A stretch of DNA of 33,079 nucleotides from Sulfuricella sp. (GTDB taxonomy: Bacteria > Pseudomonadota > Gammaproteobacteria > Burkholderiales > Sulfuricellaceae): NCBI GenBank assembly GCA_028714315.1, contig JAQTMN010000026.1, forward strand, positions 1-33,079. Direction: 5' to 3'. Positions 1 through 33,079 of this stretch are shown piece after piece (positions within the stretch are counted from its first letter, which is position 1; each line of letters starts with the position of its first letter). The translations under genes were made by a program, and so were the position numbers. Under the pieces are notes generated by a model that worked only from the letters and a program-made list of their open reading frames with translations, was not told where the DNA came from and searched no databases.

Positions 1-242
1 GGCTGGGCGGTTCGATGGATGCGCTGACACCGCGCGAGCGGCAAGTGCTGAAACTGGTGGCGGAAGGGCATCCCAATCGCCATGTCGCCGATTATCTTTG
101 CCTGAGCGTCAAAACGGTGGAAAAACATCGCTCGAACCTGATGAAAAAACTGGATTTGCACAATGCCTCGATGTTGACGGCCTACGCGATAGAAAACGGC
201 CTGCGCCCCGTTTTCGCCGATGGCGCGGCCGCGCGGCACTGA
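1..242 (+). CDS. LuxR/NarL-type response regulator, C-terminal HTH part (5' truncated by window)
   Basis: This is the C-terminal DNA-binding domain of a LuxR/FixJ/NarL-type transcriptional regulator. The open frame enters from the window edge (frame of position 3) and stops at 240-242, so an N-terminal receiver or sensor domain is probably missing. The visible part opens with the typical LTPRERQVLKLVAEG segment and continues through the helix-turn-helix with recognition helix SVKTVEKHRSNLMKKL, the GerE signature. The methionine codon at 15 is internal to the domain start and is unlikely to be the true start. Target genes and the partner kinase cannot be seen. Whether the lost part is a REC domain is inference. 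Confidence 0.85.
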   Translation, partial: LGGSMDALTPRERQVLKLVAEGHPNRHVADYLCLSVKTVEKHRSNLMKKLDLHNASMLTAYAIENGLRPVFADGAAARH

Positions 243-278
243 GGCATCTTTTGCCAAAATTCATGGGAATCCGCTTTT

Positions 279-1496
279 ATGTCCAGCAATCATGTCGTAG
301 ATCGTATTCGGCGCTTCAATCTGGGGCGCGATCCGGAGCGGCTTCAGCTCAAATACCACGCCATGCGCGCCGATGTCTTCGCGTTCTTTCGCGGCACGTG
401 CCATCTGTTCCACGAAGACTGGCCGGCGGTTTCTTCTCTCGAAGATGCGCCGCCCGCCTGGATCTGCGGCGACCTGCATTTTGAAAATTTCGGCAGCTAC
501 AAGGGCGACAACCAGCTGACTTATTTCGACATCAACGATTTCGACGAGGGGGCGCTCGCGCCATGCAGCCGGGATCTCGTCCGGTTTCTCGTCAGCGTGC
601 TGGCCGGCGCGGATGCGCTGGCGTTGAGCGAGGCCGAGGCGTTGGGGTTGTGCCGCCTCTTTCTCGGCGCCTATGCCGAGGCCTTGAAGGCGGGCAAGGC
701 GCTAAGGGTCGAGCGGTCGGTGGCAACGGGGATGGTCAGGGACTTGCTGGCGGGGCTGAAGGACAGCTCGCGCGTGGCCTATTACGCCGGCCGGATTCGC
801 ATCAAGAAGGGGCTGCGCCTGTTGCGCGTGGACGGCAAGCGGACGCTGGAAGTCACGGAAGAGCAGCGCGCCCGCGTGATCCGCTTCATGAACGAGTTCG
901 CCGCGACGCAGCCGGACCCCAAATTCTTCCGCGTGCTCGACGTGGGCCGACGGGTCGCCGGCGTCGGCAGCCTGGGGGTGGAGCGCTATATCTTACTGGT
1001 CGAGGGGAAAGGCTCGCCGGTCGGGAATTATCTGCTCGATCTCAAGCACGCGCCCATTCCGGCCATCCGTCCATTCCTGAAAGCGTCCCAGCCTGCCTGG
1101 GCCAACGAGGCGGAGCGGGTGATCGCCGTGCAGCGGCGTGCGCAGGCCGTTGCCCCGTCCTTCCTCTTTCCCATGGCCATGGACGACCGCGCCTATGTTC
1201 TGCGCGAATTGCTGCCCAGCCAGGACCGGATTCGTCTGGAACTATGGGACGGCAAACTGCGCCGGCTGGAGGGCGTGATGGGAACCATGGGCCAGGTGGT
1301 CGCCTGGAGCCACTTGAGAAGTGGCGGGCGGCAAGGCTCGGCGGTCGCGGACGCGTGGATCGAATTCGGCCACCGGACCGACTGGCCGCCGATCCTGATC
1401 GATTACGCGATCACCTATGGCAAGCAGGTCCGGCGGGACTGGGAGGCATTCGGTGCGGCGTTCGATAGCGGGCTGCTCGCGCCTTCTTCCAGCTGA
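279..1496 (+). CDS. DUF2252 family protein (kinase-fold-like, function unknown)
   Basis: The 405-residue protein matches the DUF2252 family, cytoplasmic proteins of unknown function. It opens with the family-typical R-x-x-F-x-x-G-R-D/E and FFRGT segments. GDLHFENFG at residues 64-72 and DINDFDE at 84-90 resemble the catalytic loop (HGDLHxxN) and metal-binding Asp segment of aminoglycoside-phosphotransferase-like kinases, so small-molecule or protein phosphotransfer is conceivable. That is inference, because no activity is established for the family to my knowledge. No signal peptide or membrane segment is visible. A GGGAA stretch lies about 10 bases before the ATG. It follows the LuxR-type gene by 36 bases and may be co-transcribed with it. 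Confidence 0.8.
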   Translation: MSSNHVVDRIRRFNLGRDPERLQLKYHAMRADVFAFFRGTCHLFHEDWPAVSSLEDAPPAWICGDLHFENFGSYKGDNQLTYFDINDFDEGALAPCSRDLVRFLVSVLAGADALALSEAEALGLCRLFLGAYAEALKAGKALRVERSVATGMVRDLLAGLKDSSRVAYYAGRIRIKKGLRLLRVDGKRTLEVTEEQRARVIRFMNEFAATQPDPKFFRVLDVGRRVAGVGSLGVERYILLVEGKGSPVGNYLLDLKHAPIPAIRPFLKASQPAWANEAERVIAVQRRAQAVAPSFLFPMAMDDRAYVLRELLPSQDRIRLELWDGKLRRLEGVMGTMGQVVAWSHLRSGGRQGSAVADAWIEFGHRTDWPPILIDYAITYGKQVRRDWEAFGAAFDSGLLAPSSS

Positions 1497-1589
1497 AAAT
1501 GCCCCAGGATCGCTCCAAGGTGGGTATGCCCTTGCCGAAACGGCGGGGGCGCGGGAAAATGACGCCATTCAGCACTTGAGGGGTAAACC

Positions 1590-2396
1590 TTGGATCAATC
1601 ATCCGCCAACCTGGTCGAGATCAGCGATTTGCACTTCGCCTACGGCAAGCGGCAAATATTGAACGGCATCAATCTCACCATTCCGCGCGGGAAAATCGTG
1701 GCCATCCTGGGCGTGAGCGGCTGCGGCAAATCCACGCTGCTGCGCCATATCGGCGGCCAGCTGCGGCCCGCGCGCGGCAGCGTCAAGGTCGCCGGCAAGG
1801 TGGTGCACGAACTCGACAGCGACGATCTGTACGCGCTGCGCCGAAATATGGGCATGATGTTCCAGGTGAGCGGCCTGTTCAGCGATTTGTCGGTTTTCGA
1901 CAACATCGCCTTCCCGATGCGCGAGCACACCGATTTGCCGGAAGAACTGATCCGCGATCTGGTGTTGATGAAGCTCCACTCGGTCGGCCTGCGCGGCGCC
2001 CATGCACTGATGCCGAGCGAACTGTCGGGCGGGATGGAGCGCCGCGTGGCCCTGGCCCGCGCGATTGCCCTCGACCCGATGCTGATCATGTACGACGAGC
2101 CGTTCGCCGGCCTCGACCCGATTTCGCTCAACGTCATCGCCAACCTGATCCGGCGCCTCAACGATGCGCTGGGCATAACGTCGGTCGTGGTGACTTACGA
2201 CATGTCCGAATCGCTCAAGGTCGTCGATTACGTCTACTTCGTCCACGACGGCGTGGTCGTGGCCGAAGGTGCGGCAGCGGAGATGCTTTCCTCCGAAAAC
2301 CCGTTCGTCCACCAGTTCGTCCATTCCCAGCCCGACGGGCCGGTGGCGTTCCAGTATCCCAGCCGGCCTTATGCGGAAGACATGGCAATCGCATAG
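1590..2396 (+). CDS. MlaF-like ABC transporter ATP-binding protein with Tyr at the switch-His position
   Basis: This is an ATPase subunit of the MlaF/Ttg2A group, which powers phospholipid transport between outer and inner membrane with MlaE, MlaD and MlaB. Visible motifs are Walker A GVSGCGKST (41-49), Q-loop Q92, signature LSGGM (145-149), Walker B LIMYDE (165-170) and the D-loop after AGLDP. The switch region reads VVVTYDMSE: Tyr203 stands where nearly all ABC ATPases have the H-loop histidine. The start is TTG at 1590, preceded by GAGGGG at 1577-1582 with 7-base spacing; no nearby ATG fits the domain. The usual mlaE, mlaD, mlaC and mlaB genes do not follow, so the permease must be encoded elsewhere. 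The 268-residue length is normal. Confidence 0.85.
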   Translation: MDQSSANLVEISDLHFAYGKRQILNGINLTIPRGKIVAILGVSGCGKSTLLRHIGGQLRPARGSVKVAGKVVHELDSDDLYALRRNMGMMFQVSGLFSDLSVFDNIAFPMREHTDLPEELIRDLVLMKLHSVGLRGAHALMPSELSGGMERRVALARAIALDPMLIMYDEPFAGLDPISLNVIANLIRRLNDALGITSVVVTYDMSESLKVVDYVYFVHDGVVVAEGAAAEMLSSENPFVHQFVHSQPDGPVAFQYPSRPYAEDMAIA

Positions 2397-2449
2397 CTTG
2401 TGGCTGGTGGCTGGCTACATACGTGTCGCCTGAATGACGCGTCTACTCC

Positions 2450-2475
2450 CTTCTCCCGCAAGCGGGAGAAGGGTT
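2450..2475. repeat. REP-like palindrome (CCCTTCTCCCGC / GCGGGAGAAGGG)
   Basis: A perfect 12-base inverted repeat around a two-base loop lies between the MlaF-like gene and the FecR/DUF6600 gene and is followed by TTGGGGATGAGGG. Palindromes of this form are scattered between genes in many beta- and gammaproteobacteria. It could fold in RNA and limit read-through, but no T-tract follows. Confidence 0.6.
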
Positions 2476-2513
2476 GGGGATGAGGGACGACCCGACTCTT
2501 GGAGGAAACGGAC

Positions 2514-4619
2514 ATGAAATCGAGGCTTTTCGCGCTGGCGGCGCTGTGGGTAATGGTTTGCTGCGGGCCGGTCGGCGCGCAGCAGGTGCCAGGGAGCGAT
2601 GCGACACCGCCTCGCCTCAGTCTGATCGAGGGTACGGCTTCTTTCTGGCGCCCCGGCGCCGAGGACTGGGCGCCAGCGCGGCTGAACACGCCGCTCGCAC
2701 CGGGCGATGCGCTGTATGCCGGCGACCGTTCCGATTTCGAACTCCAGATTGGCGCGCGCACCTTCGTGCGGGCCGCCGAGCGGACGCAGCTCAGCCTGGT
2801 TAACCAGGGCACGGCCTTCATCCAGCTCAAAATCACCGACGGCCTCGCTTCATTCGACCTGCGCACGTTGCCCGCGCGCTACACGGTCGAGCTGGATACG
2901 CCGAACGCGGTGTTTACCATCGACCATACGGGCTACTATCGCATCGAAGTGGCGGGCGACGTCACCCGCTTTATCACCCGCCGCGGTGGGCGGGCCACGA
3001 TCACCACGACCAGCGGATCGCGAGGCATCTTGCCCAGCGAGGAGATCGTCGTGCGCGGAGAGGTTGCGCCCGCAATCGAAACCTATGTGGCGCCTGAGAT
3101 CGATTCATGGGATCGCTGGAATTATGCCCGGACCGAGCACGACGCCGAGGCGATGAGTGCCCGCTACGTTCCCGCCGGCGTGTATGGCGCGGACACGCTC
3201 GACGACTACGGGAATTGGCGCCAGGTGCCCGTCTACGGTGCGGTTTGGGTGCCGGACAGAGTGCCGCCGGATTGGGTTCCCTACAGCACCGGATCGTGGA
3301 TATGGGATCCCTTGTTCGGCTGGACCTGGATCGACGATGCGCCGTGGGGCTGGGCGCCATATCATTACGGGCGCTGGGTTTTCATTAATGGCTTCTGGGC
3401 CTGGGCGCCCGGGCCGGTAGTGGTGCGGCCGGTCTACGCGCCGGCGCTGGTCGCCTTCTTCAGCGTGGGCCGTGGCGGGGTTCTCGTCGGCACTTCGGCG
3501 GTCAGCTGGGTGGCGCTGGGCTGGGGCGAGCCGTGCATCCCGTGGTGGGGCCGGCCCGGCTTCGTGGGTAAGCCCTGGTGGGGCGGTTGGGGTGGTCCGC
3601 GTGTGGTCAACAACGTGGTGATCAATCGCACCACGGTCGTGAACGTCAACCGGATTTCATTCCAGAACACGCGCGTGCGCGACGCGGTGGTCGCCGTCCC
3701 TGCCGAGCGTTTCGGCCGGGTCAGCACTATCCGTCATGCCCGCATTCCCGTTGCGCGGCCCGCAGAACTGGCGCCTGTCCGCGGGGCGCTTCCGGTCAAA
3801 CCGGCGCCGGTCAGCCTGGTCGCCGGTGGCGGCGATGCCGCGGTGCGGCCGCCGGCGGCGGTTCTCTCCAAGCCGGTTGTCGCGATCCGGCCTTTCCGCG
3901 AACACCAGATGCCGTTGCAGGTGGAAGGCGTCAGGGCAAAGCCGGCGATCGCCGAGCCCGAGCCGCGCATTATCTCCGTGCCCAAGCGGCCGGCGCAGGC
4001 GGATTTGCCCCGCCCTCCGTTCGGACAGGAAAGCGGCCCGGAACGCCCTCGCCCGGCCCCCGTGCCGCGCTTCGAGGAAATGAAGCCTGCCGGGACGGCG
4101 CAGGGAAGGGCACAGCCTGAATCGCGCAGGAACGAACCGCCGCGCAGGAACGAACCCATCCAGGCAGTTCCGCGCGAGACCGCGCCCAAGCCGGAGCAGC
4201 CCCCCATGCGGACCGCGCCGCCTGCGGCGATTCCGCCGGCTCCCCCGGCCGCCGCGCCCCGGATGGAACCCGAGCGCCGCGAGTTTCGCGAGCCGCGCAG
4301 GAATGAAGCCGCGCCGGTGCCGCGTGAGACCGCGCCTAGGGAAAGCGCCATGCCCAGGCTGGAGCAGCCGCCCATGCGGGCCACGCCGCCTGCCGTGATG
4401 TCGCCGGCCCAGCCGGCTGCCGCGCCCCGGATGGAGCCGGAGCGCCGCGAGTTTCGCGAGCCGCGCAGGAATGAAGCCGCGCCGGTGCCGCGCACAGCCA
4501 GTCCCAGGGAAGAGAGCCGCATCCGTGAAGCGCCCGCCGCCGAGCCGCGCGCACTTCCGGGAAAGCCCGCCAATCGCATGTTTCCGCACGAGCAGGAGAA
4601 GGCGGAAAAATCGCGCTGA
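2514..4619 (+). CDS. Secreted FecR-domain / DUF6600 protein with proline-rich repetitive tail
   Basis: The 701-residue protein has a signal peptide (MKSRLFALAALWVMVCC, probable cleavage after the following GPVGA). Next comes a FecR-like beta-rich region (about 25-190), then a Trp/Gly/Pro-rich DUF6600 block (about 225-345) with recurring W-x-W-I/A-P motifs such as GSWIWDPLFGWTWIDD and GRWVFINGFWAWAPG. The last ~230 residues are Pro/Arg/Glu-rich and low in complexity, including a 56-residue repeat. ATG 2514 is chosen because GGAGGAA at 2501-2507 sits 6 bases upstream; an in-frame TTG at 2499 would swallow that ribosome site. It is presumably periplasmic or surface-associated. Function is unknown for such proteins, and no TonB receptor or sigma factor is adjacent, so a FecR signalling role is unlikely. 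Confidence 0.8.
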   Translation: MKSRLFALAALWVMVCCGPVGAQQVPGSDATPPRLSLIEGTASFWRPGAEDWAPARLNTPLAPGDALYAGDRSDFELQIGARTFVRAAERTQLSLVNQGTAFIQLKITDGLASFDLRTLPARYTVELDTPNAVFTIDHTGYYRIEVAGDVTRFITRRGGRATITTTSGSRGILPSEEIVVRGEVAPAIETYVAPEIDSWDRWNYARTEHDAEAMSARYVPAGVYGADTLDDYGNWRQVPVYGAVWVPDRVPPDWVPYSTGSWIWDPLFGWTWIDDAPWGWAPYHYGRWVFINGFWAWAPGPVVVRPVYAPALVAFFSVGRGGVLVGTSAVSWVALGWGEPCIPWWGRPGFVGKPWWGGWGGPRVVNNVVINRTTVVNVNRISFQNTRVRDAVVAVPAERFGRVSTIRHARIPVARPAELAPVRGALPVKPAPVSLVAGGGDAAVRPPAAVLSKPVVAIRPFREHQMPLQVEGVRAKPAIAEPEPRIISVPKRPAQADLPRPPFGQESGPERPRPAPVPRFEEMKPAGTAQGRAQPESRRNEPPRRNEPIQAVPRETAPKPEQPPMRTAPPAAIPPAPPAAAPRMEPERREFREPRRNEAAPVPRETAPRESAMPRLEQPPMRATPPAVMSPAQPAAAPRMEPERREFREPRRNEAAPVPRTASPREESRIREAPAAEPRALPGKPANRMFPHEQEKAEKSR
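4171..4506 (+). repeat. In-frame tandem repeat of 168 bp in the DUF6600 gene
   Basis: Two near-identical copies sit in tandem. CCCATGCG at 4203 and 4371, and the start of the RMEPERREFREPRRNEAAP segment at 4260 and 4428, are each exactly 168 bases (56 codons) apart. The second unit has an extra 18 bases near 4337-4354. A shorter duplicated RRNEP segment precedes it at about 4125-4157. The spacing keeps frame, so copy number can change without loss of the protein. Confidence 0.8.
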
Positions 4620-4740
4620 AAATCGATACCGGCAGGCGGGTCGTGACGAACGGATATCCAGGCCGGAGGGGAGAAAACCGCTCCAGACCTCCCGCCTGAC
4701 GATTTAATCGGCGGTTTGGCGTGAACGATGCAACTTTTTC

Positions 4741-4769
4741 TTTCCACCGCCATGTTGCTCGCTTACAAT
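4741..4769 (+). promoter_or_regulatory. Probable sigma70 promoter of the HU gene
   Basis: TTTCCA (4741-4746) and TACAAT (4764-4769) are separated by 17 bases and lie 36 bases before the HU start codon. Four of six and five of six positions match the sigma70 consensus. Confidence 0.55.
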
Positions 4770-4804
4770 TCATGAAGTCACACCCACCAACAGAGAGGAA
4801 AACC

Positions 4805-5077
4805 ATGAACAAAGCCGATCTTATCGATGCCGTTGCCAAAATTTCCGGCCAACCCAAGGCCAAAACGGAAGAAACACTGAATGCGCTGATGATCACTGTC
4901 GAAAATGCGCTGAGCGCGGGTGATAGCGTCCAACTCGTCGGCTTCGGCACTTTTGCCGTCGAAGAGCGCGCCGCGCGCACCGGCCGCAACCCGGCTACCG
5001 GGCAAGAAATGGCGATTCCGGCCAAGAAGGTTGTCAAATTCAAGGTGGGTGCCAAGCTCAAGAATGCGGTGAAGTAA
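4805..5077 (+). CDS. hupB: DNA-binding protein HU
   Basis: This is a 90-residue histone-like nucleoid protein that bends DNA as a dimer. The sequence is full length and canonical: MNKADLIDAVAKISG at the start, LVGFGTFAVEERAARTGRNP in the beta arm with the Asn-Pro wedge, then KVVKFKVGAKLKNAVK at the end. ATG 4805 is chosen because AGAGAGGAAAACC lies directly upstream and the family starts with MNK. The frame is open further upstream (from 4721), but that part has no homology to HU and overlaps the promoter. It appears monocistronic, with repeats and the converging tRNA operon downstream. Paralogues (HU-alpha or IHF) cannot be excluded by eye, but the arm sequence fits HU-beta. Confidence 0.93.
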   Translation: MNKADLIDAVAKISGQPKAKTEETLNALMITVENALSAGDSVQLVGFGTFAVEERAARTGRNPATGQEMAIPAKKVVKFKVGAKLKNAVK

Positions 5078-5324
5078 CGCTGCAACAAGACTTGGTCAGG
5101 CCGCGCCCGTCGGGGAGACGGGTTGCGGTTCGATTTGGAATCCACGGCCTCGCCCGCCGAGCGTCGATCGCGCCCCGTTCGCCAGTCATGGCACAGCTTC
5201 CCGATTTTGGCGCTCCTGCCGCCGTCAAGCATCAATCCTAAACAGCATTTTGCCTCAGAGATCACGGGAAAAAACAAGTGGTTGACGGCGTTATCGCGCC
5301 CATCCATCGGGTGTATGGGTGACT

Positions 5325-5469
5325 TATCCTAAAACCCCCATTTGAACCACGGGGAACGGCGTGAGATTTTGAATTTAACCTTCGTCACCCAAATGGATGA
5401 TATGGGCAAAATGCGCAACAAATCGATTCCACCCCGTGTTCCCAGTGGTTAACTATGTTTTATAGGATA
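5325..5469. repeat. Interspersed MITE-like repeat, copy 1
   Basis: About 145 bp with inverted ends: ATCCTAAAAC at the left and GTTTTATAGGAT at the right, plus internal arms AACCACGGGGAAC and GTTCCCAGTGGTT. A second copy lies at 28652-28805 in the same orientation, with similar inner sequence (GAATTTAA, CTTCGTCACCCAA, ATGGGCAAA, CAACAAAT). No protein is encoded. The rest of the HU-tRNA gap (5078-5324) holds only a small CCCGTC/GACGGG hairpin near 5106-5122. Confidence 0.7.
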
Positions 5470-5493
5470 ATTGCTTGAATAGCAGGCGGGGCC

Positions 5494-5526
5494 AAAAAAA
5501 GAAAAACCGCCTAAGCGGCGGTTTTC
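5494..5526 (-). terminator. Rho-independent terminator of the tRNA operon
   Basis: Read on the minus strand, an 8-bp stem AAACCGCC/GGCGGTTT closes a short loop and is followed by a T-rich run (TTCTTTTTTT). It lies just past the 3' end of the tRNA-His gene. Confidence 0.8.
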
Positions 5527-5534
5527 TAATTTTT

Positions 5535-5611
5535 TGGGGTGGCTGATGGGGCTCGAACCCACGACAACCGGAATCACAATCCGGGACTCTACCAACTGAG
5601 CTACAGCCACC
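5535..5611 (-). tRNA. tRNA-His (anticodon GTG)
   Basis: The minus strand folds as a 77-nt tRNA. The acceptor GTGGCTG pairs with CAGCCAC, and the extra 5' G at 5611 that marks histidine tRNAs faces the discriminator C. The anticodon arm CCGGATTGTGATTCCGG carries GTG. The T-loop is TTCGAGC, and the CCA end is encoded. It is the last gene of the three-tRNA operon. Confidence 0.95.
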
Positions 5612-5643
5612 ACTGATGAAACTGATAAACCATTATACCAAAC

Positions 5644-5720
5644 TGGCCTGCCCGACAGGAATCGAACCTGTAACCCCCAGCTTAGAAGGCTGGTGCTCTA
5701 TCCGGTTGAGCTACGGGCAG
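5644..5720 (-). tRNA. tRNA-Arg (anticodon TCT)
   Basis: A 77-nt cloverleaf on the minus strand. The acceptor CTGCCCG pairs with CGGGCAG, the anticodon arm CCAGCCTTCTAAGCTGG carries TCT for AGA codons, the T-loop is TTCGATT, and CCA is encoded. It is the middle gene of the operon, 32 bases upstream of tRNA-His. Confidence 0.95.
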
Positions 5721-5735
5721 ATTGTCGGACAATCC

Positions 5736-5812
5736 TGGTCGGGGTGGAGAGATTCGAACTCCCGACATCCTGGTCCCAAACCAGGCGCGCTACCAGGCTA
5801 CGCTACACCCCG
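5736..5812 (-). tRNA. tRNA-Pro (anticodon TGG)
   Basis: A 77-nt cloverleaf on the minus strand. The acceptor CGGGGTG pairs with CACCCCG, the anticodon arm CCTGGTTTGGGACCAGG carries TGG, the T-loop is TTCGAAT, and CCA is encoded. It is the first gene of the operon, 11 bases after the -10 box. Confidence 0.95.
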
Positions 5813-5823
5813 AAGAGGTGCGG

Positions 5824-5852
5824 ATTCTACTTTGACTGCCGCAAAAGGTCAA
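5824..5852 (-). promoter_or_regulatory. Sigma70 promoter of the tRNA-Pro-Arg-His operon
   Basis: Minus strand: TTGACC (5852-5847), a 17-base spacer, then TAGAAT (5829-5824), with an A/T-rich stretch upstream of -35 that fits an UP element. Transcription would start only a few bases before the tRNA-Pro sequence, as is usual for stable RNA operons. Confidence 0.85.
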
Positions 5853-5983
5853 TTTTTATCTGCTTGAATTCCTGGTTCTGGGGCTTGCATGTTAGGTGAA
5901 CAGGCGGCTTATGATGCGCCGGTTAATTAACTGTCCCCTTTATATCGCCAAGCTCTTATTGCTTTCCGAGGCCTGCTTAAACC

Positions 5984-6012
5984 TTGACTACATCCGATGT
6001 GGCGAATATAGT
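5984..6012 (+). promoter_or_regulatory. Sigma70 promoter giving a leaderless arsR transcript
   Basis: TTGACT (5984-5989), exactly 17 bases, then TATAGT (6007-6012). The expected transcription start, about 7 bases after the -10 box, falls at 6019-6020, which is the A of the arsR ATG. No ribosome site lies before that ATG. The GGTTAATTAAC palindrome near 5920 could be an operator, but this is uncertain. Confidence 0.75.
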
Positions 6013-6019
6013 TAGCGGC

Positions 6020-6367
6020 ATGATCGACAGCAGCGATTTTTTCGACTCTCTTTCCGACGAAACCCGGCGGCGCCTTCTGGCACTGCTGGTGGCCGACGAC
6101 GAGGTGTGCGTGTGCGAGCTGTGCCACGCGCTCGACATGCCCCAGCCCAAGGTGTCGCGCCACTTGGCGGTGATGCGCGAAGACGGGGTGCTGACTGTGC
6201 GCCGGGAAGGGCTTTGGGTGTATTACCGCATCCATCCGCTATTGCCCACCTGGGCCTTCCGGATTCTCGATCAGATGGTGCAGGGCTGCGCGGGGCTGGA
6301 GCTGTTTCAAGCCGACCGCAAACGGCTGGACGGGATGCCCAACCGGCCGGCGCGCTGCTGCGGATAA
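6020..6367 (+). CDS. arsR: ArsR-family metalloid-responsive repressor
   Basis: This is a 115-residue winged-helix repressor of the ArsR/SmtB family. It would repress its own operon and release DNA when arsenite binds. CVCELC at residues 30-35 reproduces the As(III)-binding C-x-C-x-x-C of classic ArsR at the start of the DNA-binding helix. The recognition helix is MPQPKVSRHLAVMREDG and the wing is LTVRREGLWVYYRI. A second Cys pair sits in the ARCCG tail. An earlier in-frame TTG at 5984 is rejected because it is the -35 hexamer of the promoter and adds residues not found in the family. It heads the detoxification cluster; the next gene starts 99 bases later. Confidence 0.9.
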   Translation: MIDSSDFFDSLSDETRRRLLALLVADDEVCVCELCHALDMPQPKVSRHLAVMREDGVLTVRREGLWVYYRIHPLLPTWAFRILDQMVQGCAGLELFQADRKRLDGMPNRPARCCG

Positions 6368-6466
6368 AGTTTTTTGTCGCTAAATATCTGTTTGCTCGTA
6401 TATTAACGATAGCGCATAAGGTAATGAACAACCCCCCATTTTCGTTAATCGGGAGAAGGCGTTTTT

Positions 6467-7528
6467 ATGGAAAATGAGGTGAAATCTTCCGCTCAGGGCG
6501 GGATGGCAGGCGCCGGATGGCTGGCTGTCCCGGTGTTGGGGGCGGGGCTGTGGATATTGCTGTATGCCAGCCTGCAATCCCTGGCCGACGGTGTGGTCCG
6601 GTTGATGGGCGTCGAAATCCACTCCCGGTTCGGCGAGGCGCTGGCCTTTTTTCTGTTTGAAACGCCGAAAGTATTGCTGCTGCTCGCCCTTATCGTGTTC
6701 GTGATGGGCGTCATCCACACCTTCGTTTCGGCGGAAAAGACCCGCGCCCTGCTGTCCGGAAAAAAGCTGGGGGTCGGGAACGTGATGGCGGCCAGCCTTG
6801 GCATCGTCACGCCGTTCTGTTCCTGCTCCGCCGTGCCCCTGTTCATCGGTTTCCTGCAGGCCGGGGTGCCGCTGGGTGTGACGTTCTCGTTCCTGATTTC
6901 CGCGCCCATGGTCAACGAAGTCGCGCTGGGGCTGCTGTTCGGGCTGTTCGGCTGGAAGATCGCCAGCCTTTACCTGGGGCTGGGCCTGACGGTGGCCATC
7001 ACCGCCGGCCTGATCATCGGTAAACTCGGGATGGAACGTCACCTGGAAGACTGGGTGCAAGCCATCCAGGCCAGAGGCGGTGCCGTAGCGGCGAATCTCG
7101 ACGAGAAACCGGGCTGGGCGGCCCGCATCGGCGCCGGAATGCATCATCTGAGGGAGATTGTCGGCAAGGTGTGGCCCTACATCGTGCTGGGCGTGGCCGT
7201 GGGTGCGGGTATCCACGGCTATGTGCCGCAGGATTTCATGGCCGGCATCATGGGCAGGAGCGCCTGGTGGTCGGTGCCCGCCGCCGTGCTGGTCGGCGTG
7301 CCGATGTATTCCAACGCCGCCGGCATTATTCCGGTAGTGCAGGCGCTGCTGGGCAAGGGCGCGGCGCTGGGTACGGTGCTGGCGTTCATGATGAGCGTCA
7401 CCGCGCTGTCCTTCCCGGAAATCATCATTCTGCGCAAGGTGCTGAAGCCCGTGCTCATCGCCACGTTCGTCGGCGTGGTGTCCGTCGGCATCCTGTTCGT
7501 GGGCTATGTGTTCAATCTGGTATTGTAG
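6467..7528 (+). CDS. ArsP/DUF318-type permease
   Basis: The 353-residue inner-membrane protein belongs to the DUF318/ArsP_1 permease family, some members of which export trivalent organoarsenicals while others are linked to metal efflux. TPFCSCSAVPLF with Cys118 and Cys120 is the family's conserved Cys motif, repeated in looser form as GVPMYSNAAGI in the second half. About eight to ten hydrophobic segments are visible, with a hydrophilic central loop (about 190-225). A GGGAGAAGG stretch precedes the ATG. The 99-base gap after arsR is AT-rich, with a possible weak promoter (TTGCTC, 17 bases, CATAAG). The position between arsR and arsC argues for arsenic export. Exact substrate is inference. 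Confidence 0.8.
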   Translation: MENEVKSSAQGGMAGAGWLAVPVLGAGLWILLYASLQSLADGVVRLMGVEIHSRFGEALAFFLFETPKVLLLLALIVFVMGVIHTFVSAEKTRALLSGKKLGVGNVMAASLGIVTPFCSCSAVPLFIGFLQAGVPLGVTFSFLISAPMVNEVALGLLFGLFGWKIASLYLGLGLTVAITAGLIIGKLGMERHLEDWVQAIQARGGAVAANLDEKPGWAARIGAGMHHLREIVGKVWPYIVLGVAVGAGIHGYVPQDFMAGIMGRSAWWSVPAAVLVGVPMYSNAAGIIPVVQALLGKGAALGTVLAFMMSVTALSFPEIIILRKVLKPVLIATFVGVVSVGILFVGYVFNLVL

Positions 7529-7546
7529 ATTCAGGAGGTTTGCATC

Positions 7547-7846
7547 ATGAGCGAATTGCACCCGTCCATCGTCGCCTTGGTGTCCCTGGCCGCGAACATC
7601 GCGTCCAACCACCCTAAACAGGGGCTGTGTCAGGTGGACAGACTGAAACAGTATGGCGTGGCGCAGGAGCAGATCGACGCCGTGGTCGAAATCGCCCGCC
7701 ATATCCGCGACGAGGCGGCGCAGTCGCTGGATGCCGGCTTCGACGAGGCGTGCGGGAAAGAAAACGCCGGGGTGAAGCTCTCCGTCATCGCCGCCAGCGA
7801 GGGCGCCTGCTGCACGCCGACGCCGGGCGGCAAGTCCTGTTGTTAA
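7547..7846 (+). CDS. Small AhpD/CMD-like protein with Cys-rich tail
   Basis: This is a 99-residue cytoplasmic protein whose helical core (about 5-65: IVALVSLAANIASNHPKQ, YGVAQEQIDAVVEIARHI) resembles the carboxymuconolactone-decarboxylase/AhpD fold. The AhpD catalytic CxxC is absent: only a single Cys remains in the equivalent region (GLCQVD). The tail ends in ACCTPTPGGKSCC, two Cys pairs suited to soft metals. AGGAGG sits 10 bases before the ATG, and the gene follows the permease by 18 bases, so co-transcription is likely. A role as arsenic carrier or sensor for the permease or ArsC is inference. No firmly characterised relative is known to me. Confidence 0.65.
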   Translation: MSELHPSIVALVSLAANIASNHPKQGLCQVDRLKQYGVAQEQIDAVVEIARHIRDEAAQSLDAGFDEACGKENAGVKLSVIAASEGACCTPTPGGKSCC

Positions 7847-7903
7847 CGCAAAACTCCCAAGGCGGGATTCCGGGTGTCGGGAGAGGATTGAAAGGAGGGA
7901 ACC

Positions 7904-8560
7904 ATGATGCTGCAAATCGAGTGGAAACATCTGGAGCAGGCGGGCAATACCTGCACGCGCTGCGATGCGACCGGCGACAGCCTGCGCCGGGTGTTGCGGG
8001 AACTGTCCGCGGAATTGGCGCAGGCCGGGATCGAGGTGGGCTACCGGGAAACGCGGCTCGGAGCGGAAGAACTGGCGCAATCCAATCTCATCCTGTTCAA
8101 TGGCAAACCTCTTGAGGGATGGCTGGACGGCGCCCGGCCGACCGAAACCCATTGCCAGTCGTGCTGCGACATGGTGGGTGAGGAAGTGCGGTGCCGCGCG
8201 GTGGAAATCAATGGGCAAGTTTACGAGGCTATCCCGGAAGCCCTGATCCGGGAAGCTGCTTTGGCAGCATTGAAAATGGAGAAAGAAGCAATGAAAGAAA
8301 TCAAGATCCTGGGCAGCGGCTGCGCCAATTGCGAAACCACGGCGAAGCTGATCGGAGAGGTGGCCGCGGCCAAGGGCGTGCAGGTCAGCCTGGAAAAAGT
8401 CACCGACATGGCGGCGATCCTGAGCTACGGCGTGATGTCCACCCCCGGCGTGGTGATCGACGGCAAGGTCGTGCATTCGGGCAGCGTGCCGAGCAAGGTC
8501 ATGATCGACCTGTGGCTGTCCGCGCCGACCGAGTGCTGCGGCTGCTGCGGCAAGGGGTAA
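7904..8560 (+). CDS. DUF2703-thioredoxin-like fusion protein
   Basis: The 218-residue protein joins two modules normally seen as separate small proteins. Residues 1-125 match DUF2703, itself thioredoxin-fold-like, with CTRC at 17-20 and HCQSCCDMVG near 86. Residues 130-218 match the redox-active disulfide/thioredoxin-3 family (MKEIKILGSGCANCETT; redox pair Cys140 and Cys143, STPGVVIDGKVV cis-Pro segment). The C-terminus adds ECCGCCGKG. GGAGG lies 5 bases before the first of two consecutive ATGs. Likely roles are electron donor to ArsC or metalloid chaperone. The junction contains its own ribosome site and ATG (see separate entry), so a free thioredoxin could also be made. It sits 57 bases after the Cys-tailed gene and 5 before arsC. 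Confidence 0.8.
   Translation: MMLQIEWKHLEQAGNTCTRCDATGDSLRRVLRELSAELAQAGIEVGYRETRLGAEELAQSNLILFNGKPLEGWLDGARPTETHCQSCCDMVGEEVRCRAVEINGQVYEAIPEALIREAALAALKMEKEAMKEIKILGSGCANCETTAKLIGEVAAAKGVQVSLEKVTDMAAILSYGVMSTPGVVIDGKVVHSGSVPSKVMIDLWLSAPTECCGCCGKG
8278..8293 (+). promoter_or_regulatory. Internal ribosome site and start codon inside the fusion gene
   Basis: GGAGAAAG (8278-8285) lies 5 bases before ATG 8291, exactly where stand-alone thioredoxin-3 proteins begin (MKEIKILGSGC). It is consistent with a relic of two genes, or with a second product of 89 residues. Confidence 0.5.
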
Positions 8561-8565
8561 GCGGG

Positions 8566-8982
8566 ATGGCGAAAACCGTTTTGATCCTGTGCACCGGGAA
8601 CTCGTGCCGCAGCCAGATGGCGGAAGCCCTGGTCAACCACGATCTCGGCCCTCGGGTGCGGGCCATCTCCGCCGGCACGCGGCCGCAGCCGAAGGTGGCG
8701 GACGGCGCCATCGCCGCGCTGAAACTGGCCGGCCTGCCCACCGAAGGGCTTTATCCCAAGGACGTGGACAGCGTGATGAGCGAGCCCATCGACCTGGTGG
8801 TCACGGTGTGCGACAACGCCAGGGAATCATGCCCGGTATTTCCCAAGGCGATTCCCGCCATCCACATGCCGTTTCACGATCCGCACGGCGAACCGCTGGA
8901 AAGTTTCGTCCGGGTGCGGGATGATATCCGGGCGCGCCTGCTGCCCGAATTGGTGAGGCGGCTGGGAATCGAGGCGGCTTGA
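8566..8982 (+). CDS. arsC: Thioredoxin-coupled arsenate reductase ArsC
   Basis: This 138-residue cytoplasmic enzyme reduces arsenate to arsenite. It is of the low-molecular-weight tyrosine-phosphatase-like type that recycles through thioredoxin. The P-loop LCTGNSCRS carries nucleophile Cys9 and Arg15. The resolving pair is Cys82 and Cys89 in VCDNARESCPVF, the same numbering as the staphylococcal enzyme. FHDPHGEPLESFVRVRDDI closes the active site. The start follows the fusion gene by 5 bases with a GCGGG stretch upstream, so the two are probably co-translated. The adjacent thioredoxin-like domain is a natural reductant (inference). Confidence 0.92.
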   Translation: MAKTVLILCTGNSCRSQMAEALVNHDLGPRVRAISAGTRPQPKVADGAIAALKLAGLPTEGLYPKDVDSVMSEPIDLVVTVCDNARESCPVFPKAIPAIHMPFHDPHGEPLESFVRVRDDIRARLLPELVRRLGIEAA

Positions 8983-9052
8983 CGCGGTTGCCGGCCAAGG
9001 AAATCCTGACTAGCCGTCATCCTTGCGGATCCACCCAAACCTTCCGTGGTTG

Positions 9053-9109
9053 TAGGTGCGAATTCATTCGCACAAATCAATGGGTTCTGTGCGAATGAAT
9101 TCGCACCTA
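9053..9109. repeat. REP-like inverted pair, GTGCGAATGAATTCGCAC family, copy A
   Basis: Two perfect 21-base arms (left 9053-9073, right 9089-9109) enclose a 15-base loop. Each arm contains the palindrome GTGCGAATGAATTCGCAC or a close form. Other members are at 14234-14280 and 15081-15101. It separates the arsRC block from the CDF gene and could fold into a stable hairpin in mRNA. Confidence 0.8.
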
Positions 9110-9150
9110 GGGCGGTTTGGTGCCTTTAACGGGAAGAGACCAAAAAAACA

Positions 9151-10089
9151 ATGACAAACCACCACGCCGATGACCACGGCCATTCCCACGGCCATCACCA
9201 CGATCATGCGCCCGGCAGCTTCGGGCGTGCCTTCGCGGTCGGCGTCGCCCTCAACGTCGCGTTCGTTCTGGCGGAAGTGGTGTACGGCCTGAAAGCGCAT
9301 TCGCTGGCGCTGTTGTCCGACGCCGGCCATAATTTGAGTGACGTGCTGAGCCTGTTGCTGTCCTGGGGCGCGATCGCGCTCTCGCAGCGGCAGCCGTCGA
9401 GCCGGTTCACCTATGGCTTGCGCGGCTCCACCATCCTGGCCGCGTTGCTCAATGCGGCCTTGCTGCTGGTGGTGATGGGCGGCATCGCCTGGGAAGCCAT
9501 TCACCGCATCGCCCATCCGGTCGCCGTGGAGGGCGGGGTGGTCGTCGGCGTGGCTGCGCTGGGCGTGGCGATCAACACCGCGACGGCGTTGCTGTTCATG
9601 GCGGGGAGAAAGCGCGACCTGAATATTCGCGCCGCCTTCCTGCACATGGCAGCGGATGCTGCAATCTCTTTCGGCGTGGTCCTGACCGGCATCGGCATCG
9701 CCTATTCCGGCTGGTTCTGGCTCGATCCGGCCGTCAGCCTGGCTCTGGTCGGCGTGGTCGTTCTCGGCACGTGGGCCTTGCTGCGCGACGCGGCGGGTCT
9801 CGCGCTGCACGCGGTGCCCGCCGGGATCGAACCCGCCGCGGTGCGCGCTTATTTGGCCGGCCTGCCGGGGGTCAGCCAAGTGCACGATCTGCACATCTGG
9901 GGCATGAGCACCACCGAAAGCGCGCTGACCGTCCATCTGGTCATGCCCGGCGGTTACCCCGGCGACGCCTATATCTGCGAGATCGCGCGCAGCCTGCACA
10001 ACCGGTTCCATATCGGCCACCCGACCATCCAGGTGGAAACCGGCGATCCGGATCACCCCTGCGTTCTGGAACCGGATCATGTGGTCTAG
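9151..10089 (+). CDS. Cation diffusion facilitator (CzcD/ZitB-like metal exporter)
   Basis: This 312-residue inner-membrane transporter exports Zn, Co, Cd or related divalent ions in exchange for protons. The N-terminus is His-rich (HHADDHGHSHGHHHDH). Six membrane segments follow. The metal site is formed by LLSDAGHNLSD (TM2) and FLHMAADAAISF (TM5), giving the two H/D-x-x-x-D pairs typical of Zn/Cd CDFs. The cytoplasmic C-terminal domain (from about residue 225) includes VHDLHIWGMSTTESALTVHL. It begins 168 bases after arsC with a REP hairpin between, and arsB starts 31 bases after it, so it may form a second transcription unit with arsB and the MFS gene. Exact metal is not decidable by eye. 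Confidence 0.88.
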   Translation: MTNHHADDHGHSHGHHHDHAPGSFGRAFAVGVALNVAFVLAEVVYGLKAHSLALLSDAGHNLSDVLSLLLSWGAIALSQRQPSSRFTYGLRGSTILAALLNAALLLVVMGGIAWEAIHRIAHPVAVEGGVVVGVAALGVAINTATALLFMAGRKRDLNIRAAFLHMAADAAISFGVVLTGIGIAYSGWFWLDPAVSLALVGVVVLGTWALLRDAAGLALHAVPAGIEPAAVRAYLAGLPGVSQVHDLHIWGMSTTESALTVHLVMPGGYPGDAYICEIARSLHNRFHIGHPTIQVETGDPDHPCVLEPDHVV

Positions 10090-10120
10090 GATTCATACAG
10101 GGCTGCGGAGCGCGCACTGA

Positions 10121-11434
<1,314 letters not shown>

Positions 11435-11446
11435 TAGGGGGCTGAC

Positions 11447-12616
11447 ATGCTGAAAGCTGTATTTTCGCTTCCTTCCACTGTCTGGCTGCTCGGCCTGGTG
11501 AGCTTTTTCAACGACGCGGCGAGCGACCTGGTCTATCCGCTGCTGCCGCTTTACCTGGCTTCGGTGCTGATGGCGGGACCGAAGGCGCTGGGCTTGATCG
11601 AGGGCGTCGCCGAGGCGACCGGCAGCCTGCTCAAGCTGTTTGGCGGCGTGATGGCGGACAGGATGCGCGCGACCAAATACTGGGTGGTGGGCGGCTACAG
11701 CCTCGCCGCGCTGAGTCGGCCGTTGATCGCCCTGGCGGGCTCGTGGCCGGTGGTGCTGGCGCTGCGCTTCGCCGACCGGACCGGCAAGGGCCTGCGCAGC
11801 TCGCCGCGCGACGCCATGCTGGCGCTGAGCGTGGAGCCGCACCAGCGCGGCCTGGCGTTCGGCTTCCACCGCGCCATGGACAACGCCGGCGCGGTGGCCG
11901 GTCCGCTGCTGGCGGCCTGGATGCTGTCGCGCGGCATGCCGATCCGCGAAATCTTGTTGTGGACTTTGTTGCCGGGCGTGATCACGGTCGGGCTGGCGCT
12001 CTCGATCCGCGAACCCCGGCGCGAGCTGCCGAAAAACAAGCTTGCATTCAGCTGGACGCTGCGCGGCTTTCCGCCCGAGTTCAAGCGTTATCTATTGGTG
12101 TTGGCGCTGTTCACCCTGGGCAACTCGTCCAACATGTTCCTGCTGCTGCGCGCGAGGGACATGGGGCTGCCGGAATTCCAGGTGCCGCTGCTGTGGGCGC
12201 TGGTGTCGTTTACCGCCATGCTGTTTTCCACGCCGCTGTCGGCGCTGTCCGACCGCCTCGGCCGGACCCGGCTGATCGTCGGCGGCTGGTTGGTTTATGG
12301 CCTGTTCTATCTGCTGCTCGGCCTGAACGGGCACAACCTGTGGCTGCTGTGGCCGCTGTTCGCTTTCTACGGCTTGTTCATGGCCGCCACCGAGGGCGCG
12401 GAAAAGGCGTTGGTGGCCGACCTCGCCCCGAAGGAGCTGCTCGGCACCGCCTACGGCTGGTTCAACCTCACGGCCGGCGCGATGCTGCTGCCGGCTTCGC
12501 TGCTGTTCGGCTGGCTGTGGCAGTCGTTCACCCCAGCTACGGCCTTCGGTTTTGCCGCCGGATGCGCCATGCTGGCCGCCGCGCTGCTGAAATTTTGGGT
12601 AAGGGCCTGCAAATGA
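11447..12616 (+). CDS. MFS transporter
   Basis: The 389-residue major-facilitator protein has about twelve membrane segments and the family pattern FFNDAASDLVYPLLPLYL in TM1. The A-like motif appears as GGVMADRMRATKYWV between TM2 and TM3, with RFADRTGKGLRSSPRDAML before the central loop. The group occurs next to metal-resistance genes, but its substrate is not established. It differs from the arsenic-specific ArsJ, and no GAPDH gene is adjacent. It starts 12 bases after arsB. Its last codons and stop (TGA 12614-12616) lie inside the left arm of a 159-bp palindrome and overlap an ATG at 12613 in the ATGA pattern, as if a coupled gene once followed. Confidence 0.8.
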   Translation: MLKAVFSLPSTVWLLGLVSFFNDAASDLVYPLLPLYLASVLMAGPKALGLIEGVAEATGSLLKLFGGVMADRMRATKYWVVGGYSLAALSRPLIALAGSWPVVLALRFADRTGKGLRSSPRDAMLALSVEPHQRGLAFGFHRAMDNAGAVAGPLLAAWMLSRGMPIREILLWTLLPGVITVGLALSIREPRRELPKNKLAFSWTLRGFPPEFKRYLLVLALFTLGNSSNMFLLLRARDMGLPEFQVPLLWALVSFTAMLFSTPLSALSDRLGRTRLIVGGWLVYGLFYLLLGLNGHNLWLLWPLFAFYGLFMAATEGAEKALVADLAPKELLGTAYGWFNLTAGAMLLPASLLFGWLWQSFTPATAFGFAAGCAMLAAALLKFWVRACK

Positions 12617-12761
12617 ATAACATGGACGATTATGGGTGTGCTGGCGGGATGCGCTGCAAGGCGCCGGACGCGCCGCATGGCCATTCCATGCAAGCGGACG
12701 GCAACGCCGCAGCGCGCCCGCCAGTGCGGCCAGAATGTTCAGGTTATTCATTTACAGGCCC
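12603..12761. repeat. 159-bp imperfect palindrome at the end of the MFS gene
   Basis: GGGCCTGCAAATGAATAAC (12603-12621) faces GTTATTCATTTACAGGCCC (12743-12761); 18 of 19 bases pair. Similarity continues inward: CTGGCGGG..GCGCTGC on the left faces GCAGCGCG.CCCGCCAG on the right. The remaining 12762-12830 is a short leader before enolase with AAAGGAAA as its ribosome site. No credible protein is encoded. Confidence 0.75.
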
Positions 12762-12830
12762 TAATGTCACAAAGCATTCACGCATCTGGTACATACTGAG
12801 GCATTTACTCAAAACCGAAAGGAAACTGCC

Positions 12831-14096
12831 ATGTTCCCCCGCATCCAATCCATCAACGCCCTGGAAATCCTCGATTCGCGCGGCAATCCGACCGTGCGGG
12901 TCAATCTTCGCCTGGACGACGGCACCGTCGCGACTGCGTCGGTTCCCTCCGGCGCCTCCACCGGCGAAAACGAAGCGGTGGAACTGCGCGACGGTGACAA
13001 GAAGCGCTACGGCGGCAAGGGCGTATTGCAGGCGGTGGCGAATGTCAACGACATCGTCGCGCCGGCGCTGATCGGCCAGGATCCGCGCCGTCAGGCGCAA
13101 ATCGACCAGCTCATGATCGAGCTGGACGGCACCGAGAACAAGGCCAAACTGGGCGCCAACGCCATCCTCGGCGTGTCGCAGGCGGTCGCCCGCGCGGCTG
13201 CCCAAGCCAGCGGCATTCCACTCTATGCCTACCTGGGGGGATCGGGCGCGGTGCACATTCCGGTGCCGCAGATGAACGTGCTGAACGGCGGCAAGCACGC
13301 CGATTCCGGCATGGATTTCCAGGAATTCATGATTTTCCCGCTTGGCGCGCCGAGTTTCGCCGAAGCGCTGCGCTACGGCGCCGAGACGTTCCACGCACTG
13401 AAGAAAATTCTTTCCGAGCGGGGCTACGCCACCAGCGTCGGCGACGAGGGCGGCTTCGCGCCGCAGGTGAAGAGCAACGACGAAGCCTGCGAGCTGATCG
13501 TGGCGGCCATCGAGGCCGCCGGCTACCGGCCCGGCAAGGACATTGCCATCGCCCTCGATCTGGCGGCGAGCTCGTTCTACGAGAACGGCAAATACCGCCT
13601 CACCCGCAGCGGCCAGGGCGACAAGAGCGCAGCCGAGATGACCGCCCTGCTCAGGCAATGGGTGGAAAAATATCCCATCGTTTCCATCGAGGACGGCCTG
13701 GCCGAAAACGACTGGGAAGGCTTCCGCGAGCACACCGCCGCGCTCGGCGGCAAAATCCAGATCGTCGGCGACGATAACCTGGTGACCAACACCAAATTCA
13801 TTGCCCGCGCCATCGAGGAAAAATCCTGCAACGCCGCGCTGATCAAGCTCAACCAGATCGGCACCGTGACCGAGACCGTAGCCGCTATCCACCTGTGCCG
13901 CAAGGCCGGCTGGGGCTACGTCATTTCCCACCGCTCCGGCGAGACGGAAGACAGCTTCATGGCGGATTTCGCCGTGGCCATGGGCGGCGGCCAGATCAAG
14001 ACCGGCTCGGCCTGCCGCTCGGAGCGCATCGCCAAGTACAACCGGCTGCTGGAGATCGAGCGGGAGCTGGGCAAGGCGGCGGTGTTCGGGCGCTGA
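12831..14096 (+). CDS. eno: Enolase (probable extra copy linked to fluoride resistance)
   Basis: This 421-residue enolase interconverts 2-phosphoglycerate and phosphoenolpyruvate. All key residues are visible: Mg ligands Asp243, Glu287 (SIEDGL) and Asp314 (VGDD), catalytic Glu206 (GDEGGFAP) and Lys339 (LIKLNQ), SHRSGETED at 366-374, Lys390, and His156 in GGKHAD. The N-terminus ([20 protein letters not shown]) and inner stretches differ from the usual betaproteobacterial housekeeping form, and the neighbours are crcB and DUF190 rather than pyrG/kdsA. That suggests a paralogue. Fluoride with phosphate inhibits enolase, and eno is a known companion of crcB in fluoride regulons. Being a second copy is inference, since the rest of the genome is unseen. 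Confidence 0.92.
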
Positions 14097-14126
14097 GCTG
14101 GAAAATGCGACCGGCTCCGATTTGCC

Positions 14127-14189
14127 ATTCCCGCGAAGGCGGGAATCCATGATTTGAGACACCTGCTGGATTCCCGCTTTCGCGGGAAT
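14127..14189. repeat. Two dRS3-like palindromes (ATTCCC-N8-GGGAAT)
   Basis: 14127-14146 and 14170-14189 both fit the 20-base pattern known from Neisseria dRS3 repeats, with spacers GCGAAGGC and GCTTTCGC. They also pair with each other, so the unit can form either two small hairpins or one large one. Confidence 0.75.
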
Positions 14190-14233
14190 GACGGTCCAGC
14201 CTTGTTGGCGCAGGCCGGCTGGCTTATGATCCC

Positions 14234-14280
14234 GTAGGGCCGAATTCATTCGGCCGTTTGAGCGAATGAATTCGCACCTA
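14234..14280. repeat. REP-like inverted pair, copy B
   Basis: GTAGGGCCGAATTCATTCGGCC faces GCGAATGAATTCGCACCTA. The right arm is identical to that of copy A. In the left arm GCAC has changed to GGCC while its own small palindrome is kept. It lies 20 bases before crcB. Confidence 0.7.
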
Positions 14281-14300
14281 TCCGATTCGAGAGGAAATCG

Positions 14301-14684
14301 ATGAGTTTCTATGGCCTGCTTGCCGTCGGCGCGGGCGCGGCGGTGGGCGCTTGGTTGCGCTGGTGGTTCGGCATCCTGTGGAATCCGGTGTTTCCCACCT
14401 TGCCGCTGGGAACGCTGGCGGCCAACTTGGTGGGTGGCTACCTGATGGGGCTGGCGGTGGCCGTTTTCGCCGACCATCCCGGCCTGCCGCCGGAGGCGCG
14501 CCTGTTGCTCGCCACCGGTTTTCTCGGCGGCCTCACCACTTTTTCCACCTTCTCCGCCGAAACCGCCACCTTGCTGCTGCGCGCGCAATACGCCTGGGGC
14601 GCGGCGATCATCCTGGCCCATGTCGCCGGTTCGCTGGCGATGACCGTGCTCGGCATCTGGACCGTCAAATTCGTGAAAGGGTAA
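14301..14684 (+). CDS. crcB: CrcB/Fluc fluoride channel
   Basis: This 127-residue inner-membrane fluoride channel works as a dual-topology dimer. Four membrane segments are visible. Signature stretches are GAGAAVGAWLRWW near the start, PLGTLAANLVGGYLMG (the TM2 Asn) and GFLGGLTTFSTFSAE in TM3, which supplies the Phe box and Na+ site. AGAGGAAAT lies just before the ATG. It is followed after 4 bases by the DUF190 gene and preceded by enolase. No CTGATG-containing fluoride riboswitch fold was recognised upstream of crcB or of enolase. Confidence 0.93.
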   Translation: MSFYGLLAVGAGAAVGAWLRWWFGILWNPVFPTLPLGTLAANLVGGYLMGLAVAVFADHPGLPPEARLLLATGFLGGLTTFSTFSAETATLLLRAQYAWGAAIILAHVAGSLAMTVLGIWTVKFVKG

Positions 14685-14688
14685 AGCC

Positions 14689-15003
14689 ATGCAGGGAGTT
14701 TGCCTGAAATTTTTCGTCAGCGAAGCGCAGCGGCACGGCGGCGAACTGGTCTACGAGTGGCTGCTGGAGCGGGCGAAAGCCATGGGCATTTCGGGCGGCA
14801 CCGCGCTGCGCGCCATCGCCGGATTCGGCCGCCACGGCCGCCTGCACGAAGAGGCTTTTTTCGAACTGGCGGGCGACCTGCCGGTCGAGGTCGAATTCCT
14901 GGTGAGCGAGGCACAGGCCGAGCGCCTGCTGGATTTGCTCAAGGCGGAAGGCTTGCGCCTGTTTTATGCCAGGATGCCGGCGGAATATGGGATTACGCCC
15001 TGA
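14689..15003 (+). CDS. DUF190 (PII-like) protein paired with CrcB
   Basis: The 104-residue cytoplasmic protein is of the DUF190 family, small ferredoxin-like-fold proteins related in shape to PII regulators and often encoded next to crcB. The start LKFFVSEAQRHGGELVYEWL and the segment GISGGTALRAIAGFG-RHG are characteristic. The end, EFLVSEAQAERLLDLLKAEG, fits the last strand and helix. It begins 4 bases after crcB stops, so translation is probably coupled. A regulatory or accessory role for the channel is inference from this pairing. Confidence 0.85.
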   Translation: MQGVCLKFFVSEAQRHGGELVYEWLLERAKAMGISGGTALRAIAGFGRHGRLHEEAFFELAGDLPVEVEFLVSEAQAERLLDLLKAEGLRLFYARMPAEYGITP

Positions 15004-15080
15004 TCGCTTAGGGCCGGCGATTTTTTCTTTATAAGCTCATTCTCCGCGCCGGCGAGCTTATCGGGCGGGTTGCACGTAAC

Positions 15081-15101
15081 GTGCGAATGAATTCGCACCT
15101 A
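15081..15101. repeat. REP-like palindrome, copy C (single)
   Basis: GTGCGAATGAATTCGCACCTA, identical to the right arm of copy A, here without a partner arm. It is in the gap between DUF190 and the chemoreceptor gene. Confidence 0.75.
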
Positions 15102-15111
15102 CATCGCCCAT

Positions 15112-15182
15112 CGTAGGATGCGGTGAGTGCAGCGAACCGCATCGGTCGCGACTGATACGGTTCGTTCCTCACCGCATCCTAC
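15112..15182. repeat. Inverted repeat GTAGGATGCGGTGA family
   Basis: CGTAGGATGCGGTGA faces TCACCGCATCCTACG, and inside them CGAACCG faces CGGTTCG. A 71-bp hairpin of a type common between proteobacterial genes. Confidence 0.75.
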
Positions 15183-15229
15183 GTTCATCAAGCGGCCCCC
15201 GCGTACGGATAACCGCATCGGCAATGCGG

Positions 15230-15243
15230 TTGATATTTATCAA
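15230..15243 (+). promoter_or_regulatory. FNR/ANR-type operator upstream of the Aer-like receptor
   Basis: TTGATATTTATCAA is a perfect TTGAT-N4-ATCAA site. A -10-like TATGAT lies at 15264-15269, which puts the box centre about 40 bases before the expected transcription start, the class II activator position. There is no good -35 hexamer, as expected for an activated promoter. Another hairpin (15213-15229, CCGCATCGGCAATGCGG) abuts it. Confidence 0.65.
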
Positions 15244-15302
15244 CTTTATTTGCTTTGAAGTGTTATGATGGGCCCCGGATTCCCAGGTCTACCGAGGCAA
15301 CC

Positions 15303-16898
15303 ATGAAAGTCAATCTGCCGGTCAGCGGCGTCGAAAAACCGTTCAAGTCGGGCACCATCGTCACCAAAACCGATCTCAAGGGCACCATCACCTACGCCAA
15401 CGATGCGTTCATCGAGTTAAGCGGGTTCGCGCGCGAGGAACTCGTCGGCAGGAACCACAATATCGTGCGGCATCCCGACATGCCGCCCGCCGCGTTCGCC
15501 GATCTTTGGGCCACGGTGAAGCGCGGCGCGCCGTGGCGGGGCATCGTCAAGAACCGCTGCAAGAACGGCGACCATTACTGGGTGGACGCCTTCGTCGTGC
15601 CGATCCGCAAGAATCGCCAGGTGGTCGGCTTCATGTCGGTGCGCACGCCGCCCACACGGGAGGAGGTTGCCGCCGCGACGAATCTTTACGCCGAAATCAA
15701 GGCCGGCAGGGCAGCGCCGCCCAGGCCCGGCCTGGCCGACAAGCTGACCGTCAAGGCAAGCGTGCTGGCGCTGGTCGGCTTGATGAGCCTCGCGCTGATC
15801 GGCAGCGTGATGTTGGGGCAAGCCGGGATGCACTCGGAAAACATGGCGCTGGCGGCGACCGCGATCATCCTTGCGCTGGTGGCGAGCGGGGCGATGATCG
15901 GCGCCATGGGCCGCGGCTTCGGCCGGGCGCGCGAAATGTTCGAAAACATCGCCGAGGGCAACCTGCAAGGCAAGGCCGAAATCGGCAACCGCAGCGAATA
16001 CGGCGAGGTGCTGACTTCGCTCGCCTACATGCAGGTCCACCTCAAGGTGATCCTCGACGAGGTCGCGCTGGCGTCGTCCGTGATCGGCGCCCGCAGCCGC
16101 GAGCTGGAAGGCGAGGTGGACCAGGTTAGCGAACGCGTCCACGAACAGAACGATCAGGTGATGCAGGCTTCCGCCGCCATCGAGGAGATGAGCGTGTCCA
16201 GCCGCGAGGTGGCGGAGCATGCCAAGAACGCGGCGAGCGCGGCAAGCCGCACCCAGACGGCGGTAAAAGGCGGCAACGTGCAGATGGCGCAAAGCATGGC
16301 GGCCACGTCGCGCGTGGTGCGGGCGGTGGAGGAATCCGGCTCGACGATTTCCGAGCTCAACCAGTCGGTGCAGCGGATCGGCGAAGTCACCAACGTGATC
16401 AAGGAGATCGCCGACCAGACCAATCTCCTGGCGCTCAACGCCGCGATCGAAGCGGCGCGCGCCGGGGAGCAGGGGCGGGGCTTCGCGGTGGTGGCGGACG
16501 AGGTCAGGAAATTGGCCGAGCGAACCTCGAACAGCACCACGGACATCACCCGCATGGTTTGCGACATCAAGGACGCCACCGCCGCCGCGGTGGACTCCAT
16601 GCGGCAGGCCGCCCGCGAAGTGGAAGAGGGGCTGAAGCTGACCCGCGCCAGCAGCGACAGCCTGCAGGAGATCGACGCGGCCTCCGACCGGGTGACCGAC
16701 ATGGCGCGGCACATTGCCGAGGCCTCCGATCAGCAATCGATCGCCGGGGAGGAAATGGCGGGCAGCATGGCCCGGATTTCGGAACTGTCCGACGAGACCA
16801 ACCAGAGCATTCAGCAGGTGAATCTGGCCGCCGAGGAACTGGCGCGGGTGGCTGCGGATTTGCAGGCGCTGGTGGGGCATTTCGACGGCAGGGGTTGA
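15303..16898 (+). CDS. Aer-like PAS-domain methyl-accepting chemotaxis protein
   Basis: This 531-residue energy/redox taxis receptor has an N-terminal Aer-type PAS domain (about 15-115). [11 protein letters not shown] at 51-61 is the conserved stretch around the FAD pocket. Two membrane segments follow (about 152-172 and 181-203), with almost no periplasmic loop. A HAMP-like linker and the cytoplasmic signalling domain come next, with hairpin tip [20 protein letters not shown], then [24 protein letters not shown] 15303 is chosen from the CGAGG ribosome site and the Aer start; the open frame upstream crosses the promoter. The FNR-type box upstream suggests oxygen-dependent expression. No other che genes are nearby. 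Confidence 0.92.
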
Positions 16899-16969
16899 TG
16901 CCATCGGCCGCCTTCTTGTGGGCATGGCTCTTGTGCCCTTTAGGGCGCAGCCGTACTCGCGAAACATGA

Positions 16970-17067
16970 GCGATCCGTGGGTCAGGCTTTAGCCTGACTG
17001 TACGGCTGAAGCCGTACCCACAACGGGTGCTGTTTCATGATTCTGGGTGGCGATTTGCCATGACCGT
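16970..17067. repeat. 98-bp inverted repeat, copy 1 (3' of nnr)
   Basis: It matches 20858-20955 in opposite orientation with 6 mismatches and no gaps. It contains the small hairpins CAGGCTTTAGCCTG and GTACGGCTGAAGCCGTAC. It starts 5 bases beyond the nnr stop codon when read in the direction of nnr transcription. Confidence 0.88.
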
Positions 17068-17072
17068 CAGAA

Positions 17073-18572
17073 TTACCCATACACCCACCGATTGAGCAGC
17101 GTCCTGGCCATATCCGTGACTTCCGTCGCGGTCAGCCCGATCGGGCCGGTGCCGCGCGCCACCAGTTCGTCCGCCGCCGCGCCGTGCAGGTAGACGGCGA
17201 GCAATAGCGCCTGCTGCGGCGTCAGGCGCTGGGCGATCAGCGCGGCGATCATGCCCGACAGCGCATCTCCCATCCCCGCGTTGGAAAGGCCGGGGTTGCC
17301 GGTGGGGTTGACGAACCATTCCCCGCTCGGCAGCGCGCAGATGCTGCCGGCGCCTTTCAACACCACCAGGCTGTTGCAGCGCTTTGCCAGCATCACCGCG
17401 CAGGCTACCCGTTCCTGCTGGATGTCGTGGGTGGTGCTCGCCATCAGGCGCGCCGCTTCGGCGGGATGGGGAGTGAGAATGGTGCCGCCGCGGCGCCCGT
17501 TCAGCAGCGCTTGCAGCTCCCCGTGGCCGGCGATCAGGTTGAGCGCGTCGGCGTCGAGCACCAGCGGCAGCTCGGTTTCCAGCGCGCGCTTGAGCAGCCG
17601 CGCCGCCGCGTCCGACTGGCCCAGCCCCGGCCCGACGGCCAGGCAGCTCAAATTTTCCAGTTCGAACAGTTTTTCCGTGCCGCACAGCATCAGTTCGGGC
17701 TGAATCAGGTCCACCCCCGGTGCGCCGTCATCCAGCAGCGCCGCATGGATTCGGCCCGCGCCAAGCTTGAGCGCCGCCCGCGCGGCGAGCAGCGCGGCGC
17801 CGGTCATCGAGGGCGCGCCGCCGAGAATGCCGACGCTGCCGAGCATGCCCTTGTGACTGTTGCGCGGACGCGGCTTGAGCGCGGCGGCCACACCGTCCTT
17901 TTCCAGCAGCCAGCCGCTCGGCTTCAGCAGGGCGGGGGCGTCGAGCCCCAGCGCATCGACGTGGATTTCGCCGCAATAGTCGGGGCCGTAGGCGGTGAAC
18001 AGGCCGGGCTTGAGCGCGATGAAGCTGAGGGTATGGCTGGCGCGTATCGCGGCGCGGAACGTCTGGCCGGTGTCGGCATCCAGCCCGCTCGGCACGTCCA
18101 GCGCCAGCACCGGCAGCTGCATGGCGTTGACCGCCCGGACCAGTTCAAGCGCGGCCCCTTCGAGATTGCGCGCGAGGCCGATGCCGAACAGGCCGTCGAT
18201 CGCCAGATCCCACTTTCCACCCGGCGGGATGGCGTCGAGCAGTTGGCCGCCCGCCGCGCGCCAGGCGTCGAGCGCCCGCGCCGCATCCGGCGGCAGCTTT
18301 GCGGGTTCGCCGGTAAAAACGACCGCGACCTTGAACCACCGCGCCTTGAGATGGCGCGCCGCCACCAGCGCGTCGCCGCCGTTGTTGCCCGGCCCGGCCA
18401 ATACCAGCGCCGAGGTCTTGCCGTCGAGCAGGCCGCACGCCAGTTCCGCTGCGGCCAGCCCGGCGCGCTCCATCAGGTCGGCGATGCCGCTGTTCAGCGC
18501 AATCCGCTCCAGCTGGCGGATTTCGTGAGTGAAGTAGACTGGCGGAAAGGGGGAAGAGGTGGACGATTTCAT
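17073..18572 (-). CDS. nnr: Bifunctional NAD(P)HX epimerase / ADP-dependent NAD(P)HX dehydratase
   Basis: This is a metabolite-repair enzyme of 499 residues. The N-terminal YjeF_N half (about 10-210) epimerises hydrated NAD(P)H; LVLAGPGNNGGDALVAARHL and ALDVPSGLDADTG are its signatures. The C-terminal ribokinase-like half (about 225-495) dehydrates S-NAD(P)HX with ADP; GSVGILGGAPSMTGAALLAA, TILTPHPAEAARL, VVLKGAGSI and GNPGLSNAGMGDALSG are visible. The start at 18572 gives MKSSTSSPFPPVYFTHEIRQ, as in relatives. The frame stays open up to 18881 but that part has no homology and overlaps the divergent regulator gene. It stands alone on its strand, and its 3' flank is the 98-bp repeat. Confidence 0.93.
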   Translation of the reverse strand: MKSSTSSPFPPVYFTHEIRQLERIALNSGIADLMERAGLAAAELACGLLDGKTSALVLAGPGNNGGDALVAARHLKARWFKVAVVFTGEPAKLPPDAARALDAWRAAGGQLLDAIPPGGKWDLAIDGLFGIGLARNLEGAALELVRAVNAMQLPVLALDVPSGLDADTGQTFRAAIRASHTLSFIALKPGLFTAYGPDYCGEIHVDALGLDAPALLKPSGWLLEKDGVAAALKPRPRNSHKGMLGSVGILGGAPSMTGAALLAARAALKLGAGRIHAALLDDGAPGVDLIQPELMLCGTEKLFELENLSCLAVGPGLGQSDAAARLLKRALETELPLVLDADALNLIAGHGELQALLNGRRGGTILTPHPAEAARLMASTTHDIQQERVACAVMLAKRCNSLVVLKGAGSICALPSGEWFVNPTGNPGLSNAGMGDALSGMIAALIAQRLTPQQALLLAVYLHGAAADELVARGTGPIGLTATEVTDMARTLLNRWVYG

Positions 18573-18763
18573 GGCAAACGGCGGTCGGGTTTGAGGAATG
18601 TCAACTACAAGTTTACCGATTTGTCCTACGATGGCAACATACCAGCAATTTTTCGTCGGCGGGTCGCCGACCCGGATATCCTGGCCCGGATTGCGGGACA
18701 GTTCCGGCTGCCTTTGTGAAACCGCGCCACGCCGCCGATTGCGGTCATGTCGTTTCGGCGCGC

Positions 18764-18792
18764 GTGACAAAGGGGCCGCGCTGAGCAACAAT
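18764..18792 (+). promoter_or_regulatory. Possible sigma70 promoter of the CheY-like/GGDEF operon
   Basis: GTGACA (18764-18769), 17 bases, AACAAT (18787-18792). It would start transcription near 18799, just before the GGAAAG ribosome site at 18803-18808. The 18573-18763 part of the divergent gap also holds a GTCGGCG/CGCCGAC hairpin near 18657. Confidence 0.4.
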
Positions 18793-18814
18793 AACACTGT
18801 CCGGAAAGATGAAT

Positions 18815-19195
18815 ATGACCCTGAGCAAAATTTTGTACGTGGAAGACGAACCGGACCTTCAGACGTTGACCAGGCTGGCACTGGAAATGGTCGGCGGCTT
18901 TACCGTAAAGGTCTGCGGCTCCGGCGCCGAGGCGCTGGAGCAGGCGCCCGCTTTTGCCCCCGACCTGCTCCTGCTCGATGTGGTCATGCCGGAAATGGAC
19001 GGCCCGGCAACGTTGCAAAGGCTGCGCGCCATTCCTGGGCTGGCGGCGACGCCGGCGATCTTCATGACCGGCGTGCAGCCGGACGAAATCGGGCATTTCA
19101 CTGCGCTGGGCGCAATCGGCGTGATCGCCAAGCCGTTCGATCCGGTGACCCTGGCCGACACCATCCGCAACCTCTGGGCGCAATATCATGACTAA
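18815..19195 (+). CDS. Single-domain (CheY-like) response regulator
   Basis: The 126-residue protein is a receiver domain without an output domain. The phosphorylation site is intact: acidic pair Glu10/Asp11 (YVEDEPD), acceptor Asp55 (LLLLDVVMPEMDG), Thr85 (IFMTG) and Lys106 (AKPFD). ATG 18815 is preferred over ATG 18809 because GGAAAG ends 6 bases before the former and touches the latter. Its stop overlaps the start of the next gene by 8 bases, so the two are translationally coupled. It probably exchanges phosphate with the Hpt domain of that partner (inference). Confidence 0.9.
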   Translation: MTLSKILYVEDEPDLQTLTRLALEMVGGFTVKVCGSGAEALEQAPAFAPDLLLLDVVMPEMDGPATLQRLRAIPGLAATPAIFMTGVQPDEIGHFTALGAIGVIAKPFDPVTLADTIRNLWAQYHD

Positions 19196-20858
19196 TAGCG
19201 CCGACCAGCTCAAGAAGGACCTCGATGCGTTGTGTCTGGTCTTTGCCGGCAAGCTGGCGGGGAAAATCAGCCGGATCGAGAACAGCTGGGCCGGCATCGA
19301 ACAGGGCAAATGGGACACGGAAGTTTTCCATGACCTTCACCGCCAGGTGCACAGCCTGGCCGGCGCCGGCGCCACCTTCGGCTTTTCCCGCCTGAGCGAC
19401 ACGGCGCGGACGCTGGAACGCCTCCTGCTGCAGGTGGCCGATGAGTCGGGCATGCCGTTGAGCGCGGAACAGCGCGAGCAGGTTGCAGCCAGCCTTGGGG
19501 CGATGGTCCAGGCTGCGCTGGAGCCGGACCAGGAACGCGGCGTCGGCGCGAGTCCGTCGCTTCCCGCCACACTTTCCCCCGATCCCATGGATACAGGTGG
19601 CCCGCGCCTGGTGTTCCTGGTCGATGGCGATATTTCGCCGGCGCATGGGCTGTCCCAGAAAATCAGTTATTTCGGCTACCAGGTGCAGGTTTTTTCCGGT
19701 CTGGAGGCCCTCAAAGCCGGCTTGGCGCAGGCGTGTCCGGCCGCGATCATCATGGATCACGCCGCCTTCCCCGGCGACGATACAGGCTGCGCCGACGCCG
19801 TGGCGGAGGTACGCCGTCTTTGCGCAATCCCGGTGCCGGTTTTGTTCGTGTCCAGCCGGAGCGATCTGCCGGCGCGGCTGGAGGCGGTGCGCGCCGGCTG
19901 CAGCGCCTATTTCACCAAGCCGGTGGACGTGGGCCGGGTGATCGACAAGCTCGACGCGCTGACCACGCGCCGGCCGCCGGAAGCCTACCGGGTGCTGGTG
20001 GTGGACGATTCCATTTCGCTGGGCGCATTTCACGCACACATCCTGGAATGCGCCGGGATGGAGACGCAGACCATCGACAATCCGATGCGGGCGCTGGACA
20101 AAATGACCGAGTTCAGGCCGGATCTGGTGCTGATGGACGTGTACATGCCCGAATGCAGCGGCCTGGAACTGGCGGCGGTCATCCGCCAGCAGGAGGAATT
20201 CGTCGGCATCCCGATCGTGTTCCTCTCGGTCGAGGACGATCTCGACCGGCAGCTCTTCGCCATGAAACTGGGCGGCGACGATTTCCTGCACAAGCCGATC
20301 CAGCCGGAACACCTGGTTTCGTCCGTGACCAGCCGGGTGGAGCGCTCCCGCGCGCTGCGTTCCCTGATGGTGCGCGACAGCCTGACCGGTTTGCTGAATC
20401 ACACCACCATCATGGAGCAGCTGGAAATCCAGGTGGGTCGCAGCCAGCGCCTGGGCGGCAGTCTTTCCTTCGCGATGCTCGACATCGACCACTTCAAGAT
20501 GGTGAACGATGCCTACGGCCATCCGGTCGGCGATCGCGTGCTCAAGAGCCTGTCGCGCCTGCTGCGGCAGCGCTTGCGCGAGACCGACTTCATTGGCCGT
20601 TACGGCGGTGAGGAATTCGCGGTGATCCTGAACGACACCGACGGGCCGGCGGCGGTCAAAGTGCTCGACCAGATTCGGGACGACTTCAGCCGCCTGCGCT
20701 ATCTGGCCGAGAGCGGGGAATTCAGCGTCACCCTGAGCTGCGGCGTCGCCGCTTTCCCGCTCTACGCCGACGCGGGCAAGCTCAACGACGCCGCCGACAA
20801 GGCGCTGTATGAAGCCAAACGCGCCGGGCGCAACCGGCTGGTGCTGGCGCCGGGCTAA
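19188..20858 (+). CDS. Hpt-REC-REC-GGDEF diguanylate cyclase
   Basis: This 556-residue cytoplasmic protein makes c-di-GMP under phosphorelay control. An N-terminal Hpt domain (about 1-115) carries His55 in VHSLAGAGATFGF. REC1 (about 140-255) is atypical: VDGD replaces the usual acidic pair, acceptor Asp190 is in IIMDHAAFP, and Lys244 is kept. REC2 (about 267-385) is canonical, with VVDDS, acceptor Asp317 in LMDVYMPECSG, and HKP. The GGDEF domain (about 388-556) has active GGEEF (473-477) and an inhibitory RxxD site (RETD, 464-467). It overlaps the CheY-like gene by 8 bases. The architecture resembles PleD with an added Hpt. The 98-bp repeat begins at its stop codon. Confidence 0.93.
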   Translation: MTNSADQLKKDLDALCLVFAGKLAGKISRIENSWAGIEQGKWDTEVFHDLHRQVHSLAGAGATFGFSRLSDTARTLERLLLQVADESGMPLSAEQREQVAASLGAMVQAALEPDQERGVGASPSLPATLSPDPMDTGGPRLVFLVDGDISPAHGLSQKISYFGYQVQVFSGLEALKAGLAQACPAAIIMDHAAFPGDDTGCADAVAEVRRLCAIPVPVLFVSSRSDLPARLEAVRAGCSAYFTKPVDVGRVIDKLDALTTRRPPEAYRVLVVDDSISLGAFHAHILECAGMETQTIDNPMRALDKMTEFRPDLVLMDVYMPECSGLELAAVIRQQEEFVGIPIVFLSVEDDLDRQLFAMKLGGDDFLHKPIQPEHLVSSVTSRVERSRALRSLMVRDSLTGLLNHTTIMEQLEIQVGRSQRLGGSLSFAMLDIDHFKMVNDAYGHPVGDRVLKSLSRLLRQRLRETDFIGRYGGEEFAVILNDTDGPAAVKVLDQIRDDFSRLRYLAESGEFSVTLSCGVAAFPLYADAGKLNDAADKALYEAKRAGRNRLVLAPG

Positions 20859-20955
20859 CGGTCATGGCGAATCGCCACCCCGAATCATGAAACGGCGTCC
20901 GTTGTGGGTACGGCTTCAGCCGTACAGTCAGGCTGAAGCCTGACCCACGGATCGC
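20858..20955. repeat. 98-bp inverted repeat, copy 2 (3' of the GGDEF gene)
   Basis: Reverse complement of 16970-17067 with about 94% identity. It starts at the last base of the GGDEF stop codon. Beyond it, 20956-21121 contains a small ACGAGCTGAAGCTCGT palindrome and a TATGAT element near 21079 before purL. Confidence 0.88.
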
Positions 20956-21121
20956 GCATCCTACTTCGTGAGTTTCACGCTTAAAGAACTCCGATCCACT
21001 ACGAGCTGAAGCTCGTGCGGAGAGGGGACGAGGCCTCGCTTCGCGAGTTTCGCCTTAAGCCTTCGCGGGTGTTTTCGGGTATGATTCGGCCTTTGATGTT
21101 TGCGATCAAGGGTTTTCTCTC

Positions 21122-24100
21122 ATGCTCAAACTGCGCGGCGGCAACGCCCTTTCTTCCTTCCGTCTCGACAAACTGATGCAGGGTCTGCGCGACGCCGCGC
21201 CCGCCGTTTCCCACGTCCATGCCGAATACTGGCATTTCGCCGCCGTCCGCCGCGAACTGGAAGCGTCGGAACGGGCGGTGCTGGAACAAATCCTGACCTA
21301 CGGCCCGGCGTCGATGGTGGAAGAGCCGCAGGGCGAACTGTTCCTGGTGGTGCCGCGCATCGGCACGATTTCGCCGTGGTCGTCGAAAGCGTCCGACATC
21401 GCCAGCCATTGCGGGCTGGAAGCCGTCGAGCGGCTGGAGCGCGGGGTAGCTTTCTACGTGCAAAAGCGCGATGGCGCACCGCTCGCGGCTGAGGAAAAAT
21501 CGGCGCTGCTGCCGCTGATCCACGACCGCATGACGGAAGCCGTGCTGGCCGATTTCGATTCCGCCGACAAGCTGTTCCGCCATTTCGAGCCGGCGCCTTT
21601 CGCCAGCGTGGATATTCTCGGCCAGGGCCAATCGGCGCTGGAAGCGGCCAACCGCGAAATGGGCCTGGCGCTGTCGCCGGACGAAATCGAATACCTGGTG
21701 GCCAACTTCAGCCGCGTCGGGCGCAACCCGACCGACGTCGAGCTGATGATGTTCGCCCAGGCCAATTCGGAGCACTGCCGCCACAAGATTTTCAACGCCG
21801 ACTGGGTGATCGACGGCGTGCCGCAGGCAAAATCGCTCTTCGCCATGATCCGCAACACCCACCAGCAAAGCCCGCGCGGCACGGTGGTCGCCTATTCCGA
21901 CAATTCCTCGATCATCGAAGGCTACACGGTCAAGCGCTTCCATCCGCGGGAAGGGCATGCCTACGGCTACGCCGAGGACAATGCCCAGATTCTGATGAAG
22001 GTGGAAACCCACAACCACCCCACCGCGATTTCTCCCTTCCCCGGCGCCGCGACCGGCTCGGGCGGCGAGATCCGCGACGAAGGTGCGACCGGGCGCGGCT
22101 CCAGGCCCAAGGCGGGGTTGACTGGGTTTTCGGTGTCCAATCTGAATATTCCTGGATGCGTTCAGCCCTGGGAATATTATCGCGATTCCGCAACGCCTCA
22201 CTCCTTTGGCAAGCCCAGCCGCATCGCTTCCGCCCTGCAGATCATGCTCGACGGCCCGATCGGCGGCGCGGCGTTCAACAACGAGTTCGGCCGCCCCAAC
22301 CTGGCCGGCTATTTCCGCACCTACGAGGAAGAAGTGGCGGGCGAGATGCGCGGCTACCACAAGCCGATCATGCTGGCCGGCGGCGTCGGCAACATCTCCG
22401 CCAGCCACGCCAATAAGCACCAGATCACCCCCGGCGCGCTGATCATCCAGCTCGGCGGACCGGCCATGCTGATCGGTCTGGGCGGCGGCGCGGCATCCAG
22501 CATGGATACCGGCGCCAACGCGGAGAACCTGGATTTCGATTCGGTGCAGCGCGGCAACCCGGAAATGGAGCGCCGCGCGCAGGAGGTGATCGACCGCTGC
22601 TGGCAGCTGGGCGACCAGAATCCGATCATCTCGATCCACGATGTCGGCGCGGGCGGCCTGTCCAACGCCTTGCCCGAACTGGTGAACGATTCGGGGCGCG
22701 GCGGGCGTTTCCACCTGCGCGCCATCCGCAACGAAGAGCCGGGCATGTCGCCGATGCAGATCTGGAGCAACGAAGCGCAGGAGCGTTACGTGCTCGCCAT
22801 CAAGCCGGAGGATTTCGCACAGTTCGAGGCGATTTGCCGGCGCGAGCGCTGCCTTTACGCCGTGGTCGGCGAGGCCACCGCCGAACAGCGGCTGGTGCTG
22901 GAAGACAGCTATTTCAACAACCGGCCGATCGACATGGACCTGGCGGTGCTGCTCGGCAAGCCGCCGAAGATGACGCGCAATGTCGCGCGCGTCGCGCGGG
23001 AATTGCCGGCTTTCGACGCCGCCGGGCTGGACCTCGACGAGGCGGCTTTCCGCGTGCTGCGCCTGCCGGCGGTGGCGGACAAGACGTTTTTGATTTCCAT
23101 CGGCGACCGCACCGTCGGCGGCATGACCGCGCGCGACCAGTTCGTCGGCCCGTGGCAGGTTCCGGTGGCCGACGTGGCGGTGAGCCTAGCCGGCTTCGAG
23201 GAGTATCGCGGCGAAGCCTTCGCCATGGGCGAGCGCACGCCGCTGGCGTTGATCGACCCGGCCGCTTCGGGGCGCATGGCGATCGGTGAGTCGATCACCA
23301 ACATCGCCGCCGCCAGCATTGCCCAAATCGGCGACATCAAGCTGTCCGCCAACTGGATGGCGCCCGCCGGCCACCCCGGCGAGGACGCCGCGCTGTATGA
23401 CACGGTGCGCGCGGTGGGCATGGAACTGTGTCCGGCGCTCGGCATCAGCATTCCGGTGGGCAAGGATTCGATGTCGATGAAAACGGTGTGGCAGGAGGAC
23501 GGCGGCAAGAAGGAAGTCACCGCGCCGTTGTCGCTGATCGTTTCCGCCTTCGCGCCGTGCGCCGATGCGCGCCTGACGCTGACTCCGCAATTGCGCACCG
23601 ACGCCGGCGAAACCGACCTGATCCTGATCGACCTCGGCCAAGGCAAAAATCGTCTCGGCGGCTCGGCGCTGGCACAGGTCTACAAACAGATCGGCAACCA
23701 GGCGCCGGACGTGGCGAGCGCCACGCAGCTCAAGGCGTTTTTCGACACCGTGCAGCAGCTCAATCGTGACGGCAAACTGCTGGCCTACCACGACCGCTCC
23801 GACGGCGGCCTGTTCGCCGTGCTGTGCGAGATGATGTTCGCCGGCCATTGCGGCGTGACGGTCGAGCTGGGCGAGTCGGGCAATATTTTCGCCGCGCTGT
23901 TCAGCGAGGAACTGGGCGCGGTGCTGCAAGCGAAGCGCGGCGACACCGCCGCGGTGACGGCAGCATTCCAGGCCGCCGGCCTGAGCGCCGAGCTGCGCGT
24001 GATCGGCACCTTGAACACGGAAGACCGCCTTGCCATCCGGTGCAATGGCACGGAAGCGTTCAGCCATTCCCGCATCGAACTGCAACGCGCCTGGTCCGAA

Positions 24101-25015
24101 ACCACCAGCCGGATGCAGGCGCTGCGCGACAATCCGCAATGCGCCGCGCAGGAATACGACCGCATCCTGGACGGCGGCGATCCCGGCTTGCACGCGGCGC
24201 TCGGCTTCGACCTCAACGACGACGTCGCCGCCCCGTACATCGCGACCGGCAAGCGTCCGCGCATGGCGATCCTGCGCGAGCAGGGCGTCAACGGCCAGGT
24301 GGAAATGGCCGCCGCCTTCGACCGCGCCGGCTTCGACGCGGTGGACGTGCACATGAGCGACATCATCGAAGGCCGGGTCGCGCTCAAGGATTTTCGCGGC
24401 TTCGCCGCCTGCGGCGGCTTCTCGTTCGGCGACGTGCTGGGCGCGGGGGAGGGCTGGGCCAAGTCGATCCTGTTCAACAGCCGCGCCCGCGACGAGTTCG
24501 AGGGGTTCTTCCGGCGCAGCGACACCTTCGCTCTCGGCGTGTGCAACGGCTGCCAGATGATGAGCAACCTGTATTCCATCATCCCCGGCGCTTCAAACTG
24601 GGCGCATTTCGTGCGCAACAAATCCGAGCAGTTCGAAGCGCGCTTCGTCATGGTGGAAGTGCCGCAAAGCCCGTCGCTGTTCCTCGACGGCATGGCCGGC
24701 AGCCGCATGCCCATCGTCGTGGCGCACGGCGAAGGCTACGCCGAATTCAGGAGTCCGCAGCAGATGCAGGCCGCCCAAGTCGCGCTGCGCTTCATCGACA
24801 ACCGCGGCAACCCAACCGAAACCTATCCGGCCAACTCCAATGGCTCGGCCCAAGGCATCACCGGCCTGACCACCCCGGACGGCCGCTTCACCATCATGAT
24901 GCCGCACCCCGAGCGCGTGTTCCGCGCGGTGCAGCATTCCTGGCACCCCGATGGGTGGCGCGAGGACGGACCGTGGATGCGGATGTTCAGGAATGCGCGG
25001 AAGTGGGTGGGGTAA
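21122..25015 (+). CDS. purL: Phosphoribosylformylglycinamidine synthase (FGAM synthase)
   Basis: This 1297-residue single-chain enzyme of purine synthesis converts FGAR, glutamine and ATP to FGAM. In order: an N-terminal PurS-like domain (about 1-150), the linker, and two AIR-synthase-like halves with [37 protein letters not shown] and [10 protein letters not shown]. The C-terminal class I glutaminase follows, with [16 protein letters not shown], nucleophile Cys in [10 protein letters not shown] and catalytic His/Glu in [11 protein letters not shown]. The length matches gammaproteobacterial and betaproteobacterial PurL. The ATG is set by the conserved [11 protein letters not shown] start. It stands alone, with repeats upstream and an AT-rich island downstream. 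Confidence 0.97.
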
Positions 25016-25021
25016 GATGAA

Positions 25022-25056
25022 GTTTGGCGACGGGGCGTTTTCTAACGCCGCCAAAC
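25022..25056 (+). terminator. Hairpin after purL
   Basis: GTTTGG and GGCGTT on the left pair with AACGCC and CCAAAC on the right, with a bulge. It starts 6 bases after the purL stop. There is no T-run, so intrinsic termination would be weak. The remaining 25057-25154 is AT-rich with nothing recognisable. Confidence 0.4.
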
Positions 25057-25154
25057 ACGGTTAGCTATATAAGTAACCTATTGAAAGCTATGCTCGCTTC
25101 GCTTTGGTAAGCAGGAGGTGATAAAGTGAGATAAGTGGCCCTATGATTATGATT

Positions 25155-25604
25155 CTATGGGTACTTTTTATCTCTGCCTTCTTCAATTGTTTCAAGCAAT
25201 TGGTCTGTTACAGTACGAATCCCTTTAATGATGTCGCCATGGTAGCTTTGGGGTGTAAATGTGGAAGCATCCGTATTTTGCAATGTTAGCCCCTTTTTAA
25301 ACCGTACCATCAAGCTTAAAGGGATATTCAGCATGTTAAGTGGTGCGCGTTGGAGTGTCCGGTTTATCCGACTTACTTGCCATATGAGTGAGTCACTAGT
25401 TTCAGAGTTAAAGCTGTCGGACGTGTGAAATACGATAGCCATACGCCCAACAGATTTGATTTCTTCGATGACACGATTAACTGCATCGCGGTTTTCTTTT
25501 CGGCGCTCTCGGGAGAGTGCCATTTTGTGTACGACAAACCAACCGGCTAGGACCAATCCCCAAGTAGCCGCATTTGCCCAATTGACCGCTGTTTCGCAGC
25601 CCAT
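25155..25604 (-). CDS. Hypothetical one-TM membrane protein of the AT-rich module
   Basis: The 149-residue protein has no recognised function. Residues 8-30 (NWANAATWGLVLAGWFVVHK) form one membrane segment near the N-terminus, followed by the basic stretch SRERRKENRD and a long cytoplasmic, mostly helical part. This layout is shared by many small unassigned bacterial proteins. It is the last gene of a minus-strand three-gene unit, starting 4 bases after the STAS-like gene ends, which suggests co-transcription. Its base composition is clearly lower in GC than purL next door. It could be the membrane-linked output of the module, but that is inference. Confidence 0.7.
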   Translation of the reverse strand: MGCETAVNWANAATWGLVLAGWFVVHKMALSRERRKENRDAVNRVIEEIKSVGRMAIVFHTSDSFNSETSDSLIWQVSRINRTLQRAPLNMLNIPLSLMVRFKKGLTLQNTDASTFTPQSYHGDIIKGIRTVTDQLLETIEEGRDKKYP

Positions 25605-25608
25605 CTGG

Positions 25609-25941
25609 TTAATGCTGCTTGCTAATTTTGGCTTGTTCTTGAATGTAGCCTTTAATCTCCTCGATCAAGCTAGCATCTTGACTTCTTAGCTCAATTCGAT
25701 TGAGTACATCCTCTGCAGAATACCCAGAGCGGACCAGTCCACCAAAAGCCTCGTCAAGGAACGACGAGCCAAGGCCACGAGCCCCATCTAATTCTATTAG
25801 TACTTTGTCGGTTTTCTCTAAAAGCGCAGGAACAAGAAATTCCTCACGGAACTTTTCACCATTATAAGGACCGTCCGCTACATAGCGACCTGCCGGATAG
25901 CGCGAAAAATCGCGTTCTATGTTAATCACTTTATTTCCCAT
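25609..25941 (-). CDS. STAS-like DUF4325 protein
   Basis: The 110-residue protein matches DUF4325, a STAS-like domain commonly encoded beside GHKL-type ATPases. DGPYNGEKFREEFLVPAL (23-40) and LDGARGLGSSFLDEAFGG (51-68) are the family signatures. The second resembles the loop that is phosphorylated in anti-anti-sigma factors, and Ser59 or Ser60 is a candidate. ATG 25941 is preferred because TTGGAG lies 9 bases upstream; a TTG at 25956 would start inside that site. It overlaps the 3' end of the ATPase gene by 11 bases, so translation is coupled. By analogy with SpoIIAA/SpoIIAB it may be the partner of that ATPase (inference). Confidence 0.82.
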   Translation of the reverse strand: MGNKVINIERDFSRYPAGRYVADGPYNGEKFREEFLVPALLEKTDKVLIELDGARGLGSSFLDEAFGGLVRSGYSAEDVLNRIELRSQDASLIEEIKGYIQEQAKISKQH

Positions 25942-27013
25942 TATGAAATTCTCCAACCAGCGGCACTCGCCAGTAAATGAGGGTCCCTAATATACTCTCT
26001 TTAAGATCATGCGTCTTTGGCCCGGTTCCATTTATTGAGAGATAAAACCCACGATTGCTAAGTACCATAACAATGCCGTCTTTCAGTCCAGAAACGACAT
26101 CCACAATGTTGCCTAACCCTTTCCCTCGCTCTGGAAGTTGGGTGCGCGTACGACTATCTTCAATGGCATCCTGAATACAAGCCCCATCGGAGTTTGCTCG
26201 GCCTAAGGCCTTAAGTTGACTAAAAAGACTTGGTTTTTTAAGGGGTAAAGTATTCGGAATTCCTATACCAAGATCACAAAAAACAACGCTCAGGTAGCCT
26301 TGTCTCGCCTGAGAGAACATCCACCAATCAGCGTGTGGGGGAGTGTAATTTAACCCATCTTCACGAATGTCAATGTAAGCATGATGCTTGGCATTAGTCA
26401 TCGCCTCGCCCAGCCCTCGAAATAAGCCGTTTACTAATGGTAATGCCAATTGACCCTCGAATTCTTCAATGGCCGGAGCGCAAATCGAATTGTCCACAAT
26501 ATGGCCATGAGCCACGCGCCAATGTACTACATCATCGTAGTAGCTACTTCGCTTCTTTACAATCTGACCGCACTTGTCATAGACGCCAATCTGATGCAGC
26601 ACTTGGCATGCCCGGTCATTGGAAGGTGGTTTGCATCGAATACGAATGCGGTTTCCAGTAATCTCAATAAGGCGAGACAACTCGGCGTAAAATAAAAGAG
26701 TAGCGCTTGAAACAAAGCGGGTGGTTTTTGTGAAGTCGATTGTAATTGCCCGAACATCATCGCGAATAAAAGTTTTGCGCAAATCAGAAAGGAAACTCAC
26801 TACGGGTCCCCGTGTTTCGTTTTTTTCAATGTCAAATTCTATTGGGGCTAATATTCGTTCAGGAGGCGGCTTGCGCCCAAGTTTTTTTTGATCGCATAAG
26901 GAACATTGCCTATGTTTTCGTATTCGTTTCATACGATTTTTGGCAAATTTTCGCTTGATTTTTCTGGTTATACGGTCCAGCCGCTGTCGCTTATCTTTAG
27001 ATAATCTTTTCAA
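25931..27013 (-). CDS. GHKL-type ATPase with basic N-terminus and STAS-like middle region
   Basis: The 360-residue protein has a strongly basic N-terminus (1-45; rich in Lys/Arg, with a CSLC pair at 37-40), suggestive of nucleic-acid binding. A region at about 70-150 (VRAITIDFTKTTRFVSS) looks like a STAS fold. The C-terminal GHKL ATPase (about 185-355) has its N-box in GLGEAMTNAKHHAY (Glu203, Asn207), G1 in FCDLGIGIPN (Asp247) and G2 in RGKGLGN (296-302). No His-phosphotransfer domain is present, so it is not an ordinary sensor kinase; a serine kinase of the anti-sigma type is possible. It starts with TTG at 27013, with AAGG 7 bases upstream, and heads the AT-rich three-gene unit. Confidence 0.78.
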   Translation of the reverse strand: MKRLSKDKRQRLDRITRKIKRKFAKNRMKRIRKHRQCSLCDQKKLGRKPPPERILAPIEFDIEKNETRGPVVSFLSDLRKTFIRDDVRAITIDFTKTTRFVSSATLLFYAELSRLIEITGNRIRIRCKPPSNDRACQVLHQIGVYDKCGQIVKKRSSYYDDVVHWRVAHGHIVDNSICAPAIEEFEGQLALPLVNGLFRGLGEAMTNAKHHAYIDIREDGLNYTPPHADWWMFSQARQGYLSVVFCDLGIGIPNTLPLKKPSLFSQLKALGRANSDGACIQDAIEDSRTRTQLPERGKGLGNIVDVVSGLKDGIVMVLSNRGFYLSINGTGPKTHDLKESILGTLIYWRVPLVGEFHNGK

Positions 27014-27420
27014 AACGGAACCTTGCCATTGAGAGGGTGTCGCCCTCGGTAACTTGATTTTGTTGATAATACTATGAACAATTAATGAGGAACCACCGGG
27101 AACCGATATATCTCAGCTATCGGCAGTTCATAATTCAGCTCGCTAATTTTGAGTTTCTTGTTCACGGACTAAGTGACAGCCGCCGAAACCCCCGCCCATG
27201 GCGGCGTTTGGCCGGAAATCCTTGCGTTCCGCGCTTGGCAATAGTTTGCCTGCCATGGTAATCTGAAATCAGGATTCGAGACCGGGAGACTCCCGCTCTT
27301 TTCCGGCGATCACCCAGCGTTTCGCAACTGAATATCGGCAACCCGGCGGCCTGTTTCTCCCGGTTGGCCGGCGTTCGCCGCGATCCAATAATAACGGCCG
27401 GCCTATCAGGGGGAGATGAC
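27014..27420. other. Intergenic region between the AT-rich module and glgC
   Basis: About 400 bases without a gene. The left third is AT-rich like the module and holds a small hairpin GAGGGTGTCGCCCTC (27033-27047) in the presumed leader of the ATPase gene, plus a TATTAT element on the minus strand near 27070. From about 27175 the composition returns to GC-rich, so the module's right edge is probably near 27160. AGGGGGAGATGAC at the end is the glgC ribosome site. No tRNA, integrase or direct repeat was seen. Confidence 0.5.
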
Positions 27421-28644
27421 ATGGCAGTTCCAAAAATCCTGGCGATCGTGATGGCGGGGGGTGAGGGAAGCCGTCTGTACCCTTTGACCGCCGACAATTC
27501 CAAGCCTTCGGTGCCTTTCGGGGCGCGCTATCGCATCGTGGATTTCGTGTTGAGCAATCTGGTCAACTCGGAAATCCTGTCCATTTACCTCCTGGTCCAG
27601 TACAAATCCCAGTCGCTGATCGAGCACGTGCGCAAGGCGTGGGTGATGTCGCCGCTGGTGTCCAGCCATTTCGTCACCGTGGTGCCGCCGCAGATGCGGG
27701 TCGATTCGCGCTGGTTCCAGGGCACGGCGGACGCGGTGCACCAGAATCTCGACCTGATCTACCTGCACCGCCCGGACATGGTCGCGGTGTTCGGCGCGGA
27801 TCACATCTATCGCATGGACATTCGCCAGATGGTGGCCTTCCATCAGGCCCAGAAGGCGGATGTTACCGTGGCCGCCCTGCCGGTGCCGATCGCGGATGCT
27901 TCCTCGTTCGGCGTGATCGCGGCTGACCCCGACGGGCGGGTGCGGGATTTTCAGGAGAAGCCCGTCAACCCCAGCGCTATGCCGGGCGATCCGTCGCGCG
28001 CTTATGCCTCGATGGGAAACTACCTGTTCAATACGGACGTGCTGGTGGCGGCGCTGGAAGAAGCCCACAAGAAACAGGAGCACGACTTCGGCAAGCACGT
28101 GCTGCCGCGCCTGAAGGAAACCAACAAGGTCTACGCCTACGATTTTTCCACCAATGTCGTGCCGGGGATCAAGGCCTCCGAGGAACCGGCATACTGGCGC
28201 GACGTGGGCACCATCGAGGCCTATTTCGCCGCCCACATGGACGTGCTGGGCTTGCAGCCGCGTTTCGACGCCTTCAATACCTCGTGGCCGATCTATTCCA
28301 GCAACTACCAGGGGCCGGTTGCCAAGTTCGTCAGCGGCCGGATCGAGAACAGCATTTTTGCCGGCGGCACGATGGTGAACGGCGCTTCGGTGCGCAATTC
28401 GGTGGTGCGGCGCGAGGTGGTGCTGGAAGAAGACGTGGAACTGGACGAGTGCATCATCATGGATTACGTGGTGATCAAGCGCGGCAGCCGTTTGCGCCGG
28501 GTGATCGTGGATCGCTACAACGTGCTCGAAGAAAATACGCGCATCGGGTTCGATCCGGTGGCGGATCGCAACCGCTATCAAGTCAGCGAATCCGGCATTA
28601 CCATCGTGCCGGCGGGGCGGCGCGGGCTGGATTTCGTGTATTGA
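27421..28644 (+). CDS. glgC: Glucose-1-phosphate adenylyltransferase (ADP-glucose pyrophosphorylase)
   Basis: This 407-residue enzyme makes ADP-glucose, the first committed step of glycogen synthesis. Visible are the nucleotide-binding start AIVMAGGEGSRLYPLT, SKPSVPFGARYRIVDFVLSN, WFQGTADAVHQN, the catalytic FGADHIYRMD, the glucose-phosphate region FQEKPVNP with YASMGNYLFN, and YWRDVGTIEAYF. The C-terminal left-handed helix part includes NSVVRREVVLEEDVELDECI. ATG 27421 is set by the ribosome site AGGGGGAGA. No glgA, glgB or glgP is adjacent. It is separated from the island by 400 bases and followed by the second MITE-like copy. Confidence 0.95.
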   Translation: MAVPKILAIVMAGGEGSRLYPLTADNSKPSVPFGARYRIVDFVLSNLVNSEILSIYLLVQYKSQSLIEHVRKAWVMSPLVSSHFVTVVPPQMRVDSRWFQGTADAVHQNLDLIYLHRPDMVAVFGADHIYRMDIRQMVAFHQAQKADVTVAALPVPIADASSFGVIAADPDGRVRDFQEKPVNPSAMPGDPSRAYASMGNYLFNTDVLVAALEEAHKKQEHDFGKHVLPRLKETNKVYAYDFSTNVVPGIKASEEPAYWRDVGTIEAYFAAHMDVLGLQPRFDAFNTSWPIYSSNYQGPVAKFVSGRIENSIFAGGTMVNGASVRNSVVRREVVLEEDVELDECIIMDYVVIKRGSRLRRVIVDRYNVLEENTRIGFDPVADRNRYQVSESGITIVPAGRRGLDFVY

Positions 28645-28651
28645 CCGGTTT

Positions 28652-28805
28652 CATGCTAAAACCCCATTTGAACCACGGGGAACGGCGAGGGATTCTGAAT
28701 TTAAGCTTCGTCACCCAATGGGTGACATGGGCAAATCACGCGACAAATGGATTTTACCCCTGTGTTCCCCGTGAACCCCGTGGTTGACTGCGTTTTTATA
28801 GGATC
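28652..28805. repeat. Interspersed MITE-like repeat, copy 2
   Basis: About 154 bp, alignable end to end with 5325-5469. It has arms AACCACGGGGAAC and GTTCCCCGTGAACCCCGTGG (the right arm contains an extra 9-base unit), ending TTTTATAGGATC. It begins 7 bases after the glgC stop. Confidence 0.7.
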
Positions 28806-28832
28806 AAGGTCGGGCACTGGATTCATCCAGTA

Positions 28833-28867
28833 AACGAACAAGGGCGCCATTGGCGCCCTTGTTCGTT
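28833..28867. terminator. Strong hairpin between convergent glgC and ppiC-like genes
   Basis: A perfect 16-bp stem AACGAACAAGGGCGCC/GGCGCCCTTGTTCGTT with a 3-base loop. It is symmetric, so it can serve both converging units; T-tracts on either side are poor. Confidence 0.7.
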
Positions 28868-28884
28868 GTTGCGGGAACGGCCGG

Positions 28885-29760
28885 TTATTTCTTTTCGCCT
28901 GCGGGTGCCGCGGGTTGGGCCGGTTCTTCGATCTTGGCCTGGGATTTCAGTTCGGTCAGGGCTTTTTCCACGATCTGCTGCTGATGGCGCTGGCGCAGTT
29001 TTTCCTTGACTTCGTCGAAGGCGGGCGGCTCGGAGGTGCGCACATCGTCCAGCTTGATCACGTGCCAGCCGAATTGGCTCTTCACCGGCGTGGTGGTGTA
29101 CTGGCCTTTTTGCAGTTTCGTCATGGCGGCGCTGAATTCGGGCACGAAATTGGTGGGGGAGGCCCAGCCCAGGTCGCCGCCCTTGGCCTTGGAGCCGGGG
29201 TCCTTCGATTTCTCGGCGAGTTTCTCGAATTTTTCGCCTTTTTTCAGCTTGGCGAGGATGTCTTTCGCTTCGGACTCTTTTTCCACCAGGATGTGGCGGG
29301 CGTGGTATTCCTTGTCGCCCATCTGGGCTTTCATCTGGGCCTTGATCTGTTCGTATTCGGCTTTCAGCTCGTCGTCGCCAACCGGATGGGTTTTGACGTA
29401 ATCCTGCAGGTAGGCATTGGCCAGGATGTCTTCCCGGCCCAGTTCGATCTGGGTGGCAATCTCCGGCATCTTGTCCATGCCTTTCTTGACGGCGGCCTGG
29501 AGCAGCAATTCCTTGTTCACCAGCATTTCGTGGATGGCCTTGCGCACTTCGGGGCTATCGGGCTGGCCGCGCGAGGCGTTGACTTTCAGGATGAAGTCGA
29601 ACTTGGCCTGGCTGATGGGGGTGCCGTTCACCGTGGCGATGGCCGGGCCGGCTGCTGCTGGTGCGGCGGCGGGCTTGGCGGCGTCCTGGGCGTTGCACGA
29701 CGCCAAGGTGAGCATGCTGCCGATGGAAATGGCAATAATCCGGGATTTATATGAAAACAT
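28885..29760 (-). CDS. PpiC/SurA-type peptidyl-prolyl isomerase, probable lipoprotein
   Basis: This 291-residue periplasmic folding factor has an N-terminal signal with lipobox LASC (Cys22), so it is probably lipid-anchored. An Ala/Pro linker and a SurA-N-like helical region (about 40-130: ATVNGTPISQAKFDFILK) follow. The parvulin domain (about 150-245) includes YHARHILVEKESEAKDI, GGDLGWASPTNFVPEF and SQFGWHVIKLDDVR. The tail is Lys/Pro/Ala-rich. It is the last gene of the yciB-yciI-bolA operon, 48 bases after bolA, a conserved betaproteobacterial order. Substrates are probably outer-membrane proteins (family knowledge). Confidence 0.92.
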   Translation of the reverse strand: MFSYKSRIIAISIGSMLTLASCNAQDAAKPAAAPAAAGPAIATVNGTPISQAKFDFILKVNASRGQPDSPEVRKAIHEMLVNKELLLQAAVKKGMDKMPEIATQIELGREDILANAYLQDYVKTHPVGDDELKAEYEQIKAQMKAQMGDKEYHARHILVEKESEAKDILAKLKKGEKFEKLAEKSKDPGSKAKGGDLGWASPTNFVPEFSAAMTKLQKGQYTTTPVKSQFGWHVIKLDDVRTSEPPAFDEVKEKLRQRHQQQIVEKALTELKSQAKIEEPAQPAAPAGEKK

Positions 29761-29808
29761 TGCTTATATCCTAAGGGTTAGAGAAAAAATTGGGGGAGGA
29801 TTGAGAGT

Positions 29809-30081
29809 TTAATTTTCTTGTTTTTCGTCGGGGCTGTACGCCTTGATGCTGATGGCGTGAATCTCTTTATGCAGCATTTCACCCAACAGGTCAAGCACCA
29901 TGCGGTGGCGCGCGATCAACGATTTGCCGGCGAACTGGGCGGAAACGAGGGTCACCACGTAATGTCCGCCGCCGCTCCTGGCCCCCGCGTGGCCGGCATG
30001 GCGCGCGCTTTGGTCCTCGATCTCCAGCCGCTCCGGGCACAGCGGGGCGAGCTTTTCCCGGATCGCTTGCGGCGTGCTCAT
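29809..30081 (-). CDS. bolA: BolA family protein
   Basis: This 90-residue BolA-type protein usually partners monothiol glutaredoxins in Fe-S metabolism or acts as a stress-related regulator. The motif [23 protein letters not shown] supplies the conserved His/Cys-site loop, and [28 protein letters not shown] is the helix plus conserved final His. Its ATG overlaps the yciI stop (ATGA, 30078-30081), so the two are coupled. Length is normal. Confidence 0.92.
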
Positions 30082-30383
30082 GCGGGCAGCACTTTTCTGA
30101 AAGGCTTGACCGCGACTTGCCCGAACACGCCGGCGGCGACGTAGGGGTCGGCATCGGCCCAGGCCAGGGCCGCTTCGAGGGAGCCGAATTCGGCCACGAT
30201 CAGGCTGCCGGAAAATCCGGCCGGGCCGGGATTGGGGCTGTCGATGGCGGGAAACGGGCCGGCCAGCAGCAGCCGGCCGTCGCGCTGCAAATCGTCCAGG
30301 CGCGCGAGATGGGCGGGGCGGGCGGCCAAGCGCTGGTCCAGGCTATCCGGCACATCTTCGCCGATAATGGCGTAAAGGCTCAT
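30078..30383 (-). CDS. yciI: YciI-family protein
   Basis: This 101-residue small cytoplasmic protein has the YciI/YCII fold (dimeric ferredoxin-like). Function is uncertain in most bacteria. The segments [22 protein letters not shown] and [21 protein letters not shown]-x-x-V-x-V-x-P-F are diagnostic, with the conserved His and Asp of the putative active site. Its ATG overlaps the yciB stop and its stop overlaps the bolA start, each by 4 bases. Confidence 0.9.
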
Positions 30384-30991
30384 TCCGGGTCCTTTTTTTC
30401 GACGATGTATTTGCCGATCAGCAGGCCCTGGCCGAGGATGAACACCAGCATCAGGCCGAGGATGCCGAACAGCTTGAAGTTGACCCAGGTGTCGGTGGAA
30501 AAGTTTGCCGCCACATAGAGGTTGATTACGCCGACCACGGCGAAGAAAGCGGCCCAGCCGAGGTTCAGGCGCAGCCAGATGTTTTCCGGCAGGGTCATCT
30601 GTTTTTCCATCATGGCCCTGATCAGATTTTTCTTGAAGGCGAACTGGCCGATCAGCAGTGCGCCGGCGAACAGCCAGTAGAGCACGGTGGGCTTCCATTT
30701 GATGAAGGTCTCGTCGTGCAGGAACAGGGTGGTGCCGCCGAACACCGTGATGATCACCAGGCTGATCCACAGCATTTTATCCGCTTTGCCATGGCGGAAG
30801 TGCACCCAGCCGATTTGGCCAAAAGTGGCGGCAATCGCGACAGCCGTGGCAATCAGGACAGGCAGTTGCTTGGCGTCGGCCAGATAGCCGATCGAGGCCG
30901 CCAGTTCGGCGGCCTGCTCCGGATTTGCGCCGGCGATCTTGAATGCGGCAAAAAACAGGATGATGGGAAACAGGTCGAAAAGAAATTTCAT
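30380..30991 (-). CDS. yciB: YciB/IspZ inner-membrane septation protein
   Basis: This 203-residue inner-membrane protein with five to six hydrophobic segments is required for normal septation and envelope integrity in relatives. Typical stretches are [18 protein letters not shown] at the start, [20 protein letters not shown] in the middle, and [20 protein letters not shown]. It is first in the operon; the divergent PHP gene lies 93 bases away, so both promoters share 30992-31084. Confidence 0.93.
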
Positions 30992-31084
30992 ATTTGTGCG
31001 TTCATGGCCGCCAAGAGTGGGCTCTCATTACATAGAGTGCCGTATTTTGCTATGATTCACGATGTTTTAACAAGCCTCCTGCCA

Positions 31085-31996
31085 ATGTCCCCCATCGATT
31101 TGCATAGCCATTCCTCGATTTCAGATGGTTTGTTCACCCCCGCCGAACTGGTCGGGCGCGCCGCGGTCAACGGCGTCCGCGTGCTGGCGCTGACCGACCA
31201 CGACGACACCGCCGGCCTCGAAGAGGCGCGCAAAGCCGCCGACGCGGCGGGCATTGCGCTGATCGACGGCGTCGAAATCTCGGTGACCTGGAACAATCGC
31301 GGCGTGCATGTCGTCGGCCTGCGCATCGACCCCGCCTACCCGCCGCTACGCGACGGCTTGGCGGCGATCCGCGCGGGGCGAGGCGAGCGCGCCAGGCGCA
31401 TCGCCGCCGAGCTGGACAAGGCGGGCATTCCCGGCAGCCTGGAGGGCGCTTACGCCTTGGCCGCCAACCCCAACCTCATCAGCCGCACCCATTTCGCCCG
31501 CTTCCTGGTCGAAAAGGGGCTGGCCAAGGATAACCGCACCCTGTTCAAGAAATACCTGGTCAAAGGCAAGCCGGGTTACGTCTCGCACCAATGGGCCGAC
31601 CTGGCCGATGCCATCGGCTGGATCCGCGCGAGCGGCGGGATCGCGGTGCTGGCCCATCCCGGCCGCTACGACCTGGGACGGTCCAATCTGAATGCGTTGA
31701 TCTCCGACTTCAAGGATGTCGGCGGCGAGGCGATCGAGGTGGTGACGGGCAGCCATACTCCCGACCAGTTCGCCCAGTTTGCCCGCTATGCCAAGGAATT
31801 CGACCTGCTGTCTTCATGCGGTTCGGACTTCCACGGCCCCGGCGAAAGCTATATGGACCTTGGCCGCCTGCCCGAGCTGCCGTTTGGCTGCAAGCCGGTG
31901 TGGCACGATTGGCCCGAGGCCAATCGTCCCGAGTCGCGAGTCCTGAGTCCCGAGCAGGGCTGCATTTCGGACTCCGCACTCCGCACTCCCCACTGA
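31085..31996 (+). CDS. PHP-domain phosphoesterase (TrpH/RNase AM-like)
   Basis: This 303-residue metal-dependent phosphoesterase resembles E. coli YciV (RNase AM / 3',5'-nucleotide phosphatase). PHP motifs are IDLHSHSSISDG (H-x-H), ALTDHDDTAG, GVEIS, VLAHPGRY and SSCGSDFHGPG. ATG 31085 is chosen although its ribosome site is poor: the upstream in-frame ATG at 31052 lies inside a -10-like TATGAT (31051-31056), and the family starts just before DLHxHS. The last 25 or so residues (from about EANRPESRVLSPEQ) are translated from a GAGTCC/ACTCC-rich stretch that looks like intergenic repeat DNA. It is co-directional with yciO, 7 bases away. Confidence 0.88.
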   Translation: MSPIDLHSHSSISDGLFTPAELVGRAAVNGVRVLALTDHDDTAGLEEARKAADAAGIALIDGVEISVTWNNRGVHVVGLRIDPAYPPLRDGLAAIRAGRGERARRIAAELDKAGIPGSLEGAYALAANPNLISRTHFARFLVEKGLAKDNRTLFKKYLVKGKPGYVSHQWADLADAIGWIRASGGIAVLAHPGRYDLGRSNLNALISDFKDVGGEAIEVVTGSHTPDQFAQFARYAKEFDLLSSCGSDFHGPGESYMDLGRLPELPFGCKPVWHDWPEANRPESRVLSPEQGCISDSALRTPH

Positions 31997-32003
31997 CCCC
32001 TTC

Positions 32004-32633
32004 ATGGCCCAGTTTTTTGTCGTCCATCCGGAAAACCCGCAGCCGCGTCTGATCCGTCAGGCGGTGGAAATCGTCCGCAACGGCGGGGTAATCGCTTATC
32101 CGACCGACGCCAGCTACGCGCTCGGCTGCTGCTTGGGCGACAAGGGGGCGCAGCAGCGCATTCGCGCCATTCGCGGCAAGGGTGAGGATCATCATCTGAC
32201 GCTGGTTTGCCGCGATCTTTCCGAGATCGCGCTGTATGCCAGGGTGGACAATCGCCAGTTCCGGCTGTTGAAGGCCAACACGCCGGGCTGCTATACGTTC
32301 ATTTTCGAGGCGACGCGGGAAGTGCCGAAGCGTTTGCAGCACGCCAAGCGCAAGACCATCGGCCTGCGCGTGCCGGATCACCCCATCGTCCAGGCGCTGC
32401 TGGCCGAGCTGAATGAGCCGCTGTTGAGCACCACGCTGCAACTGCCGAACGACGAGCAGCCGCTGGTCGATCCCTATGAAATTCGCGACCTGCTGGAACA
32501 TCAGGTCGATCTGGTGCTGGACGGCGGCTACGGCGACGTGGCGACCACCACGGTGATCGACATGACCGGCGAAGCGCCGCTGCTGGTGAGGGCGGGCAAG
32601 GGCGACATCGCCCCTTTTGGACTGGAAGAATAA
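32004..32633 (+). CDS. YciO/Sua5-family L-threonylcarbamoyladenylate synthase-like protein
   Basis: The 209-residue protein has the YrdC/Sua5 fold, which binds RNA and ATP. YciO members are paralogues of TsaC, whose role is tRNA t6A37 synthesis. GGVIAYPTDASYALGCCLGD near residues 28-47, IRGKGEDHHLTLVCRDLSEI, and TPGCYTFIFEATREVPKR are the family blocks, and STTLQLPNDEQP replaces the TSAN segment of canonical TsaC. It sits between the PHP and site-2-protease genes with 7- and 2-base gaps, the common proteobacterial order. Whether it makes t6A or does something else cannot be told. Confidence 0.9.
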   Translation: MAQFFVVHPENPQPRLIRQAVEIVRNGGVIAYPTDASYALGCCLGDKGAQQRIRAIRGKGEDHHLTLVCRDLSEIALYARVDNRQFRLLKANTPGCYTFIFEATREVPKRLQHAKRKTIGLRVPDHPIVQALLAELNEPLLSTTLQLPNDEQPLVDPYEIRDLLEHQVDLVLDGGYGDVATTTVIDMTGEAPLLVRAGKGDIAPFGLEE

Positions 32634-32635
32634 CA

Positions 32636-33079
32636 ATGGAACTGACCCTCGTACAACAAATCGCCATTTATGCCCTGCCGGTGGTTTTCGCCATCACCCT
32701 GCACGAAGCCTCGCACGGCTACGTCGCCAAGCACTTCGGCGACACCACCGCCTACATGCTCGGGCGGGTGAGCCTGAATCCGCTGCGCCACATCGACCCC
32801 ATCGGCACCGTGCTGATCCCGCTGATCAGCCTGTACCTGGGCGGCATCCTGTTCGGCTGGGCCAAGCCGGTGCCGGTGAATTTCAACCAGTTGCGCCGGC
32901 CAAAGAAGGACATGCTGTGGGTGGCGCTGGCCGGCCCCGGTGCCAATCTGGTCATGGCCCTGGGCTGGGCGGTGGTGATGAAAGTCGCCAACCAGATGCC
33001 GGACAGCGCGCTGTCCCTGCCGATGTCCCTGATGGGCATGGCGGGCATCAACATCAACGTGGTGCTGATGCTGCTCAAC
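32636..33079 (+). CDS. Site-2 protease family (M50) zinc metalloprotease, 3' truncated by window
   Basis: The first 148 residues of a membrane-embedded protease of the RseP/SpoIVFB superfamily, short type. The zinc motif is HEASH (residues 23-27) within the first membrane helix (YALPVVFAITLHEASHGY). LGRVSLNPLRHIDPIGT and FGWAKPVPVNFNQLRRP-K are family signatures, followed by ALAGPGANLVMAL. The start lies 2 bases after the yciO stop, so it is almost certainly in that operon. Substrate is unknown. The frame is open to the window end, and the second zinc-binding Asp region is not included. Confidence 0.92.
   Translation, partial: MELTLVQQIAIYALPVVFAITLHEASHGYVAKHFGDTTAYMLGRVSLNPLRHIDPIGTVLIPLISLYLGGILFGWAKPVPVNFNQLRRPKKDMLWVALAGPGANLVMALGWAVVMKVANQMPDSALSLPMSLMGMAGININVVLMLLN

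Follow-up and report, generated by a model that had tools for sequence, protein, structure and literature searches.

The 33,079-nucleotide stretch of Sulfuricella sp. DNA analysed here (the window) carries three tightly packed genes on its minus strand, designated A, S and T. Gene A (25931..27013) starts with TTG and encodes a STAS-GHKL kinase-like protein of 360 amino acids, an assignment based on the ORF list, a match to phrog_3364 (E 1.5e-43), the conservation of its sequence boxes and a structure model. Gene S (25609..25956) encodes a DUF4325 STAS-like protein of 115 amino acids when read from its TTG start and has an in-frame ATG at 25941. Gene T (25155..25604) starts with ATG and encodes, as judged from ORF, hydropathy and model, a helical protein of 149 amino acids with one likely transmembrane segment. 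The ORF coordinates agree with the packing given in an earlier note on this DNA, i.e. an 11-base overlap of A and S, counted from the S ATG at 25941, and a gap of 4 bases between S and T. All three genes are intact and none contains an internal stop.

The genes lie in a block of low GC content of about 2.2 kb, delimited by the purL stop and the start of homology to the glgC region of a sister genome (25016..27182). Its GC content is 0.448 compared to 0.637 for the remaining window, and the lowest value among 267 other segments of equal size is 0.554. The GC3 values of A, S and T (0.40, 0.40 and 0.45) are likewise unlike those of the 12 other long ORFs measured (0.54-0.87). The earlier observations of about 45% GC in GC-rich surroundings and of an abrupt rise in GC near 27170 are thereby confirmed; homology to the sister glgC region begins at 27183. 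In two sister genomes the genes flanking the cassette are only 16 bp apart, constituting an empty site, and A was not found in the other 21 of the 22 genomes of the family searched. A search for terminal repeats of the insertion yielded only short pairs, which were read as chance. The window copy is located on a chromosomal contig with housekeeping genes on both sides. Horizontal acquisition of the three-gene block, as suggested in the earlier note, is supported by the atypical GC and GC3 values and by the empty site.

In protein A, the expected N-, G1- and G2-boxes were all recovered. The N-box (E203..N207..HAY213; 26375..26407, minus strand) and the G1 box (DLGIGIP, residues 247-253; 26255..26275, minus strand) are conserved and align with RsbW and SpoIIAB, and the G2 box (RGKG, residues 296-299; 26117..26128, minus strand) was assigned by conservation. 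Among 136 distinct A proteins, E203, N207, H211, D247, G249, R296, G297 and G299 are each conserved to 98-100% and K298 to 80%. The HATPase_c_2 score of the window protein (13.8 bits) lies below the Pfam cut-off of 27.4, and 50 of 82 A members match this family at E<=0.1. When compared with PDB sequences, the A profile matched RsbW (E 0.0023) and SpoIIAB (E 0.075-0.093), and the best PDB folds for the model were CheA P4 (1.5e-5) and SpoIIAB (1e-4). The invariant W230 and the 97% conserved W231 are situated in or beside a stretch that is absent from SpoIIAB. A also has a STAS-like region of its own, as had been proposed: residues 52-128 (26630..26860, minus strand) form an alpha/beta domain in the model, and the corresponding part of the family gives weak matches to Pfam STAS in 4 and to STAS_2 in 2 of 82 members (E<=0.1). 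The preceding residues 1-50 (26864..27013, minus strand) are modelled as one long helix (residues 6-44), and across the family the median charge of this 50-residue stretch is +13 (n=107), compared to +1 in other blocks. This N-terminus had been described as basic and cysteine-containing and was taken for a possible nucleic-acid sensor arm; its basic character holds throughout the family, whereas at least two cysteines occur in only 10 of 107 members and the cysteine pair of the window copy is not conserved. A Cys/zinc sensor arm was therefore rejected as a conserved feature. A search of genome_contigs that used only the A protein gave 40 pattern matches, none of which was confirmed. On the basis of its sequence, A is described as a STAS-GHKL kinase-like protein and a predicted protein kinase.

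The identification of S as a DUF4325 protein was borne out by Pfam (PF14213, E 8.7e-14, 51.4 bits at a gathering cut-off of 23). The match spans residues 32-92, S ends about 23 residues beyond it, and no further Pfam family was matched at E<=1. The motif GSSFLDEAFGG contains Ser64-Ser65 (25762..25767, minus strand), with Ser65 as the presumed phospho-acceptor, and this loop aligns weakly with the GSSF of a solved STAS domain (3t6o, E 0.11). Confirmed relatives of S number 283 in genome_contigs and 239 in viral_contigs; since hits had to contain SS[FY]L[ED]E[AVS]FG in the genome search and S[FY]L[ED]E[AVS]FG in the viral one, the 98-100% conservation of S residues is partly a result of the search itself. 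In a set of 21 S proteins obtained independently of the SSFLEE pattern, Ser64 is a serine in 14 and Ser65 in 20, including 19 of the 19 that have an adjoining kinase. The lone exception at Ser65 is a glycine in a V. vulnificus S that is not accompanied by a kinase.

The candidate transmembrane segment of T comprises residues 9-28 (25521..25580, minus strand) and lies within one long helix (residues 5-61) of an all-helical model. Its hydropathy peak over 19 residues is 1.34, with 1.6 as the usual threshold for transmembrane segments, and many relatives have higher values. The designation of T as a one-TM protein therefore appears likely given its relatives, although the window copy by itself leaves it uncertain. 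Fold searches with T against PDB and viral structures yielded no match with an E value of 0.001 or below. The best match of the T profile to PDB sequences had an E value of 2.3e-5, and the matches, a designed coiled coil and a lectin stalk, were read as coil composition. Window T matches no Pfam family and shows no catalytic domain above cut-off. Among 84 T relatives there was a single weak match to a PIN-named family (E 0.011; among the 25 of 72 families listed), and a PIN or other named toxin was rejected as the identity of T in view of the missing Pfam family and the all-helical model. T relatives also gave isolated weak matches to Saf_2TM (E 0.001) and to holin and spanin families. A BLAST search of plasmids with T found none.

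The A-S-T arrangement is a conserved mobile unit. Using profiles, S was found flanked by A and T in 133 of 145 non-redundant loci, a count that is partly circular because the T profile was built from ORFs taken by position in the same loci. Judged by BLAST linkage only, 160 of 166 loci contain an A relative and 129 contain a T relative. When loci were instead chosen through A alone, S came next in all 9 and a transmembrane protein third in 8 of them. Retention of the third, transmembrane gene in relatives, a test set beforehand, was thus observed both with the strict rule and in the loci picked by A. The spacing between S and T is -45 to +30 nt in 130 of the 133 loci, and the tree distances of A, S and T correlate with r 0.43-0.61 at a permutation maximum of 0.19 (n=114). 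Among the 12 loci outside the 133, four hold a transmembrane ORF missed by the profile, three (L073, L099, L139) are cut by the contig end, two (L102, L080) do contain an A or T ORF but not within the distance required, and three (L038, L062, L143) have no intact kinase beside that S. S genes without an adjoining kinase were found in V. vulnificus, P. silesiensis, L038, L062 and, for one of its S genes, L143.

The chromosomal positions of the relatives are not fixed. The cassette is sporadic, being present in 11 of 369 genomes of the class, and its copies are carried by chromosomes, plasmids and temperate phages of hosts ranging from Pseudomonadota to Leptospira and Helicobacter; a search of E. 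coli genomes with the DNA of locus L146 found none. A repressor-type gene immediately precedes A in Marinobacter phage AS1, in a phage-like plasmid of P. multocida and, in the available part of the published description, in Francisella phage KIRK (PMC7924643). Peptidase_S24 takes this position in 17 of 107 cases, whereas the window copy and many others have chromosomal or plasmid neighbours and no adjoining repressor. Of 86 non-viral loci, only 6 have relatives of type I restriction genes within about 10 kb (three of these six provided the queries; the control comprised 9 loci), and the enrichment in defence islands, a check suggested in the earlier note, is therefore weak. A stronger hint at defence than the restriction neighbours is the location next to cI seen in some phages. 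No PADLOC model matches A, S or T, and a known PADLOC system was rejected accordingly. The PADLOC neighbour sample covered 120 of 465 genes at 21 of 80 genome loci (L007-L024 and L028-L030, omitting L025-L027 and L031 onward) and is biased towards restriction, because L028 was kept after restriction genes had been seen there. In this sample, each type I restriction model matches at most three of the 120 neighbour genes (among the 25 of 168 families listed). Among 90 control genes 20 families were matched, the GlgB model by 10 genes and the others once each, with no match to a type I restriction model. No enrichment is claimed from these counts.

The closest published precedent appears to be the logic of VapKSC and CapK-CapS and not sigma-factor partner switching. 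In VapKSC, according to the accessible text of Chambers et al. (EMBO J 2026; PMC13373217), a PIN toxin is proposed to be freed when a STAS-GHKL kinase phosphorylates the STAS antitoxin; a phosphomimic of the VapS serine loses binding and restraint of VapC, the operon protects against one phage by about 2 logs, and 103 of 289 copies lie within 10 kb of another immune gene. For the related CapK-CapS, phosphorylation and activation by ssDNA have been demonstrated, 88 of 443 copies are located directly behind a restriction system, and CapK W68 and VapK F54 are the aromatic residues stacking on ssDNA (PMC13373217). As far as can be compared by published description, VapKSC has the same gene order of STAS-GHKL kinase, short STAS protein and third gene, its STAS partner likewise has a conserved Ser/Thr and a C-terminal tail, and A is, in the same way, a STAS-GHKL kinase without an N-terminal HTH. 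However, the third gene of VapKSC is the PIN RNase VapC, whereas T is helical with a likely transmembrane segment; the S protein of the cassette is of the DUF4325 type, and the N-terminal helix of A is long and basic. In the main text, DUF4325 and 'transmembrane' have 0 mentions each (PMC13373217). CapK-CapS similarly combines a STAS and GHKL kinase with an adjoining STAS substrate, but CapS has a DNA-binding wHTH and, as described, controls a downstream operon, while S is devoid of a wHTH. A tblastn search at E 10 aimed at CapK/VapK gave no such match. With SpoIIAB/SpoIIAA and RsbW/RsbV the cassette shares the GHKL fold, the N-box/G1 alignment and, by their description, the conserved serine in a STAS loop. 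It differs from them in the additional STAS part and basic helix of A, in the lack of a sigma factor or phosphatase in the A-S-T unit and in having a membrane protein as third part. Thus, from the earlier designation as a partner-switching module, the kinase/STAS logic with a membrane third part is retained, while the assignment shifts towards CapK-CapS/VapKSC. The lambda rexAB and CarolAnn gp43/44 genes are, in the accessible description, likewise repressor-linked (PMC6426606); they resemble the cassette in this linkage, which is found in some relatives and not in the window copy, and in having one membrane partner. They differ in that the window proteins have no DUF4747 match, and CarolAnn gp43 and Sbash gp31 are described with four transmembrane segments compared to one likely segment in T.

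Taken together, these data could be explained by a cassette consisting of a kinase, a STAS switch and a membrane effector. In the resting state, unphosphorylated S would hold T inactive, T being a likely single-TM anchor that bears a helical cytosolic bundle. A would act as a cytoplasmic STAS-GHKL serine kinase whose most plausible activator is a nucleic-acid signal such as ssDNA, arising from infection or DNA damage. Active A would then phosphorylate S on Ser65, upon which S would release T, and the freed T might act at the membrane such that the cell is stopped or the incoming phage is excluded. Phosphorylation of S by A is the step we regard as quite likely; control of T by S appears reasonably probable, as does a function in phage defence or exclusion. 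The nucleic-acid trigger, which is suggested by analogy to the related kinases, is tentative and has somewhat less than an even chance. The explanation as a whole is slightly favoured, and the cassette is probably an undescribed anti-phage switch.

Alternatively, T could be the input, i.e. a membrane sensor or anchor that recruits A and S, with a host or phage regulator addressed through S as in classic partner switching. T is small, without a catalytic domain above cut-off, classic partner-switching systems regulate transcription according to the accessible part of PMC8256260, and the correlation of tree distances is highest for the A-T pair (r 0.61 compared to 0.51 for S and T). This ordering also counts against the kinase-switch-effector explanation, the VapKSC model predicting that S binds the effector. 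However, the same gene set is found on unrelated replicons of hosts from Pseudomonadota to Leptospira and Helicobacter, which makes a fixed host target unlikely, and among the neighbour Pfam families listed (25 of 116 and 25 of 114) sigma-70 occurs once each and PP2C is not found. We consider T as input to be rather unlikely. That the intact A, S and T constitute an ordinary host regulatory operon of the species is very improbable; this idea was rejected in view of the failure to find A in the other 21 of 22 family genomes searched, the atypical GC and the empty site in two relatives.

A module that adjusts prophage induction or lysis in response to sensed DNA damage, instead of excluding other phages, would fit the repressor genes adjoining the cassette in some temperate phages as well as the reported ssDNA activation of CapK (in the text available of PMC13373217), but the copies without a neighbouring repressor, including that of the window, make prophage timing a distinctly unlikely function. 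Slightly less probable still is an addiction cassette in which S would be the antitoxin and T the toxin, serving selfish stability with incidental effects on phages. The four plasmid stretches first fetched all carry an annotated toxin-antitoxin pair as well, a nucleotidyltransferase/HepT-like pair comes after T in the Leptospira plasmid, and VapKSC is described as TA-like in the accessible text (PMC13373217). Yet simple addiction would presumably need no kinase-gated third gene, and the window copy is chromosomal, between housekeeping genes.

As a more far-reaching and quite tentative proposal, held with less confidence than any step of the mechanism, the cassettes may represent a widespread undescribed class in which a STAS-GHKL kinase encoded on phages, plasmids or islands senses infection, probably through ssDNA, phosphorylates a DUF4325 protein and unlocks a membrane-disabling effector with a single transmembrane segment. 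If so, the class would stand beside VapKSC as a sister with membrane output, excluding phages in a rex-like manner by a new mechanism, and the STAS/GHKL phospho-switch, only just tied to phage immunity, would be a general adaptor that arms nucleases, transcription and now membranes. It would also provide a function for phrog_3364 and DUF4325, which are functionless in the libraries searched. Gating of a membrane effector by phosphorylation in prophages would thereby become testable, and with 283 + 239 relatives of S one result would annotate many unknown genes. Furthermore, the C-end of phrog_5816 matches S, and its middle part weakly matches one divergent A (E 0.005); this is no more than suggestive of a natural fusion of A and S, which would point to contact between the two proteins.

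The cassette of A, S and T is a real three-gene system, widespread and mobile. Its mechanism has a strong precedent in the published VapKSC operon, from the likeness to which we infer its function. The earlier note had placed three genes on the minus strand of the window, and this placement is borne out by the ORF coordinates. Gene A (25931-27013, 360 aa) encodes a STAS-GHKL kinase-like protein, gene S (25609-25956, 115 aa from a TTG start, with an ATG at 25941) a STAS-like protein and gene T (25155-25604, 149 aa) a small helical protein. The block carrying them (25016-27182) has a GC content of 44.8% versus 63.7% in the remainder of the window and lies below all 267 other windows of the same size, the lowest of which reaches 55.4%. 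GC3 values are 0.40, 0.40 and 0.45 for A, S and T, as compared to 0.54-0.87 for 12 other long ORFs. In Pfam, S was assigned to DUF4325 (PF14213, E 8.7e-14), A gave a weak match to HATPase_c_2 (E 0.06) and T had no family match. None of the three was named by PADLOC, and NCBIfam gave a single chance-level match for the set, on S (E 0.16). In PHROGs, A matched phrog_3364 (E 1.5e-43) and S the C-terminal end of phrog_5816 (E 1.4e-15), both families of unknown function.

The insertion site was compared among sister genomes. In G003 (L190:5936-5952) and G006 (L191), 16 bp separate the purL stop codon from the next conserved stretch, which from reading of the ORF we take to be the terminator side of a peptidyl-prolyl isomerase gene. 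The two corresponding points of the window are found at 25015 and 28832, with the cassette and glgC in between (25016-28831). GlgC of the window (glgC, 27183-28650) is 97% identical in protein to that of G010 (L180), which among the sisters comes closest to the window in GlgC and PurL, but there the gene lies at another place with other neighbours; glgC appears to have moved. Homology of G010 to the window begins at 27183, so that the sequence on either side of the cassette block has a history separate from it. G011 carries a different gene at the purL junction (L189:5541-6728), presumably for an EAL-type protein as judged from the ORF. The content of the purL / PPIase junction thus varies: two sisters have nothing there, a third has one gene and the window has the cassette and glgC. 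G009 and G010 showed no match to the window past purL within the stretch compared, and the G007 contig stops 1.8 kb past purL. None of the ORFs in the block was seen to encode an integrase or transposase, and the insertion showed no clear terminal repeats. Among 22 genomes of the family, A was found in the window's own alone (one protein query, E<=0.001), and it was found in 11 of 369 genomes of the class (profile, E<=1e-15), with one copy in each. One loop of PurL (21122-25015) holds in-frame inserts that differ from sister to sister: L187 and L189 have repeat peptides of the PLPNPLP type, and L192 has a different insert. It looks as though repeat elements are being translated within an essential enzyme.

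The order A-S-T was found in the first BLAST matches, Marinobacter phage AS1 and plasmids of Vibrio alfacsensis (one) and Acinetobacter (two); a Novosphingobium plasmid has T as an ORF without annotation. In one of the Acinetobacter plasmids, that of A. wuhouensis (L006), ISAba14 breaks the kinase gene, and the S and T genes are still open. Scanning with the S alignment gave 307 pattern matches in genome_contigs, of which 283 were confirmed, and 277 in viral_contigs, of which 239 were confirmed. Since the best 80 of the 283 and the best 80 of the 239 were used, the linkage counts describe nearer relatives with the search motif. With the window and five loci from phages or plasmids added, these 160 made up 166 loci, 145 of them non-redundant. 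By BLAST linkage, a relative of A is present in 160 of the 166 (directly before S in 156) and a relative of T in 129 (directly after S in 125). By profile and a distance rule, both A and T lie by S in 133 of the 145 non-redundant loci, a count that is partly circular for T, whose profile was built from these loci. Among the 12 others, four have a transmembrane ORF missed by the profile, three are cut at the contig end, two fail the distance rule alone and in three (L038, L062, L143) the S in question lacks an intact kinase next to it. S and T are spaced by -45 to +30 nt in 130 of the 133 loci. Tree distances are correlated (A-S 0.43, A-T 0.61, S-T 0.51; n=114), the largest of 999 permutations being 0.19. 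These data show that A, S and T travel together, not that they are in contact. The viral contig L143 (501-1345 and 1595-3324) contains a full A-S-T module and a second S-T pair in the opposite direction; the 450-500 bases preceding this pair, up to the contig end, hold no kinase.

Loci were also chosen by A alone in the class search; nine were examined besides the window's own, the eleventh match, G130, being left out. S adjoins A in all nine, and a third gene for a transmembrane protein is present in eight, six of them recognised by the T profile and two (L200 and L202) from hydropathy; L201 has no transmembrane ORF after S. L201 and L202 represent a divergent branch, the S of which has GPSWSNE or GPSWANE instead of GSSFLEE. 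Thirteen plasmid records matched S, and ten were examined, three V. parahaemolyticus records being left out. Kinase, S and transmembrane protein occur together in eight of the ten: V. alfacsensis, two Acinetobacter, Novosphingobium, L. interrogans, P. multocida, V. scophthalmi and A. caviae, the last with a short kinase ORF (E 3.7e-5). In V. vulnificus (L203:3998-4720), a DUF4325 S is followed by a two-TM protein with no kinase alongside, and the P. silesiensis plasmid has S by itself. A Helicobacter prophage contains all three genes. The T profile gave no match in Leptospira, Helicobacter and V. scophthalmi, yet the third gene encodes a small transmembrane protein. The gene table of the Francisella phage KIRK consecutively lists Cro, CI, a 293-aa AS1-like protein, a 112-aa DUF4325 protein and a 125-aa transmembrane protein, the last three as hypothetical (PMC7924643).

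The predicted model of A (pLDDT 91) comprises a helix (residues 6-44), an alpha/beta domain (52-147) and an ATPase-type domain, with CheA P4 (1.5e-5) and SpoIIAB (1e-4) as best PDB folds; by sequence, RsbW (0.0023) and SpoIIAB (0.075-0.093) were matched in the PDB. Residues N207, W230, D247, G249, G297, G299 and T344 are conserved in 100%, and E203, H211 and G343 in 99%, of 136 sequences (rounded, gaps aside). For the N-terminal 50 residues the median charge is +13 (n=107), and at least two Cys occur there in only 10 of 107. Of 21 S proteins collected independently of the search motif, 20 have Ser at position 65 and 14 at position 64. Ser65 is present in 19 of 19 S proteins with a kinase alongside, and the sole Gly65 belongs to the kinase-less V. 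vulnificus S, which points to Ser65 as the presumed phospho-acceptor. The Ser loop could be aligned to GSSF in a STAS domain of known structure (E 0.11). For T, the predicted model (pLDDT 95) has a helix (5-61) including the likely transmembrane segment, followed by three helices. Searches of PDB and viral structures gave no match to it at E<=0.001; closest on the viral side (E 4.2e-3) was an unnamed protein that has the length of AS1 T, 159 aa. Most conserved are G21, W22, R32, R35, K36, T107 and F111, the window T having Thr at 111.

VapKSC, published in June 2026, consists of a STAS-GHKL kinase, a STAS antitoxin and a PIN toxin (PMC13373217). VapS with the phosphomimic S48E neither bound nor restrained the toxin any longer, and phage protection was abolished when the toxin or the Ser was mutated, and likewise by VapK F54A; VapK was insoluble, and kinase activity and a response to ssDNA were shown directly for the related CapK instead (PMC13373217). 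The cassette has the same three-gene plan, its third gene encoding a membrane protein in place of the PIN toxin. By analogy, S would restrain T. The A-T tree correlation (0.61) exceeds that of S-T (0.51), a mild result against restraint of T by S that leaves a sensor role of T as a live alternative. The plan shared with VapKSC leads us to read T most likely as a membrane effector, with A acting as the kinase and S as the switch.

In the open literature searched, DUF4325 was found in the KIRK phage paper (PMC7924643) and a Rhizophagus paper, and 'STAS-like domain' in a paper on MlaFB and in one that lists such a protein among the prophage genes of Paenibacillus larvae. STAS domain combined with GHKL and prophage, or with anti-phage and kinase, led to the VapKSC paper alone (PMC13373217), the main text of which contains neither DUF4325 nor 'transmembrane'. 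No STAS-like protein tied to anti-phage function and no partner-switching tied to prophage and phage defense was found in the literature searched, with preprints, most subscription papers and supplements outside.

The survey upstream of A covered 107 loci with a same-strand ORF; 37 of 144 lacked such an ORF, a long A ORF or the necessary room and were left out. The upstream ORF matched Peptidase_S24 in 17 loci, HTH_3 in 14, HTH_31 in 8, HTH_19 in 2 and a CI-repressor domain in 2 (counts overlap). Two loci have a type I specificity subunit at this position; the remaining families among the 25 of 116 listed have one or two members each, many of them housekeeping. A repressor-like BLAST cluster, with members not checked singly, is present in 24 of 59 viral versus 8 of 86 other loci and lies directly upstream in 16 of 145. 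Lambda rexAB and CarolAnn 43/44 are described as co-expressed with the repressor, and CarolAnn 43/44 as protective (PMC6426606). HsdM/R/S relatives lie within ~10 kb in 6 of 86 non-viral versus 0 of 9 control loci; three of the six provided the queries, and enrichment is not claimed. In L008, L028 and L084 the cassette is located inside or directly behind type I restriction-modification genes, and in L028 two further ORFs come after it, one of 393 aa that is ATPase-like by our reading and one of 167 aa. An annotated toxin-antitoxin pair is present in each of four plasmid stretches (V. alfacsensis, two Acinetobacter, Novosphingobium).
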